From an uncultured Schlesneria sp. (lineage in GTDB: Bacteria > Planctomycetota > Planctomycetia > Planctomycetales > Planctomycetaceae), in assembly GCA_903834925.1 (NCBI GenBank), contig CAILLA010000071.1:1-58057 (forward strand): a stretch of DNA of 58,057 nt, in the 5' to 3' direction. The notes below the pieces were generated by a model. It did no database searches, was not told where the DNA came from, and saw only the letters and a program-made list of their open reading frames with translations. Both the position numbers and the translations under genes were made by a program. Every line of letters begins with the position of its first letter. The stretch's first letter is position 1. This document shows, piece by piece, positions 1-58,057 of the stretch.

Positions 1-19
1 TATTTTGAATTGGGGAACA

Positions 20-52
20 AAGAGTCCGAGGGCTGACGCCGCCCGGCTCACC
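20..52. repeat. Dispersed GAGCCG/GGCTGACGC repeat fragment
   Basis: The segment reads AGAGTCCGAGGGCTGACGC followed by CGGCTCACC. Close relatives occur at 4505-4535, 35550-35588 and 35662-35700, where two copies face each other. It lies beyond the 3' end of the phosphofructokinase gene. Rest of the first 111 bases: no gene seen. Confidence 0.55.
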
Positions 53-111
53 TGGACTCCCTTTACAGCGAAATGATCCCAGTGCAAAGCCTCTTTTTTC
101 CCCCTCGTTGA

Positions 112-1434
112 TCATCGAAAGACAGGAGGCTGTCCAGTCGATTCCAGGACCGACATCCAGAGGTCGCCGTTGGGATCGACCTGATTCCGCTGTCTGACCG
201 CCAGCGTCATCGGCACATGGACAAAACGAGCGTTCCATCGTCCGACGATCACTTCGGTTCGGCCACTCATCGCCGCATGAACGGCATTATGCGCCAGTCG
301 AATGCAATAGACGCTGTCGTAAGGGTTGGCCGCCACGCTCCGAATGGCATAACTCGGGTCGATGTATTTCAGATTCAGTTCCAGTCCTGCTTCGCGAAAA
401 TCGTCCGTGATCCGCTGCTTCAGATACATTCCAATATCAGTCAAACGAACATTTCCTGAAGCATCGGTTTCGTTTGAAGCTTTTCCAATCAAGTCCTGTC
501 CGGCCCCTTCAGCGACGACGATCACTGCATGGCCGCTTCGTTCGATTCGCCGTCGGATATGACATAACAACCCGTTTTCCCCCTCCAGGGAAAAAGGGAC
601 TTCGGGGATCAAAACAAAGTTGGCATCGCTTTTGGCGAGCGAAGCATAACACGCAATAAACCCCGAATGACGTCCCATCAGTCTGACTAGTCCAACCCCG
701 TTGGGCGCGGCCTGAGCTTCCACATGCGCAGCGCGAATGGATTCGGTCGCGACAGAAAACGCAGTCTGAAACCCGAAGCTCTGGTCGATAAACATGATGT
801 CGTTATCGATCGTCTTGGGAATTCCCACCACCGAGATCTTGAGCCCTCGATCCGCGATCTCTTGTGTGATTGTCAGCCCCCCTCGAAGGGTTCCGTCGCC
901 ACCGACGATGAACAGGATGTTGATTCCCATCCGCTCAAGACAATCGACGATCTCTCCCGGGTCCTGTTGACCGCGCGAGGTTCCCAGGACGGTGCCACCT
1001 TGTTCGTTGATATGGCTCACAAATTCGGGTGTCAAATCAAGTACATCACGACCGTACTTGGCGATGAATCCCTGGTAACCATTACAGAAACCATAGACCT
1101 TTTTCACGCCATATCGATAATACAATTCCATCGCCAGGGCGCGGATCACATCATTAAAACCAGGGCAAAGCCCACCGCACGTGACAACACCAGCTCGTGT
1201 TTTGGAGGGATCGAAGAAGATCTTGCGGCGTGGCCCGGCAGGCTCGAATCCGGGCAACTCGTTCGGAGATGCATTACGTGCCGTCATGGCCGAAAGCGTA
1301 TCGTCGAACAGAACCTTATCGCTCTCATCGACATTGTGAAAGCTGCGCACACGCTGAGCCAGTAGCGGTGCCAGAGGAGAGTCAATCCGGCACGGCCCGA
1401 GACTTTTTACCGTCAGATCACTGGCTTCGATCAT
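112..1434 (-). CDS. pfkA: 6-phosphofructokinase, group III type (PfkA family)
   Basis: Phosphorylates fructose 6-phosphate to fructose 1,6-bisphosphate in glycolysis; cytoplasmic. The 440-residue product has the nucleotide loop TCGGLCPGFN near residue 85, GGDGT at 178-182 and PKTIDND at 206-212 (catalytic Asp210), followed by MGRHSGF. A Gly after GGD is the ATP-using form, whereas a Lys in PKTIDND (Gly in E. coli PfkA) is shared with PPi-dependent and plant/trypanosome-type enzymes. This combination is typical of long group III ATP-PFKs, so ATP use is the better guess but not certain. An N-terminal extension of about 70 residues precedes the core, as is usual in that group. ATG start. It lies 60 bp downstream of PEP carboxylase on the same strand, so co-transcription is possible. 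Confidence 0.93.
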   Translation of the reverse strand: MIEASDLTVKSLGPCRIDSPLAPLLAQRVRSFHNVDESDKVLFDDTLSAMTARNASPNELPGFEPAGPRRKIFFDPSKTRAGVVTCGGLCPGFNDVIRALAMELYYRYGVKKVYGFCNGYQGFIAKYGRDVLDLTPEFVSHINEQGGTVLGTSRGQQDPGEIVDCLERMGINILFIVGGDGTLRGGLTITQEIADRGLKISVVGIPKTIDNDIMFIDQSFGFQTAFSVATESIRAAHVEAQAAPNGVGLVRLMGRHSGFIACYASLAKSDANFVLIPEVPFSLEGENGLLCHIRRRIERSGHAVIVVAEGAGQDLIGKASNETDASGNVRLTDIGMYLKQRITDDFREAGLELNLKYIDPSYAIRSVAANPYDSVYCIRLAHNAVHAAMSGRTEVIVGRWNARFVHVPMTLAVRQRNQVDPNGDLWMSVLESTGQPPVFR

Positions 1435-1494
1435 TTTATCACCCTGGTCTTTACCGATCGAAATCCTTGAACGATTCAGACCCTTTTCGAAAAA

Positions 1495-4290
1495 CTAACC
1501 TGTTGTTCGCATACCCGCAGCGATCCCTTGCACAGTCAGCCGCAACAGACCGCGGAGTCGTTCAGCAACTTCTGGCGGAGTGTCGGCTGGTAAACTTCTG
1601 CGGCGGCGGACCAATTCAATCTGAATCAGGTTCAGCGGATCGATATACGGATTGCGTGCATCGATCGAAGCCTGTAGCCACGGCGTCGTCGACAACAGTT
1701 CGGCACCCTCGGTCAGCGCAAGAATCGCTCGTCGCGAACGATCTCGTTCGGCAGCAATCATCGTCCCGATTCGATCGCGAACTTCGCCGTTCTGGACAAG
1801 TTCGGCATAACGTCCCGCAATGAAAGTGTCTGCCTTGGCCAGAGCCAGGGCCGCGTTGTCGATCGTCGCCTGGAAAAACGGCCACTGTCGAAACATCTCG
1901 TAAATAGTTTTCCAGTCGCCAGGCCGACCGTCCAACACTTCGACCATCGCAGTTCCCAGCCCATACCAGGCCGGAATCATGCACCGGTTTTGCGTCCACG
2001 AAAAGACCCACGGGATCGCTCGTAAATCAGCTAAGGTCCGTTCGCCACGTCGTCGGGCGGGGCGCGAACCGATGTTCAAACTTTCGATCTCGTCGATTGG
2101 CGTTGCTGAGCCGAAAAATTCGATGAACCCGGGCTGATCTACCAGATCTCGATAGACTTCGTACGATCGTCGCGACAGTTGATCCATGATCACTGTCCAG
2201 GCCGGTTTGGCCGTACGAGCCGGCAGCGCACTGGCAAGTAACGTCGCAGACGTGACTTGTTCAAGATGTCGGTAAGCAATCTGATTGTCGTCATATCGTT
2301 CGGCCAACACCTCGCCCTGCTCTGTCAGACGAAGGCTACCATCGAGTGCATCGGGAGGAAGCGAATAGATCCCGCGAGCTGCCGGACCTCCTCCTCGTCC
2401 CAGCGAACCACCCCGCCCATGAAAGAACGTCAGCTTGATTCCAAATCGGTCCGCCACTCGTTGCAGGTCACTTTGGGCCCGGTACAAACCCCAGCAAGCG
2501 GCCAGATAACCCCCGTCTTTGGTACTGTCAGAGTAACCGACCATCACAATTTGCCGGCCACCTTGCCTTGCCACATGGTCGGCGTAGATGGGCTGTTTGA
2601 GGATCGCCTCAAGCGTTTCAGAACCTCGCTTGAGATCTCCGATTTTCTCAAACAAGGGAGCGATCGCCAGTTGGTCTTTTAGACTGGCAACATCGGTACC
2701 CGGCGGACTTGCCACCGACTGAGCCCACCTCCATAGCCAAAGCACAATCAGCACGTCGCTGGGTGAACTCGTCAAGCTGATGATATGGCTGCCAAGGCAA
2801 TTCGGGCCGAAATTTGTCATGGCCGAATGCAGCAATCGGAACAGCTCGAGCGTTTCAATCGTCGTTGCCGAAAGACCGTCGCGTGGAATATCGCTGGGCC
2901 ATGGGATTGTCCGAGCAAGCGCCGCCTGCTTTTCATCCTCGGACAACGCTTCAAAACTGTCTGTGACCCCCAGCTTGGCAAATATTTCGGTCATCACCTC
3001 GCTATGACGACGGGAATCCTGTCGCACGTCCAGCCGGTTCATGTGCAACCCGAAAACTCGCACCAGATCCAGCCAGGGAAGCAATTCGTCGTTGACGAGT
3101 CGCCGGACATGACTTCCTTTCAGGCTATCAATCAGGGCTTGGACATCGATCTCCAGTTCCGCGCCATCTCGATAGGCACCCGCTGGCAAGTCATCTCCAA
3201 CTTTACTCCCGAACGATTGCTCGAGCCGCCATCGGATCACCGCCAGCCATTGTCGACAGATTTCGATCGGAGCAACCGGCTCCATTCGTTCGGCCAGCGC
3301 GGGCCATTTGTCAATCGCCTGAGCCAATCGTTCTTTCAAGTCGCCTTCAACTTTGACTTCGTCTGATGAGATCGAAAGAAACTCAAACAAGCGGCGACAT
3401 TGAACCAGGTGAGCTTCCACAGCAGCCTGACGCAGCCATAACAGCGTTTGAGCGGTGACGTCGTAAGTCACATGAGGGTGTCCATCACGGTCACCACCGA
3501 TCCATGATCCGAACTGCAGGAACACCGGCAGATGGAATTCGACACCGGGATAACAAGTTTCCAGTGCGCGTCGCATGTCCCCATAGATACCAGGAACAAC
3601 TTCCCATAGTCGCGGTGCGATCGTCAATCCGCGTCGGACTTCCTGCAAAACCGTCGGACGTGAGGGACGGAGAAATTCGCTTTGCCACAGCACGGTCATT
3701 TCCATACGAAGCAAGTTTTCCAGCTTGGTTCGTTCGCGAGGTAACAAATCCGGCCGATCAAGATCTTCCAATGCCTGCCGCATGCGTCGAAGCTTGACTC
3801 GCAAACTTCGTCGTTTGGCTTCGCTGGGATGAGCCGTAAAAACAAGCTCAATCGCTAATCGATCGAGAGCCGACTGTGTCTCTGTGGGCGTAAACCCCGC
3901 ATCACGCAATTTGAAAATCGCATCTCCGATCGATTCACTGCGTGGTTCCGGGTGACGTTCTCGTTCGCGTGAACGCAAGATCCGAACACGATGTCGATCT
4001 TCCGCAAGATTTGCCAGGTCAAAAAAAATACTGAATGCACGGGTCACATCGCGAGCCGCTGGTTCGTCTAATGCCGCAATCAGGTTCGTCAATTCGTGTT
4101 CGGCTTCGTGCGATCCCGCTCGTCGTTCGCGCGCGACCTTACGAATCTCTTCGACTCGTTCCAACGCTGCAGGGCCGGCCAATTCCCGGATGACATCGCC
4201 GAGCATGTCGCCGAGTGTACGTACGTCGCGACGGAGAAGTTCATTGTTGACTGTTGGCAAGGTATGTCCGCCTAAAAATTGTTCAACCAA
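1495..4290 (-). CDS. ppc: Phosphoenolpyruvate carboxylase
   Basis: Carboxylates PEP with bicarbonate to oxaloacetate, refilling the TCA cycle. The product of about 931 residues (E. coli 883) has the catalytic-His motif VFTAHPSEAKRR, the glycine-rich loop FHGRGGSLGRGGGPA, the motif LRLTEQGEVL and the C-terminal GIAAGMRTTG, where the last Gly is conserved in the family. The domain is intact end to end. The start is uncertain: the first codon used here is TTG at 4290 with a poor ribosome site, and an internal TTG at 4260 follows an AGGCGG at better spacing. The two choices differ by 10 residues. Its neighbour downstream is phosphofructokinase; upstream is repeat-rich DNA. Confidence 0.95.
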   Translation of the reverse strand: MVEQFLGGHTLPTVNNELLRRDVRTLGDMLGDVIRELAGPAALERVEEIRKVARERRAGSHEAEHELTNLIAALDEPAARDVTRAFSIFFDLANLAEDRHRVRILRSRERERHPEPRSESIGDAIFKLRDAGFTPTETQSALDRLAIELVFTAHPSEAKRRSLRVKLRRMRQALEDLDRPDLLPRERTKLENLLRMEMTVLWQSEFLRPSRPTVLQEVRRGLTIAPRLWEVVPGIYGDMRRALETCYPGVEFHLPVFLQFGSWIGGDRDGHPHVTYDVTAQTLLWLRQAAVEAHLVQCRRLFEFLSISSDEVKVEGDLKERLAQAIDKWPALAERMEPVAPIEICRQWLAVIRWRLEQSFGSKVGDDLPAGAYRDGAELEIDVQALIDSLKGSHVRRLVNDELLPWLDLVRVFGLHMNRLDVRQDSRRHSEVMTEIFAKLGVTDSFEALSEDEKQAALARTIPWPSDIPRDGLSATTIETLELFRLLHSAMTNFGPNCLGSHIISLTSSPSDVLIVLWLWRWAQSVASPPGTDVASLKDQLAIAPLFEKIGDLKRGSETLEAILKQPIYADHVARQGGRQIVMVGYSDSTKDGGYLAACWGLYRAQSDLQRVADRFGIKLTFFHGRGGSLGRGGGPAARGIYSLPPDALDGSLRLTEQGEVLAERYDDNQIAYRHLEQVTSATLLASALPARTAKPAWTVIMDQLSRRSYEVYRDLVDQPGFIEFFGSATPIDEIESLNIGSRPARRRGERTLADLRAIPWVFSWTQNRCMIPAWYGLGTAMVEVLDGRPGDWKTIYEMFRQWPFFQATIDNAALALAKADTFIAGRYAELVQNGEVRDRIGTMIAAERDRSRRAILALTEGAELLSTTPWLQASIDARNPYIDPLNLIQIELVRRRRSLPADTPPEVAERLRGLLRLTVQGIAAGMRTTG

Positions 4291-4439
4291 TCACCATTGG
4301 CAAACATTGTGCCGTGATTCCCATCATCAATTCACGCAAGTCACAATCAATTAACCGATAAGATGTTGCGAAGCATCGCCCACCGATTTCAACAATCAAA
4401 ATATCCAATTTCTCCAGCACCCTGCCTAACCGCGCGGCA

Positions 4440-4790
4440 TTTTTTGACACGCGTCGCATGACGGGTTCAAAATAGGGAAATCGTTTTCGCGTTGCGAAAA
4501 TCTTAGGTGAGCCGGGGAAATCAACCCCCCGCCGATCCAGTAGATTCATGCGCGTCAGATGACGGGGTTAGAATCGGGAAATCATGGAATAATACAAAAG
4601 AGTTTTCACGACGAAACAGACCACTCACACGAAATAATATTCATGAAACCCACATATAATGATTGTTGGCTTGATAACTCCGATTTCGAAGAGAAGCGGG
4701 AGCGAAGCGGCGACACTGCCGTCACCCGAGACGTCATTTCTCGTTTGGGCGTTGCGAAAATTCGGGGCGGGGGCAACGCTAGAAGAGGTC
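4440..4790. repeat. Fragments of the dispersed 70-bp repeat family
   Basis: Between ppc and the POT transporter are degenerate pieces of the unit that is tandemly repeated at 35341-35550. A first piece (about 4446-4500) contains ACGGGTTCAAAATAGGGAAA and CGCGTTGCGAAAA. A second (4546-4587) contains TTCATGCGCGTC and GGGTTAGAATCGGGAAATCA. A third (about 4740-4775) contains GGGCGTTGCGAAAATTCGGG. Between the first two lies GTGAGCCGGGG...CCCCCCGCC, the motif that also follows the tandem array at 35550. Open frames here are short and repeat-derived. No gene was seen. Confidence 0.6.
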
Positions 4791-4874
4791 GGCTGGACGC
4801 CGATCACCTGCGCCGATCCCCTGCGGGTTCAACGATAAATCTGTCGCCATTCAACGTCACGACATGCGCCGATA

Positions 4875-6740
4875 TCATTCCACGTCGGCTTTCGTTTGCA
4901 GGTAGCTCTTCTCACGGTACGTTGCAGCCACAAACAGGAAGCCGATTGTTGCAGCGGCCATCAGCCCGGTGAAGAACCAATAATAGCTCGCCCCCGGTAA
5001 TTTGCTTGTTCCATCCGTATTCTGAATGAATTTGTTGACGACTGCCGTGATGGCATTCCCAAGTGAAACCGAAAGCAAAAAGAGCGACATGATCAGCGAT
5101 TTCAATTTGTTTGGCGCTTGAGTATACGAAAACTCGAGGAACGTGATTGAGACCAGCACTTCCGCCAATGTCAAAATCAAGTAGCTAACGAATTGCCAGA
5201 AGATACTTGGCCTGTGTCCCATCGCTGCAACGTCCGGCCAGACTTTCGCCGCGAGTGCATGAGCTTCTGCCGGTGGCGACGATTCCGCAGCATTGACCAC
5301 AATGTGCGGCTCGCTCCAATTGATTTGAGCGTCTGTTTGAGCCTCACCTGAAGCATGAACTTGGCCAATGATCAAACGGACATAGGCTGCGGAAACCACT
5401 TTTGGTAATTCGATGATGTGCGGTTCCGTGATTTTCGACTCGAAATCATCGGTCGTCTGCTCGTTCCACGGTCCGGTGGGGGTTGGTCCCGTTTCCACCT
5501 TGACGCTCAAATGAGCAAGTTGTTCACTCGTTATTGGTTTCGACGACTTGGGTTCACTCAGAGACCAACCGATCGATTTGATGTTCCATGATCGATGTTC
5601 TCTTAAACGCACGATGAACTCATGTTGTTGTGGGGTGGCAACATTTTCGGATTCCTTCTGTGAATCTGAGCGAACATCCTTCTTCGATTCCAACGGGGCA
5701 TTACGAATCAACTTGCCACCTGTAATCTGAGATTCAATCCAACCACTCGTGGCGAAGGCCAGCACCGTGAGGACGAATCCAATCGCAACTTTTCGCAGTG
5801 CCGTTAGCGGAAAAAAGGAGTTTAATGCCGGATAAAGCCCGTACGCACAGACCGGGATCAGCACGAGTACGAGCATCGGGTTAATCGCCTGAATTTGAGA
5901 CGAAAGCCATTCGATCCCCAACCAGTTCCGGTTCATGGATTCGGCCTGTTCCACCCAGGCCGAGGCCGTTTGATCGTACAACGCCCAAAAGATGGAAACG
6001 AACAAAAATAAGGGGATTAATCTCGTGATCGCCTGCAACCCATCGAGACTGAAGGTCTCACGTAGGAATGCCGCACCGCCGGGCTTCACATGGACAAACT
6101 TGTTCCGACCCAACCAGAAGACAAACGTGGCCAGAAACATCAGTAAACCAGGCAAGCCAAAGGCAAAATGCGGTCCCCAAGTGGGACCGAAACGGTCGAG
6201 CAAGATCGGTGTGATAATCGTCGAGAAAAAAGATCCAAAGTTAATCGAGAAATAGAACCAGCCGAAGACGCGAGGAAGCAAGTGTTTGTTTTGCTCCGTA
6301 AACTGATCGCCGACATGGGCGGATACGCAAGGTTTAATTCCCCCTGCACCGATGGCAATCAACGTCAAACCGGATAAAAGTCCCAATCGTCCTGGAACCA
6401 TTGCCAACGCAACGTGGCCGAAACAATAAACAAGCGATAACCAGAAAATCGTTCGGTATTTTCCCAATAACCAGTCTGAAAGAATGGCTCCGGCAACGGG
6501 AAAAAAATAGGCAGAGGCGACAAACCAATGAACAGCGGACCGGGCATCTTCCGGAGACATCGGGTCAGGGTGACCTGCTGCGTTGACAAGGTACTTTGTC
6601 ATAAACACGAACAGGATGGCCTTCATTCCGTAAAAACTGAATCGCTCGGCGGCTTCATTCCCGACGATGTAGGGAATCCCTGACGGCATCTTGTTCGTTA
6701 GTTTTGGCTCGACGTATTGCACCGCCTCTTGTTCAGACAT
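4875..6740 (-). CDS. Proton-dependent oligopeptide transporter (POT/PTR2 family) with large TM9-TM10 insert
   Basis: Inner-membrane, proton-driven di/tripeptide symporter of the POT family. The 621-residue product starts with the family signature NEAAERFSFYG (ExxER, proton coupling) in TM1, and about twelve hydrophobic segments follow. Six cover residues about 20-212 and three cover about 240-337. A hydrophilic stretch of about 170 residues (about 337-508) with several W/Y positions comes next, then three more segments to 610. Most bacterial POT proteins have two extra helices between TM6 and TM7 and no big soluble insert. Here the TM6-TM7 link is only about 28 residues, and the insert sits where mammalian PepT1/PepT2 carry their extracellular domain. 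ATG start. It appears monocistronic. The substrate is inferred from the family. Confidence 0.9.
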   Translation of the reverse strand: MSEQEAVQYVEPKLTNKMPSGIPYIVGNEAAERFSFYGMKAILFVFMTKYLVNAAGHPDPMSPEDARSAVHWFVASAYFFPVAGAILSDWLLGKYRTIFWLSLVYCFGHVALAMVPGRLGLLSGLTLIAIGAGGIKPCVSAHVGDQFTEQNKHLLPRVFGWFYFSINFGSFFSTIITPILLDRFGPTWGPHFAFGLPGLLMFLATFVFWLGRNKFVHVKPGGAAFLRETFSLDGLQAITRLIPLFLFVSIFWALYDQTASAWVEQAESMNRNWLGIEWLSSQIQAINPMLVLVLIPVCAYGLYPALNSFFPLTALRKVAIGFVLTVLAFATSGWIESQITGGKLIRNAPLESKKDVRSDSQKESENVATPQQHEFIVRLREHRSWNIKSIGWSLSEPKSSKPITSEQLAHLSVKVETGPTPTGPWNEQTTDDFESKITEPHIIELPKVVSAAYVRLIIGQVHASGEAQTDAQINWSEPHIVVNAAESSPPAEAHALAAKVWPDVAAMGHRPSIFWQFVSYLILTLAEVLVSITFLEFSYTQAPNKLKSLIMSLFLLSVSLGNAITAVVNKFIQNTDGTSKLPGASYYWFFTGLMAAATIGFLFVAATYREKSYLQTKADVE

Positions 6741-7058
6741 ACAAAACTTTTCCTTCCGGCATCGAATAACGTACCTGCACGAAGCGGCTTTCAGAATAAA
6801 CGAATCCTCGCCTGGGTTCGAGCCACCGCAATGACGAAGATTTGTTCCATCAAGTGAACATTCTCATTTCAACAGCTTTGCCAAAACCATACCTCGAAGA
6901 AACACAGCCAATAGACACGTTGGCATCTTGTCTGTCATGTGACCCGTCACGTCTTGCCTCCAGCGATCCACTTCGACAGCGTTGTGGCAGAATCGACGTC
7001 ATCGTGGTACAAGGTTCGTTTCGAATTCGCCTGATGAACTTGTGACTGGAGCCATCCC
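6741..7058. other. Intergenic region without a recognised gene
   Basis: 318 bp between the divergent POT gene and the small gene at 7059. It must hold both promoters. No clear -35/-10 pair, hairpin or repeat was recognised. Confidence 0.5.
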
Positions 7059-7427
7059 ATGGGACTGTTCGGCGGCAAAGACTGGAACGTGATCGCGATC
7101 ATTTACGAGCGGCGTGAAATGTATCGAGTGAACGGTCAACGAGGCAAAGGTGGAAATGCGGTCAAGTGCCGTGACGGAGCCAAAAATCACGAACGGACGA
7201 TCTATTGGGCGGTTTTCAACCAGAAGCGAGCGTTCGTGGAGGCGGGAGGCGGGAACGGAGAGAAGATGGTGACAAACGAAATTATTGCCCAGCTGAAAAA
7301 AGAATTCTCGATTAATCCGACCGTCACCAGCATTCTTGGCATACTCGAACGGGGCGAACAGCCTATGGCTTCTAAGCCACTCGCCTTCACCGGTTATCCA
7401 AAACCCGAACATGGACCGGAAAACTGA
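7059..7427 (+). CDS. Small conserved hypothetical protein (122 aa)
   Basis: A 122-residue soluble protein with no signal peptide or membrane segment. It starts MGLFGGKDWNVIAIIYE and contains a basic, glycine-rich NGQRGKGGNA stretch near residue 26, then a compact region (DGAKNHERTIYWAVFNQK) and a helical part around ELKKEFSINPTVTSILG. I believe similar short proteins recur in planctomycetes, but I cannot assign a function. Codon use resembles its neighbours. It lies 70 bp upstream of coproheme decarboxylase on the same strand, so the two may share a transcript. The ribosome site before the ATG (GGAGCCATCCC) is only moderate. Confidence 0.65.
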   Translation: MGLFGGKDWNVIAIIYERREMYRVNGQRGKGGNAVKCRDGAKNHERTIYWAVFNQKRAFVEAGGGNGEKMVTNEIIAQLKKEFSINPTVTSILGILERGEQPMASKPLAFTGYPKPEHGPEN

Positions 7428-7497
7428 ACCCAGGAATTGATCGCGTCTGAACAGCAATCGAACGTCAAATTCCAATTCCCTGACTGAAAGCCATTTT

Positions 7498-8343
7498 GTG
7501 AACCGTCCGTCTCATACTCCAGCGCCACAACCAGAACCGACCACGAAACTTACCGAAGGCTGGCATTGTCTGCACATTTATTATCGCGTTGATCAAAGTG
7601 CATTGAATCGACTTTGTTCCAGTGAATTGGCTGAAGGACGCGAGGCGCTTGTCCACTTGCTCGACCCTGAACGTCCCGGTGCTCCTGCGCGTCTGCAAAC
7701 TTCGGTCGTATCGGGTCACAAAGCTGATCTGGGACTGATGATCATGGACCCTGATCCACTATTGATCGATGGGATTTGTCAGGCGATTCGGGCATCGAAG
7801 TTGGGAACGGTTCTGCAACCAACCTACTCGTTCGTTTCCATCACCGAAGTCTCAGAATATGTGCCAACTCTTGAGCAATACGGTGCCAAGTTGCGGCGAG
7901 ACGAAGGGTTGAAGGTTGACGACCCTGCGTACACTGCGAAGCTGAATGCATACGGGCAACGTCTGCCAATGATGAATCGACAACGGCTATGTCCAGACTT
8001 CCCGAACTGGCCGGTCCATTGTTTTTATCCAATGAACAAAAGTCGGCACCCTTCAGCGAATTGGTTTATGGAACCGTTCAGCAGCCGATCCGCCATGATG
8101 TCAGAACATGCGACAAGCGGGATCAAATTTGCCGGTCGAATCAGCCAGTTGATCACTGCATCGACGGGTTTCGACGACTGGGAATGGGGAGTAACACTCT
8201 GGGGCCGAAATCCCGAATCGGTTAAAGATATCGTTTACACAATGCGATTTGACACGGCATCAGCACGCTACGCCGAGTTCGGGCCATTCTATATCAGTTA
8301 CATCAAGCCTCCAGTTGAGGCATTGGAGCACCTGCAGATTTGA
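7498..8343 (+). CDS. chdC: Coproheme decarboxylase (chlorite dismutase family, HemQ/ChdC)
   Basis: Last step of the coproporphyrin-dependent haem pathway: two oxidative decarboxylations of coproheme to haem b. The 281-residue protein has the ChdC pattern YPMNKSR (the family's reactive Tyr and propionate-binding Lys/Arg). It then has a His in MMSEHATSG (proximal haem ligand position), FDDWEWGV and MRFDTASARYAEFGPFY, a near-diagnostic block. The start codon is GTG at 7498. It lies near the small gene at 7059 and is followed 8 bp later by the convergent sulfotransferase. The first 20 residues are Pro-rich and probably disordered. Strong assignment; coproheme use rather than chlorite dismutation follows from the YPMxKxR motif. 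Confidence 0.92.
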   Translation: MNRPSHTPAPQPEPTTKLTEGWHCLHIYYRVDQSALNRLCSSELAEGREALVHLLDPERPGAPARLQTSVVSGHKADLGLMIMDPDPLLIDGICQAIRASKLGTVLQPTYSFVSITEVSEYVPTLEQYGAKLRRDEGLKVDDPAYTAKLNAYGQRLPMMNRQRLCPDFPNWPVHCFYPMNKSRHPSANWFMEPFSSRSAMMSEHATSGIKFAGRISQLITASTGFDDWEWGVTLWGRNPESVKDIVYTMRFDTASARYAEFGPFYISYIKPPVEALEHLQI

Positions 8344-8351
8344 TCGATTCG

Positions 8352-9620
8352 TCAAACGTCAGTCGTGGCGACTTGCTGTTCAGGAAGTCGGCTGGGGTAG
8401 CCGTATCGTTCAAAGGATGATTTCCACTGATTGTAGACCTTACGCATCAGACTCTCGTCCATCTTGAACGAGTTCTTTTGATAGCGGGTCAGCTCTGGCA
8501 GCATCTTTTGAATGGCTGGCTCGATTTGCCCCCAGCCGTCGAGATTCAGACCCTGGTAGATACGATGCATTTCTCCGAGCGGATCAATTTCGAGATCTTC
8601 AAATCGAAGTTCGTGTAAATTGCCGGCGGGGATCAGATGTCGTGTTCGTTCATAAGCTTCCATGCAATGAGTGTAGATTTCCAGAGTTTCTTTTTGCATG
8701 GTTTCTTGTGTCACCGTTGCCCCCAGTCCATTCTCGACGAACATCGTCTTTCGTAGATGAATGCTGGAGTTGTAAACGGCATACGGGTCGCGATAAATGT
8801 AGATGAACTTGGCATCTGGAAACATTTCGAGCAGCAACGGAACGCGGAACGTGTGAGTCGGCGATTTGAAGACGATCGGCTTGTTATTTTTGATCGTCAG
8901 CTTTTTGATGAAGTAGAGAAATCGCTCCTTCCAACGACTCAGTTCCGCCGGCGAAACTTCTGTCAGTTCGAAAAATCGGTCGTACTTGGATCGATCGTTT
9001 GGATGAGCCAACATCAGATAGGGAGATAACCCGGACAACAGGACCAGACCGACTTCATCTTCCTGTGGCAGATGAAAACCGGCTTCGACATTGTCCATCG
9101 GACGTGTTTTGGGGATCAACCAACTGGTGAGCGACGTGACGACCCTTTCTGTCAGCAGAAAGTTCGCGGGAAACATGACTTCATAAAGATTTGGAAACGT
9201 AAACTGGTGATCGAGTGTCATCAGGTTGTGTAATAACGTTGTTCCGCTTCTCCAATGGCCGAGAATAAAGACGGGGGGGTGTTCGATCTTCTGTCGGGCA
9301 ATCTTCCGACCGTAAACGACCGATTCGCACGCGTTACTGCATGAATTGAGAATACTCAATGCTGTGATCGAAGCGATTTTGGGAATGCAGGTCCAGTGGA
9401 TCGGCGGATTTGAGGCGAGCAGCTTGATCCAGTTTCCGAAGGATGACCCATGCCAAATGTTGAAGAAACCTTGTGGTTTATATTTGGTTCCGTCAGCCAC
9501 AGTTTTTGTGGGAGCCGGAGTTGGCAGCGGATTCGACTGGGGTGTCACTCGATCGCGTTCCGTCATCACACCGAATTTGTCTATCGACTTGCTGTAAGCT
9601 ACCACGACAACTCCACTCAT
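8352..9620 (-). CDS. PAPS-dependent sulfotransferase family protein
   Basis: Sulfotransferases move sulfate from 3'-phosphoadenosine-5'-phosphosulfate to sugar or other acceptors. The 422-residue protein has the 5'-phosphosulfate loop FILGHWRSGTTLLHNLM near residue 110 and the 3'-phosphate motif YRDPYAVYNSSIHLRK near 280, then the RFEDLEIDP block. There is no clear signal peptide; a hydrophobic stretch near residues 75-90 could anchor it. The first 18 residues may be surplus, because an ATG at residue 19 (MTERDRV) is also possible. Planctomycetes often have many sulfotransferases of this type. The acceptor is unknown. It is convergent with chdC. Confidence 0.87.
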   Translation of the reverse strand: MSGVVVVAYSKSIDKFGVMTERDRVTPQSNPLPTPAPTKTVADGTKYKPQGFFNIWHGSSFGNWIKLLASNPPIHWTCIPKIASITALSILNSCSNACESVVYGRKIARQKIEHPPVFILGHWRSGTTLLHNLMTLDHQFTFPNLYEVMFPANFLLTERVVTSLTSWLIPKTRPMDNVEAGFHLPQEDEVGLVLLSGLSPYLMLAHPNDRSKYDRFFELTEVSPAELSRWKERFLYFIKKLTIKNNKPIVFKSPTHTFRVPLLLEMFPDAKFIYIYRDPYAVYNSSIHLRKTMFVENGLGATVTQETMQKETLEIYTHCMEAYERTRHLIPAGNLHELRFEDLEIDPLGEMHRIYQGLNLDGWGQIEPAIQKMLPELTRYQKNSFKMDESLMRKVYNQWKSSFERYGYPSRLPEQQVATTDV

Positions 9621-9717
9621 GCGAGGCTGAAGAAGCGATCATCGAATTCACGCAAGCTGATGAGTGCTGTGCGCGCGATTAACCACTTCCAAGGAATCGG
9701 CGCTTGAAAAAAGTTCC

Positions 9718-9748
9718 TTGACAAACTTATCCGGCACTGGATTATGGA
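9718..9748 (+). promoter_or_regulatory. Probable promoter of tRNA-Glu
   Basis: A consensus -35 TTGACA (9718-9723) is followed after 19 bp by TATGGA (9743-9748), 8 bp before the tRNA 5' end. The -10 match is weak and the spacing long. Confidence 0.45.
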
Positions 9749-9756
9749 GTTTAATC

Positions 9757-9829
9757 GCCCCCATCGTCTAGAGGCCCAGGATGCAGGATTCTCAGTCCTG
9801 ATACACGGGTTCGAATCCCGTTGGGGGTA
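9757..9829 (+). tRNA. tRNA-Glu (anticodon CTC)
   Basis: A 73-nt cloverleaf. The acceptor stem GCCCCCA pairs with TGGGGGT (first pair G-U), and the D arm is GTCTAGAGGCCCAGGAT. The anticodon stem is CAGGA/TCCTG with loop TTCTCAG, giving CTC. The T arm is ACGGG-TTCGAAT-CCCGT and the discriminator is A. The 3' CCA is not encoded. The D arm and TTCGAAT loop match bacterial tRNA-Glu closely. The next gene starts 163 bp downstream. Confidence 0.96.
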
Positions 9830-9992
9830 TTTTCTTTGGAAGCTGCTGAAGCGTAAAATCCCCTCGTCAACGCTTCATGACAATCTGAAGAAAAACCCTT
9901 CGCTCTGGTATTTCCTGCTTCAAAGCTACAACCCACATCAAAAAGACGTTCGCGACGATTCGTGTGCCAATCAAATTCATGAGGAGACTGTT

Positions 9993-11736
9993 ATGCGTTA
10001 CATCGCCGTTCTGACCATTGCCTGTCTGCATTTTGGCTTACGAAATTCTCTTGCTGAGGAAGGGAAAAAGCAATTGGCTGAAGCATCGCTTTCAACCCCC
10101 TATCGTCTCACATTGGATCAAGAGCAGCGAGTACTTCATTCGCTATCTCAGCGGATCAAGGTCGAGGCCACCGATGCGCCGCTCATCGAAGTCATCCACT
10201 TCATCTCACAATCGATCGATCGGGAAATCCTGATTGACTTTGCGGCTTTGGCCGACAATGGAATTTCGACCGATCAAAATACGAACTTGAATCTCGGTGA
10301 AATGACCGTTTGGCAATCGCTTCATTTCTTGCTGAAGCCATTTCAGTTGGCTTGGACCGCTCACGATGGAATTCTGGAAATTACGACGGATTCAAAAGCC
10401 CAGGAGCAAATGGTCACACGCGTTTACGACGTTCGCAAACTGTGCGAATTACTGGAACCAATTTCGAAAGAAATTCTCTGGCAAAGACATCAGCGACAGC
10501 CGGGTTTCGCGGGAATGGGCGGTGATGGAGGTGGTGGCGGGGGGAGGCGGAGGAATGATGGGAGGAGGAATGGGAGGTGGTGGCATGTTCAGCGTGCCGG
10601 TTCAAACGCTTGTCCCTGCTGTCATTGGAATGGGTACTAGCGGCGATATCGGTATCGACATGCGTCGCTCCGTGCCAGTGTTAACTGAACCGATGTCGGT
10701 CGAATCCATGTTGGCAAACGTGATTCAACCACTTTCGTTGTTGAAATGGATGGAAAGCGATGGAGAAGGGGGCTTTGTTCAGGCTGGGCAAGGTTACCTT
10801 GTCGTCAGGCAGAGTTATCAGGGGCAGTTCCAGATCGCAGGCATTCTCAAGGGGTTGGAACGGGTCCTCGACGCAAAGGGACAATTAAAATCAACACCGA
10901 TCCGACGGATCGGATATCCTTACGAGGAAGATGCCGCCATTCTTGCTTCACTCGCAAAAACGAAAAATCTGGAAATTGCTGATGATCAAGATCTGAAAAC
11001 CGCTCTTCAACAAATCGGGGCCGAAGCGGGATTTCGAGTGCTGATTGACGCCCCTTCACTGGCGGATGAAGGGATCAGCACAGACCAGGCTGTGAAATGT
11101 CATTTCATTAAGCTCCCCCTGGAAATCTGTTTGAAGAAGCTTTTAGAGCCATTGCGGCTGACACATGTGGTTGACGAAGGTGTTCTTGTGATAACAACAG
11201 TCGCACGTGCGGACGAGATGATGTCGATTCGTGTCTACGACATTGGCAACTGCAATAAGATTCCCAATTATCTTTCCCAAACGGGACTTCTCCACACACT
11301 GGTCGAATTAACCTCCGGAAAATGGCTACAAGCTGAGGGTGAAGGGGGAGAAGCAGCGTTGATTTCTTCCAAGCACTTGCTGGTCTTGCAATCGCAGCGA
11401 GTTCATTCAGAAATCGAATTTCTGATTGAAGAACTCTCAACCGAAAAAACGGCCCCCCCCGCGAAACCTCCGCTGAAACTAAGAATCCATACCGCTCCAG
11501 ATACCGAGACCGCCACGGATTTGTTGGAGGCCTTGCCTCGTCTTTTGGAAAAAGACTGGGTTGCACACGGTTCAATTAATCAGGCTGGAAAATCATTGTT
11601 GATCAATCAGACTCTGAGAGTTCATGATCAAGTCGAAGACATCATGATTGCATTAGAAATATCCCGCAGAAAGCAGTATCCCATTTCATATCCTCCCGTT
11701 AACCCGCCAAACGCGAATCCGCCTGTCGCGAAATGA
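9993..11736 (+). CDS. Exported STN/secretin-like repeat protein, interrupted by a frameshift at 10539-10544
   Basis: The gene starts at ATG 9993 behind GAGGAG. The first frame gives a signal peptide (MRYIAVLTIACLHFG) and a first STN-like domain (DAPLIEVIHFISQSI ... DEILEITT-type ending), then a Gly-rich tract and a stop at 10640. The second frame, open to 11736, continues GGMMGGGMGGGGMFSVP and carries a related STN-like domain (DLKTALQQIGAEAGFRVLI ... DEGVLVITT) plus a Pro-rich end. Both domains share ISTDQ and the same layout, so the protein contains an internal duplication. Deleting one G from the G6 run at 10539-10544 joins the frames into one 580-residue protein. Whether this is sequence error, slippage or a real mutation cannot be told. 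Function unknown; exported, perhaps a scaffold. Confidence 0.75.
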
Positions 11737-11780
11737 ATACACTTCACCATTCTCGTGCTGTGTCGACACTAAAAATACGG

Positions 11781-11822
11781 GTGCCATCGGCGGCAGCTTT
11801 GGGCCGCCAGTGTCTTCGACAC
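11781..11822. repeat. Possible half-copy of the GTGCCAC cloverleaf element
   Basis: GTGCCATCGGCGGC...GCCGCC AGTGTCTTCG resembles the left hairpin of the element at 30160-30257 (GTGCCAC, inner stem, AGTGCTCTTCG). No matching right half was found. Degenerate and tentative. Confidence 0.3.
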
Positions 11823-11924
11823 GACGTTTCCCGTCAAAACCAAGAACCAAAAACTCTGGCAAGCGAAGCCGCACACGACCGCACATTTAAGCGTTGGCTT
11901 GTTTCCAGGATGTTTCGTCAGATT

Positions 11925-13094
11925 TTAGAGGAACTCCATCACAACCCGGTCGGCGACGAACCGGCCTTCAAGAGTCAAACGGACGAATACACCGTCATCT
12001 TCGAGCAGGCCAAGTTGTGCCTGCTCTCTTAATGCCGGTCCGCACAATTCGTCGAGTTCAAAACCCGTTTGTTCATGAAACGATGTTCGATCGATCCCAC
12101 GAATTCGGCGAAGTCCAAGATAAATAAGTTCCCTTGCCCGGTGCTCAGTATCGAGTTCTTCTGAATCAGCGACGGGTGACTCGCCTCGTTCCAACCGGGC
12201 CAGCCAGCCGAGAACGCTTCGAATATTCGTTTCACGCCGACCGTTTAAATATCGAGCCGCTCCTGGTCCGAACGCCCAGTACTCGTCCCCGTTCCAATAG
12301 ACATTGTTGTGCCGGCATTCGAAGCCAGGTTTGGCGAAATTGGAAATTTCGTACTGTTCAAATCCAGCCGCCGGTAATTGTTCCATCGCAAGTGCATATT
12401 GTTCGCGTTCCAATTCTTCATCGACGGCTGAAATGTCGCCCCGATTGAGGCGCGTCCAAAAAGCAGTCCCTTTTTCAAAGGTCAGCCCGTACGTGGAAAT
12501 ATGCGTCGGACAAAGCTCGATCGCTTGCCGTAACGATTCACTCCAGTCTGATAAACTTTGGTTGGGAACACCAAAAATGAGGTCCAGAGAGACATTCTCG
12601 AATCTTGTTTTCAATCGAGCCATCACGTCCCGAACATCATCCGCACAATGATCACGTTCGAGCATCGTCAGTGCCTGTTTTGAAAAGGATTGGACCCCCA
12701 GACTGATTCGATTCACTCCCATTTCCGCCAGCAGATCGATTTTCTCGTTAGTCAGATCGAGTGGATTCGCCTCAACGCTGAATTCAGTCGCGGCAGAAAC
12801 TTGGAAGTATCGACGTGTTATTTCGAATAGCCGGCGCATTTCTGCTGGCTTGGGATGCGTCGGTGTTCCGCCACCGAAAAAAAGCGTTTCCAGTGGGGAG
12901 CCGAGTGGAATTCCTGACAGTTCAATCTCACGTTCGAGCGACCGAAGATAGTCGCTGACCAGGTCATCACGACCTGCGATCAGCGTGAAGTCGCAATATC
13001 CGCAACGATGAGCACAAAACGGAACGTGAAAATACGCCGCGTTGGGTCGCCGGGATTCATTGGATGACCCGTTCACGGGGACCGGCGATGTCAT
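11925..13094 (-). CDS. hemW: HemW-type radical SAM haem chaperone (coproporphyrinogen oxidase-like)
   Basis: Radical SAM protein that binds haem and, in the HemW group, delivers it to membrane haemoproteins; it is often misnamed HemN. The 389-residue protein has FHVPFCAHRCGYCDF near residue 22, the CxxxCxxC cluster motif with the aromatic residue typical of this family. GGGTPT follows for SAM binding, then GVQSF, the DLIFGVPNQ block, and a C-terminal HemN_C domain with YEISNFA and ECRHN. The HemN-specific N-terminal extension is absent, supporting HemW. It overlaps the upstream kinase gene by 4 bp (ATGA), so translation is coupled. A helper role for haem fits the presence of chdC 4 kb away. 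Confidence 0.9.
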   Translation of the reverse strand: MTSPVPVNGSSNESRRPNAAYFHVPFCAHRCGYCDFTLIAGRDDLVSDYLRSLEREIELSGIPLGSPLETLFFGGGTPTHPKPAEMRRLFEITRRYFQVSAATEFSVEANPLDLTNEKIDLLAEMGVNRISLGVQSFSKQALTMLERDHCADDVRDVMARLKTRFENVSLDLIFGVPNQSLSDWSESLRQAIELCPTHISTYGLTFEKGTAFWTRLNRGDISAVDEELEREQYALAMEQLPAAGFEQYEISNFAKPGFECRHNNVYWNGDEYWAFGPGAARYLNGRRETNIRSVLGWLARLERGESPVADSEELDTEHRARELIYLGLRRIRGIDRTSFHEQTGFELDELCGPALREQAQLGLLEDDGVFVRLTLEGRFVADRVVMEFL

Positions 13095-13975
13095 GCCAAC
13101 CTCGATAAATTTCTTGCGGGCAGAAGTACACTGGCGTTTTCTGCAGCCGCTCGGATACCGAGGACGAGCGAACCATAGATGCTTAAGTTTCGGTCGATAC
13201 CGGCGGCAATCCCGGCCGCCAGGCAGTCACCGCAGCCGATTGGATTACAAACGTCGATTTTCGGAATTTCAATTTGAATCAGGCCATCAGGCCCGAGAGC
13301 CAAAAGTGGTCCTGCGCCTTGACTGACAACGACCCATTCGGCTCCTCGTTGACGCAATTCCGACATTGCCGCGACAAGATCCGACCCGGAAGCCAAGTCA
13401 CGGCCGACGGTTTTGGCGAGTTCCTCGCGGTTGGGCTTTACAAGGTAGGGGCGCTTTTGAAGTACTGCGTCGAGTTCCGGCCCTCGAATATCAAGCACGG
13501 CTTTCGCCGACGTCTTGTCGAGCAGACGACGATAAAAGTCTGGTGGAGCGCCGGCAGGAAGCGAGCCGCTTAGGACGACGACCTGTGCGGATACCGATTC
13601 TTCGACGAAGGCTTCAACAAATAAGCCTAGCTCTTCCTCTGGTATCGAATTTGAGTTTTCGACCAGTTCTGTCGTTATTTTTGTCGTTTCGTCCAGGATT
13701 GTCGTACAAACGCGAGTGGGGATCGGAGATTTCACCCATCGGACCGGGATCTTCATTTTCTCGAAATCGGCACAAATCTGCTCGCCGGGAACCCCGCCAA
13801 CAAGACAAAGCGTTTTCGACTGAACCCCTAGATGGTGCAACGCACAGCCGACATTCAGCACTTTGCCTGAACCACACCAAAACGCCTGTTGCGCGCGGTT
13901 CACCTCACCGGGAATGAATCGGCTAAAGGAAAGTATTTGTTGCCAGGCAGGAGTCAAACCGGCGGCAAGAATCAC
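13091..13975 (-). CDS. PfkB-family sugar kinase (1-phosphofructokinase/tagatose-6-phosphate kinase-like)
   Basis: Ribokinase-fold kinase of the LacC/FruK branch, which phosphorylates a sugar phosphate with ATP. The 294-residue protein has the substrate region GSGKVLNVGCALHHLG near residue 35, LSGSLPAGAP near 135, KPNREEL near 180 and the anion-hole/catalytic motif NPIGCGDCLAAG near 248 (usually GAGD). Start GTG 13975. It overlaps hemW by 4 bp. No PTS or tagatose genes are nearby, so the true substrate is open. Confidence 0.85.
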   Translation of the reverse strand: MILAAGLTPAWQQILSFSRFIPGEVNRAQQAFWCGSGKVLNVGCALHHLGVQSKTLCLVGGVPGEQICADFEKMKIPVRWVKSPIPTRVCTTILDETTKITTELVENSNSIPEEELGLFVEAFVEESVSAQVVVLSGSLPAGAPPDFYRRLLDKTSAKAVLDIRGPELDAVLQKRPYLVKPNREELAKTVGRDLASGSDLVAAMSELRQRGAEWVVVSQGAGPLLALGPDGLIQIEIPKIDVCNPIGCGDCLAAGIAAGIDRNLSIYGSLVLGIRAAAENASVLLPARNLSRLA

Positions 13976-14531
13976 AGGGATCGGTCCTTTTTCGGAAACC
14001 AGGGGACATTTTTTCGGAAACTTTTGAAAGTTCCGACTTTTTCATTTGGGTGAGTCTTTCAGGCCGGTTTGCAAGAATCCGCTGCGGCTCGATCAAGAGA
14101 ATCCAGGATCTTCTTGACTCTTCTAACCATTCAATGTTAGGGTATTGCAAGTGGGGGAATCTCTCTAGCCCACTCCCTTCAGTATCCCACGAATCCGTGG
14201 ACTTTTCGTGATTGCTCGGTTTCAGTTGAATTTTTTTTGTTTGGTTTCGTTTTCGGTCCAACTTTTCTGTTGAGGATGCCCCGATTCGCGGCAATGATTG
14301 ACACTTTTTTCGAAGACTTGTTGCTGCCGTGTGGAGCATTGACCGCTCAATGGACTCGCCCACGATTGAACTTTCCGCGAAAACACCTACCTCGATCGGG
14401 TGGTAAAACAATTCCGATGTGGTTAATTTGTCGCGACCTACAGATCCGGGCTTGGTGCTGAGACCCTCATGTCCATGAACCGATTTTCCCAACAATTGAA
14501 CCAACACCATTCTGATGTGAAGGATGGACGA
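13976..14531. other. Intergenic region between divergent genes
   Basis: About 550 bp with several T-rich runs (such as GAATTTTTTTTGTTTGG near 14229) and no convincing gene. It should hold promoters for the PfkB-hemW pair and the HEAT-like gene. A 224-residue open frame on the minus strand here has no recognisable domain and overlaps both neighbours. Confidence 0.5.
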
Positions 14532-16055
14532 ATGCACGACCTTCATCGGGCAGATTTTCCATCGCACTCTTTGAACAGACAAACGACGAGCAATCATCGT
14601 CTGAACAATCTTTGTCTGCGAAAAATGAGTTGCGTCGGATTGGCCTTCGTGTTCGCAGTCTGGCTCGGAGAAGTCTCCGCGTGGGCTCAGCCCAAGCCGC
14701 CCCTTCCCGACGCCAAGGGTAAAAAACCTGCGAACAATAAGGTCGCGCCTCCACCGGCCGACAAGTTTGTCCAGCCCGATCCCGATTGGTTGCCGCCAAG
14801 CTTCCAGCCATCGCCAGAACCCTTGGCAATCATGAGCTTGGAACAGCCAATTGTCACAAAAGAAGAACTTGCCAAACTGAAAAAGGATTTCGCAGGCAAG
14901 TTCACAAAAGCGCTACTTCAATGTGATTTGAGTGCCGGTGGCAAGCAGATTATCGAAGGAGGCATCCGTTTCAAATTGGCGGAAATGACCCTGCAAGAGA
15001 AAAAGAAGGATTTTCCGGATTTTTATAAGCTCCCTGAACTTCATAAGACCCTGATGCGAGAGATCACCACTGGGATCGGTGGTCCGAATATCAAACCTGG
15101 TGAAATTACGCTGATGACTCAGTTCGTCAACCAGGAAATTGTCAGACAAATCCCTGAATTGCTGGTAAACAACTTCTACGTTCGATTGCATGCGGTTTTA
15201 ATTCTCAGCGAAATGGACTTTGCCCCGGCACATGTTCTCTTGCTGCAAGTGATTCAAGCGAAAGACATCCACGAAGACCCCGATAAAGGTCAACCAGAAG
15301 CGATTAAGATTGCTGCAGTGCAGGGTCTCGTTCGAATCCTTCGATTTACAGCCCCCCCTGTGAAAGATCGATCGGTTATCGCAGCGGCAATTGTTGACGA
15401 GCTAAGAAAGACCGACACTCATTGGTGGTATCAACTTCGGCTGATCGAAGGCCTTCGTTACATGACGGTTGCGATTGATGCAGGAAATAACAAACCATTC
15501 GTGATCGACGCACTGTCGTCTGTAATCAAAGATCCGAAACGGACTTGGACCGTTCGAGCAAAGGCATGTTATGCTCTAGGGCGAGTCCCGATTCCAGCGG
15601 CAGTGAATCAGGCTGATGTCGTCACCACCGTTGCGGATTTTGCGTTGCAACTTTCGAATGCTGCGGCAGCTCGACCAAATAATCCTGTTTGGAAAAACTG
15701 TTTCTGGGACCTATACCTGACGTTCAAACCCGATGGAATCAAAGATAAGAGCGGTCGAGACAGAGACCAGGACGCTGAACAAAAGAATGCTGGTGGCCTG
15801 TTGGCACGTTTCAAACAAGCCGCACAACCCGCCTATGAAGTGATCGTTCCGATCTGTTCCGGGGTGATCCAGGGAAAAGCCCCTGATCCGGGTGACGTGA
15901 TGAAACTCGGTGCATTCGTTAAAGGTCGGCTCGGCACAGCTGAAGCGAAACCAAAAGAGGACGCACCAACAAAGGAGGCGCCTCCCAAGAACAACACGGC
16001 CAACGGCACGAATCCACAGAATGAGTCATCAAGTCAGCCGGTAGCCCGCCCCTGA
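14532..16055 (+). CDS. Exported HEAT-repeat-like hypothetical protein
   Basis: About 507 residues. I chose the ATG at 14532 because AAGGA lies 7 bp upstream; an upstream ATG at 14469 and an internal one at 14625 are possible. A hydrophobic segment (MSCVGLAFVFAVWLG, ending near AWA-QP) looks like a signal peptide with a long n-region. A Pro/Lys linker follows, then an alpha-helical body with units such as KIAAVQGLVRILRF and KACYALGRV that resemble HEAT repeats. The tail after residue 450 is Lys/Pro/Asn-rich and probably disordered. It is convergent with the next gene, 5 bp apart. Function unknown; likely a protein-binding scaffold in the cell envelope. Confidence 0.72.
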   Translation: MHDLHRADFPSHSLNRQTTSNHRLNNLCLRKMSCVGLAFVFAVWLGEVSAWAQPKPPLPDAKGKKPANNKVAPPPADKFVQPDPDWLPPSFQPSPEPLAIMSLEQPIVTKEELAKLKKDFAGKFTKALLQCDLSAGGKQIIEGGIRFKLAEMTLQEKKKDFPDFYKLPELHKTLMREITTGIGGPNIKPGEITLMTQFVNQEIVRQIPELLVNNFYVRLHAVLILSEMDFAPAHVLLLQVIQAKDIHEDPDKGQPEAIKIAAVQGLVRILRFTAPPVKDRSVIAAAIVDELRKTDTHWWYQLRLIEGLRYMTVAIDAGNNKPFVIDALSSVIKDPKRTWTVRAKACYALGRVPIPAAVNQADVVTTVADFALQLSNAAAARPNNPVWKNCFWDLYLTFKPDGIKDKSGRDRDQDAEQKNAGGLLARFKQAAQPAYEVIVPICSGVIQGKAPDPGDVMKLGAFVKGRLGTAEAKPKEDAPTKEAPPKNNTANGTNPQNESSSQPVARP

Positions 16056-16060
16056 TGGTA

Positions 16061-19000
16061 TTACCATTGTTTGATCCGTTTCAAAAACCGTTCTGGGCTA
16101 CGTTTTCGGGTCTGGAAGTCGCGTAGGTATTGAGCGTAACCAGGGTCAATTGGACGTGGTTCACCATCACGATGTGCGTAGACCGTCATCCCTTCAAACG
16201 GCAGCGGTTCGACGCAATCGCCATAAAGCGTATTCAAGTCGGCGTCCTTGTCCCATCCCACGCTATACAGTACGAAATCTCGAACCCAGCCTTCCTGAAG
16301 GGGGCTAGCGGGTTCGCCAAATGCCAGACGGATCTCGTCGCCCGATCCCGTGACGACAAGGTGATCGTCGCGTGCGGTCAGCAATGGCAAGACGTCACCA
16401 AATCTGGTGAAATTTCCTGACATGGCGGGCCATGCTTCGCCAGGGACCAGTTGTGCATAGTCAAACTGATCCGGACCATTTCCAGAAGAAGGCCACGATC
16501 GCTGCGACACGCCACCGCGATCGACTAACTCGGCACGTACAAGTGTCAATTCCGTCTGCAGGAAGTCGACTGGTGGCTCGTCCACGGTGAAAAACACTTT
16601 GTCCCAGTAGAGTTCCATCGTTGAAACGATTCTGAGACGGTGATCGTCACCCGAAAACAAATCCGAGACATCGACCGCAATCGTCTTTGTTTTTCCACCC
16701 GGAAATCCCATGAATGAGCGGACCTCTCGCCATTCGCCACGGGCGTCGGGAGCGTAAAGCGCTGGCGGTCGTGGCGTCGACATCTCGGGGTTCTGCGAAT
16801 GCTGGACACTCAATGACGTACTTCCAGGGTACATCCATCCAGTCAGAAACAACGTTACATTTTTTGAACTCGGAAAATGGCCGAGATCAAGCTCCAGGAA
16901 ATGCTCTTCCGTCAATCCTTGAGCAAGCCGTCGTTCGAACGTTTTGGTGTATTGATTGTCCCTCGCGAGCACTTGATCGAGCACATCACGACCATAGGTA
17001 TCTCGTGCAGCAACAGGTTGCCGGGGATTCTGAACGGTATGAATTTTCGGTGTGGCGATCATTGCGGGGCCTACTTTCTCGTTCGTAAAAATCTCGGTCC
17101 CGGCAGGGTGGTCGATTGCAAAGAGTTTGAATTGATCAAAATAGTCAGCCTCCCAAAGTTCCGCAGTCACTCTTAACGAATATTCGTTGTCGGTAGGCTT
17201 TAATTTGTCTCCATCGATCTTGATGTATTCCCATTCCCTCCACGGTGCGATGACATTTTCGGCGAATTTCAGCCCCAGAGGTGCGTTCCACAACAGATCG
17301 GTCACAAATTCAAATCGTTCGCCATTCCACGTGTAAAGATAAGGGCAAGAACCAACCAGCTTCTGTTCGATACAAACGGGCTCGTCGAGTTTTGGATTGA
17401 TCAGATTCATCGGAATGCCATTTGTCCACAAAATTCGAACGATTTCGGCACGCTGATTCGGGCCAAGACCGAAGTGTGATACAGGTTCGGTGACGACCTT
17501 CGCCTGATAGTTCTGCTCCGCCTTCAGTTCGACCTTCCCCCCAATGTTGATATGGTTTGTTCGCTTATCCGCGTTCTGTTCACCCGGCCGAACCTGGTCG
17601 GCGACGAGTTGAACTTCAATCCATCCGTGATCGGGATTGTCTGACTCACAACATTGGCTCGACAAAAAGGCGATTCCGTTTTGGTCAATCGTTACGAGGT
17701 CTAGATCACCATCGCGATCAACGTCATTGACAATCAGCGATTGCACGCCGCTTAACCAATCGGCTTCGACACCTGGCGCGGGCGCAAACCGAAGATTACC
17801 GTCATTTCGGATGATCGTCGCCCCGCCGTAGCTTAATACAATGAGGTCGGTTGTACCGTCATTGTCGAAATCACCGAGGTTTAATGATCTTGCGGCAGTC
17901 GCCTGAACCTTGCTCACTTGGCGAATTGACACCAACCCGCCTGGGGTCCGACTTGTGGTAATGATGTTGACTCCCTTCGGCCCGGCAGCGGCCACATCCC
18001 ACGACAAATCGCCGTCGAAATCGCTGATTCGCAGCGACGTTGCTCCTTGAATCTCATGAAATTCATCGAGGCTTCGATACCGAAGTCGACCATGCCTTAC
18101 GTTTTCCAGCCATCCAGCACCCTTTGCGGTTGCGACAACGAGATCGATATCCGAATCCTGGTCCCAATCCACAATTGCCAATCCGGTGATCGCGAGGTCG
18201 GCGGGCGGCAAGATGGACCGCGCCGTAATCTCATCAAATGTCAGGTTCCCTCGGTTCGAGAAGATTCGCAAACCGTCAGAAGTTGATACGGCAAGGTCCA
18301 GGTCCCCGTCATTGTCGATGTCGGCAACCGCAACGCAGGCCACATTACGAACTGCATCAAACGCCGGACCTCCCGACCGAACGGCCAACGATCGGGTCTC
18401 GGAATTTTTATTCACTTTCGTGTTTTCAATCAGTTTCAAACCTGACGGACCAAAAAGAATGATGTCTGGGTCGGCCGACTGGCACAGACCACGAACGTAA
18501 TGCTCGTGTTTCAGCGCGTCAGCCGGTTGTATCTCTGTGGGAAATTGTTTCAGTTCCTGATCGACGTCGTCATCAAAGTCGAATGCCAACAGGCCCGAAT
18601 AGTCTCCTCCTGTGGGCGATTGTGCTAAGACTTTCCACGGCTGAGCCGCCTGCCCGCGATCCCATACGATCATTTGATCATCTTGCAGAACGATCAGGTC
18701 CGTACGTCCATTCAAATCGAAATCGACTACGGAAACGTCGCGACATCCGACCGCTTGAGGCCACGAGGCGGCGTCAGCTGGTGGAAGAAAATGGACGAGA
18801 TTTGAACTGGCGGCTGTCGTCTTGGAGAAAGCGTCCGACGGACCTCCATGAAAAGCTCGATTGAGAAACTCTTCACCAAAGTCCGGCAACAGATATTCCA
18901 GCGAGTCGAGCATAACAAATCGCTTATCCCGCGCCCCGTCTGAGACAATCAGGTTCCTGGTCCTCATCATCGCTTGCTGAACGACATCCCATTTCCCATC

Positions 19001-19819
19001 CTTTGCCGCTTCCAACGTTTTCTGAATCATCTCGTTCAAATCGACTCGAGAACTGATCTTGATCGTTTCGAAGAATGGTGAAATCGTTTCTTTAACACTG
19101 GTCAGCGTCTCAACAAACTTGGGATCATGACGTTGGGCTAACAACAGCAGCCAATCCTTGATCACAAACAGATTGTTCGCTTCCTTCTGGAAGACCGTAC
19201 GAAGCGCATGAAATCCTTCGTCACTCGCTTGATCGGTTGTTGTCGCCTGCAACAATGCAAACAGATCATATGACGCTCCAACGGACTCGGGGTTGAGCTT
19301 GATCGCCTGACGCAAATCGTTCAACGCTTCCTCTGTCTGCTCCTGCTTCGAAGCGACTCGTGCGGCAATGACCCAGGGAATAAACGACTTTGGTTCTGTC
19401 CTTTTTGCTAATTCAATCGCTTCGTTCACCTTGACCGCCGTCTTGGCAAACCTGTCCTGTTCACGGTTCCTGTCAATACTCTCGAAATCCAGTTGTCGGC
19501 AGATTGCAAGATTCCGAGGACCGAACGGGTCATTGGGAACCAGTCTTACGATCTCCTCGAGAGCGGCCTCTGCCTCGGCAAATTTATGGTTTTCAAGATA
19601 TCCGACAGCCTGATTCCGCAACTCAATGAGTTTCAGCGAATCTTCGGGTGAAAGCTTAGTTGCAGTCGTTTGCGGAGGCGGCGGGTTTGCCCCAGGCCCT
19701 TTGTCGATCATCGACGAAATAGCGAACCAGAATGCCGCCAGCAGTGAGACGCCGACTCCGAGAAGAAGTAATGGCAACAGCCACAGTTTGTTTGCAGGCT
19801 CAGAGGGGGGAGTGTCCAC
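16061..19819 (-). CDS. Membrane-anchored TPR-VCBS/FG-GAP-ASPIC giant protein
   Basis: About 1,252 residues from a GTG at 19819. An open frame continues 61 residues upstream to 20002, but that stretch is unlike a protein start. Order: a short cytoplasmic tail, one membrane segment (LWLLPLLLLGVGVSLLAAFW), a Pro-rich linker, TPR-like helices (about residues 55-250), and at least five VCBS/FG-GAP calcium-type repeats (DIDNDGDLDL, DFDNDGTTDL, DVDRDGDLDL). An ASPIC/UnbV-like domain follows (GGKVELKAEQNY, VSHFGLG near residue 770). A long C-terminal region has several Trp-rich strands and no name I recognise. This resembles the CRTAC1/UnbV group of extracellular proteins. It probably faces the periplasm. 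Function unknown. The C-terminal 450 residues deserve a fold search. Confidence 0.83.
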   Translation of the reverse strand: MDTPPSEPANKLWLLPLLLLGVGVSLLAAFWFAISSMIDKGPGANPPPPQTTATKLSPEDSLKLIELRNQAVGYLENHKFAEAEAALEEIVRLVPNDPFGPRNLAICRQLDFESIDRNREQDRFAKTAVKVNEAIELAKRTEPKSFIPWVIAARVASKQEQTEEALNDLRQAIKLNPESVGASYDLFALLQATTTDQASDEGFHALRTVFQKEANNLFVIKDWLLLLAQRHDPKFVETLTSVKETISPFFETIKISSRVDLNEMIQKTLEAAKDGKWDVVQQAMMRTRNLIVSDGARDKRFVMLDSLEYLLPDFGEEFLNRAFHGGPSDAFSKTTAASSNLVHFLPPADAASWPQAVGCRDVSVVDFDLNGRTDLIVLQDDQMIVWDRGQAAQPWKVLAQSPTGGDYSGLLAFDFDDDVDQELKQFPTEIQPADALKHEHYVRGLCQSADPDIILFGPSGLKLIENTKVNKNSETRSLAVRSGGPAFDAVRNVACVAVADIDNDGDLDLAVSTSDGLRIFSNRGNLTFDEITARSILPPADLAITGLAIVDWDQDSDIDLVVATAKGAGWLENVRHGRLRYRSLDEFHEIQGATSLRISDFDGDLSWDVAAAGPKGVNIITTSRTPGGLVSIRQVSKVQATAARSLNLGDFDNDGTTDLIVLSYGGATIIRNDGNLRFAPAPGVEADWLSGVQSLIVNDVDRDGDLDLVTIDQNGIAFLSSQCCESDNPDHGWIEVQLVADQVRPGEQNADKRTNHINIGGKVELKAEQNYQAKVVTEPVSHFGLGPNQRAEIVRILWTNGIPMNLINPKLDEPVCIEQKLVGSCPYLYTWNGERFEFVTDLLWNAPLGLKFAENVIAPWREWEYIKIDGDKLKPTDNEYSLRVTAELWEADYFDQFKLFAIDHPAGTEIFTNEKVGPAMIATPKIHTVQNPRQPVAARDTYGRDVLDQVLARDNQYTKTFERRLAQGLTEEHFLELDLGHFPSSKNVTLFLTGWMYPGSTSLSVQHSQNPEMSTPRPPALYAPDARGEWREVRSFMGFPGGKTKTIAVDVSDLFSGDDHRLRIVSTMELYWDKVFFTVDEPPVDFLQTELTLVRAELVDRGGVSQRSWPSSGNGPDQFDYAQLVPGEAWPAMSGNFTRFGDVLPLLTARDDHLVVTGSGDEIRLAFGEPASPLQEGWVRDFVLYSVGWDKDADLNTLYGDCVEPLPFEGMTVYAHRDGEPRPIDPGYAQYLRDFQTRKRSPERFLKRIKQW

Positions 19820-20099
19820 GACGCGATCCCTTGATACGAGAGTCGAAAGAAAAGATTGGATACCCTCACAGAGTAAGAAGTCCTGCGGCAGTATACCACT
19901 ATTCCGAGGCCGCCTCGTCCAAGGCTTGGAAATGGCAAATCGGCACGTACGAATAAATTCAGGCGTAAAATGAAAAATGCGATCGCGCGGTGAATGACTC
20001 ACCGTACGATCGCATTGGGATAATCATCTGGTCCGGTGTCACGACAGGGCAGTCTGTGACGCAATGACGTTGGCCAAACACCTGACCACGATGCTGAAC

Positions 20100-21077
20100 C
20101 TAGTACCGGACGATCATGTCAACCGTGAGTCGGTTCTGCATGATGTCTTTGCGTTCGGTATAGGGAATTTCGTAGGCCACACCAAGTTCCAGGCGATCGT
20201 GTGGTTTGTATTTCACACCGTAGGCACCCGTCACAATGTTGTTACCAGAAACATTGGTCGCACCCAGGTTAAACAGATCCAGTCCTTCGACGTTGGCATT
20301 GAACTGAGTACCATTGGACATCCAGTGATACCAGTTTGCTTCCGTGAAGAGATAAAATCCCGTCTTTCCGAGCTTTCGGTCCAAGTGGTTCGACCAGTAT
20401 GTGCTTTCGGTATAAGCGGAATTGTTGGCAGGAATTCTCGCTCCGAAGGCCGACAACACGTGCCAGTTCTCTCCGAGTTGCTGACCAGCGGTTGCGAAGA
20501 AGTTGAATTCGCCGTTCCCTTTCCCCTGCAAGGCTTGGTGGCTTCCCAGAGGAATTCCGTACGTGAAACCGGTACTGACGATGGTCTGAGTTTCGTAATT
20601 TTTGTAGAGATTATATTTCAAGCCCGCATTGACGTCGGCAAACCCATCGCTCAAAAGAGGGTTTTGTGAAAAGAAGAAACCGTCTTTTGTTGCAATGATC
20701 GACAAGTTTTCGGTCAGTGCTGCCCGTGCCTGCATGGCAAACAATTGTACCTGTCCACCGCCGAGTGAGGTTGGCAGGGTATGATTTGCAAAAATAAACC
20801 GGGCTTCGGTCAAGGTGCGTGGGTCTTCAAAATAAACCGGATTGGACATTGGGCTGATAAAGTTTGAAAACCCATGATCGCTTGGCGCAATCAAACCAAA
20901 CAACTTTTCCTGGCTTCCACCTGTTGAAGTGCAGTTCAAACCCGTCGTTGAGCAGTTTGTCGAGCTAAATGGGTTCAAGTTGGGAACAGAAATGAGTGGC
21001 TCATCGGACAAGCCAACTCGTGAGACGGTAACGAGCAACACAAAACTGAGCAGTAATTGCCGATGCTTCATCTTCAT
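20100..21077 (-). CDS. Outer-membrane beta-barrel-like exported protein
   Basis: The 325-residue protein starts MKMKHRQLLLSFVLLV with a cleavable signal ending near LSD and ends in an aromatic residue (DMIVRY), the usual barrel C-terminal signature. The body alternates hydrophobic and polar residues (YNLYKNYETQTIVSTGFTYG, GKTGFYLFTEANWYHW), consistent with transmembrane strands. An early Cys/Ser/Thr-rich stretch (STNCSTTGLNCTST) is unusual. The ribosome site GGAAGG is good. A long palindrome sits 38-73 bp upstream of the start. I think this is a planctomycete-wide family of unknown function. Confidence 0.75.
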   Translation of the reverse strand: MKMKHRQLLLSFVLLVTVSRVGLSDEPLISVPNLNPFSSTNCSTTGLNCTSTGGSQEKLFGLIAPSDHGFSNFISPMSNPVYFEDPRTLTEARFIFANHTLPTSLGGGQVQLFAMQARAALTENLSIIATKDGFFFSQNPLLSDGFADVNAGLKYNLYKNYETQTIVSTGFTYGIPLGSHQALQGKGNGEFNFFATAGQQLGENWHVLSAFGARIPANNSAYTESTYWSNHLDRKLGKTGFYLFTEANWYHWMSNGTQFNANVEGLDLFNLGATNVSGNNIVTGAYGVKYKPHDRLELGVAYEIPYTERKDIMQNRLTVDMIVRY

Positions 21078-21114
21078 TGTGATACCTTCCTTGATCTGCT
21101 TTTGAGTGAGGGCT

Positions 21115-21150
21115 GAATTTCGGATAAATTGGTCCGTTTATCCGAAATTC
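21115..21150. promoter_or_regulatory. Perfect 14-bp inverted repeat upstream of the barrel gene
   Basis: GAATTTCGGATAAA is followed after 8 bp by its exact reverse complement TTTATCCGAAATTC. It lies 38-73 bp before the barrel gene start and about 290 bp before the Rrf2-type regulator on the other strand. It could be an operator or a 5' leader hairpin. No known factor site matched. Confidence 0.6.
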
Positions 21151-21441
21151 TCTTGCGCTACCTATCGGCTTTATTTCGCCAGGGTTTTGATTTGTCTCGG
21201 CTTAGAATCGCACCAGGTTCGCCAAACGCGACGAACGCAACGATCAAGGAAACTTTTCCGTTTGAGTTAAATTGGAAAGCCTATTTTGGAAACGTAAATG
21301 CGCGAAACGGCACAAGAACAGCGGTAATTGTCGGGCAAAAGAGGATTAATGGACATTTAAGTCTAGTGTCCTCAGGTTGTCGACACAGCTACAATCCATC
21401 GCTTGGTTGGACTACTTGGGGTCTTGTGGGTGTATTTCGAA

Positions 21442-21912
21442 GTGTTTTCTCGAGCCGTTGAGTATTCCTTACGCGCGATGGTCATGCTGACGGAAGTCAA
21501 AGATCAGCCTCTGACCGTACAGGTAATGGCTGAGAGAGGTCAGATTCCTGCCCCGTATTTGTCCAAACTCTTGCAGATCTTGACACGTGCAGGCCTGATT
21601 TCTTCGCAACGCGGTACAGGCGGTGGTTACTTTCTCGCTCGAAGTTCGGCAGAAATTTCCCTTGCCGACATCGTGAAGGTGATTGAACCGCTACAGCTTC
21701 CGCCGAAACAATTGGCGGGAAGCGTTGTTGCCAGATCACTCTACCTGATTGATCAAAAGCTGGATCAGGCGCTGTCGCAGGTCGAATTGGCTTTCGAAAA
21801 GACGTCGCTTGAAGATCTTTGGAAAGAAAACGACGGCACGATCCCACTTTGTTCGCCCTCTCCGCTTGTTGTTCTTGAAATCTCAGCCAACAAACGCCAA
21901 CAGAGTTCATAG
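21442..21912 (+). CDS. Rrf2-family transcriptional regulator without the Fe-S cysteines
   Basis: A winged-helix DNA-binding protein of about 156 residues, using GTG 21442. Rrf2 proteins normally begin just before the SRAVEYSLRAMVML segment, and the upstream 13 residues in the same frame look non-coding. It has the recognition region APYLSKLLQILTRAGLISSQRG and the wing GTGGGYFLAR. IscR and NsrR hold three Cys near residues 90-106; here that region (PPKQLAGSVVARS) has none. It therefore may act without an Fe-S cluster, more like CymR. It precedes the polyprenyl synthase gene by about 140 bp on the same strand. Confidence 0.85.
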   Translation: MFSRAVEYSLRAMVMLTEVKDQPLTVQVMAERGQIPAPYLSKLLQILTRAGLISSQRGTGGGYFLARSSAEISLADIVKVIEPLQLPPKQLAGSVVARSLYLIDQKLDQALSQVELAFEKTSLEDLWKENDGTIPLCSPSPLVVLEISANKRQQSS

Positions 21913-22053
21913 TTCGGAAATAATTCAACTTTTCCGTCGTCCGACTTTGCCCTGCCAAGCATTGTTGATTAGCATATTCCCGCGATGGAACGCGGCTTGA
22001 GTACTGGCCGAGGGGTGGCCTGAGCAATCTCTAGATTTCTGGCAGGGACGCGG

Positions 22054-23013
22054 GTGGACGTGATGTCTGTGGATGGTCAACAGTTTGAAACCGAATTGAC
22101 TGAGTTACGTGGCCGGATTAATGCCCGGTTGGCGAACTACATGGAGATTTTGGAAGACTGCCCAACCCCATTGCGCGAGTCGATGGCTTACAGCCTTCTT
22201 GCCGGTGGAAAGCGCCTCAGGCCCATCCTGGTACTGCTCGCGTGTGAAGCATGTGGTGGATCATTTGAGGCAGCTCTTCCCGCCGCCTGTGCGATCGAAA
22301 TGATTCATACTTATTCGTTGGTTCATGATGATTTGCCGGCCATGGATAATGACGACTACCGTCGGGGTCGACTGACAAATCACAAAGTGTATGGGGATGG
22401 GCTGGCCATACTGGCCGGGGACGCACTTCTCACACTGGCCTTCGAGGTGATCGCGCGAGACACCCAACCTGCGTCAGTCGCTGCAGCCTGTTGCGTCGAT
22501 CTGGCCGGTGCTTCGGGATGGTGTGGTATGGTCGGTGGCCAGGTGGCTGATCTGCAAGCCGAACAACGACTTGAAAAGCAGAATTCGTCCGAACAACCAA
22601 AAAATCAAGAAGTTGCTTCAGAGACTGCCCAAAATCTTTTCACACTCGAAGCCATTCACCGGCGTAAGACGGGTCGATTGTTATGCTCGGCAGTTACCCT
22701 TGGTGCTCGAGTCGCTCAAGCGGATGCAGATTCGATCAATCGATTGCAAGAATACGGAAAACGTGTTGGCTTGGCCTTTCAAATTGCGGATGATTTATTA
22801 GATGTGACGGGCGATGAGGCAAAACTTGGAAAGAAAGTCGGAAAGGATGCGTCACTTGGCAAAATGACCTATCCAGGTCTTCTTGGCATCGAAGCCAGTC
22901 GACAAAAGGCTGACCACCTGATCCAAGAGGCTTGCAATTTGCTGGAACCCTTTGGAAAACGGGCGGATTCACTGATTGGTTTGGCGAGATTTGTGACCAG
23001 GCGAGATCACTGA
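22054..23013 (+). CDS. ispA: Polyprenyl diphosphate synthase (FPP/GGPP synthase, IspA type)
   Basis: Joins isopentenyl diphosphate to allylic diphosphates to make C15/C20 precursors. The 319-residue protein has the first Asp-rich motif in HDDLPAMDND, a GGKRLRP substrate motif near residue 52, GQVADLQAE in the middle helix, and the second Asp-rich motif IADDLLDVTGD with KTYPG-like KMTYPGL after it. The four-residue spacing of the first Asp-rich motif (DDxxxxD) matches bacterial short-chain synthases. Start GTG 22054 or ATG 22063. It is followed by dxs after 80 bp, so a small isoprenoid operon is likely. Chain length cannot be read securely; FPP or GGPP. Confidence 0.92.
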   Translation: MDVMSVDGQQFETELTELRGRINARLANYMEILEDCPTPLRESMAYSLLAGGKRLRPILVLLACEACGGSFEAALPAACAIEMIHTYSLVHDDLPAMDNDDYRRGRLTNHKVYGDGLAILAGDALLTLAFEVIARDTQPASVAAACCVDLAGASGWCGMVGGQVADLQAEQRLEKQNSSEQPKNQEVASETAQNLFTLEAIHRRKTGRLLCSAVTLGARVAQADADSINRLQEYGKRVGLAFQIADDLLDVTGDEAKLGKKVGKDASLGKMTYPGLLGIEASRQKADHLIQEACNLLEPFGKRADSLIGLARFVTRRDH

Positions 23014-23093
23014 AGAGAGAACGAAAATTACGAATTCAGGCAGACACCTGTTTTCGCGTAAACAACAGACGAGTCTTGTACTTGGAGTCGATA

Positions 23094-25007
23094 ATGAAGT
23101 TTGAACTGCTACCTGGAATACACTCACCTCTCGATCTCCGCAGTCTGAACGATCAACAATTGGTCCAATTGTCCGACGAGATTCGTGAGGCGCTGTGCAA
23201 TCTGGTGCAGGAACGATCGGCTCATTTCGCCAGCAACCTCGGAGTTGTTGAACTCTGTCTGGCACTTCATCTCGTCTACGATTTCTCCAAAGACCGTCTG
23301 ATCTGGGACACTGGCCATCAAATCTATCCCCACAAACTGATCACCGGTCGGTTCTCGCAATTCCCTTCCATTCGGACAAAGGGAGGCCTGATGGGTTTCC
23401 CAAATCCGAATGAAAGCCCCTACGATTTATTCATGACGGGTCATGCAGGGGCGAGTGTGTCGACGGTCCTGGGGATGAAAGCGGCGGACGATTTACTGGG
23501 ACAATCCTACCGCAAATCTGTGGCCGTTATTGGTGACGGGGCGCTCCCTTCAGGCGTTGTCTTCGAAGCCATGAATAACGCGGCCGAGCTGAAAAGTGAC
23601 CTGCTTGTCATTCTGAACGACAACGAAATGGGAATTTGCCCTCGCGTCGGTGGGTTGGCGAAATATCTCGACAAAGCCCGAACCGCCGACTTCTACAACG
23701 GACTAAAACGGGACGTCAATTGGCTGCTGAATAAGGTCCCGGTGGTCGGCAAGCAATCGGCCGATGCCATCGGTCAATTCAAAGCGGCCCTGAAAGGGTT
23801 CCTGCACGGGGGAATGCTGTTTGAAGAGATGGGGTTCCGGTACATCGGACCGGTCGATGGCCACAATTTGCTCGAACTGCGAAAAACCCTGGAAATGGTC
23901 AAAGAAGTCAGTGGACCCGTGCTTTTGCATGTCTTCACACAAAAGGGGCATGGATTTGAACCTGCTTGTGAAGATCCGGTGACTTACCACGCACCTCCGC
24001 CGTTCGCTCGCAATAAGAAGAATGAAATCGTCTCGATCAAGAAATCGTCCGCACGTGCCTATACCAATACCATGAGCGATGCGATTTTTGACGCCATGCA
24101 ACGTGACCCCAAAGTCTGCGTCCTCACAGCCGCCATGTGCGAAGGAAACAAGCTAGGTCGTGTCCGCAATGAATTTCCCGATCGGTTCTTCGACACGGGA
24201 ATTTGTGAAGCACACACGGTCGCTTTCGCAGGCGGGATGGCGAAGAGCGGCATGCGTCCAATCGTCAATATTTACAGTACGTTCCTGCAGCGAAGCTTCG
24301 ATCATATCTTCCAGGAAGTCGCGCTTCAGAACCTGCCGGTTACCTTCTGTCTCGATCGCGGTGGCCTTGCAGGGCCCGACGGTCCGACGCATCACGGGGT
24401 CTTCGACAACACCTATATGCGTGTTTTCCCGAACATGACCGTGATGGCACCTGGTGATGAACTTGACATCGCTCCGATGCTGGATTTCGCTCTGAGCCAC
24501 AATGGTCCAACCTCAATCCGCTATCCGAAAGCCAATGTCGAACACATCACGCGAACTGAATGTCCTGTCGAACACGGTAAGGCGGAAGTCTGGCGTTGGG
24601 GTGAAGACGGGATGTTCGTCGCCTTTGGTTCATTGTTTACCGATTGCGTTGCAGCTTCTGAAAAGTTGAAAGAGGACGGCCTGGACGTCGGTGTGATCAA
24701 CGCCAGGTTTGCAAAACCGATCGACCGCGCCACGATTTTCCGAGCGATCGAAGAAACCGGGTTTGTGATCACAGTCGAAGAAAATACGATCTGCGGAGGA
24801 TTCGGCGCAGCAGTTCTCGAAGCAGCCAATGCGTCAGGAGTATCAACCTCGAATATCAAGTGCCTGGGAATTCCCGATCGATTCATTGAACATGGTGAAC
24901 GTGACGAATTGCTGGCCGATATTGGATTAAACGTTGATGGACTCGTGACGACGGCATTGGCCATGGCAGACCGAGGCACACTTGTCGAATGTGAAACTGA
25001 CAGTTGA
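23094..25007 (+). CDS. dxs: 1-deoxy-D-xylulose-5-phosphate synthase
   Basis: First enzyme of the MEP isoprenoid pathway: condenses pyruvate and glyceraldehyde 3-phosphate using thiamine diphosphate. The start is ATG 23094 behind GGAG; the open frame extends 54 codons upstream but those residues do not resemble DXS. The 637-residue protein has WDTGHQIYPHK (catalytic His region), GDGALPSGVVFEAMNN and NDNEMGI (thiamine/Mg site), and DTGICEAHTVAFAGGMA (catalytic Glu; usual motif IAEQH, here ICEAH). It also has YSTFLQRSFDH and DRGGLAGPDGPTHHG, all in the expected order. It sits 80 bp after the polyprenyl synthase. Confidence 0.95.
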   Translation: MKFELLPGIHSPLDLRSLNDQQLVQLSDEIREALCNLVQERSAHFASNLGVVELCLALHLVYDFSKDRLIWDTGHQIYPHKLITGRFSQFPSIRTKGGLMGFPNPNESPYDLFMTGHAGASVSTVLGMKAADDLLGQSYRKSVAVIGDGALPSGVVFEAMNNAAELKSDLLVILNDNEMGICPRVGGLAKYLDKARTADFYNGLKRDVNWLLNKVPVVGKQSADAIGQFKAALKGFLHGGMLFEEMGFRYIGPVDGHNLLELRKTLEMVKEVSGPVLLHVFTQKGHGFEPACEDPVTYHAPPPFARNKKNEIVSIKKSSARAYTNTMSDAIFDAMQRDPKVCVLTAAMCEGNKLGRVRNEFPDRFFDTGICEAHTVAFAGGMAKSGMRPIVNIYSTFLQRSFDHIFQEVALQNLPVTFCLDRGGLAGPDGPTHHGVFDNTYMRVFPNMTVMAPGDELDIAPMLDFALSHNGPTSIRYPKANVEHITRTECPVEHGKAEVWRWGEDGMFVAFGSLFTDCVAASEKLKEDGLDVGVINARFAKPIDRATIFRAIEETGFVITVEENTICGGFGAAVLEAANASGVSTSNIKCLGIPDRFIEHGERDELLADIGLNVDGLVTTALAMADRGTLVECETDS

Positions 25008-25093
25008 GCCCCCCGTCATGAGACTGGGCTGTTGGTCTAAGAATCGGACAGGACCAAAGAACGATCAAGACTCGGAAACAAGGATGTAACCCA

Positions 25094-26443
25094 ATGCTCA
25101 CAACACGTCGCTGGCCTTGCATCATAGTGTCTGGCTTCTTGATGCTAATCCCTGCAGCCGTTTTTGCAGCCGACAAATACAAGTTGGAAGAACCCGTTGA
25201 CGATGCCCGTGTGTTTGGTGTCGGAACCCGAGTTGAAATCTCGGGCAAATTGCAGCCGACTCCGAAAGTCGCTCCACTGTCGCAGTCGGCATCCGCTGCA
25301 ATCTCGTATCGCGAACGGCGATTACTGGGACCAGGTGAAGGAGCAGAATCGTTTCGAGCTGTTCGCGAATACGAAACCGCGCTGGCAGAGATCGATGTCG
25401 ATGGAAACAAGACGTCGATTCGGCTGCCAGATCCGCTGAAACTGATTGTTGCTCAAGGGCGGACAGAAGGAGTGGAACTTTATGGATTGGCAGGATTATT
25501 GACGGCCAATGAACTCGATTTAATTCGTTCACCCGCCGACAGTCTGGCGTTGATTTCACTTTTACCGGCCAAAGAAGTCGAAGTCGGTGAGCAGTGGACG
25601 GTCAACGACTGGTCTTTTCAGATGCTGACGGCACTCGACGCCGTCGTGAAAGGTAAGCTGGATTGCAAGCTCGAATCCGTGGAAAAAGGAGTTGCTCGAA
25701 TCAAGCTCGATGGCAAACTTGAAGGTGCCGCAGCAGGTTCGACCACCGAAGTGACCATCACCGGCTTCTTCACCTATAACCTTGATGGAAAATTCATCGC
25801 GGATACGGACTTCGTTCAAACCGAAACGCGAGCGATCGGACCGGTCAGCCCCGCTTTGGATATTAAGGCCCGAGTTCGCTTACTCCGATCACCCGCTAAA
25901 ACGTCAGGACGACTCAATGATCAGAAGATTATTGATCTAGCCGCAAATGAAGCTCCCGAAACCGCGAAGTTCCTGAGATTCGAATCGCCCTGGAATATCG
26001 GGATGCAGCACGGCCGACATTGGCACCTTTACAAGGTCGATGAGGCTGTCGCCGTATTTCGATTGCTCGACGAAGGAAATTTTGTTGCTCAATGTGACAT
26101 GGCCTCGATCGCAGCGGCCAAGCCTGGCGAACACCTGGCGGAACAGACATTCCTCAGCGATATCCGTCGTTCGCTTGGCGAACGATTGCGGTCAATGAGC
26201 AAAGGCGATGTTGTCCCGTCATCCGATCGAAAATTCGTCTTTAAAGTCCTGGCCGAAGGTGTTGTTGGCGAGAGGCAGATGACTTGGGTCTTTTACCTTG
26301 TCGCAGATCCGACGGGCCGACAAGCGTCGCTCATGTTTGCCGTCGACACGGCACTTGCCGAAACGTTGGCGCAGTATGATCGCGAACTCGTTGACAATTT
26401 GAAGTTTGGTCCAGCACCAGTACCTCGAGCGGCAAACAAATAA
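25094..26443 (+). CDS. Exported hypothetical protein (449 aa)
   Basis: Starts MLTTRRWPCIIVSGFLMLIP with a signal peptide ending near FAA-DK. The body is beta-rich and lacks membrane segments: early VGTRVEISGKL, then LLTANELDLIRSP, VGEQWTVNDWSF near residue 170, and an end region ARVTWVFYLVADPTGRQ-like. The VGEQWTV segment recalls planctomycete exported proteins of unknown function, but I cannot place it in a named family. It lies 87 bp after dxs and 38 bp before the hydrolase gene, so it may share their transcript. Confidence 0.72.
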   Translation: MLTTRRWPCIIVSGFLMLIPAAVFAADKYKLEEPVDDARVFGVGTRVEISGKLQPTPKVAPLSQSASAAISYRERRLLGPGEGAESFRAVREYETALAEIDVDGNKTSIRLPDPLKLIVAQGRTEGVELYGLAGLLTANELDLIRSPADSLALISLLPAKEVEVGEQWTVNDWSFQMLTALDAVVKGKLDCKLESVEKGVARIKLDGKLEGAAAGSTTEVTITGFFTYNLDGKFIADTDFVQTETRAIGPVSPALDIKARVRLLRSPAKTSGRLNDQKIIDLAANEAPETAKFLRFESPWNIGMQHGRHWHLYKVDEAVAVFRLLDEGNFVAQCDMASIAAAKPGEHLAEQTFLSDIRRSLGERLRSMSKGDVVPSSDRKFVFKVLAEGVVGERQMTWVFYLVADPTGRQASLMFAVDTALAETLAQYDRELVDNLKFGPAPVPRAANK

Positions 26444-26480
26444 TGTCGTGGAGACGTCGGTCAATGGACAGAGGTGAACG

Positions 26481-27209
26481 GTGAAACCCGATCCGCCAGA
26501 AATGGATGACGAATCGAGACAACCGCCGAACGCAACAGAATCTCCTTTGATCTTGCTACCTGGCCTCGGTGGCGATTCGCGTTTATTCCGACCGCAACGA
26601 GCCGTCTTCCCACAACTGGTTGTGCCCGATTGGATCGAACCTCAACCGAATGAACCGCTCGTTAATTACGCAGCACGATTTGCAAAACTCCTTGACCCTG
26701 GCCAGCCCTGTTTCATCGGTGGAGTCTCTTTCGGAGGTGTCGTCGCTCTGGAAATTGCCACCCATCTGAAAACTCGCGAGTGCTATTTGTTGGGAAGCAT
26801 TCGTTCACCGAAAGAAGTCCCTCCGCGACTGAAGATCTTTCGATCGATTTCGAATCTGGTCATGATTCCCAAATGGCTGTCGCCCTTGGTCTTGACCTGC
26901 GGTGGTCGCTGGTTGAATCCAATGGTGCGAGGTGTCTTACATCAACTGAATGACGCCGACGATCGCTTCTTACGCTGGGCCGCCAAAGCGATCCTGCAAT
27001 GGACCCCGTCAGAAGGGGTCGCGCACGTGCGAGTCGTCCAGATCCACGGCGACCGCGACCGTGTTTTTCCCTATAGCCACAACTTCGCTGACAAGACCAT
27101 CGCAGGTGCCGGACATCTGGTGTCGCTGACCCACGCCGACAAGGTCAATCAGTACCTTCGCGAACGAATGGCGAATGCTCCGGAATTTGACGAATTACAT
27201 TCGTCCTGA
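26481..27209 (+). CDS. Alpha/beta hydrolase
   Basis: The 242-residue protein has the nucleophile elbow GGVSFGG near residue 80, an Asp in HGDRDRVFP near 195, and a His in GAGHLVSLTHA near 213, a full catalytic triad in the expected order. The oxyanion segment LLPGLGGDSRLF comes early. GTG start at 26481 behind GAGGTGAACG. No lid domain is obvious and there is no signal peptide. The substrate is unknown; menaquinone- and thioesterase-like members look similar. Its 3' end overlaps the convergent lipoprotein gene by 15 bp. Confidence 0.85.
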   Translation: MKPDPPEMDDESRQPPNATESPLILLPGLGGDSRLFRPQRAVFPQLVVPDWIEPQPNEPLVNYAARFAKLLDPGQPCFIGGVSFGGVVALEIATHLKTRECYLLGSIRSPKEVPPRLKIFRSISNLVMIPKWLSPLVLTCGGRWLNPMVRGVLHQLNDADDRFLRWAAKAILQWTPSEGVAHVRVVQIHGDRDRVFPYSHNFADKTIAGAGHLVSLTHADKVNQYLRERMANAPEFDELHSS

Positions 27210-27413
27210 TCGCATGGACGACGGGCTGCTGAGCGATGAAGGGACACCTCCGTGGGAATAATCCATACCGGCCGACCTCATCCAATCGTATCGCTCATCA
27301 TATAACTCCGCGCGACGCTGACTGGAAGTAGCCGACGAACTTCCTTTTGTCGAAACACAACCCAAAGCGGATTGAAGAGAGAAAAGCATTAACAGAAGCA
27401 GCAAGTGTCTCAT
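27195..27413 (-). CDS. Small lipoprotein (72 aa)
   Basis: MRHLLLLLMLFSLQSALGC is a short signal peptide with lipobox SALGC. The mature part is about 54 residues, Ser/Arg-rich, with RRAELYDERYDW. GGAGAGG lies 4 bp before the ATG, a strong ribosome site. It is convergent with and overlaps the hydrolase gene. Function unknown. Confidence 0.7.
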   Translation of the reverse strand: MRHLLLLLMLFSLQSALGCVSTKGSSSATSSQRRAELYDERYDWMRSAGMDYSHGGVPSSLSSPSSMRSGRM

Positions 27414-27749
27414 CAGACCTCTCCGAACTTCCGAGCCTCGTTTTGTTCCGACGAAGTAAATATCGACTTCGGAAATCCGCTACGATATCCAAACGGCTTA
27501 AGATCTGTTCAGGCAATTAAAAAACTGCCGACGATATGACCGTTAGCCGGCCGTCTACGTAACATCGCATTCATTATTATTCGCCTTCCCGAATGACTTA
27601 CGCAAACCCTCGACAGCGATTGACCGTTTCGAGACGATTTTGAACTCGACCTGTGAATCCGTTTGTGACACAGTCGTGAATACAAAAGTCGTTTATCGTT
27701 GTAAGCAACGAAAGAATTCCTTCTCGCCCACGTGGAGAATGACGTCAGG
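27414..27749. other. Divergent intergenic region
   Basis: 336 bp between the lipoprotein and glgX; both promoters should lie here. No repeat, RNA or clear promoter was identified. Confidence 0.5.
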
Positions 27750-29945
27750 ATGGCAATTCAACGAGTTTGGCCGGGCCGCTCAGCTCCTCTGGGAGCGACC
27801 TGGGATGGCAACGGGGTCAATTTTGCCGTGTTCTCGGAACACGCCACACAGGTCGATCTTTGTCTGTTTGATTCTCCGTTTTCCACAAAAGAAGCCGCCT
27901 GTATTCCGCTTCCTGATCAGACTGACCATGTCTGGAACGGATATCTTCCCGATGTAAAACCCGGTCAGCTCTATGGCTTTCGAGCACATGGCCCCTACGA
28001 GCCGCAGCGGGGATTTCGATTTAACGCCAACAAAGTGTTGCTTGACCCGTATGCGAAAGGGATCGGACGCAATCTGACCTGGACCGATGCTGCATTTGGT
28101 TATCGTGTCGGCGACCCTGCTGGCGATCTCAGTTTCGACGAACGAGATAATGCCGATACCGCTCCTTTGGCCGCCGTGATCAATCCCGCATTCCAGTGGA
28201 TGGGCGACAAGCCTCTCAGAACCCCGTGGCATAAGACATTGATCTACGAAATGCACGTCAAAGGGTTTTCGTATAAAAGCCCGTGGGTGCCGCGCGAATA
28301 CCGTGGAAAGTATGCCGGTGTTTCATGCGAAGGTTCTCTTCGGCATTTGCGTTCGCTGGGAGTGACTGCCGTCGAATTGATGCCCGTTCATCATCATGTC
28401 GATGAACGATTCCTCGTCGAACGAGGACTCACCAACTACTGGGGCTACAACACGCTGGCCTTTCTCGCTCCCGATCTTCGATTTGGCTCGTACCGTGATC
28501 CGCAGCGGACCGTGAACGAATTCAAACGGATGGTTCGACGATTGCACCGAAATGGCTTCGAAGTGATCCTCGACGTGGTCTACAACCATACCTGCGAAGG
28601 AAATCACTACGGCCCGACGATCTCACTGAAGGGTCTGGATAATACGTCATACTATCGCGTCGCCGATCAACCCCGATATTACAAGGATTACACCGGTTGC
28701 GGTAATACACTGAATATGCAATCTCCACGCGTGCTACAATTGATCATGGACAGCCTGCGGTATTGGGTTCAGGAGATGCACGTCGATGGGTTTCGGTTCG
28801 ATCTGGCCGCCGCGCTAGCTCGTGAACTGCACGATGTCGATAAGCTCGGTGCCTTTTTCGACATCATTCATCAAGATCCGATTCTGTCACAGGTCAAGCT
28901 GATTGCCGAGCCCTGGGATGTCGGTCCAGGCGGTTATCAGGTCGGCAATTTCCCCGTCTTGTGGACCGAATGGAACGGAAAATATCGCGATTGCGTCCGC
29001 AAGTTCTGGCGCGGCGATGGACACACCGCAAGCGAATTCGCGACCCGATTATGCGGCAGCAGTGATCTTTACGAGGGAACAGGTCGAAGGCCCTATGCCA
29101 GTATCAACTTTGTCACCTCGCACGACGGATTCTCCCTGAATGATCTCGTCAGCTACAACCACAAACACAACGAGGCGAACGGCGAAAACAACGGCGACGG
29201 AGACAATCATAACATCAGTTGGAACTGTGGCGCCGAAGGGAAAACCGACGACCTGTCTGTGATCGAACGACGAAAACGCCAGAAGCAAAATTTCATCGCC
29301 ACACTGATGATCTCACAAGGGGTCGCGATGCTCCGCAGCGGCGACGAATTCAGTCAGTCACAGGATGGGAACAATAACGCCTATTGTCAGGACAACCCGA
29401 TCAGCTGGCTGCGCTGGAAGCTGACGGACGAGGAACAGGGGATTTTCGAGTTCACCAGAAAGGCCATTGAGCTCTGGAAAAGCCAGCCTGTTCTTCAACG
29501 TCGAAAGTTTTTCCAGGGACGGATGATTCGCGGCGAATTGATTCGCGACGTCTTGTGGTTGACGCCCGAGGGCGAACAAATGAATGACTCTGACTGGAAC
29601 AAACACTATACCCGCTGCCTCGGGATGCGTTTGGAAGGCCAGATGGATGACGAGATTGACGACAAGGGCCGTCACATCGTCGGCGACACGTTGTTAATCC
29701 TGTTCAATTCACACAACGGTTTAATTCCCTTCCTGATGCCGCCGCACGCAGAATCCGAATTCTGGCAGCCAGTGCTCGACACTGCCACGGATCGACCTTT
29801 GAAACGACTGCTGGCCCAGCAGCCTTATCCACTACAGGCACATTCGCTTGCCGTTTTAAGATTAAACCGCCCGAAACCAAAGTTGCTTGCACGAGCAAGA
29901 TCTGCGATTCATAACGTTCTGAAAAAGAGCCAGCGTTCGAAATAA
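27750..29945 (+). CDS. glgX: Glycogen debranching enzyme (GlgX, GH13_11 isoamylase type)
   Basis: Hydrolyses alpha-1,6 branches of limit dextrins during glycogen breakdown. About 731 residues from ATG 27750; a GTG at 27732 is the only upstream alternative. An N-terminal CBM48 (LGATWDGNGVNFAVFSEHA) is followed by the GH13 barrel: DVVYNHT, DGFRFDLAA (nucleophile Asp), AEPWDVGPGGYQVG (acid/base Glu), TSHDGFSLNDLV (transition-state Asp). These are the four conserved regions of the isoamylase/GlgX subgroup. No other glycogen gene is present in the window. The start is 300 bp downstream of the divergent lipoprotein gene. Confidence 0.95.
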   Translation: MAIQRVWPGRSAPLGATWDGNGVNFAVFSEHATQVDLCLFDSPFSTKEAACIPLPDQTDHVWNGYLPDVKPGQLYGFRAHGPYEPQRGFRFNANKVLLDPYAKGIGRNLTWTDAAFGYRVGDPAGDLSFDERDNADTAPLAAVINPAFQWMGDKPLRTPWHKTLIYEMHVKGFSYKSPWVPREYRGKYAGVSCEGSLRHLRSLGVTAVELMPVHHHVDERFLVERGLTNYWGYNTLAFLAPDLRFGSYRDPQRTVNEFKRMVRRLHRNGFEVILDVVYNHTCEGNHYGPTISLKGLDNTSYYRVADQPRYYKDYTGCGNTLNMQSPRVLQLIMDSLRYWVQEMHVDGFRFDLAAALARELHDVDKLGAFFDIIHQDPILSQVKLIAEPWDVGPGGYQVGNFPVLWTEWNGKYRDCVRKFWRGDGHTASEFATRLCGSSDLYEGTGRRPYASINFVTSHDGFSLNDLVSYNHKHNEANGENNGDGDNHNISWNCGAEGKTDDLSVIERRKRQKQNFIATLMISQGVAMLRSGDEFSQSQDGNNNAYCQDNPISWLRWKLTDEEQGIFEFTRKAIELWKSQPVLQRRKFFQGRMIRGELIRDVLWLTPEGEQMNDSDWNKHYTRCLGMRLEGQMDDEIDDKGRHIVGDTLLILFNSHNGLIPFLMPPHAESEFWQPVLDTATDRPLKRLLAQQPYPLQAHSLAVLRLNRPKPKLLARARSAIHNVLKKSQRSK

Positions 29946-30040
29946 ATTGGGGTAGACCTACACACCCCTGGCTATTTGAACTGCTGACCCAGAACATTCG
30001 ACCTGATGTTTTCCCGGCCTGAAGGGCCATCACAAATCAG

Positions 30041-30086
30041 CCCAGGGCAGAGCGATGCGGCATCAGCCGCGAAGCGCCGCCCTGGG
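30041..30086. repeat. 46-nt palindromic repeat hairpin
   Basis: Outer arms CCCAGGGC and GCCCTGGG (8 bp) enclose an inner stem GCGGC-ATCA-GCCGC. Just upstream is GGCCTGAAGGGCC, a further small palindrome. It lies about 95 bp after glgX; without a T-run it is not a classic terminator. Confidence 0.6.
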
Positions 30087-30159
30087 GTCCGTATGCGTTG
30101 AAATTTCCAGCCCTGTTAAGGCAACGCCGCCATGATTTTTCAAAACGGTACTGAGTGAC

Positions 30160-30257
30160 GTGCCACTGCATCGGAGTCTTCTCCGACGCAGTGCTCTTCG
30201 CAATTTTCGTTGGCTTCAAAGAGCACTGAGTGACCGAAGACGGTCATTCAGTGGCAC
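30160..30257. repeat. Cloverleaf-forming dispersed element, copy A (98 bp)
   Basis: Begins GTGCCAC and ends GTGGCAC. Within 98 nt the closing stem GTGC/GCAC (1-4/95-98) encloses three arms. Arm 1 (5-34) is a 13-bp stem with one mismatch and loop TCTT. A middle arm pairs CTCTT with AAGAG (35-39/60-64). Arm 2 (65-94) is a 13-bp stem with one G-U pair and loop AAGA. Copies B and C are at 39298 and 53261. Confidence 0.7.
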
Positions 30258-30528
30258 AAGATTTCGTTCGAACCCTTGTTTTCCCAAAGAAAAATCCTGG
30301 CGTTGCTGTTAAGGGCGACACAAACGATCTCGGAAACGCTGGCTGACCGATCGATTTGTTAACTCGCGAGGTGAATCAGATTTCGTGTTGATCAAACTGG
30401 CGTCGTCATTCGTTAACGTGCGGCAGGATAGTCGGACGAAAAATGCGGCATCGCCGCGCTGCCAACAGAAATTGTGCTGCCCTTGAAAGGGCGGACGTTA
30501 CCAATCCCTGCACACCCAGGGCGACGCG

Positions 30529-30582
30529 AAGTTCGAGAGTATCCTCAATGTCCCTTTACGCGTAATTTACCAGCACATCTGA
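30529..30582. repeat. Diverged dispersed repeat, copy 1
   Basis: Contains CGCGTAATTTACCAGCACAT and, before it, AAGTTCGAGAGTATCCTCA. The copy at 30892-30945 matches over about 54 bp with roughly 15 differences, in the same orientation. Confidence 0.6.
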
Positions 30583-30891
30583 GATCGCCGAAACGGGAAG
30601 TCAATCCAAATCACTGACAAAGTAAATCATGAACTTTTGTTTCCCGTAGCGACGCAGTAATCAATGTCAATTTGTCTTTGTTTCCAAAGCCATGAAAAGT
30701 TTAACAACGAAAAACGTAAATGTTACACCGTCTGCCATTGAGCAATCTCGTGCTCCGCGAGATCACTTTCCTCAATTTCTACTCGCTCGACATCCAGCCC
30801 ATGTCGCCGAATGTCTTCAACGGCTGAACCGATCGCACTATATTGAGGCAATGAATCCAAATTTGGAGAGGCTCAGTTCGGAGGTAATCTC

Positions 30892-30945
30892 GAAGTTTGA
30901 GATTATCTTCAGTGCCCGATTGCGTGTAATTTACCGACACATGTT
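30892..30945. repeat. Diverged dispersed repeat, copy 2
   Basis: Contains AAGTTTGAGATTATCTTCAG and GCGTGTAATTTACCGACACA; same orientation as copy 1 at 30529, about 363 bp apart. Confidence 0.6.
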
Positions 30946-31097
30946 GCTAGTTCACCCCTGAAGAACAACAATGGTATTTAGAAATTCGAACCCAATTGAA
31001 TTGTCAGGAAGGTGACCTTCAACAGGTCGCGACGTTGATTATGTGGCTCGCAACAAGATAGAGAACGGTCTTCGGCACGATTGCAGGAGTTATCGAA

Positions 31098-33281
31098 ATG
31101 GATTTCGAGTCATTGTTGATCGAGCCGACGCTCGAAGCGGTCGGTGCGTGGAATCGAATGTCTCTCGACGTTCTGGTCTGGATGGCCGGTTCGTTTTTCA
31201 AAGCCTTGCCGTTATTCGTACTTGTCTTGATCGTGACATCGATCTTCCGTCGCTGGCTGGCACCATCGGCTCGACATGCGCTGTGGTCACTGGTCCTGAT
31301 TCGTTTGATGCTCCCCGCCAGCGTGGCAAGTCCGGTCAGTCTGCAACATGTCTTTTCACTGGCTCATGCCTCAAAACTGACTCGCCAGAATTCATTGCCA
31401 GACTGGTTGATGTTCGTCAGCGGTCAGCAAGAAACGACAAGCGACAGCTCTTTGACATCAGATAACAACGCTGCTGTTTCGCCGAAACCATCGCTGCTTC
31501 GTCGGATCAGTCCCGGCCTTAAGGTCTCGATGAAGATGTTACTCATCACCGGATCAACACTGATGGCCGTCGCCACGATCTTTGCGTTTTGGCAAGCTGT
31601 TGGCTGGATGCGGTACAGTCGTCAGTGTACCGACCCAGTTAGCTGTGATCAGTTGAAGGAAGCTCAACGGCAGTTTGGAATTGGTACAACCATCCGATTG
31701 CGAACAGCCTTGCAAATCGGGTCGGCAGCAACGTTCGATTGGCTTTGGCCAGTCATTCTCGTGCCGGAAAATATGGACTCATTGCCCGAGACGCAACGAA
31801 CGCACTTGATCTGGCATGAAATGGCGCGGATCAAACGACATGACTCGGCCAAGAGTCTCTTATTGAGCGTGGTCCGGATTCTTCATTGGTGGAACCCCAT
31901 CTTCTGGTGGACCCAGTGGCAATGGAAGCTGGAACGAGAACTCGCCTGTGACCGGCTTGTGATTCAACGACTGGGCGAGCAGCAGGTTGAGGAGTATCGT
32001 CAAACATTGACGCATTATCTGGAAAATCCCTCGAAGCAGCCGAAGCCGATTATCGACCCTCCCGGATTTGTTTCGTTCTGCGATTCAAGCAAAAATCTTG
32101 CTCGAAGGATTCAGGACCTGTCGCATGACACAGGCCCTGACAACCGTTTCAAATCGTGTTTCTCCTGGTGCATGCTGACGATTCTTGGTGTCACTGGTTT
32201 GACCGATGCAGCACGAGTCCCATTGCAGGACAGCCCGATCGAATTGCCACCGGGAACAACCTGGCATGACTCGCAGACGGAAGAGAATTCGTCGGAGGAG
32301 CTAGAGATTCGTACTTACGAGATCAGTCCGTGCCTTAATCGATTGCGAGAGACAGAATGGGGTTCTGTTTCGGAGTGTCATCATCCCTTGGAATGGATGA
32401 TGAAGGAATTGACGAGTGAATTGCAATTTGCGGTCGATGGACTGCTACATCCTGTCGACTGGGTCAAATCGTCGGCATCAACAGATCAACTTCCGACAGG
32501 TTCGAATGGATCGAGTTGTCAAATCACCGCCCAGCAAATGATTGTTCAAGCGACCGCCAGTCAACACGATCAGATCGCCAGTTTGATCTCACGCTGGTCT
32601 ACCGACGGCCGACCTCAAATCACGGTCGAAGTTCGCACCATCGCAACTGCCTTAGAACTCGGTCAATTGTTTCCACAAACGGTTGGTCAGATTTATAACT
32701 CAACATCGATTTTGGATGAGATGAGTCCGCGTATCTCAAAACAATTTCACAAGTCAATCATGAAAACATCGAATCAGCTACTTCAGTCCCCTTTGCCAGT
32801 TTTTGTCGCGGCCCTTTTGCCCGATTCTGCGAAATCCTGTTGTAGTCAAGTCCAGGGAGATCAGCGTTCCTGCATGCTATTCGCTCCGAAAGTAACGATC
32901 GTCGACGCTTCAACGGCATCGGTGTCCGTTAGAAAAAATCGACCGTTTGTGACTGGTTTTCTGAGCACTCATTCGGGTTTGGAACCGAAGATCGTGACCT
33001 GTCTGGATGGGATTCAATTCCAGGCAATGGCACAGGCGGTTTCGGATACTGTCCACCTGAATGTCGCCTGTAAAATCTCAAGCATTCTCGACGTGCGAAC
33101 CCGAAAATTTCGGTCCGAAACCGGCGAGTTTCAACTTCAAATTCCGGAACAGCAAGAGTCGGTGTTCCAGTCGACGGTCATTCTGAACGACGGTCACACA
33201 CTGGTGCTGGTCCCGCTGGAGCGTAACCCACAAGGTCTGCTGACTCTGGTACTGATTACTCCAAGAATTATTCGCGAATAA
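31098..33281 (+). CDS. M56 BlaR1-like membrane protein with degenerate zinc site and secretin-like C-terminal region
   Basis: The 727-residue protein starts at ATG 31098 behind GCAGGAG. About four membrane segments lie in the first 180 residues and one near 360. The M56 zinc motif HExxH appears as HEMAR (His240, Glu241, Arg244), so the second His ligand is lost. The third ligand Glu281 sits in ERELACDRLV exactly 41 residues after His240, as in BlaR1. The C-terminal 250 residues include PKVTIVDASTASVSVRKNRP, then QFQAMAQAVSDTVHLNVAC and DGHTLVLVP...LITPRIIRE, which resemble the terminal strands of secretin (GspD) domains. No BlaI-like regulator is adjacent. It is probably a receptor without protease activity, or a repurposed scaffold. 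Confidence 0.78.
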   Translation: MDFESLLIEPTLEAVGAWNRMSLDVLVWMAGSFFKALPLFVLVLIVTSIFRRWLAPSARHALWSLVLIRLMLPASVASPVSLQHVFSLAHASKLTRQNSLPDWLMFVSGQQETTSDSSLTSDNNAAVSPKPSLLRRISPGLKVSMKMLLITGSTLMAVATIFAFWQAVGWMRYSRQCTDPVSCDQLKEAQRQFGIGTTIRLRTALQIGSAATFDWLWPVILVPENMDSLPETQRTHLIWHEMARIKRHDSAKSLLLSVVRILHWWNPIFWWTQWQWKLERELACDRLVIQRLGEQQVEEYRQTLTHYLENPSKQPKPIIDPPGFVSFCDSSKNLARRIQDLSHDTGPDNRFKSCFSWCMLTILGVTGLTDAARVPLQDSPIELPPGTTWHDSQTEENSSEELEIRTYEISPCLNRLRETEWGSVSECHHPLEWMMKELTSELQFAVDGLLHPVDWVKSSASTDQLPTGSNGSSCQITAQQMIVQATASQHDQIASLISRWSTDGRPQITVEVRTIATALELGQLFPQTVGQIYNSTSILDEMSPRISKQFHKSIMKTSNQLLQSPLPVFVAALLPDSAKSCCSQVQGDQRSCMLFAPKVTIVDASTASVSVRKNRPFVTGFLSTHSGLEPKIVTCLDGIQFQAMAQAVSDTVHLNVACKISSILDVRTRKFRSETGEFQLQIPEQQESVFQSTVILNDGHTLVLVPLERNPQGLLTLVLITPRIIRE

Positions 33282-33876
33282 GCGACGGAGTCTTTTTGAT
33301 GGTTTGCAAATCGTCCGGGTTTGATTCGTACTCGCGCTATTAGAAAAAAGATTCCCTTCGCCACGTGCAGCAATGTGACTTGCAACCCATAATGTTGTCT
33401 GTATATTATTTTTGTTATCCATATTTTAGTCAGGCATTTTGAGCAGAATTCCGCGACTGTTTGTTAACGACCGTGCCATTGCTTCCCCGAAGACTCCAGC
33501 GAGGCATTGCCTCAGACCAAAGTAGCCATCATCGCTCCGCGTGATGAGCATCGTTCGAAAACCCAACAAATTCCGGTTCGCAAATTTTCAAAAAAGCATT
33601 CAAACGAAGTCATTGTTCCAATGCGTCGGTAACGTTTGAATCGTTTTCGACGCATGCTCATCACGCGGAGCGATGATGGCTACTTTGGAAGAATTCTTGA
33701 AACTTGAAGAAGTCCGATGCAATGGCACATGATCCTCCTCCGTCCGCACAAACCTTACCGACAAACAAAGCCGCAACATTAACACACCTCATATCCGTCG
33801 CGGCAAATTCGTTTCACTTCGACGTTTCGACCGGGGTTATTAACGAAAGACAGCCAGATAATCAGAGGAATCAGAA
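33282..33876. other. Intergenic region holding an inverted-repeat element
   Basis: 595 bp. Apart from the 172-bp element at 33517-33688, no gene was recognised. The downstream part (33700-33876) should contain the GYF_2 gene promoter. Confidence 0.5.
33517..33688. repeat. 172-bp element with perfect 35-bp terminal inverted repeats
   Basis: The left arm 33517-33551 (starting CCAAAGTAGCCATCATCG) is repeated as an exact reverse complement at 33654-33688. Beyond the arms the match continues in degraded form through TCGAAAAC. The middle is about 100 bp and AT-rich. This looks like a miniature inverted-repeat element in the spacer between the M56 gene and the GYF_2 gene. Target duplications were not found. 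Confidence 0.72.
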
Positions 33877-35301
33877 ATGGCCAATTCTGAGAGCAACACT
33901 CGTTTTTTCGTTCGAATTCGTGGAAAAGTTCACGGACCATATTCCATCAAACAACTGAGCACCCTGCGTAGTCGAGGCCAGTTCAGTGAAACTGACGAAG
34001 TCTCGCTGGATGGAAATATCTGGGAACCCGCTTCGACGCTCGAACAGCTCTTCACGTCACTACAAAAGTCGTCTCAGACGAAGGCCAGGGAATCGAACGC
34101 TGAACCAGCCTCGATACCAGCATCCAGCACATCGACGACATCCAAACCCGTCCGGGACGCTAGCGCGGTTTGGCACTACAGCGTTAACGACGAGCAACTC
34201 GGTCCGGTCACGTTAAACGAGCTCCGTCATATGCTCGACCTGGGTCAGTTGACTCTTCGCGATCTGGTGTGGCGACAGGGGATGTCAGAATGGTGTACCG
34301 CATCGGAGATTAAGGAACTCAATCCGATTCCAGCGGAACTCGCGGATCTGGCAGACATTGTTGACAACGACCAACCAAAACGCCGAACAAAATCCAAATC
34401 GATCAAAAAAGTTTCGAACGATGACGATGATGATGCCAATGCGAACGAGGCATTGGCACCTCATTTTTTCGATCAGTTTCTGAGTCTTCTTCGAGAAATC
34501 ATTAGCGAAAACTATGTTTCTTCGGAGGGAAAAGGTTCCGTCGAAGTAGGACGTTGGGCCATTTATCTGTCGATCCTGGTCAACGTTGCGATCGCGTTAT
34601 ACGCAGCGATCTGGTTGAAAAGTCCAGAAATCGCTTTGGGCGGAATCGGGTTCATCGCCCTCGCACTGATGCTGCAGTATAGCGCGATCAAGTCCTGTGG
34701 AGCGATCAGTCAATTGTTGCAAGCCAAAACTCTACGGATGTCTTCGACGGCGTTTTTCGATTCGATGGTGATTATGCTGTTTGTCGGAGGGATCATCGCA
34801 CTCTTCGGGTTTTCGATCTACGCGTATCGGTTTAAAGAAATTCCGATGTATATCGTCGGGTTCGGCATATTTATTCTTTGCGAGCATCTTGCAGTGACGC
34901 TCCTTCACCCCCAGGCCATCGGTATCACGATTACACCGAGAGCTAGTACCGGAGAAGAGGCGATCGCGATTTTGACATTTTTTATGATGTTACCACTCCG
35001 TTTCGTCGCAGCAGTATTCGCTCTCGGTTCGATCGTCTCGACGCTCGGCAGCATTGTGGCGTTCTTGTTATTGCTCTTCGCAAAGTCGAAAGACCTGAAC
35101 GAAATTGTCAGTGCCGGCGGAATTGCCGCCGGCTCAATGGTCTCGCTGCTTGCCTGTGCCGCGTTTCCGTTCGGCATGTACGTCTATTTCGTCTTTGCGT
35201 ACCTGATCATCGATGTCATTCGTTCAATCCTCGTATTACCCGACAAAATCGACCAGCTCTCCCGAACAAGTCTCGTTAGCCAGAATCGAGCAGTCGAGTA
35301 A
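33877..35301 (+). CDS. GYF_2-domain multi-pass membrane protein
   Basis: 474 residues from ATG 33877 behind AGAGGAA. Two GYF_2 (DUF4339) domains lie at about residues 8-60 (VRIRGKVHGPYSIKQL) and 92-150 (WHYSVNDEQLGPVTLNELRHM ... VWRQGMSEW). A basic and acidic linker (KRRTKSKSIKK ... DDDDDA) precedes five or six membrane segments (residues about 225-450). GYF_2 domains bind proline-rich peptides, so the cytoplasmic N-terminus may recruit partners. Function unknown. Confidence 0.82.
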   Translation: MANSESNTRFFVRIRGKVHGPYSIKQLSTLRSRGQFSETDEVSLDGNIWEPASTLEQLFTSLQKSSQTKARESNAEPASIPASSTSTTSKPVRDASAVWHYSVNDEQLGPVTLNELRHMLDLGQLTLRDLVWRQGMSEWCTASEIKELNPIPAELADLADIVDNDQPKRRTKSKSIKKVSNDDDDDANANEALAPHFFDQFLSLLREIISENYVSSEGKGSVEVGRWAIYLSILVNVAIALYAAIWLKSPEIALGGIGFIALALMLQYSAIKSCGAISQLLQAKTLRMSSTAFFDSMVIMLFVGGIIALFGFSIYAYRFKEIPMYIVGFGIFILCEHLAVTLLHPQAIGITITPRASTGEEAIAILTFFMMLPLRFVAAVFALGSIVSTLGSIVAFLLLLFAKSKDLNEIVSAGGIAAGSMVSLLACAAFPFGMYVYFVFAYLIIDVIRSILVLPDKIDQLSRTSLVSQNRAVE

Positions 35302-35340
35302 CGACCCCACCCTCTGCACGAAAAAAACAGTGGAGGCGAG

Positions 35341-35550
35341 CCGGCACAGCCGGTTCATGCGCGTCGACAGACGGGTTTAAAATAGGGAAATCATTCGCGC
35401 GTTGAACAAATCGGCACAGCCGGCTCATGCGCGTCGACAGACGGGTTTAAAATAGGGAAATCATTCGCGCGTTGAACAAACCGGCACAGCCGGTTCATGC
35501 GCGTCGATAGACGGGTTAAAAAAAGGGAAATCATTCGCGCGTTGAACAAG
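35341..35550. repeat. Three tandem copies of a 70-bp unit
   Basis: Units at 35341-35410, 35411-35480 and 35481-35550. Each starts [C/T]CGGCACAGCCGG and runs through CATGCGCGTCGACAGACGGG and GGGAAATCATTCGCGCGTTG. Copies 1 and 2 differ at a few positions; copy 3 has more changes (GATAGACGGGTTAAAAAAAG). Partial relatives lie at 4446-4775. Confidence 0.85.
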
Positions 35551-35700
35551 GCGAGCCGGGGTGCGTCAGCCCCCCGCCTCTTTATTCGACGAATACGGAC
35601 TGCCGGTCGTTTTGTTTCATCCGCCACGCCGTTTGCGTGTTTTATTCCGTCGCCGAATGCGCGGATTAAGAGTCCGGGGGCTAACGCACATCGGCTCGCC
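35550..35700. repeat. 151-bp inverted-repeat element abutting the tandem array
   Basis: The left end (GGCGAGCCGGGGTGCGTCAG) and right end (reverse complement of GGCGAGCCGATGTGCGTTAG) form imperfect terminal arms of about 39 bp. Single arms of the same kind occur near 20-52 and 4505-4535. Confidence 0.65.
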
Positions 35701-35737
35701 AGTTTTTCACGCAAGGGCTAGGGCAAAGGCCCGCTTA

Positions 35738-35757
35738 CCACCGCCGCAGGGCGGTGG
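35738..35757. terminator. Strong 8-bp hairpin
   Basis: CCACCGCC-GCAG-GGCGGTGG. A T-rich segment (GGGTTTCGTT) follows, but not a clean T-run. Terminator role is uncertain. Confidence 0.35.
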
Positions 35758-35880
35758 GGTTTCGTTGGATAGCCTTGGTTATTGGAACGGCTTCCCCTTG
35801 CGTAATGATTGCAAGTTCAGTGATATTGAATGCCACTCCTGACATTTCGAATGTGCTCGCTGAAGGTAAGGACTTGAGCC

Positions 35881-36333
35881 ATGAAGAGAGATTCCGTGAA
35901 CCTTGATGCTCAGTTGGCCGCTTCCCGAATTGTCTTCGGGGTGTTCGGATTCGCGTTTGCCGGTATCGGAATCACGATCTTGGGATTTCTCTGGCTAACG
36001 CCGTTTGACCAGTTTGGTTCCCCTCCACTTTTTTTCCGAATCGTCGGCTCATTCATCGCTCTCGTTTTCGTCGCGATGGGACGGACAACGTTCGTTGCAG
36101 CAATATTGGGCAAACGCCTTCAACCTTCTGGTGCAGACTTCGATCAATTCAATGCGACGAAAATGGAAGACGCAGCTAACGCTCCCGCTGCGCCTTTGTC
36201 GCCGCTTAATTATTGTTGTTCAAACTGTGGAGCGAAACTGGGAAAAGAGTCGGACGTTTCACCACTCGGCGACGTCAAATGCACGTTCTGCAACCAGTGG
36301 TTTAACATCCACCGTCCTGCATCTGGAACGTGA
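35881..36333 (+). CDS. Small membrane protein with C-terminal zinc ribbon
   Basis: 150 residues. Two membrane segments (about 18-40 and 48-72) are followed by a flexible stretch and a ribbon CCSNCGAKLG ... CTFCNQW with CxxC pairs, a likely zinc site in the cytoplasm. GAAGG lies upstream of the ATG at 35881. Function unknown. It is convergent with the M16-like gene 34 bp downstream. Confidence 0.75.
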   Translation: MKRDSVNLDAQLAASRIVFGVFGFAFAGIGITILGFLWLTPFDQFGSPPLFFRIVGSFIALVFVAMGRTTFVAAILGKRLQPSGADFDQFNATKMEDAANAPAAPLSPLNYCCSNCGAKLGKESDVSPLGDVKCTFCNQWFNIHRPASGT

Positions 36334-36366
36334 GTCACACCTCGCCGAGGCTGTCAGTTTTCGGGT

Positions 36367-37599
36367 TCATCCCACAAGAGCTTTTTCGCCGATCGTTAGA
36401 ATTGTGAAATCCTTTGCGGGGTGCGATTTGATGTACTCAAGCACGCTTTCTGTCGTAAGTGCTTCAATCTTTGAACGGACTTCGTCCAAAGTGACGATAC
36501 GGTTCAAGTAGAACCAGTTGCGAGCCAATGACCCTGCACGACCTCCTGTCGATTCCTGGGCCATGATCAGCGAACTTTTCGCTCGGGCTTTGCAACGAGC
36601 GAGTTCCGCTTCTTCGATTCCGTCGCCAAGACGTGTTAACTCTTTCAGCAGGACATCCAGTGTTTCTTGAGCTCGCTCCGTGGTCGTTCCGGCGTAACAG
36701 AGAACCTGTCCCTGATCCTTTAGCGAATTCAACGTCGCATAAACGGAATAGCAAAGTCCCCTCTTTTCCCGGACTTCTGTAAACAGACGGCAGCTCATTC
36801 CGCCGCTCAGAACATTCACTGCTGCCCACGCGTGATAGTAATTCTCGGCTCCATAAGCAACCGCTGGATAGGCAACGCCAATATGTGTCTGGGTCGACTC
36901 GTGATCGATATGTTCACGGAAGGCACCTCGGTCACCAGTCTTGAGTGAAATCTCGTTCGCACCGGTCCAGTCGTGATAGGTCTCTTCAAGTACGGGCAGA
37001 ATCTGATCTAAAGTCACGTTGCCGGCGATTCCCAGAATGGCACCCTTTGGTCGAACGCAACGTTGAAATTGAGTCCGAACGGATTCCGGAGTAATCCGTT
37101 CCAGGTCTTCCAACGTCCCCTCGGCGGGCTGTCCCCACGGTGTGGGAAAGCAGCGACGGATCAATTCAAACATCACCTTCTGGCGCGGATCATCTTCAAT
37201 TCCAAGTAGCGACTGTTCAACACCGGCCATGACCGCTTCGAAATCTTCTTCGTTAAATTGCGGTCGCTTGAGAACGTCGCCGTAAAGCTTTAGCGCCGCA
37301 GGAAGGTTACCGGCCAGACACGAACCACCAATCGCCAGATGATGAAGTGTCGACGATTCATGCGCCTGGATTCCCAGCCGGTCAAACGCCGAGAGCAGTT
37401 CCCGGCTGGACATTGAACCGGCACCACGAGTGATCCAGTCGGCCAGCGCGTTGGCGATGCCGTTTTGCCCAACGGGATCATAGGCACTTCCAGCAGGGAT
37501 TAATAAAGAAAATGCCGCTGATTGAACCGCTGGCATGGTTTCGACAAGAACCGTCAGCCCATTGCTGAGCGTGGTTTGTTGGATTTTGTGTCCAGTCAT
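36367..37599 (-). CDS. M16-family (insulinase-like) protein lacking the zinc-binding motif
   Basis: A 410-residue, two-domain M16 protein. The usual HxxEH zinc motif after the first strand is here N50-A-L-A53-D54 (GIANALADW in place of GIAHFLEHM), so it cannot bind zinc in the family way. The substrate-binding R/Y motif typical of the partner subunit is present (EKRGLCYSVYA near residue 280). It therefore matches the non-catalytic half of M16B pairs. No catalytic partner is in the window. It lies 71 bp upstream of glnA on the same strand. The role is probably a binding or partner subunit. Confidence 0.85.
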   Translation of the reverse strand: MTGHKIQQTTLSNGLTVLVETMPAVQSAAFSLLIPAGSAYDPVGQNGIANALADWITRGAGSMSSRELLSAFDRLGIQAHESSTLHHLAIGGSCLAGNLPAALKLYGDVLKRPQFNEEDFEAVMAGVEQSLLGIEDDPRQKVMFELIRRCFPTPWGQPAEGTLEDLERITPESVRTQFQRCVRPKGAILGIAGNVTLDQILPVLEETYHDWTGANEISLKTGDRGAFREHIDHESTQTHIGVAYPAVAYGAENYYHAWAAVNVLSGGMSCRLFTEVREKRGLCYSVYATLNSLKDQGQVLCYAGTTTERAQETLDVLLKELTRLGDGIEEAELARCKARAKSSLIMAQESTGGRAGSLARNWFYLNRIVTLDEVRSKIEALTTESVLEYIKSHPAKDFTILTIGEKALVG

Positions 37600-37670
37600 G
37601 GATCCGCTTTAAAAATGTCTGGTTTGCTTTGGGGCGCTAAAGCGAACGCGACAAAACCACGGCTGAACGC

Positions 37671-39092
37671 TCAAATATCGTAGTACATGGCGAACTCAAA
37701 CGGGTGGGGCCGTTGTCTCAGGGCGTCGACTTCCTTTTCTGTTTTGTACCAGATCCAGGTGTCGATGACATCCTCTGTGAAGACATCACCGCGAAGCAGA
37801 AACTCGTGATCCCGTCGCAAAGCGGCTAGCGCTTCCTCCAGCGAGGCGGGTGTCTTCGGGACATCCTTAAGCTCTTCCGGGGCCAGATCATAGATATCTT
37901 TATCCAATGGACGGCCGGGATCGATCCTTCTCTGAATCCCATCAATGGCCGCCATCAACATGGCCGACATCGCCAGATAGCCATTCGACGACGAATCAGG
38001 ACAACGGAATTCAAACCGCTTGTCTTCAGGACCTGGAGTATGAACCGGGATCCGGATCGCCGCGGATCGGTTTCGGCTGCTGTAGGTCAGGTTGATTGGT
38101 GCTTCAAAACCGGGGATCAACCGCTTGTAACTGTTTGTTGTCGGGCAGCAAATCGCCATCAGAGCGGGTGCGTGCTTCAAGATTCCGCCGATTGCGTGCA
38201 TGGCAATGTCAGACAATCCGGCGTATCCAGAACCAGCAAAAAGGTTTACGCCGTTTTTCCAGAGCGAAAAATGGAGGTGCAACCCCGAACCATTGTCGTT
38301 CCAAAGTGGTTTGGGCATGAATGTCGCCGACTTCCGGTGACGGGCCGCGACATTTTTTACGATGTATTTATAGAGAAGCAGGTTGTCGGCCGTATTCACG
38401 AGCGACGCATACTTCATATCGATTTCGCACTGGCCTCCCGAAGCAACTTCGTGGTGCTGAGCTTCGACTTCAACGCCGCAATCTTGCAGCATTAACATCA
38501 TTTCCGTCCGAACACCTTGCAGTGTGTCGGTCGGCGGAACGGGAAAATAACCCTCTTTGTGCCGAATTTTGTAGCCGCTGTTACCAGTCGGCTCGTTTCG
38601 CCCACGATTCCACTGCCCTTCGATACTATCGACGTGATAATACGCTTCGTGTTCATTCTGGTCGAAACGGACGTCGTCAAAAACGAAGAACTCGGCTTCC
38701 GGACCAAAGTAGGCAGTGTCAGCTAGCCCCGTCAGTTTCATGTAATTTTCTGCTTTGCGGGCAACATTGCGCGGATCTTTGGCATAATCCTCTCGCGTGA
38801 TCGGATCTTGAATGTTACACGTCATCGCTAATGTTTGAGACATGAACGGATCAACAAAAGCGGTCGAAGCTGCTGGAACAACGAGCATGTCACTTTCGTT
38901 GATCGACTGCCAGCCTCGAATCGACGAACCGTCAAAACTGAACCCGTCTTCAAAGCTCTTTTCCGTCAGGACAGTCACCGGAATCGTGAAATGCTTTTGA
39001 GTTCCGGGAAAGTCCATAAAACGAAGGTCTACAGCACGCAGATCTTTCTGCCGACACAATGCCAAAACTTCACGCGGGGTCATAACATGCAC
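37671..39092 (-). CDS. glnA: Glutamine synthetase, type I
   Basis: Makes glutamine from glutamate, ammonia and ATP; the main ammonium assimilation enzyme. The 473-residue protein (E. coli 469) has DGSSIRGW, GPEAEFFVFD, HHEVASGGQCEID, the ATP/Glu site NDNGSGLHLHFSLWK and the Tyr adenylylation region KDIYDLAPEE, so control by adenylylation is possible. Start GTG at 39092, with ATG at 39083 as an alternative; GGAG sits 9 bp before the GTG. It is separated from the M16-like gene by 71 bp. Confidence 0.96.
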   Translation of the reverse strand: MHVMTPREVLALCRQKDLRAVDLRFMDFPGTQKHFTIPVTVLTEKSFEDGFSFDGSSIRGWQSINESDMLVVPAASTAFVDPFMSQTLAMTCNIQDPITREDYAKDPRNVARKAENYMKLTGLADTAYFGPEAEFFVFDDVRFDQNEHEAYYHVDSIEGQWNRGRNEPTGNSGYKIRHKEGYFPVPPTDTLQGVRTEMMLMLQDCGVEVEAQHHEVASGGQCEIDMKYASLVNTADNLLLYKYIVKNVAARHRKSATFMPKPLWNDNGSGLHLHFSLWKNGVNLFAGSGYAGLSDIAMHAIGGILKHAPALMAICCPTTNSYKRLIPGFEAPINLTYSSRNRSAAIRIPVHTPGPEDKRFEFRCPDSSSNGYLAMSAMLMAAIDGIQRRIDPGRPLDKDIYDLAPEELKDVPKTPASLEEALAALRRDHEFLLRGDVFTEDVIDTWIWYKTEKEVDALRQRPHPFEFAMYYDI

Positions 39093-39421
39093 GAGGAAAA
39101 TCTCCGCAGAGCGTACGCGGTCATCTCAAAACTAAGAATACACTTCCACGATATGCAAACCCAATGCCGTCAAGCAAGCTGGAGGGATTCAATCAATATT
39201 CTTGTGCTGTGAAATCGGGCAGGGCGTCGAATTCCAGCAGCCGAACGAATTTGTGTCTATTGATGCGTTTTCGGCAAGGTTTGGGTGTGATCTTCATGTG
39301 CCACTGCTTGAACTTACTCGGTCAAGCAGTGCTATTTGACCGTTGTAACGAGAAGCCACTCCGTTCTACGAAGACTCCGAAGCAGTGGCACAAGATCCCG
39401 ATGTCGCAGTTTGCCAAGCGA
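39093..39421. other. Intergenic region containing cloverleaf copy B
   Basis: 329 bp. Beyond the 94-bp element no gene or RNA was recognised. Confidence 0.5.
39298..39391. repeat. Cloverleaf-forming dispersed element, copy B (94 bp)
   Basis: Begins GTGCCACTGC and ends GCAGTGGCAC. Closing stem GTGC/GCAC; arm 1 has a 10-bp perfect stem (CACTGCTTGA/TCAAGCAGTG). The middle arm and arm 2 are weaker in this copy, four matched pairs at the base of arm 2. Located between glnA and a membrane gene. Confidence 0.65.
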
Positions 39422-40318
39422 TTATGCAACTCGCCGAATGTTGCTGGCAATCACTACAAATCCAATTCGGCCTGATCGCGACGAATCCAGCGCGTGCTCT
39501 GATTTGGAAACAGCTGGACGTCGAACCGTCAGTCGAGCTCCGAACGGAAACGCCGCTGCAACTCGAATTTCCAGGCCATTTCCGTCGAGATCTTCCGTTT
39601 CGATCTTGGGCACATTTGCGAAAGGAGGACAAAATGAAATATGCACCGTCACATCGCGCTGGCCGTCTGCAAATTCGACTCGGACACCCCCTTCGATAAT
39701 TTCTCCGTCAACTATTTTTGAACGTTTCAACCAATGTGTGACATCGTCCGGCTGTGAAAAATCCGTTGAATCAGGCTCTGATTCCTCCGAAAATTCGTCC
39801 AGGATGGAAATTTGCGTCTGAGAGAATGGAACTGTCGGTTCGGCTTCACTGTCACTCTCACCCGCTTGTGTCCGAGTTTCTTCATTTGCGGTTTCAATCG
39901 GGTGAGAAATGTCGGCAAATTGTTCGCGGCCCTCGCCAACTTTCTCACGAGGGCCAAGACCCGACGAACGCCAGATTGCTGGTATCAAAACGGGGACAAT
40001 TCCCACGATGGCTAACCCGAAACTACCAAACGGTCGGCTTCTCTCGCTGAGGAAAATCGCCCACAAGGCTGCGATCAAGATTGAGATCGTAACCGGAATA
40101 TGTCTGCGAAATCCCCGATTCAATTGCCCTGGTCCATAATTATCACCAACAATTAAAACCGCCGCAGAGCACAAAACCGAAACCAGAATCAGCACCCAGA
40201 ACGACAATTCCGAAGAAACATGCGTCGCGGTTAACGGCATCAACATTATGAGAAATGACCAGATTCCGACCGCTAGAGGTCGGCGTGAGCCTGCAATTTG
40301 TGATCTCATCAGACGCAT
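39422..40318 (-). CDS. Membrane protein with acidic linker and C-terminal domain
   Basis: About 298 residues from ATG 40318 with GGCAGGG upstream; an in-frame extension to 40474 is unlikely. About four membrane segments lie in residues 15-125, then an acidic Glu/Ser/Thr-rich linker (SDSEAEPTVPFS), then a folded domain with GEIIEGGVRVEFADGQRDV and IETEDLDGNGLEIRVAA. The C-terminal segment FGARLTVRR is well formed. I believe related proteins recur in planctomycetes, but I have no function for it. It is divergent from the Hsp70 gene. Confidence 0.7.
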   Translation of the reverse strand: MRLMRSQIAGSRRPLAVGIWSFLIMLMPLTATHVSSELSFWVLILVSVLCSAAVLIVGDNYGPGQLNRGFRRHIPVTISILIAALWAIFLSERSRPFGSFGLAIVGIVPVLIPAIWRSSGLGPREKVGEGREQFADISHPIETANEETRTQAGESDSEAEPTVPFSQTQISILDEFSEESEPDSTDFSQPDDVTHWLKRSKIVDGEIIEGGVRVEFADGQRDVTVHISFCPPFANVPKIETEDLDGNGLEIRVAAAFPFGARLTVRRPAVSKSEHALDSSRSGRIGFVVIASNIRRVA

Positions 40319-40499
40319 GACATCCCTGCCGCAACGAATTTGTCCATCCGACTTTGACGAACAAGACGACAGTTTAGTGGAAATGGCGGCTTTGCGGCGA
40401 GATGAGTCTGGTGATAATAGAGAATGCAATCGAATCTTGTGGTACAACATTTGACTCGATTGAATCATCGACAAATAAAATTAGAAGGCCGAACGTCCA

Positions 40500-43400
40500 G
40501 TGACCGCAGCAGATCCGTCTCAACCCAGTCGATATGTCGTCGGACTCGATCTCGGGACGACGAACTCCGCGATGGCGTTCGTAGACACGACCGAAAAAAA
40601 ACGTCCGATTCACACCTTCCTCGTCCCTCAGGTCGTTGCACCTGGTCTGGTGGAAGCGCGTGAAACCCTTCCGTCGTTCCACTATCAACCGGCTAACGGA
40701 GAATTTCCTTGTGAATCGTTACGCCTGCCTTGGCCGGGAAACGAAAACCACACCGTCGGACAATTTGCTCGCGACCATGGGACACTCGTTCCCGGCCGAT
40801 TGATCTCATCAGCCAAATCGTGGCTCTGCCATAACGGCGTCGACCGGACAGCAGATCTCCTGCCTTGGCAGGGAGCCGAAGATGTCGACCGACTGTCGCC
40901 CGTCACGGTCAGTGCCCGCTATCTCGAACATTTCCGTCACGCCTGGGACGCTCAATTCCCCGACCACCCGCTTGCCGATCAGGATTTTGTACTGACGTTA
41001 CCTGCTTCGTTCGACGAAGTTGCCCGGGAACTGACGATCAAAGCGGCGAAGCAGGCGGGGCTGAATCGTGTGGTGCTGATCGAAGAACCTCAGGCCGCAT
41101 TTTACGCCTGGATCGATAAGCACTCTGAGTCGTGGGAGCAACTTGTCTCGCCGGGTCAAAATATTCTGGTTTGCGATGTTGGCGGAGGAACAACCGACTT
41201 TACCTTGATCCGAGTGCGAAGCGGTGCTGATGGAAAAATCCAATTCCATCGAGTTGCCGTCGGTGACCATTTAATCCTCGGCGGCGATAACCTCGATCTT
41301 GCGCTGGCTCATCACTTGGAAAACCGGATCAAGCCAGGAGGACAACTCGAACCACGTCAGTGGGGTGTTCTCGTTCGAAGTTGCCGGCAACTGAAGGAAG
41401 TCTTGATGGGGGAAAATGCCCCCGAAAAATGGACACTGACGATGCCGGGGAGTGGTTCCAAACTGATCGGCGGTTCGATCCAGATCCAGGTAACTCGCGA
41501 GGAAGTCGAATCATTATTAGCGGATGGTTTCTTCCCCGACGTGCCACTCGATGCAAAGCCCGCTGCATCAAAGTCAGGTTTTCAAGAGTTTGGACTTCCG
41601 TACGCATCCGATCCGGCGATCACAAAATATCTGGCATCATTCCTGTCAGCCCACCATGACGTTGCGGCGAACGACGAATTGATCGCGGGTTCAGTTTCAT
41701 CAAAGAATAATTCTCGATCAACGACCGCCAAACCACTAAACGGGGACGTTCGTCCGAAAACCCAACAACGCGGAGACGATCACCCTATTCGAAACCCATC
41801 TTCCGACGCGCATCAACCGCCTGTGGCGGCGGCGGGGGTGGCGGCGGTTTTGTTTAATGGGGGGGTGTTTGCTTCTCCTGTTTTGCGGGACCGATTGATT
41901 CGGGCTTTGGAACAGTGGTTTCGGGTGGATAATCCGAATTGGACGCCGATCGTGCTTGATAATGAACGGCTCGATCTTGCTGTGGCACGGGGAGCTGCTT
42001 ATTACGGAATGGTGCGGCGTGGAATTGGGGTCCGCATCAACGCCGGGCTCGCACGGTCTTATTATATCGGAGTTGAGGGTTCGGCTTCGAACCCGGAATC
42101 GCCGCTGGTTGAAACATCTTCAGATGTTCAACCTTCGAATGCGGTTGCAGCTGGACATTCGGCATTGTGCCTCGTTCCAGCGGGGATTGAGCCGGGGCAA
42201 GAGATCGATTTGACTCGGCATAAGTTTCAGTTGCTCGTTTCACAACCGATTGAGTTTCCTCTTTACGTTTCGAGTACCCGTCTCACCGATCGTCCTGGCG
42301 ACCTGATACCGATTGATCCCGAACAGATCAAATCCTTGCCACCGATTCGAACCGTCCTCAAGACCGGCAAGTCGAAAGAAGCCGCTTCGGTGGCTGTGAT
42401 CCTGAAGGCCAAATTGACAGAAATCGGTACGCTCGACCTTTGGTGCAGTGAAGTCGATGGCAAACGTTCGTGGAAGCTATTGTTCGATGTGCGATCTGCC
42501 ACTCAGACAGACGTGTCAGCGCATGACGCGTCAGGTGAACGCCAGGGATTGTTCGACGATGACCTCATTCAATCAGCAAGGGATGTCATTTTCACCACAT
42601 TCCCGATACCGACTGCTGACGCAGCAGCCAGTATCGAGAATTTAAGGCGTCCGCAACGCGCGAGCGACCTTCCTACGCCAAACCCATCTCGCGACGCGCG
42701 TCAACTGCCTATGGCGGCTGCGGCGGTGGGGAAGAGGCTGGTGGAGGTTCTGGCGCTTGATCGTGAGGAGTGGCCGACTTCGTTACTGCGTCAATTGTGG
42801 GAAGCGTTGATTGAATGTGAGCCGGCTCGGAAGATCAGTGCGCAGCATGAAGCCCGGTGGCTGAATCTGGTGGGGTACTCGTTGAGGCCCGGCTATGGCC
42901 TGGCGGTTGATGACTGGCGGTGTAATGAGACATGGAAACTGCTTCAGTCCAATCTGGCATTCGCAATCACGGCCTGTCGAGCGGAATGGTATATCCTTTG
43001 GCGACGGATCGCGGGGGGACTGACAGCCGGACAACAACAAGCCTTGTCGGCACCACTGATCAGCCAGCTCAGACAAGCCGTTCGACAACCGGGCTCAAAA
43101 GGGAAAGGAAGCGACTTCGGGAACAATACTCATGAATCTTCAGAACTGATTCGGCTGTTGGGTGCGTGCGAGCTTTTGCCAATCGCGATGAAACGAGAGC
43201 TTGGCGAACTCTTGTTGGAAATGCTGGAAAAGCCCAAGTTCGCGGCGCTATCTCCAAGCGGTTATTGGTCTCTCGGTCGAGTCGGCGCACGTCGTCCGGT
43301 CTACGGGCCTTTGAATTCGGTCGTTCCGGCAGACCTGGCATCACGCTGGTTGATGGGGCTCGTGAAACACGATTTCACCGAGCATCTGGTCGCGTTTGCT

Positions 43401-43601
43401 GCGATGCAGCTCGCCAGAAAAACCGGTGATCGTTACCGGGATATCGACGAATCGACACGAGGCCAGGTTCTGAAGACCATGGAACGAGCGGCAGTCGCCA
43501 GCCACTATCGAGAACTGGTTGCTCAGATCACCAATCTTGAAACGGAAGACGAATCGCTGATTTTAGGTGATTCGCTTCCCAAGGGATTGAGAATACTTTA
43601 A
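40500..43601 (+). CDS. Large Hsp70-family protein (DUF3731-like C-terminal region)
   Basis: The 1,033-residue protein begins at GTG 40500 with AGAAGG upstream. The Hsp70 ATPase domain fills residues 1-560: GLDLGTTNSAM (phosphate 1), VLTLPASFDE, DVGGGTTDFTLI (phosphate 2) and AVLFNGGVFASPVLR. A long helical C-terminal part resembles the DUF3731 group of bacterial Hsp70-like proteins. The protein is about 60% longer than DnaK and has no substrate-binding domain of the DnaK sort. Two in-frame insertions (near residues 422-447 and 718-743) share a DNA repeat. Likely an ATP-driven chaperone or assembly factor. Client unknown; no J-protein or GrpE gene is near. Confidence 0.85.
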   Translation: MTAADPSQPSRYVVGLDLGTTNSAMAFVDTTEKKRPIHTFLVPQVVAPGLVEARETLPSFHYQPANGEFPCESLRLPWPGNENHTVGQFARDHGTLVPGRLISSAKSWLCHNGVDRTADLLPWQGAEDVDRLSPVTVSARYLEHFRHAWDAQFPDHPLADQDFVLTLPASFDEVARELTIKAAKQAGLNRVVLIEEPQAAFYAWIDKHSESWEQLVSPGQNILVCDVGGGTTDFTLIRVRSGADGKIQFHRVAVGDHLILGGDNLDLALAHHLENRIKPGGQLEPRQWGVLVRSCRQLKEVLMGENAPEKWTLTMPGSGSKLIGGSIQIQVTREEVESLLADGFFPDVPLDAKPAASKSGFQEFGLPYASDPAITKYLASFLSAHHDVAANDELIAGSVSSKNNSRSTTAKPLNGDVRPKTQQRGDDHPIRNPSSDAHQPPVAAAGVAAVLFNGGVFASPVLRDRLIRALEQWFRVDNPNWTPIVLDNERLDLAVARGAAYYGMVRRGIGVRINAGLARSYYIGVEGSASNPESPLVETSSDVQPSNAVAAGHSALCLVPAGIEPGQEIDLTRHKFQLLVSQPIEFPLYVSSTRLTDRPGDLIPIDPEQIKSLPPIRTVLKTGKSKEAASVAVILKAKLTEIGTLDLWCSEVDGKRSWKLLFDVRSATQTDVSAHDASGERQGLFDDDLIQSARDVIFTTFPIPTADAAASIENLRRPQRASDLPTPNPSRDARQLPMAAAAVGKRLVEVLALDREEWPTSLLRQLWEALIECEPARKISAQHEARWLNLVGYSLRPGYGLAVDDWRCNETWKLLQSNLAFAITACRAEWYILWRRIAGGLTAGQQQALSAPLISQLRQAVRQPGSKGKGSDFGNNTHESSELIRLLGACELLPIAMKRELGELLLEMLEKPKFAALSPSGYWSLGRVGARRPVYGPLNSVVPADLASRWLMGLVKHDFTEHLVAFAAMQLARKTGDRYRDIDESTRGQVLKTMERAAVASHYRELVAQITNLETEDESLILGDSLPKGLRIL

Positions 43602-43609
43602 GCGGTCCA

Positions 43610-43675
43610 ACGATAGCCCGACGTGCAAGCGAGGGAGAACAAAGCAAGACCCTCTCCTGCACTTCGGGCTATCGT
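43610..43675. terminator. 66-bp hairpin with 26-bp imperfect arms
   Basis: ACGATAGCCCGACGTGCAAGC pairs with its near reverse complement ending CTTCGGGCTATCGT. The first 12 bp match perfectly. It lies 8 bp after the Hsp70 stop and before moaD. No clean T-run follows, so it may be a repeat element as well as a terminator. Confidence 0.55.
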
Positions 43676-43741
43676 GATACGGGGAAAAAGATTTTGTTTC
43701 GAACGGCAGAAAACACCTGAATATTCAGGGTGGAAATCACA

Positions 43742-43984
43742 ATGTTACAGATCAAGCTTTTTGCGAAAGCTCGCGAAGTCGTGGGACGTTCGGTCGCCGA
43801 AATCCCCTGGCTCGACGGCCAGACGGTTTTGCAATTGAAACAGGTTCTTGCAGAAAAATATCCCGGTTTGCAACCGATGATTTCGCGACTGCTGGTTGCA
43901 GTCAATAACGACTATGCCGCAGATGATGCGGCCATAAAAACAGGCGACGAAGTCGCTTGTTTTCCACCAGTCAGCGGGGGATAG
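43742..43984 (+). CDS. moaD: Molybdopterin synthase sulfur-carrier subunit MoaD
   Basis: Ubiquitin-like small subunit that carries sulfur as a C-terminal thiocarboxylate to convert cyclic pyranopterin monophosphate to molybdopterin. About 80 residues from ATG 43742 with GGTGGAAA upstream (GTG 43730 is an alternative). It ends FPPVSGG, the required Gly-Gly tail. MoaE, the partner, follows 248 bp later with a decayed repeat between. Confidence 0.92.
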   Translation: MLQIKLFAKAREVVGRSVAEIPWLDGQTVLQLKQVLAEKYPGLQPMISRLLVAVNNDYAADDAAIKTGDEVACFPPVSGG

Positions 43985-44013
43985 GGTTTGTCACACGTTC
44001 AAGTTGGTATTTT

Positions 44014-44095
44014 GTGCCACTGCTTCGGAGAAGCCGTGGCTTCGCTTTGCGGCGCTCAAAGAACACTGATTCGAATGATTGCTGAAGCAATACGA
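44014..44095. repeat. Decayed copy of the GTGCCAC cloverleaf element
   Basis: GTGCCACTGCTTCGGAGAAG starts like copies A and B. The first arm can pair GCTTC/GAAGC with CAC/GTG at its base. The right end (CTGAAGCAATACG) has lost the GTGGCAC. It lies between moaD and moaE. Confidence 0.45.
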
Positions 44096-44232
44096 TATTC
44101 CGGATTTTCAGACGCCATTGACCGTGAGATGTTCTTTTTTCCTGAAAACAAAAAAAGGCCCCATAAGACTTATAGGACCTATACGACTTATAAAATCGAT
44201 TTCCGTCAGCATTCTGTTGAATTGGACCGAAC

Positions 44233-44643
44233 ATGATCGAATTAACACACGTACCGATTGATTACCACGCGTTAACCGAATCAGTTCGGTCGTCGCAATC
44301 AGGGGCAGTCGTGCTGTTTCTGGGAACAGTGCGGGAAATGACCGAAGGTCGTCGAACAGTGGCACTGGATTACGAAGGTTATCCACAAATGGCCGAGACC
44401 AAGCTCGCCGAGCTTGAAGCCCAGGCCAGATCGAAATGGCCCATCGATCGAGTCGGTATCATCCATCGCTTAGGCCGACTGGAACTCGGCGACATCAGCG
44501 TCGCGATCGCCGTCAGTTGTCCCCACCGAAAGCAGGCCTTCGATGCGGGTCAGTTCCTGATCGATGAATTAAAGGGATCGGTTCCAATCTGGAAGCAGGA
44601 AAATTGGGATGACGGAACAACCGAATGGGTTCATCCTGTTTGA
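44233..44643 (+). CDS. moaE: Molybdopterin synthase catalytic subunit MoaE
   Basis: Large subunit that binds precursor Z and MoaD to make molybdopterin. The 136-residue protein has FLGTVREMTEG near residue 30, IHRLGRLELGDISVAIAVSCPHR, and the catalytic-region LKGSVPIWKQE near 115 (conserved Lys). Length fits the family. ATG 44233. It completes the moaD pair; the other moa genes are absent from the window. Confidence 0.93.
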   Translation: MIELTHVPIDYHALTESVRSSQSGAVVLFLGTVREMTEGRRTVALDYEGYPQMAETKLAELEAQARSKWPIDRVGIIHRLGRLELGDISVAIAVSCPHRKQAFDAGQFLIDELKGSVPIWKQENWDDGTTEWVHPV

Positions 44644-45086
44644 ACGAACTTCCCCCAGTGTTGAGAGCAGTCGTCACATCCTTCCTGAATTGCCTGATCG
44701 TCCTAATTTGGGCATGTGCTATGTCCCTCGAGCGGAAGTAGATTCCGAAAATTCGATACGTCTTGCGCTTGAAGTCGACTCGCTCGGTCGTCCGATACTC
44801 GACGAGTACTGCAGCAAGTTCTTTTAAAACAATGGGTGGTCAAGGCTCCTGCCGTATCGCCGGGTCGGTGAGCGCACCTTCTTCGCGGAACGGCTGGAGC
44901 CATTTCCTCCCAATTAACTTTTGCGGTGAGGCTGTCCGCTTTTTGTCGTGGAGATTTTCAGCATTCACACGATGTTTTGGCGCACGGGCTGAAGCCCATG
45001 CTACGGCTTTTGGGTCGCCATTTAGTTGATAAAAACCAACAATTCGCAGGCGCAACGTTAGAATTACTACTGAGGTCGCTTTCCAG
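44644..45086. other. Intergenic region, no supported gene
   Basis: 443 bp after moaE. It contains GGGCTGAAGCCC (44986-44997), a short palindrome with the look of a dispersed repeat. An open frame of 72 residues at 44609-44827 overlaps moaE and has no domain. Confidence 0.5.
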
Positions 45087-45902
45087 ATGAAAACCACCGT
45101 TTCTGAATTCGACGAACGTCGGGCTGCGGCACGTATTGCCGAACTTCAGCAACAGGTGCAGTCCCTACAGCAACAATTGCTGCAGGCTCAAAAAATGAGC
45201 TCTGTTGGTGTGCTTGCCTCATCGATCACGCATGAATTCAATAATATTCTGATGACGGTCATCAACTACGCCAAGATGGGTGTCCGTCATAAAGACGCTG
45301 CGATGCGAGACAAATCGTTCGAAAAGATCCTCGCCGCAGGACATCGAGCCTCGAAAATCACGACCGGGATGCTGTCGTATGCCAGGCAGCAGGGGGATCG
45401 TCGAGAACCGATGGATCTTATCCCCTTGGTTGAAGATGTTCTGGTCTTGGTCGAGAAAGACTTGCAGCGTTACCGGGTGAAGCTGACCACGAAATTCGAC
45501 GACCATCCGTTCGCCGCCGTGAATTCCGGTCAAGTTCAGCAAGTAATCCTGAACCTGATCGTCAACGCACGTCAGGCGATGGAACAGGGTGGTAATCTTA
45601 CCGTCTCAGTTCGTCAAAATAAGGAACAAGGTCAGGCTGAACTCAGCATCCAGGATTCCGGTTGTGGAATTCGACCGGAAAAGCTGCGCAGGATCTTCGA
45701 ACCGTTTTTCACGACGAAAACCGCTGACGAACAAGGACAGGGGGGAACGGGCCTGGGCCTCTCGCTGGCTCGTGATATCATGGAAGCTCACGGAGGCCGG
45801 ATTCGTGTAGAGAGCGCAGTGGGAGTGGGAACGACATTCACGCTGAAGTTCCCGCTCATTGCAGCACCGGTAAAACCGGTTGTTGCGCAATCAGTTCGGT
45901 AA
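45087..45902 (+). CDS. Soluble sensor histidine kinase, orphan
   Basis: 271 residues without membrane segments. An N-terminal coiled coil (residues 10-40, Gln-rich) leads into the H-box ASSITHEFNNILM with His49, then the catalytic domain: N-box VILNLIVNARQAM, DSGCGI, FEPFFTTK and GGTGLGLSLA. The NtrB-like H-box suggests a cytoplasmic kinase of the type that works with NtrC-like regulators. No regulator is adjacent. Confidence 0.9.
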   Translation: MKTTVSEFDERRAAARIAELQQQVQSLQQQLLQAQKMSSVGVLASSITHEFNNILMTVINYAKMGVRHKDAAMRDKSFEKILAAGHRASKITTGMLSYARQQGDRREPMDLIPLVEDVLVLVEKDLQRYRVKLTTKFDDHPFAAVNSGQVQQVILNLIVNARQAMEQGGNLTVSVRQNKEQGQAELSIQDSGCGIRPEKLRRIFEPFFTTKTADEQGQGGTGLGLSLARDIMEAHGGRIRVESAVGVGTTFTLKFPLIAAPVKPVVAQSVR

Positions 45903-46059
45903 ACGATGTTCACGAGACGAAGGATTAGAACACTAATCTGCACTAATCTCCGCTAATCAGAAAATTCAAGATTCTTTTAATTTCTCCTGATTCTTATTCG
46001 TGCGATTTGTCAGATTCGTGGTCAAAACTCTTTCGCGTTGAACTTTACAATACATTCCC

Positions 46060-47691
46060 TCAGGGGTTGATCGAAAATTCGGATGATGGGACGTGATTGG
46101 GGTATTCCCATTTTCCGACATTGTCTCGGACCCAATCGTAATAGAATCGAATCCCTCGATCGGTTGGGCCGGTTCCGTAACCACCCATTTCCGCGTGTGG
46201 TGCAGTTCCGCTGTAGTTGGTGATTCCCTGCACAAAACCCGAATGGAACATAAAGACCGCATTCGGTGCGTCGAGGTACTTGCGACAGTTTGAGAAGACG
46301 GCATCCAGGTTGGTCTGATTAAAGATTCCGTCGTTCTGGAAATAATCTTCGCGAATGGGTTCGACATTGACCACGAATCCGTCTTTCGGGATCGACATTC
46401 CCTTCTGAATGATTCGCACGTCCATTGTTGGATAATGATCTTCGGTATCTGCTTTCCAATGCGGACCAACCCCTGCTTCGATGTTCGGGGCAATCGCTTT
46501 GAACCAGGCGGTCATCTGAGCCTTCTTCTGTGGACCATCCGGTTCACGGATCAACAGTTTGTCCGCACTTAATGGGTGATTGAATTCATCGCACAGGTTG
46601 ACGAACACGTTTCGCAGTTTCTTTTCCGACAGAAAGCGGGCGGTTTCTTCGATCGCCGTTCGGATGGCTGTGTCATCGTAAAAGTCTTGATCCTTGCGGG
46701 GCGTGATGACTCCGATCATCACGACCATTCCACGACGATCCGCTTCGCGAATCAGCCATTCCATGCGTCGAGCGACTTCGGGCAAGAGCACGCCGTGTCG
46801 GCTGAATCCATTCAGACCGGCGTCACCATTGGGAAACCCCGCGTTGACCCCTTGAATATACGCGCCAACCAGATTGATTCCGTGTGCATTCATGTTGTCG
46901 AAGTTTCGTATGAAGCGTTCGGTCACGGCGTCACTGAAGAAGGCATTTCCGCAGCGAAGTCCCCACAGGTCGATCTCGTGTCCACCGAGATACGGTCGAT
47001 CCCTTTTGATTTCGAATTCCTTTGTTTCGGTAATCGTTTCGGCAGGTTTGGGTACGATCAGTTTTCCCGTCGCCGTCAGGTCATCGAAATACGTTTGAGC
47101 ATCGGATTTGGACCACAGCCCGATTCGCCCGCAACCTCGGATCGACGTGTCTTCGACTTCGATGTGAATCGTCTCGTCGAGGTGGCAGCCGATCTTGCCA
47201 CCGTTCATTGTGATCCGGAGCGTATGCCAGTCGGAATCGCCGGGTGCTTTGATGCTGCCGAGTTGAATTCGTTTGCCGTCAACCACTTTGTAGACGCGGA
47301 ACGAATCTTCCAGTGGATTGAAACGAGCCAGGTAATAGGTCTGCGAATTCTTGACACGCCAGACCAGGCCACCTCCTTGATCAACTACCCCTTTTATTGC
47401 CTTCAGCCGGACACTTAGTTCCAGATCCGAATAGAGAACATCGGGTCGGAGAATGAGATTGAAGACGGAGTCTGCGTTTTGGGCGATCTGGGCAAGGATA
47501 TGATTTTTCCCATCCTGCGCGACAGTCCATTCGCCAACAGCGGAGCGAAAGCCATATGCTGGCTTGCCCGAAGGGTCCCGTTCAAAATCCCATTTCCGGT
47601 CACCATTCACTGCATCATTCGCCACTGCTATTCCGGTGACAAGGCTACCAATGACGATTGCGAGTTGTAGACGAAACAAGTTGATTTCCAT
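46060..47691 (-). CDS. Exported two-domain protein: lectin-like domain plus glycosidase-like barrel
   Basis: About 543 residues from ATG 47691 (residue 5 of the longer frame). A signal peptide ends near VAN-DAV. The first domain (residues 30-210, with GGGLVWRVKN and DSDWHTLRITM, GRIGLWSKSDAQTYFDDL) is a concanavalin-like fold similar to DUF1080. The second (about 225-540) looks like a TIM barrel with HGINLVGAYI, GMVVMIGVITP, VNLCDEFNHP and FMFHSGF. DEFNHP could hold an acid residue, but no named glycoside hydrolase family is assured. A sugar-degrading role in the envelope is inferred. Confidence 0.75.
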   Translation of the reverse strand: MEINLFRLQLAIVIGSLVTGIAVANDAVNGDRKWDFERDPSGKPAYGFRSAVGEWTVAQDGKNHILAQIAQNADSVFNLILRPDVLYSDLELSVRLKAIKGVVDQGGGLVWRVKNSQTYYLARFNPLEDSFRVYKVVDGKRIQLGSIKAPGDSDWHTLRITMNGGKIGCHLDETIHIEVEDTSIRGCGRIGLWSKSDAQTYFDDLTATGKLIVPKPAETITETKEFEIKRDRPYLGGHEIDLWGLRCGNAFFSDAVTERFIRNFDNMNAHGINLVGAYIQGVNAGFPNGDAGLNGFSRHGVLLPEVARRMEWLIREADRRGMVVMIGVITPRKDQDFYDDTAIRTAIEETARFLSEKKLRNVFVNLCDEFNHPLSADKLLIREPDGPQKKAQMTAWFKAIAPNIEAGVGPHWKADTEDHYPTMDVRIIQKGMSIPKDGFVVNVEPIREDYFQNDGIFNQTNLDAVFSNCRKYLDAPNAVFMFHSGFVQGITNYSGTAPHAEMGGYGTGPTDRGIRFYYDWVRDNVGKWEYPNHVPSSEFSINP

Positions 47692-47919
47692 GATTGACGG
47701 CAAGTCGTGAGTGATTTGAGTTCGCTGAAGAACCGCCCGACAATCTCAGGCGGAATGTCTCTATTGTGGCCGCCAGCGCTCAATAACTGCAAGTGTGTGA
47801 CATTGATCAATGCGATCGAACTGGCAGATGAGTTTAGCCGATTGGTATCATCGTTTCAGATCGCACGCAACAAAATCACTTTCCGCTGTGCATTGTTAAA
47901 TTCAGGAGTCACATCGATC

Positions 47920-48240
47920 ATGGGCCGTCTTGTGATTGTGGCATTCAAGCCGAAGCCGGGGAAGGACGCGGAACTTGCCGCCGTTGTCGGGAAGCATTGG
48001 GGCATCCTGAAGCGGGAGGGATTGGTTACCGATCGTCCTCCATATGCGATGCAGGCCAAGGATGGAACGATTCTTGAGGTCTTTGAATGGCTGTCACCGG
48101 AAGCCATCGAAAAAGCCCATCACAACCCGGCGGTTCTCGCGCTATGGGCGGAATTTGAGGCCGCCTGCGACTACGTTCCGCTGGCCGGTTTGTCCGAATC
48201 TCATAATCTCTTTGCCGAGTTTCAGCCGTTGCCAATCTAA
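47920..48240 (+). CDS. Small ABM-like (dimeric alpha-beta barrel) protein
   Basis: 106 residues from ATG 47920 with TTCAGGAG 10 bp upstream. It begins MGRLVIVAFKPKPGKDAELAAVV and contains EVFEWLSPEAIEKAHHNPAV and FAEFQPLPI, a layout like antibiotic-biosynthesis monooxygenase or related ferredoxin-like barrels. Residues 5' of 47920 in the same open frame are not part of it. Function unknown. It is followed 7 bp later by modA, so the two are probably co-transcribed. Confidence 0.75.
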   Translation: MGRLVIVAFKPKPGKDAELAAVVGKHWGILKREGLVTDRPPYAMQAKDGTILEVFEWLSPEAIEKAHHNPAVLALWAEFEAACDYVPLAGLSESHNLFAEFQPLPI

Positions 48241-48247
48241 TCGATAA

Positions 48248-49093
48248 ATGCACTACATAAAATCACTTTTCGGGGTTGTGGTCCTGTTCGCTTGTGTGGC
48301 GGGTTGTCAACGAGAGCCCGTACCATCTGGTGCAGATACGTCACCAAAACCGTCGGAATCGCAGCCCGCGTCCAAGTTGACCGAAACAAAGATTTCTGTC
48401 GCGGCAGCTTCGGATTTGAAGTTTGTGTTTGAGGAAGTTGTGAGTGAGTTCAAAAAGCGGCATCCTGAGATTCAGGTTGAGACGACATTCGGCTCATCGG
48501 GAAATTTCTTCGCTCAGCTTACGAACAAAGCACCCTTTGATATTTTTTTCTCAGCGGATCTCGGTTACCCCGACAAGCTGATTGAGCAAGGGGATGGGTT
48601 GAAGGAAAGCCTGTTTTCTTATGCCGTGGGACATATTGGAATCTGGGTGCGAAACGATTCACCGCTGAATCCTGAACGGGATGGAATCGCCGTTTTAAAA
48701 AATCCTGCGGTCAGGAAGATTGCCATCGCAAATCCGAGATTCGCTCCTTACGGTCGAGCGGCGGAAGCGGCTTTGAAACATTTTGAAATCTACGAATCGA
48801 TTCAGGGTCGCCTGGTTCTCGGCGATAACATCGCACAGACTGCTCAGTTTGTAGAAACAGGAGCGGCAGATGTTGGACTGATTTCAGCATCACTGGCCAC
48901 GGCATCGACGTTGAAAGATAAGGGGCGGTTTTGGATGTTGTCGACCGATTCTTACCCGAAAATGGTTCAGGGAGGTGTAATCCTTTCGTGGGCCAAAGAT
49001 CGCGAGGCTTGTGAAAAGCTTCGTTCATTTGTCATTTCAGAAGCCGGTCAGGCGATACTTAAAAAATATGGTTTTGCACAGCCGAAAGAATGA
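48248..49093 (+). CDS. modA: Molybdate ABC transporter substrate-binding lipoprotein
   Basis: 281 residues. A lipoprotein signal (VLFACVAGC) is followed by a Ser/Pro linker and the periplasmic-binding fold. AAASDLKFVFEE, FGSSGNFFAQL, DIFFSADLGYPDKL, ANPRFAPYGRAAEA and DVGLISASLA fit ModA. No modB or modC is in the window, so this may be a lone binding protein or the transporter lies elsewhere. It follows the ABM-like gene at 7 bp. moaD/moaE about 4 kb upstream make molybdate the likeliest oxyanion. Confidence 0.88.
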   Translation: MHYIKSLFGVVVLFACVAGCQREPVPSGADTSPKPSESQPASKLTETKISVAAASDLKFVFEEVVSEFKKRHPEIQVETTFGSSGNFFAQLTNKAPFDIFFSADLGYPDKLIEQGDGLKESLFSYAVGHIGIWVRNDSPLNPERDGIAVLKNPAVRKIAIANPRFAPYGRAAEAALKHFEIYESIQGRLVLGDNIAQTAQFVETGAADVGLISASLATASTLKDKGRFWMLSTDSYPKMVQGGVILSWAKDREACEKLRSFVISEAGQAILKKYGFAQPKE

Positions 49094-49156
49094 GATCGGC
49101 TTCACAGTCGAGTGATCTCGTTTTAAAATCGCATCTACTGACAATGGAGTGTGACG

Positions 49157-51715
49157 ATGAAACGGATTTTCATTTTTCTGCTTGGGTTGCTTCCATGCTG
49201 GCATGGAACGGTGTTGTCCCAGTTACCGGAAACGTCTCGTCAATTACATGGGACCCATCGTGTCACGCCGAAGCAGTTGGAGGAAATTCGAAGAAAAGAG
49301 AGTCAGACACAGAACCAGCCAAATCCGACAACGCTATTCTCGATGCCGAGCAGCTCGCGGGGCAAGTCAATCGATTCGCCTGAAACACTCGGTCGCCTTT
49401 ATGCAAAAATGTCGCGCCGTGACCGTCGATTTCACTTTGGGCACGCGAAAGCCACGCTGGAGGGACGAGATCTCGAACAGGCGATCTCCAGAACGAAAGA
49501 CGTCGTTTTATACGAATTAGAAGTCACGGAAACCGATCCCGACTTGCCATTGATCGACGTTGATGGGGATGGGACTCCAGATCAAGTCGATGCGATCCGG
49601 TACAGCGGACCAGGCGTTCTGAATCGGCGATTATGTGGTCCAACGATTGTTATTGATCGCCATCAAAAGCTGATCATCAATTTGAAGAATAAATTGAAGG
49701 CAAGTCGCGAACCGGTTCTCGAATGGAATGCGGGTTCTGAACCCCCATCGCCTCCTGATCCGCCTGCCTACTGGATGATGGATGCGCCTCACAATTTATT
49801 CTCGATCAATTTGCACACACATGGATTGCACGTCAGCCCTGGCGGCGGTCACGATAATGCCTTTCTCGATCTGCCCCCCGCCACAGGTGACAAGGCGAAT
49901 GAATTATTCCTCGATTATGAGCTTCTTCAAAATCACGTTGCGGGAACATTCTGGTATCACTCGCATCTTCATGGTTCGGCTGCCTATCAGCTGGCGAATG
50001 GGCTCGCTGGTGCCTTAATCGTTCTCGGGGATACCGACGCTGCATCAAACGATCTCGAAAGGTTAAAAGAAATCCAGGCTGCCAATCGGATCAAGCATCC
50101 AACAGACAGTGCAAAAGACGTTGAGTATGGTCGCGTTCTTCTGCTCCAGCAATTGGTTTTCACGAAAGTGGGTGGCCAGAACGGAGACGAACGAACCAGG
50201 TGGATCGTTGATCCGGCAGATGTAAACGATCGCAAAAATGCACCTGCCGATAAAAACGTTGCCCGGATTACCGAGGGGATCCCAAGCAATAAGCCGGAAT
50301 CAGCGGAAGTCCTCGCGGTGAATGGTCAGAGTGCCCCTGCCATCGAGATTCAACGCGGACAAATCGAGCGTTGGCGGTTGATTCACGCCGGTCGAGAATC
50401 AGAATTGAACCTCGCCTGGTATCGTGCGAGTGATTTGAAGGACACGTCAATTGATGTCCCCATAATTTCCAATGCAATCGAAACTTATGAGATCGCGACG
50501 GATGGAATCCCAACCGGGCATCTCAAAAAGAAAATCAATAACGAACTTTATCCGGGATACCGCAGTGACGTCCTTGTAAGGGTCACAGATCAGGCAACTG
50601 ATGGGGAGTATTGGCTGTTTCCTTCCGAAGCAAAACGCCTGGTACGAACTCATCTCGGGCCGGTCAAGAACGCCACTCCTGTCGCGAAGCTGATCGTTAA
50701 AGGGGAACTTGCGATTCCGATGAGCCTGCCGCCAATCGCACAGATTTTGAAGCTTAAGCGTCCGCCCCCCGACATGACCGGCGCAGAAAACCTGGATCTG
50801 AATTTTACGTTTGCCGATAAGGAACGATTCGGTGTTTCGACCGTTCCGCGCCATGTGGGAAAGCCGTACGCTGAATCGGGCCATGTGGAAAGTATCACGA
50901 TTAAGATCGATACTCCTCAGATCTGGAATCTTGGCGTTCGCGAGTTTCTGCCGGGGGTTCCGGAGTCTGTCAAACACCCATTTCACTTACACGTGAATCC
51001 TTTTTATGTTCCATCACTGGGGGTGTGGAAAGACACGCTTGCAATCAGTCGCGAGATCGTGACCCCGATCCACTTTATCGCCTCCGACTATTGCGGACGA
51101 TCCGTCATACATTGCCACATTTTTGATCACGAAGATCAAGGGATGATGAAAGACCTCAATATCGTGGGAACCTCACGTGCCCAATATCCCGATCTCTATC
51201 TGTTGGAACGGGTCCCTCAAAGGGAACGAACGAAAATTGAGGGACTAGATCTTGTTCCAGGTAAGAACAACGTGCTGTTGTTCATCAGCGGAATGGGGTG
51301 TCCGCACTGTGCCGAGGGGCTGATCAAACTCTGGAAACGTTCGGAATCCTTGAAAAATCTTGACGCAAAGATCAAATGCATGAGTGCGACTCCGTTTCAG
51401 CAACGGGAACTGACAGCTCTGGGACTCAGCAAAAAGGACCACTTCACGTTTCATGAGATCCCCCACGCTTTCAAACTGGCCGACTGCGATTCGGCAGCGG
51501 CAACTGCGAACGACCCGGGGATCACACACGGGGTTCTGATCTTCGACACGCAACAGAGGCTGCGATTTCGGTATCTTGCCGATCGTCCCTTAAGTGATCT
51601 GGATGAAATCACTTACGCCCTGATGGAACTTAATGACACGAGTCCTGGCCCGAGTCCAAAAGGGCGCTTTCAACGCGTGCCGAACGCAAAGCGAAAGACA
51701 ACGTCAGAGAATTGA
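49157..51715 (+). CDS. Multicopper oxidase fused to a C-terminal thioredoxin-like domain
   Basis: About 852 residues from ATG 49157 with GGAGTG upstream; signal peptide IFIFLLGLLPCWHG. The copper motifs are LHTHGLH (His220), FWYHSHLHG (His268), HPFHLHV (His607) and HCHIFDHEDQGMM (His652, Cys653 and axial Met), a full three-domain laccase/CotA-like set. After the oxidase, residues about 695-835 carry ISGMGCPHCAEGL (Cys715, Cys718) in a thioredoxin/peroxiredoxin-like fold. The N-terminal DVDGDGTPDQVD is a calcium-like loop. It may oxidise metals (Cu, Fe, Mn) or organic substrates in the periplasm. The redox tail is unusual. Confidence 0.88.
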   Translation: MKRIFIFLLGLLPCWHGTVLSQLPETSRQLHGTHRVTPKQLEEIRRKESQTQNQPNPTTLFSMPSSSRGKSIDSPETLGRLYAKMSRRDRRFHFGHAKATLEGRDLEQAISRTKDVVLYELEVTETDPDLPLIDVDGDGTPDQVDAIRYSGPGVLNRRLCGPTIVIDRHQKLIINLKNKLKASREPVLEWNAGSEPPSPPDPPAYWMMDAPHNLFSINLHTHGLHVSPGGGHDNAFLDLPPATGDKANELFLDYELLQNHVAGTFWYHSHLHGSAAYQLANGLAGALIVLGDTDAASNDLERLKEIQAANRIKHPTDSAKDVEYGRVLLLQQLVFTKVGGQNGDERTRWIVDPADVNDRKNAPADKNVARITEGIPSNKPESAEVLAVNGQSAPAIEIQRGQIERWRLIHAGRESELNLAWYRASDLKDTSIDVPIISNAIETYEIATDGIPTGHLKKKINNELYPGYRSDVLVRVTDQATDGEYWLFPSEAKRLVRTHLGPVKNATPVAKLIVKGELAIPMSLPPIAQILKLKRPPPDMTGAENLDLNFTFADKERFGVSTVPRHVGKPYAESGHVESITIKIDTPQIWNLGVREFLPGVPESVKHPFHLHVNPFYVPSLGVWKDTLAISREIVTPIHFIASDYCGRSVIHCHIFDHEDQGMMKDLNIVGTSRAQYPDLYLLERVPQRERTKIEGLDLVPGKNNVLLFISGMGCPHCAEGLIKLWKRSESLKNLDAKIKCMSATPFQQRELTALGLSKKDHFTFHEIPHAFKLADCDSAAATANDPGITHGVLIFDTQQRLRFRYLADRPLSDLDEITYALMELNDTSPGPSPKGRFQRVPNAKRKTTSEN

Positions 51716-51995
51716 GCAGAGCAGTCAGTTGAATCTTGATCGGAAGCACTCTTTTACGGTTGCAATCCGCTCAATTAAGTCGTAGCGTCTCATATAAGAC
51801 ATTTACGCCATAATTCTCATTTGCGTGCATCGGGTTGTCCTATGCAAAGTCGGCAGCGAAACACGTTCCTCGTGGGGTTGTGATGACTTATTAAACGCAT
51901 TTGGGATCGTGTGGAAGCAGGAATCTGCGCATCGCCACCTCAGAGAAATTCACCACCTGCAATTTTCCAATGAAGCCATAAGGCTATATATATTA

Positions 51996-52024
51996 TTGAC
52001 TTAAGTGTTTTTATCGAAAAATAT
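51996..52024 (+). promoter_or_regulatory. Promoter candidate before DUF1559 gene 1
   Basis: -35 TTGACT (51996-52001), 17-bp spacer, -10 AAATAT (52019-52024). The flanks are AT-rich. The start point would be near 52031, about 15 bp before the palindrome. Confidence 0.55.
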
Positions 52025-52045
52025 CAACGCAATATGTATTGAAAC

Positions 52046-52060
52046 TGAGACTCAGTCTCA
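52046..52060. promoter_or_regulatory. Fur-box-like 7-1-7 palindrome
   Basis: TGAGACT-C-AGTCTCA is a perfect 7-1-7 inverted repeat and keeps the TGA.A.T core of Fur boxes (TGATAAT-N-ATTATCA). It lies just downstream of the promoter at 51996, so bound Fur-type protein could block it. The link to iron is inference. Confidence 0.5.
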
Positions 52061-52163
52061 ATACTATTCCTGCGGGGTTGAAGTCTGATTGCTCGTCGTT
52101 TTCAGGTGATACCTTAAAGATGGATGAGTTCGATATTTCTTATGACTTCAGTGGGGGTGCCCT

Positions 52164-53102
52164 GTGAATCGCGTTGATTTCTTTTCAAAAAAGGTGCGTA
52201 ACGGATTTACGCTGATCGAGTTGCTGGTAGTGACAGCAATTATCGCTGTCCTGGTGAGTCTACTTTTGCCGGCCGTCCAGCAGGCACGTGAGGCCGCTCG
52301 TCGAACTCAATGTAAGAACAATCTGAAGCAGATCGGTCTGGCCATGCAGAATTACTGCGACTTATACAGCCGATTTCCTCCTGGATATGTCGCCAGTTCA
52401 GATACGACTGCGACAACTCCGGGTTGGGGTTGGAGTGTGATGATTCTTCCTCAAATCGATCAATTTTCACTTTTTGGATTGTTCAATTTCAGTTTTCCGA
52501 TCGAACATCCTTTGAACTCGGTTCCTGTTGGGACGAGATTGCCAACGTTCGTCTGCCCGTCAGACATTGCCCCGGACGGAACCTTCTCGATTACAAATTC
52601 GGCGTCCCTTCAAGTCGTTCAAACGGGCCCGAGCAGTTTTGTTGGATGCGTTGGAAACGATTCATCCGATGTCGATGACAACGTGAATCCAGGAAATGGA
52701 ATGCTCTTTCGCAACAGCAATATCCGTTTTGCCGAGGTATTAGATGGAACGTCAAATACGATTCTTGTGGCAGAACGATCGTGGTCTCAAGCAAAAGGGA
52801 GTTGGATCGGCGCACCCAATAAAGGCCGCTTACGAGCAGGGTCAAAAAATCCCGCCGCTCCGCTTGATGAAGCATCGTCATTTCACGTATTGGGTCATGC
52901 CCATTGGATCAATACTATGAATGATCCTGATGGAGGGTTGGACGATTTTTCCAGCCTGCACTCAGGCGGCGTCAATGCTCTGTTCGTCGATGGCTCGGTT
53001 CGGTTCTTGCATTCGGTGACAAGCGATGGCGGTTCGGCGAATATCCTTCAGGCACTGGGAACTCGTGCTGGAGGTGAAATTACCGCCGACTTTGGCTATT
53101 GA
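52164..53102 (+). CDS. DUF1559 prepilin-like protein, copy 1
   Basis: 312 residues from GTG 52164. A type IV pilin/pseudopilin N-terminus (GFTLIELLVVTAIIAVLVSL) has the prepilin peptidase site just before Phe, followed by the diagnostic VQQAREAARRTQCKNNLKQI and a DUF1559 body ending GGVNALFVDGSVRFLH and GGEITADFGY. The DUF1559 family is greatly expanded in planctomycetes; its function is not settled, perhaps surface pseudopili. It is preceded by the Fur-like site. Confidence 0.93.
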   Translation: MNRVDFFSKKVRNGFTLIELLVVTAIIAVLVSLLLPAVQQAREAARRTQCKNNLKQIGLAMQNYCDLYSRFPPGYVASSDTTATTPGWGWSVMILPQIDQFSLFGLFNFSFPIEHPLNSVPVGTRLPTFVCPSDIAPDGTFSITNSASLQVVQTGPSSFVGCVGNDSSDVDDNVNPGNGMLFRNSNIRFAEVLDGTSNTILVAERSWSQAKGSWIGAPNKGRLRAGSKNPAAPLDEASSFHVLGHAHWINTMNDPDGGLDDFSSLHSGGVNALFVDGSVRFLHSVTSDGGSANILQALGTRAGGEITADFGY

Positions 53103-53260
53103 TTATGAAACTAACGTTGAATTTCTTCGCGCTCCCTGAAGTAGGTACACGTATCGACGAAGCGGTTCAGCGGGAACCTCGCCCTGGCCTGCTGAACTGG
53201 CCAAGTAGATGCACGGAATACTGCTGCGCTTTGTGAGTAAATTAGCAATCGAAACCCGGT

Positions 53261-53358
53261 GTGCCACGGTTTTGGAGTCCTCGACAAGGCCGCGTCCTCA
53301 TTGGTCGATAACGCGTTCGAAGAGGACCGCCTTACCGAAGACGGTAAAACCGTGGCAC
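53261..53358. repeat. Cloverleaf-forming dispersed element, copy C (98 bp)
   Basis: Begins GTGCCACGG and ends CCGTGGCAC. Closing stem GTGC/GCAC; arm 1 (5-34) pairs CGGTTTTG with CAAGGCCG using two G-U pairs; the middle arm pairs TCCTC with GAGGA; the tip of arm 2 pairs TTACCG and CGGTAA around AAGA. The sequence differs from copy A in every arm while most pairing is kept. Confidence 0.65.
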
Positions 53359-53462
53359 CCATCATCGCAGCTTTTTGTTCGAAAAGCTCTTCGTCACTGG
53401 CGACACAAAAATCCCACGTTCATGTTGTTTCATCACGCCAGCCTCGCCCTCCCGGATGGGTT

Positions 53463-53477
53463 GCGGGCAAAGCCCGC
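53463..53477 (-). terminator. Hairpin after the NtrC-type gene
   Basis: GCGGGC-AAA-GCCCGC, 7 bp after the regulator's stop codon on the minus strand. There is no T-run, so a factor-independent terminator is uncertain. Confidence 0.4.
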
Positions 53478-53483
53478 GCTGGG

Positions 53484-54872
53484 TCAATCCGATGCCTTTG
53501 ACCCAAGCTTCGTACGCAGTGTTGCTCGGTCAAGTCCAAGCAGTTTTGCGGCGCCACTGCGGTTTTGTTGAGTAAAAGAAAGAACCTCATTCAGCAAGGC
53601 GGTATCGGCAACGATTGAAAAACGTCGGTAAAGATCGTTCATGCCTGCATTTTGAGGTTCGCCGAGTTGTCGCTGAACCCACGATGCAATTGCGAGTCGA
53701 AGTTCTTCGACGGATTCAGTTCCAGGCGGAAAATCAATCGGCGACGGCGGAAGATGTTCTGCGACCAACGGGCCACCACGCGAAAGAACGACCGCATGAT
53801 CGATCGCGTTTCGTAATTCGCGGATATTGCCTGGCCAGGTTCTCTTTTCGACTTCTGCCCAGAATTCATCGGTGACATTCGGCTTCATCGAATTCAGATG
53901 TCTTCCGATAAAATATTCGACTAGCGGCCTGAGATCCTCGCGGTGAGACCGTAACGGCGGAAGTTCGATCGCAAAGACTTTCAGCCGGTGATACAGGTCT
54001 TCTCGAAAATTGTGTTCGACGATCATGGTCCTGAGATCGCGGTTCGTGGCGGCGAGCACTCTGGCGTTGGTCGTCCGTTCGTGGCTGGTTCCAACACGCG
54101 TGAAGGAATGGGATTCAAGAACACGTAACAGTTTCACTTGAATCGCAGGTGGAGTCTCACCGATCTCGTCGAGAAAGATCGTCCCGTTTTCGGCCAGTTC
54201 GAACAGCCCCTGCCGATCTTCGGTGGCTCCGGTGAAAGCTCCTTTTCCGTGTCCGAACAGTTCACTTTCGATGACCGATGGATTCAAGCTTGCGAGACTG
54301 ACTCGCACAAATGGGTCGCTACGGCGGTTGCTATGCCGATGGATCGCCTCGGCAACGAGCTCTTTTCCTGTCCCCGTTTCACCGGTGATCAGGATGGGGA
54401 ATTCGGTTGGTGCCATCAAGGCGATCTGTTTGAAGATCGCCTGCATCGCTGGCCCGTGGCCGATCAATTGATTTGCTTGGGCGGGCTGGGAAGGACCCGT
54501 CGTTTCCTTTGATAGCGTCTGAATTGCGCGAGAGATCACCGACAGAAACTCGGGTAGCTCAAACGGTTTCACCAGGTATTCAAAGGCACCTCGACTGACC
54601 GCATCAACGACTGTCTGAAGATCCCCAAAGGCAGTCATGACGACAATGGGGGTCGAGGGTAATCGCTTACGGAAACCTGGGATGGCGGACAGACCATCCT
54701 GTCCTGGCAAGCGGATATCGAGCACGATCACTTCGGGGACAAACGTGTTAAGAACTTTGTCAGCCCGTTCAATCGATGCCGCAATCTGGACATCATAACC
54801 TTGATCGGTGAGCCGTTCTTTCAGGCTCCAGCAAATCGCTGGTTCGTCATCGATGATCAGAATTCGAGGCAT
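53484..54872 (-). CDS. NtrC-family sigma-54-dependent response regulator
   Basis: 462 residues: receiver domain (LDIRLPG, Asp52), AAA+ domain (Walker A ITGETGTGKE, sigma-54 contact GKGAFTGAT, Walker B TIFLDEIGE) and a Fis-type HTH at the end (RSGAAKLLGLDRATLR). It activates sigma-54 promoters. The start codon overlaps the kinase stop as TAATG, so the pair is translationally coupled. Targets are not visible; the two flanking DUF1559 genes are candidates by position only. Confidence 0.95.
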   Translation of the reverse strand: MPRILIIDDEPAICWSLKERLTDQGYDVQIAASIERADKVLNTFVPEVIVLDIRLPGQDGLSAIPGFRKRLPSTPIVVMTAFGDLQTVVDAVSRGAFEYLVKPFELPEFLSVISRAIQTLSKETTGPSQPAQANQLIGHGPAMQAIFKQIALMAPTEFPILITGETGTGKELVAEAIHRHSNRRSDPFVRVSLASLNPSVIESELFGHGKGAFTGATEDRQGLFELAENGTIFLDEIGETPPAIQVKLLRVLESHSFTRVGTSHERTTNARVLAATNRDLRTMIVEHNFREDLYHRLKVFAIELPPLRSHREDLRPLVEYFIGRHLNSMKPNVTDEFWAEVEKRTWPGNIRELRNAIDHAVVLSRGGPLVAEHLPPSPIDFPPGTESVEELRLAIASWVQRQLGEPQNAGMNDLYRRFSIVADTALLNEVLSFTQQNRSGAAKLLGLDRATLRTKLGSKASD

Positions 54873-56245
54873 TAGCAGCGGTCTTGTTCAAAAGAAGCAG
54901 ATTTTGGCAGTGTGAATTCGAATCGAGTCCGATCGAGGCGACGGCTCCAGGTTAACGAGCCATGATGCGCCTGGGCGACCGTGACAGCAACGGTCAACCC
55001 CAGTCCGATTCCTTCCGGCTTTGACGTAACAAAAGATTCAAACAACTTTGACGCGAGTTCGGCTGGTGGCCCCGGACCATCGTCTTCAAAGATCAGCATG
55101 CATTGCTCAAGTTCGGAGTTTGAAGTGAGCCAGACGTTTCCTCCAGGACCGGCAGCATCGATTGCATTCAACGTCAGATTGAGAAATGCTGCTCGGAGAC
55201 GATCAGGGAATCCCACGACAATCAAAGGCGTTTCTTCCAATTCAACGTTCAATTCGATGTCTTTGTGATCGCACGTCAACGAAACAAGGTCTCGAACCGA
55301 ATCGATAATTTGACGAAGATCGATTTGAGACGGAGGTCTCGAATCACGTTTGCCGAGTGAGAGTAGCCCCTGCACTTCTTCTTCGACAAGAGCCAACTGG
55401 TTTCGAGCCACGATCAGACTGGTGTCGGTTCCCTGCTGACATCGGCTTTCGTGCAGTTGGATGGCAAGCTTCGCTCCGGCGATCCCATTTCGCAGTTGAT
55501 GCCCAATTCCAGCGGTCAGTTGCGCAACTAACCGAGTTCGTTCACCCTGGATCAACTGCTCTCGCATCGTGCTCAACTGCCGGCTCATGGAATTGATGCT
55601 CTGAACCAGTCGAGAGAATTCGTCGTCGATTGGTCCGCGACTTAATTCCAGGCCGAAATCCCCCTGGGCGATGGTTTCGACATGCCCTTCCAAAGTCCGA
55701 ATTCGGCGAGCCCAGCTTGAGGAAAGCAGCAACGTCAGTGGGACTGAGCAGAGTATTGTTGCCAGCCCGACGGCAAGTGGTGGCCAGATCGCATCACGAC
55801 TGGACTTACGAATCGAATCTTCCAATGTCAGAATCAACAACCTGTGCGATGGTGAACCACGCATTTGACCCGCTCGGACAAGATAGTCGGTCCCGCCGAT
55901 CGTTTTTCGCAGTGGCTTTGCGTCGTGGTCGTTCGCAGAGTCTTCATTGAATTCCAGTCCAGTCAATTCTTCGTTTGGGAGTGTCGCAACAAGAACTCGA
56001 CGTTCCGTGTTGTCCCAGACAATAAGTTCGTCTCCTGTCAGCCGACGCAGTTTTTCCAGGACATTCGTTGAGACGGGAAAGCTGGATTCTTCAAGAACAC
56101 CAATAATCTGCCGCTGTCGGGCATCCAGAGCACCCAAATGACGAGTGGACAACCACCACGCCGAAAAAATCGCGTTTGCAGCCACTGCGACGAGCAACAG
56201 TCCCAATAAAGGCCACAAGATTTGATCGCGAATCGGCAGTTTCAC
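54872..56245 (-). CDS. Membrane sensor histidine kinase, partner of the NtrC-type regulator
   Basis: 457 residues with two membrane segments (about 12-34 and 166-188) enclosing a periplasmic sensor region of about 130 residues. HAMP-like linker RRIRTLEGHVETIAQGDFG, then H-box AGIGHQLRNGIAG with His249. The residue after His is Gln, not the usual Glu/Asp. N-box FLNLTLNAIDAAG, DDGPGPP, FESFVTSKPEGIGLGL complete the kinase. It overlaps the regulator gene by one base. Confidence 0.93.
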   Translation of the reverse strand: MKLPIRDQILWPLLGLLLVAVAANAIFSAWWLSTRHLGALDARQRQIIGVLEESSFPVSTNVLEKLRRLTGDELIVWDNTERRVLVATLPNEELTGLEFNEDSANDHDAKPLRKTIGGTDYLVRAGQMRGSPSHRLLILTLEDSIRKSSRDAIWPPLAVGLATILCSVPLTLLLSSSWARRIRTLEGHVETIAQGDFGLELSRGPIDDEFSRLVQSINSMSRQLSTMREQLIQGERTRLVAQLTAGIGHQLRNGIAGAKLAIQLHESRCQQGTDTSLIVARNQLALVEEEVQGLLSLGKRDSRPPSQIDLRQIIDSVRDLVSLTCDHKDIELNVELEETPLIVVGFPDRLRAAFLNLTLNAIDAAGPGGNVWLTSNSELEQCMLIFEDDGPGPPAELASKLFESFVTSKPEGIGLGLTVAVTVAQAHHGSLTWSRRLDRTRFEFTLPKSASFEQDRC

Positions 56246-56498
56246 GAAACGAACCTCAATAGAAAAAATCAGGTCAATAAAGGCGGGCTTTCAACGGCAA
56301 ACCTTGAGTTATTTCGCCGATCTTGTCCAAAACGTTATCGCGTTCAAGTTCTTTATCACAGTTCAGAGTGACATGAAGCCGGGCTGTTTGGCGTTGGACC
56401 GTTGCACCCCGATTGATGAATTGCTATTCTCGCAAAAAATTTTGAATAGTCAAAACTTTTATTTTCAACAACAATCACCTTGTTTTTCTGGCGTCAAA

Positions 56499-57488
56499 AT
56501 GAGTGTGCGACATCGAAATTCTCGTGGTTTTACGTTGATTGAGTTACTGGTCGTGATTGCCATCATTGCGATTTTGATCGCTTTGCTGCTGCCCGCTGTA
56601 CAACAGGCTCGCGAGGCAGCGAGACGAACCCAATGCAAGAGCAACCTCAAGCAAATAGGACTGGCGCTTCATAACTATGAAGCCTCATCCCGATGCTTGC
56701 CGCCGGGGTATATCAGTGTCCCGGGCTCGGCAACGATGGACACAATTTCTGGTGACTGGGGTACGGGCTGGGGATGGTTAACCCATCTTCTGCCGAACAT
56801 CGATCAGGCACCACTCTACAACTCACTGAATTTCAATCTGCCATGTTGGTCACCGACCAATTCGACGTTCGTCACAACGGGGATCAATGTCTACTTGTGT
56901 CCAACGGCTGTGAATCCGGCAGGGACGGTAAATGTTGAGGATGTGAGTCATAAAACACTCGTTGTTTTTGGCCGTACGAACTACGTTCACAATGTCGGCT
57001 GGAATGATCTCTGGAGTGCGCCGGTCACAGCACCACAGGATTACAGCGGGGTTGCGAACGGCGCGATGTTCCGCGACAGCAGCGTCAAGTTTTCGGACGT
57101 GAGTGATGGACTGAGTAATACGGTCTTTGTCGGAGAGCGTTCGCCGAATTTGAGTGACGCAGTCTGGCCGGGTGTGATGCCCGGTTCAGCCCATTATGCG
57201 CGTCCGCCATTCGGGAGCATTGGCTCCGGTGGTCCCGGAACGAACTGGGACAGCGGCGGCAGCTATGTTGGTACACACAGCGGACCGTCCATTTACGAAT
57301 CGCCTGTTGTGATTCATCCGCCTAATAGTCCCTTAGGCCATACCGATCAGATGCAATCACAGCATCCGGGTGGTGCTCATATTTTACTCGGGGACGGATC
57401 TGTCCGTTTCATCAGCGAGACCGTCAATTTGGGAATCTGGGCCGCGCTTTCCAGTCGAAACGGCGGGGAAGTGTTAGGCGATTTTTAA
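56499..57488 (+). CDS. DUF1559 prepilin-like protein, copy 2
   Basis: About 329 residues from ATG 56499; the open frame reaches 65 codons further upstream but those are not pilin-like. It has GFTLIELLVVIAIIAILIAL, then VQQAREAARRTQCKSNLKQI and the DUF1559 ending GAHILLGDGSVRFIS and GGEVLGDF. Copy 1 lies 4.3 kb upstream; the two share the N-terminus closely, but bodies differ. The stop overlaps the next gene as TAATG. Confidence 0.93.
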   Translation: MSVRHRNSRGFTLIELLVVIAIIAILIALLLPAVQQAREAARRTQCKSNLKQIGLALHNYEASSRCLPPGYISVPGSATMDTISGDWGTGWGWLTHLLPNIDQAPLYNSLNFNLPCWSPTNSTFVTTGINVYLCPTAVNPAGTVNVEDVSHKTLVVFGRTNYVHNVGWNDLWSAPVTAPQDYSGVANGAMFRDSSVKFSDVSDGLSNTVFVGERSPNLSDAVWPGVMPGSAHYARPPFGSIGSGGPGTNWDSGGSYVGTHSGPSIYESPVVIHPPNSPLGHTDQMQSQHPGGAHILLGDGSVRFISETVNLGIWAALSSRNGGEVLGDF

Positions 57489-57865
57489 TGCGTAAAAGGG
57501 ACCCAATCCAAGTCGAGAAAGTATCAGGTTTCATGATGCCGCTACTCCAAAATCTTCTCATTTGCAGCGTTCTTTTCGCATCGACTTTTACTGTCGCAGG
57601 ATGCTCCAGACCGACCGTGACGGCGCGTGAAAATCGGCGATTACTGGACGCGATTTTGACCGCGATCACGATGAAGAACGAAAAGTGGTTGGCTGACGAC
57701 AACGAAATCGCAAAGACGCGTCACGAAGCAGGTCAATTGACCGATTGGGAATTCGAGCAATTATCGAAAATCATCGATAAGGGGTCCTCCGGCGAGTGGA
57801 AAACGGCTGAGGAACTTGGCTACGAATTCCGCAAGGCACATCCTTTTGTCAAAGAGGGGCGTTGA
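57488..57865 (+). CDS. Small lipoprotein following DUF1559
   Basis: 125 residues from ATG 57488 (TAATG overlap with the DUF1559 stop), or from 57533. The hydrophobic stretch LLICSVLFASTFTVAGC ends with a lipobox. The mature part is about 86 residues, charged, with RRLLDAILTAIT and ELGYEFRKAHPF. Function unknown. DUF1559 genes in this phylum are often followed by a short lipoprotein gene, in my recollection. Confidence 0.78.
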   Translation: MRKRDPIQVEKVSGFMMPLLQNLLICSVLFASTFTVAGCSRPTVTARENRRLLDAILTAITMKNEKWLADDNEIAKTRHEAGQLTDWEFEQLSKIIDKGSSGEWKTAEELGYEFRKAHPFVKEGR

Positions 57866-58022
57866 AACGCGATCTTCAGCGATAACCGTCAGTTCATTAA
57901 AATACTTCTCTCTCAAAAACTGCACTTTAGGGGAACGCGCGACTCGGAAATGATGTTTTAGAAACCCTGGCTCTCTGCGATGTTGTGAGTGTGAACAAAA
58001 CACGTCACCGAGGGAGCCAAGG
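57866..58022. other. Short spacer before a truncated gene
   Basis: 157 bp. CCTGGCTCTCT (about 57964) and AGGGAGCCAAGG (about 58011) form an imperfect inverted pair around 40 bp, which may be a leader hairpin or an element end. Confidence 0.4.
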
Positions 58023-58057
58023 ATGGCGAAGCGTAAAGGGTCATCGAAACGACCGCA
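58023..58057 (+). CDS. Truncated gene start at window edge
   Basis: ATG 58023 follows GAGGGAGCCAAGG, a strong ribosome site, and opens MAKRKGSSKRP before the window ends. Lys/Arg-rich starts like this are seen in ribosomal, nucleoid and some transposase proteins; the identity cannot be called. Confidence 0.45.
   Translation, partial: MAKRKGSSKRP

Follow-up and report, generated by a model that had tools for sequence, protein, structure and literature searches.

The 98-bp repeat described here, which occurs three times in a 58,057-nucleotide stretch of planctomycete DNA (the window), is probably a REPIN that was multiplied by a cognate REP-associated tyrosine transposase (RAYT), with the core of its first copy lying within a 188-bp MITE-like element. 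The repeat has a two-hairpin anatomy, is present in high copy number at mainly extragenic sites and lies on both flanks of a RAYT gene in this genome, and RAYT-specific stems are found in relatives. In addition, insertion of the 188-bp element duplicated 5 bp of its target, a site resembling CCC-N5-GGG. The window corresponds to contig C71 in a draft genome of 9.02 Mb (G000, 307 contigs), and the cores lie at 30160-30257 (copy A, plus strand), 39298-39391 (copy B, minus strand, degenerate) and 53261-53358 (copy C, plus strand, of the CACGGTTTT stem type), with lengths of 98, 94 and 98 bp and the ends GTGCCAC...GTGGCAC, just where a first-pass annotation made from the letters alone had placed them. 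All three are recognised by pattern and by covariance model, copies A and C also by alignment and copy B also by ortholog comparison.

Each copy is composed of two inverted repeats, namely a GTGC tag and a hairpin followed by their mirror image, with the GTGC tag on both strands. It therefore has the defining arrangement of a REPIN, two inverted REPs, each consisting of an imperfect hairpin with a tag at its foot. In copy A the layout is GTGC tag, hairpin, spacer, hairpin and GCAC, with hairpin 1 at 30164-30193 on the plus strand and the inverted hairpin 2 at 30224-30253 on the minus strand. From 78 collected cores, the 49 of length 96-98 were aligned in one orientation, and other lengths and duplicates were left out. 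Over these 49 copies, the closing stem GTGC/GCAC, described earlier as unchanged, is paired in 99.5% of cells; the further stems proposed for copies A and C are present, and the second half of copy B is degenerate, as had been noted. The idea that the arms keep their pairing through paired changes fits the side hairpins (91.8% of cells paired in hairpin 1 and 94.4% in hairpin 2) but fails for the middle arm, which is paired in 64.8% of cells over the 49 copies and in which two of the five pairs fail, in 40 and 39 copies, respectively. Similarly, the proposed four-arm fold is the lowest-energy type for copy A, whereas for copies B and C the best fold is a single long structure resembling a hairpin.

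The covariation score of the whole structure over the 49 copies is 0.153, compared with 0.068 for shuffled and 0.02-0.06 for slid controls, a score in which related sequences can exceed shuffles. Nine pairs are changed on both sides, a number within the shuffle range (75 of 500 shuffles are as high), and the stem changes within the genome are mostly due to a small number of stem types (CACTGC, CACGGTTTT and CACTGGCGG), so that the paired changes amount to few events. A rival fold, a hairpin over the whole length, is paired in 74.7% of cells and has a covariation score of 0.105 over the same 49 copies. At the telling positions the local hairpins do better than the long one: columns 70-89 are paired in 39 of 49 copies, and the long-hairpin pair 10-89 fails in 28 of 49. 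What is kept is the two tagged hairpins and not the whole cloverleaf.

The copies are not chance matches, since a strict search by ends and length (GTGCCAC-N70-100-GTGGCAC) gives 272 matches in the source genome and 1 for the reversed pattern, and since a covariance model finds all three. This model, for which the first-pass annotation had called, was built from 49 sequences that include copies A and C but not copy B; it recovers the three copies with better-strand E-values of 7.1e-21, 9e-14 and 5.9e-9, matching both strands of each. BLAST with copy A alone yields 46 matches in the same genome, and some cores are arranged in tandem (contigs C43 and C57). Few cores are located within reading frames: of the 57 present in 853 kb, 9 are contained in ORFs at least 200 aa long, compared with 1418 of 2050 random positions, and 17 in ORFs at least 150 aa long, compared with 1512 of 2050. 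High copy number and mainly extragenic placement are both features of REPs and REPINs.

The strict pattern is matched at least once in 78 of 119 related genomes, in most of them at the level of the reversed control. The 14 genomes of the same genus have 102, 89, 58, 32, 17, 10, 8, 6, 2, 1, 1, 0, 0 and 0 strict matches (control 0-3), and counts above control are also found in G082 (25 versus 0), G061 (15 versus 0), G111 (12 versus 2) and G097 (6 versus 0), so counts well above control are confined to part of the genus and a few other genomes. The matches in G082, G097 and G111 have wholly different stems (CACGGGTTC, CACTGGCC) on the GTGC...GCAC scaffold. The covariance model, run on 18 genomes with up to 150 candidates scored in each, gives at least 150 matches in the source genome, at least 149 in both G001 and G005 and at least 134 in G002, followed by 61 in G010, 48 in G012, 38 in G008, 35 in G003, 32 in G011 and 18 in G013; counts are low in G006 (16), G004 (8) and G014 (7), and matches are absent from G007, G009, G061, G082 and G111.

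The link to a RAYT is provided by a gene on another contig of the source genome (C171:4234-4722, locus L132), which scores 90.1 bits against NF047646 (REP-associated tyrosine transposase; cut-off 80) and has EHVH and YIHQNP motifs in the alignment. By this NCBIfam score, its HUH motif and its catalytic tyrosine motif, the predicted product is a RAYT; against Pfam Y1_Tnp it scores 18.4 bits, under the cut-off of 23. The gene has CACTGCATCGGAG-type cores, bare of either of the shell types described below, on both flanks, and a relative in G001 (L143, 87% identical) lies between arrays of CACTGCATCGGAG-type cores, so that the repeat flanks a RAYT gene, forming a REPtron, in both genomes. The stem of copy C (CACGGTTTTGGAG) flanks a different RAYT, L142 in G013. 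IS200/IS605 transposases were also considered as partners, but of the 10 PF01797 matches in the source genome only L045 has a GTGC hairpin nearby, and its contig ends there. Because these matches lack a clear link to the repeat, the RAYT identified by NF047646 is preferred. Eight of the 12 NF047646 matches in the source genome are listed, the C171 gene included; the other seven (C257 twice, C262, C84, C304, C154 and C128) have no GTGC REP pair around them, and none of the eight is close to the RAYT of the copy-C stem type.

In relatives, the tagged hairpins differ from one RAYT to the next. Flanks were examined for 27 of 70 RAYT loci (L113-L182). GTGC-tagged inverted repeats flank 10 of the 27, every one with a stem of its own (including L173 and L153, where one flank partner is one base off), 6 have GTGG-tagged flanks and 11 have other repeats or none. 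A further set of 80 RAYTs was drawn from named records out of at least 524 relatives, and 76 of these had usable flanks. Flanking inverted repeats are present at 59 of these 76 loci, and at 27 each side has a cognate hairpin with a GTG[CG] tag and a perfect stem, as against 1 of 65 shifted control windows; this perfect-stem test misses the G001 gene itself (L183), which has a stem mismatch. In a second test, 35 of 87 RAYT loci are tagged, 26 with GTGC and 9 with GTGG (control 1 of 64). Copy number and the presence of a RAYT are not strictly coupled across genomes. No RAYT close to L132 was found among all 8 NF047646 matches checked in the G005 draft (89 strict copies), among 5 of the 7 in the G008 draft (58 copies) or among 8 of the 10 in the G002 draft (32 copies), in a setting where draft assemblies break at REP arrays (contigs C171 and C306 measure 5.0 and 4.0 kb).

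At copy A, the 98-bp repeat stands as described, but the inserted unit is larger than the annotated interval. A 188-bp composite at 30120-30307, in which the inverted repeats GGCAACGCC ... GGCGTTGCT form the outer ends and the REPIN core lies between them, is flanked by a target duplication, GTTAA, at 30115-30119 and 30308-30312. The whole composite is absent from the orthologous site of G005 and G002, where the target is single (GTTAA and GCTAA, respectively): the empty site reads TTTCCAGCCCTGTTAAGGGCGACACAAACGG in G005 and is identical but for one base in G002, and in the window this sequence is split by 188 bp and a second GTTAA. Directly upstream, at 30016-30121, the window contains another repeated palindrome, CAGCCCAGGGC...GCCCTGGG, which is matched many times in the genus. 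The alignment of copy-A-type copies continues outward past the core to the ends GGCAACGCC...GGCGTTGCC, and eight exact shells of this type are found in the source genome by pattern (control 0), all of them with the core. A looser expression gives 11 matches; the 5 bases on either side of the element are identical in six of these and have one mismatch in three, whereas mispaired copies agree exactly in 1 of 110 cases; of the two outliers, L268 agrees at 2 of 5 bases and L085, probably a chance match, at none. The target of the A-type shell looks like CCC-N5-GGG. A second shell, the B-type, has the ends CTA-GTGCGTTGTCAA and CTAG/TA (4 exact, control 0); no clear duplication was found for it with a loose expression that also caught chance matches. 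The core is shared across the different shell types and the ends differ.

MITEs, for which PMC3116915 gives a definition, are short elements with terminal inverted repeats and a target duplication but without a transposase gene, and the A-type shell matches this description on every point. Unlike in MITEs generally, its centre is a REPIN that is also found bare beside a RAYT, and no parent element was found: a transposase is seen between A-type ends in none of the 22 places with one exact end pattern, a degree of exactness that could miss the parent. The first-pass annotation had allowed that the repeat might prove to belong to a transposon, and for copy A this is largely so, in the form of a REPIN inside a MITE-like shell. 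Two of the 22 places (L277 on C28 and L280 on C129 of G000) are elements of about 345 bp with A-type ends around a different, unrelated inverted hairpin pair, GGTGGCTGAGCG...GCCACC, that lacks GTGCCAC; L277 has CCATTC on both sides and L280 has no duplication. By a symmetry test, shells cover a minority of the cores, since the outer flanks are clearly symmetric in 16 of 76, two of these being tandem repeats.

Empty sites were screened for 69 cores, 57 in the source genome and 12 in stretches of three relatives. Three sites in all are empty in a relative, and in each case more than the core is absent: 188 plus 5 bp at copy A, about 149 bp at a site filled in G005 and G001 and empty in G002, and about 180 bp at a site filled in G001 and empty in G005, the latter two having no clear duplication; insertion and deletion look alike there. 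A bare 98-bp core missing without a duplication is not seen among these three sites; at another screened site only part of the core is missing in G002. The ends of the 98-bp core itself have a duplication of 0 bp in 39 of 43 cases. The place orthologous to copy B is occupied in G005 and G001 and interrupted in G002, and copy B is accordingly the older insertion, being present in these relatives as well. No empty site is available for copy C, as G001 and G002 hold other cores in the same gap (window 53100-53500), a different one of the CACTGCTTGACC type in G001 and a cut-down one in G002, as though insertion or exchange had taken place in this gap on more than one occasion.

These data bear on two narrower explanations. 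It is unlikely that the repeats are MITEs only, that is, a set of related miniature elements mobilised by at least one DDE transposase, with inner hairpins that are palindromic filler and have no link to a RAYT. The terminal inverted repeats, 5-bp duplications and clean empty site of the A-type shell fit such a model, as does the excess of the missing piece over the core at the three informative sites, but it sits poorly with different shell types that share the core and not the ends, with cores beside the source-genome RAYT that have neither shell, and with the recurrence of RAYT-specific REP stems in relatives. Conversely, the RAYT might move the core alone, the matching flanks having arisen from duplication of a larger segment or from repeated insertion into one older repeat. 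We regard this as quite improbable: the REPtron arrangement and the 60 of 76 cores without significant outer symmetry are in its favour, yet at the copy-A site G005 and G002 lack all of the 188 bp together with GTTAA, all eight exact A-type shells contain the core, and for copy A the explanation is hard to hold.

Much the least probable, and in our view barely tenable, is the reading as a structured RNA, or as a DNA cruciform with a function, selected on behalf of the host, as the first-pass annotation had suggested. The conserved pairing of the side hairpins with paired changes, on which that suggestion was based, is real; the paired changes exceed the shuffled and slid controls, folding z-scores range from -4.0 to -7.1, and the G001 ortholog of copy B has a pair in hairpin 1 that is changed on both sides, from C-G to T-A. 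A cloverleaf RNA does not follow from this, as the middle arm is not kept and copies B and C prefer another fold, the covariance model matches both strands, the copies run into the hundreds and are partly in tandem, in relatives copy B is found decaying or interrupted, and the copy-C gap of G001 and G002 is filled by other cores. The repeat had been said not to be a tRNA, which is borne out: tRNA, tmRNA and Rfam RNA identities are ruled out, no tRNA or Rfam family covering it, and the only Rfam match at gathering scores in the whole window is a tRNA at 9757-9829. Given the unconserved middle arm, the lack of an Rfam match and the hairpins that flank RAYT genes, the kept structure is best read as single-stranded DNA hairpins that would be recognised by a RAYT transposase.

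In the REPIN model that we favour, the RAYT would act as a Y1/HUH tyrosine transposase on single-stranded REP hairpins; the cognate enzyme would cut the GTGC hairpins and has probably spread, or still spreads, the core as single-stranded DNA. The A-type shell would be a MITE that depends for its movement on a different transposase, probably one of the DDE type, and part of the REPIN copies might have spread as passengers of such shells. Insertion of REPINs by the RAYT into the single-stranded tip of a folded MITE would explain their central position. Whether REPINs in this genus are MITE cargo more generally is close to an even call, and we lean slightly against it; at least two unlike shells carry a central REPIN, and the A-type ends are also found around an unrelated REP-like pair. 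If true, this would be one genomic parasite served by two enzymes, a Y1 RAYT for the single-stranded hairpins and a cut-and-paste transposase for the shell. If shells and cores are indeed nested, a REPIN population could spread without a RAYT of its own, and nested shells could explain genomes such as G005, with many copies and no close RAYT found.

In the portions of the literature used here, REPIN work to date concerns mainly proteobacteria with GTAG-type tags. The planctomycete repeats resemble the REPINs of Pseudomonas fluorescens SBW25, as far as described in the excerpts used of Bertels and Rainey (2011, PMC3116915), in having two inverted REPs and a spacer, extragenic placement, many copies, hairpin pairing with compensatory changes and a RAYT gene nearby; they differ in phylum, in tag (GTGC here, GTAG/GTGG there) and in that some copies are enclosed in longer elements that have inverted ends and target duplications. 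GTAG- and CGTC-tagged REPs, REPtrons and TIRtrons are the subject of Di Nocera and others (2013, PMC3733652, in excerpt), who also report that Planctomycetes have REPs and that REP units of Pseudomonas can adjoin stem-loops unrelated to them. Tagged hairpins and REPtrons are shared with those systems, whereas the 5-bp duplication of a composite is not described in those excerpts. TnpA-REP classes 2 and 3 (PMC6006769, in excerpt), the latter including Planctomycetes, have HuH-Y1 proteins with WQ and a YIHxNP-like motif and hairpin flanks, as here; their published tag is GT[AG]G, or CnGA for class 3, and, compared by motifs and tag, the RAYT here differs in having EHVH and GTGC hairpins. GTGC does not begin a word anywhere in the main text of PMC3733652, PMC6006769 and PMC2817692, where the published tags are GTAG, CGTC, GT[AG]G and CnGA. 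The tag found here, GTGC, is thus not the canonical GTAG/GT[AG]G; since published tags also include CGTC and CnGA and sister RAYTs here have GTGG, the tag letters are a variant trait and not part of the definition. What the planctomycetes offer is a differently tagged system, a large number of RAYT-REP pairs for comparison, and movement that can be read from the empty sites of related species.

The change between GTGC and GTGG clusters only weakly on the RAYT tree, where the tag letter appears to change 8 times compared with a shuffled mean of 10.7 (17 of 500 shuffles are as low), in a test on 43 rows with 8 labels set by eye and one very long branch. Two RAYTs flanked by GTGC REPs, L153 (G006:C128) and L167 (G010:C15:220500-224000), have HVP and HLQ in place of HUH, and may be inactive, the second histidine being lost. 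Two RAYT-like genes (L047 and L049) share the 8.4-kb contig C257 of the source genome and, by eye, adjoin Rhs/YD-repeat-like reading frames. The RAYTs L127, L128, L157 and L162 are flanked by other palindromes (CGTTCCCAAGCTGGAGCTTGGGAACG, GGTCTCCTGACC and alike), from which it follows that several REP systems coexist in the genus.
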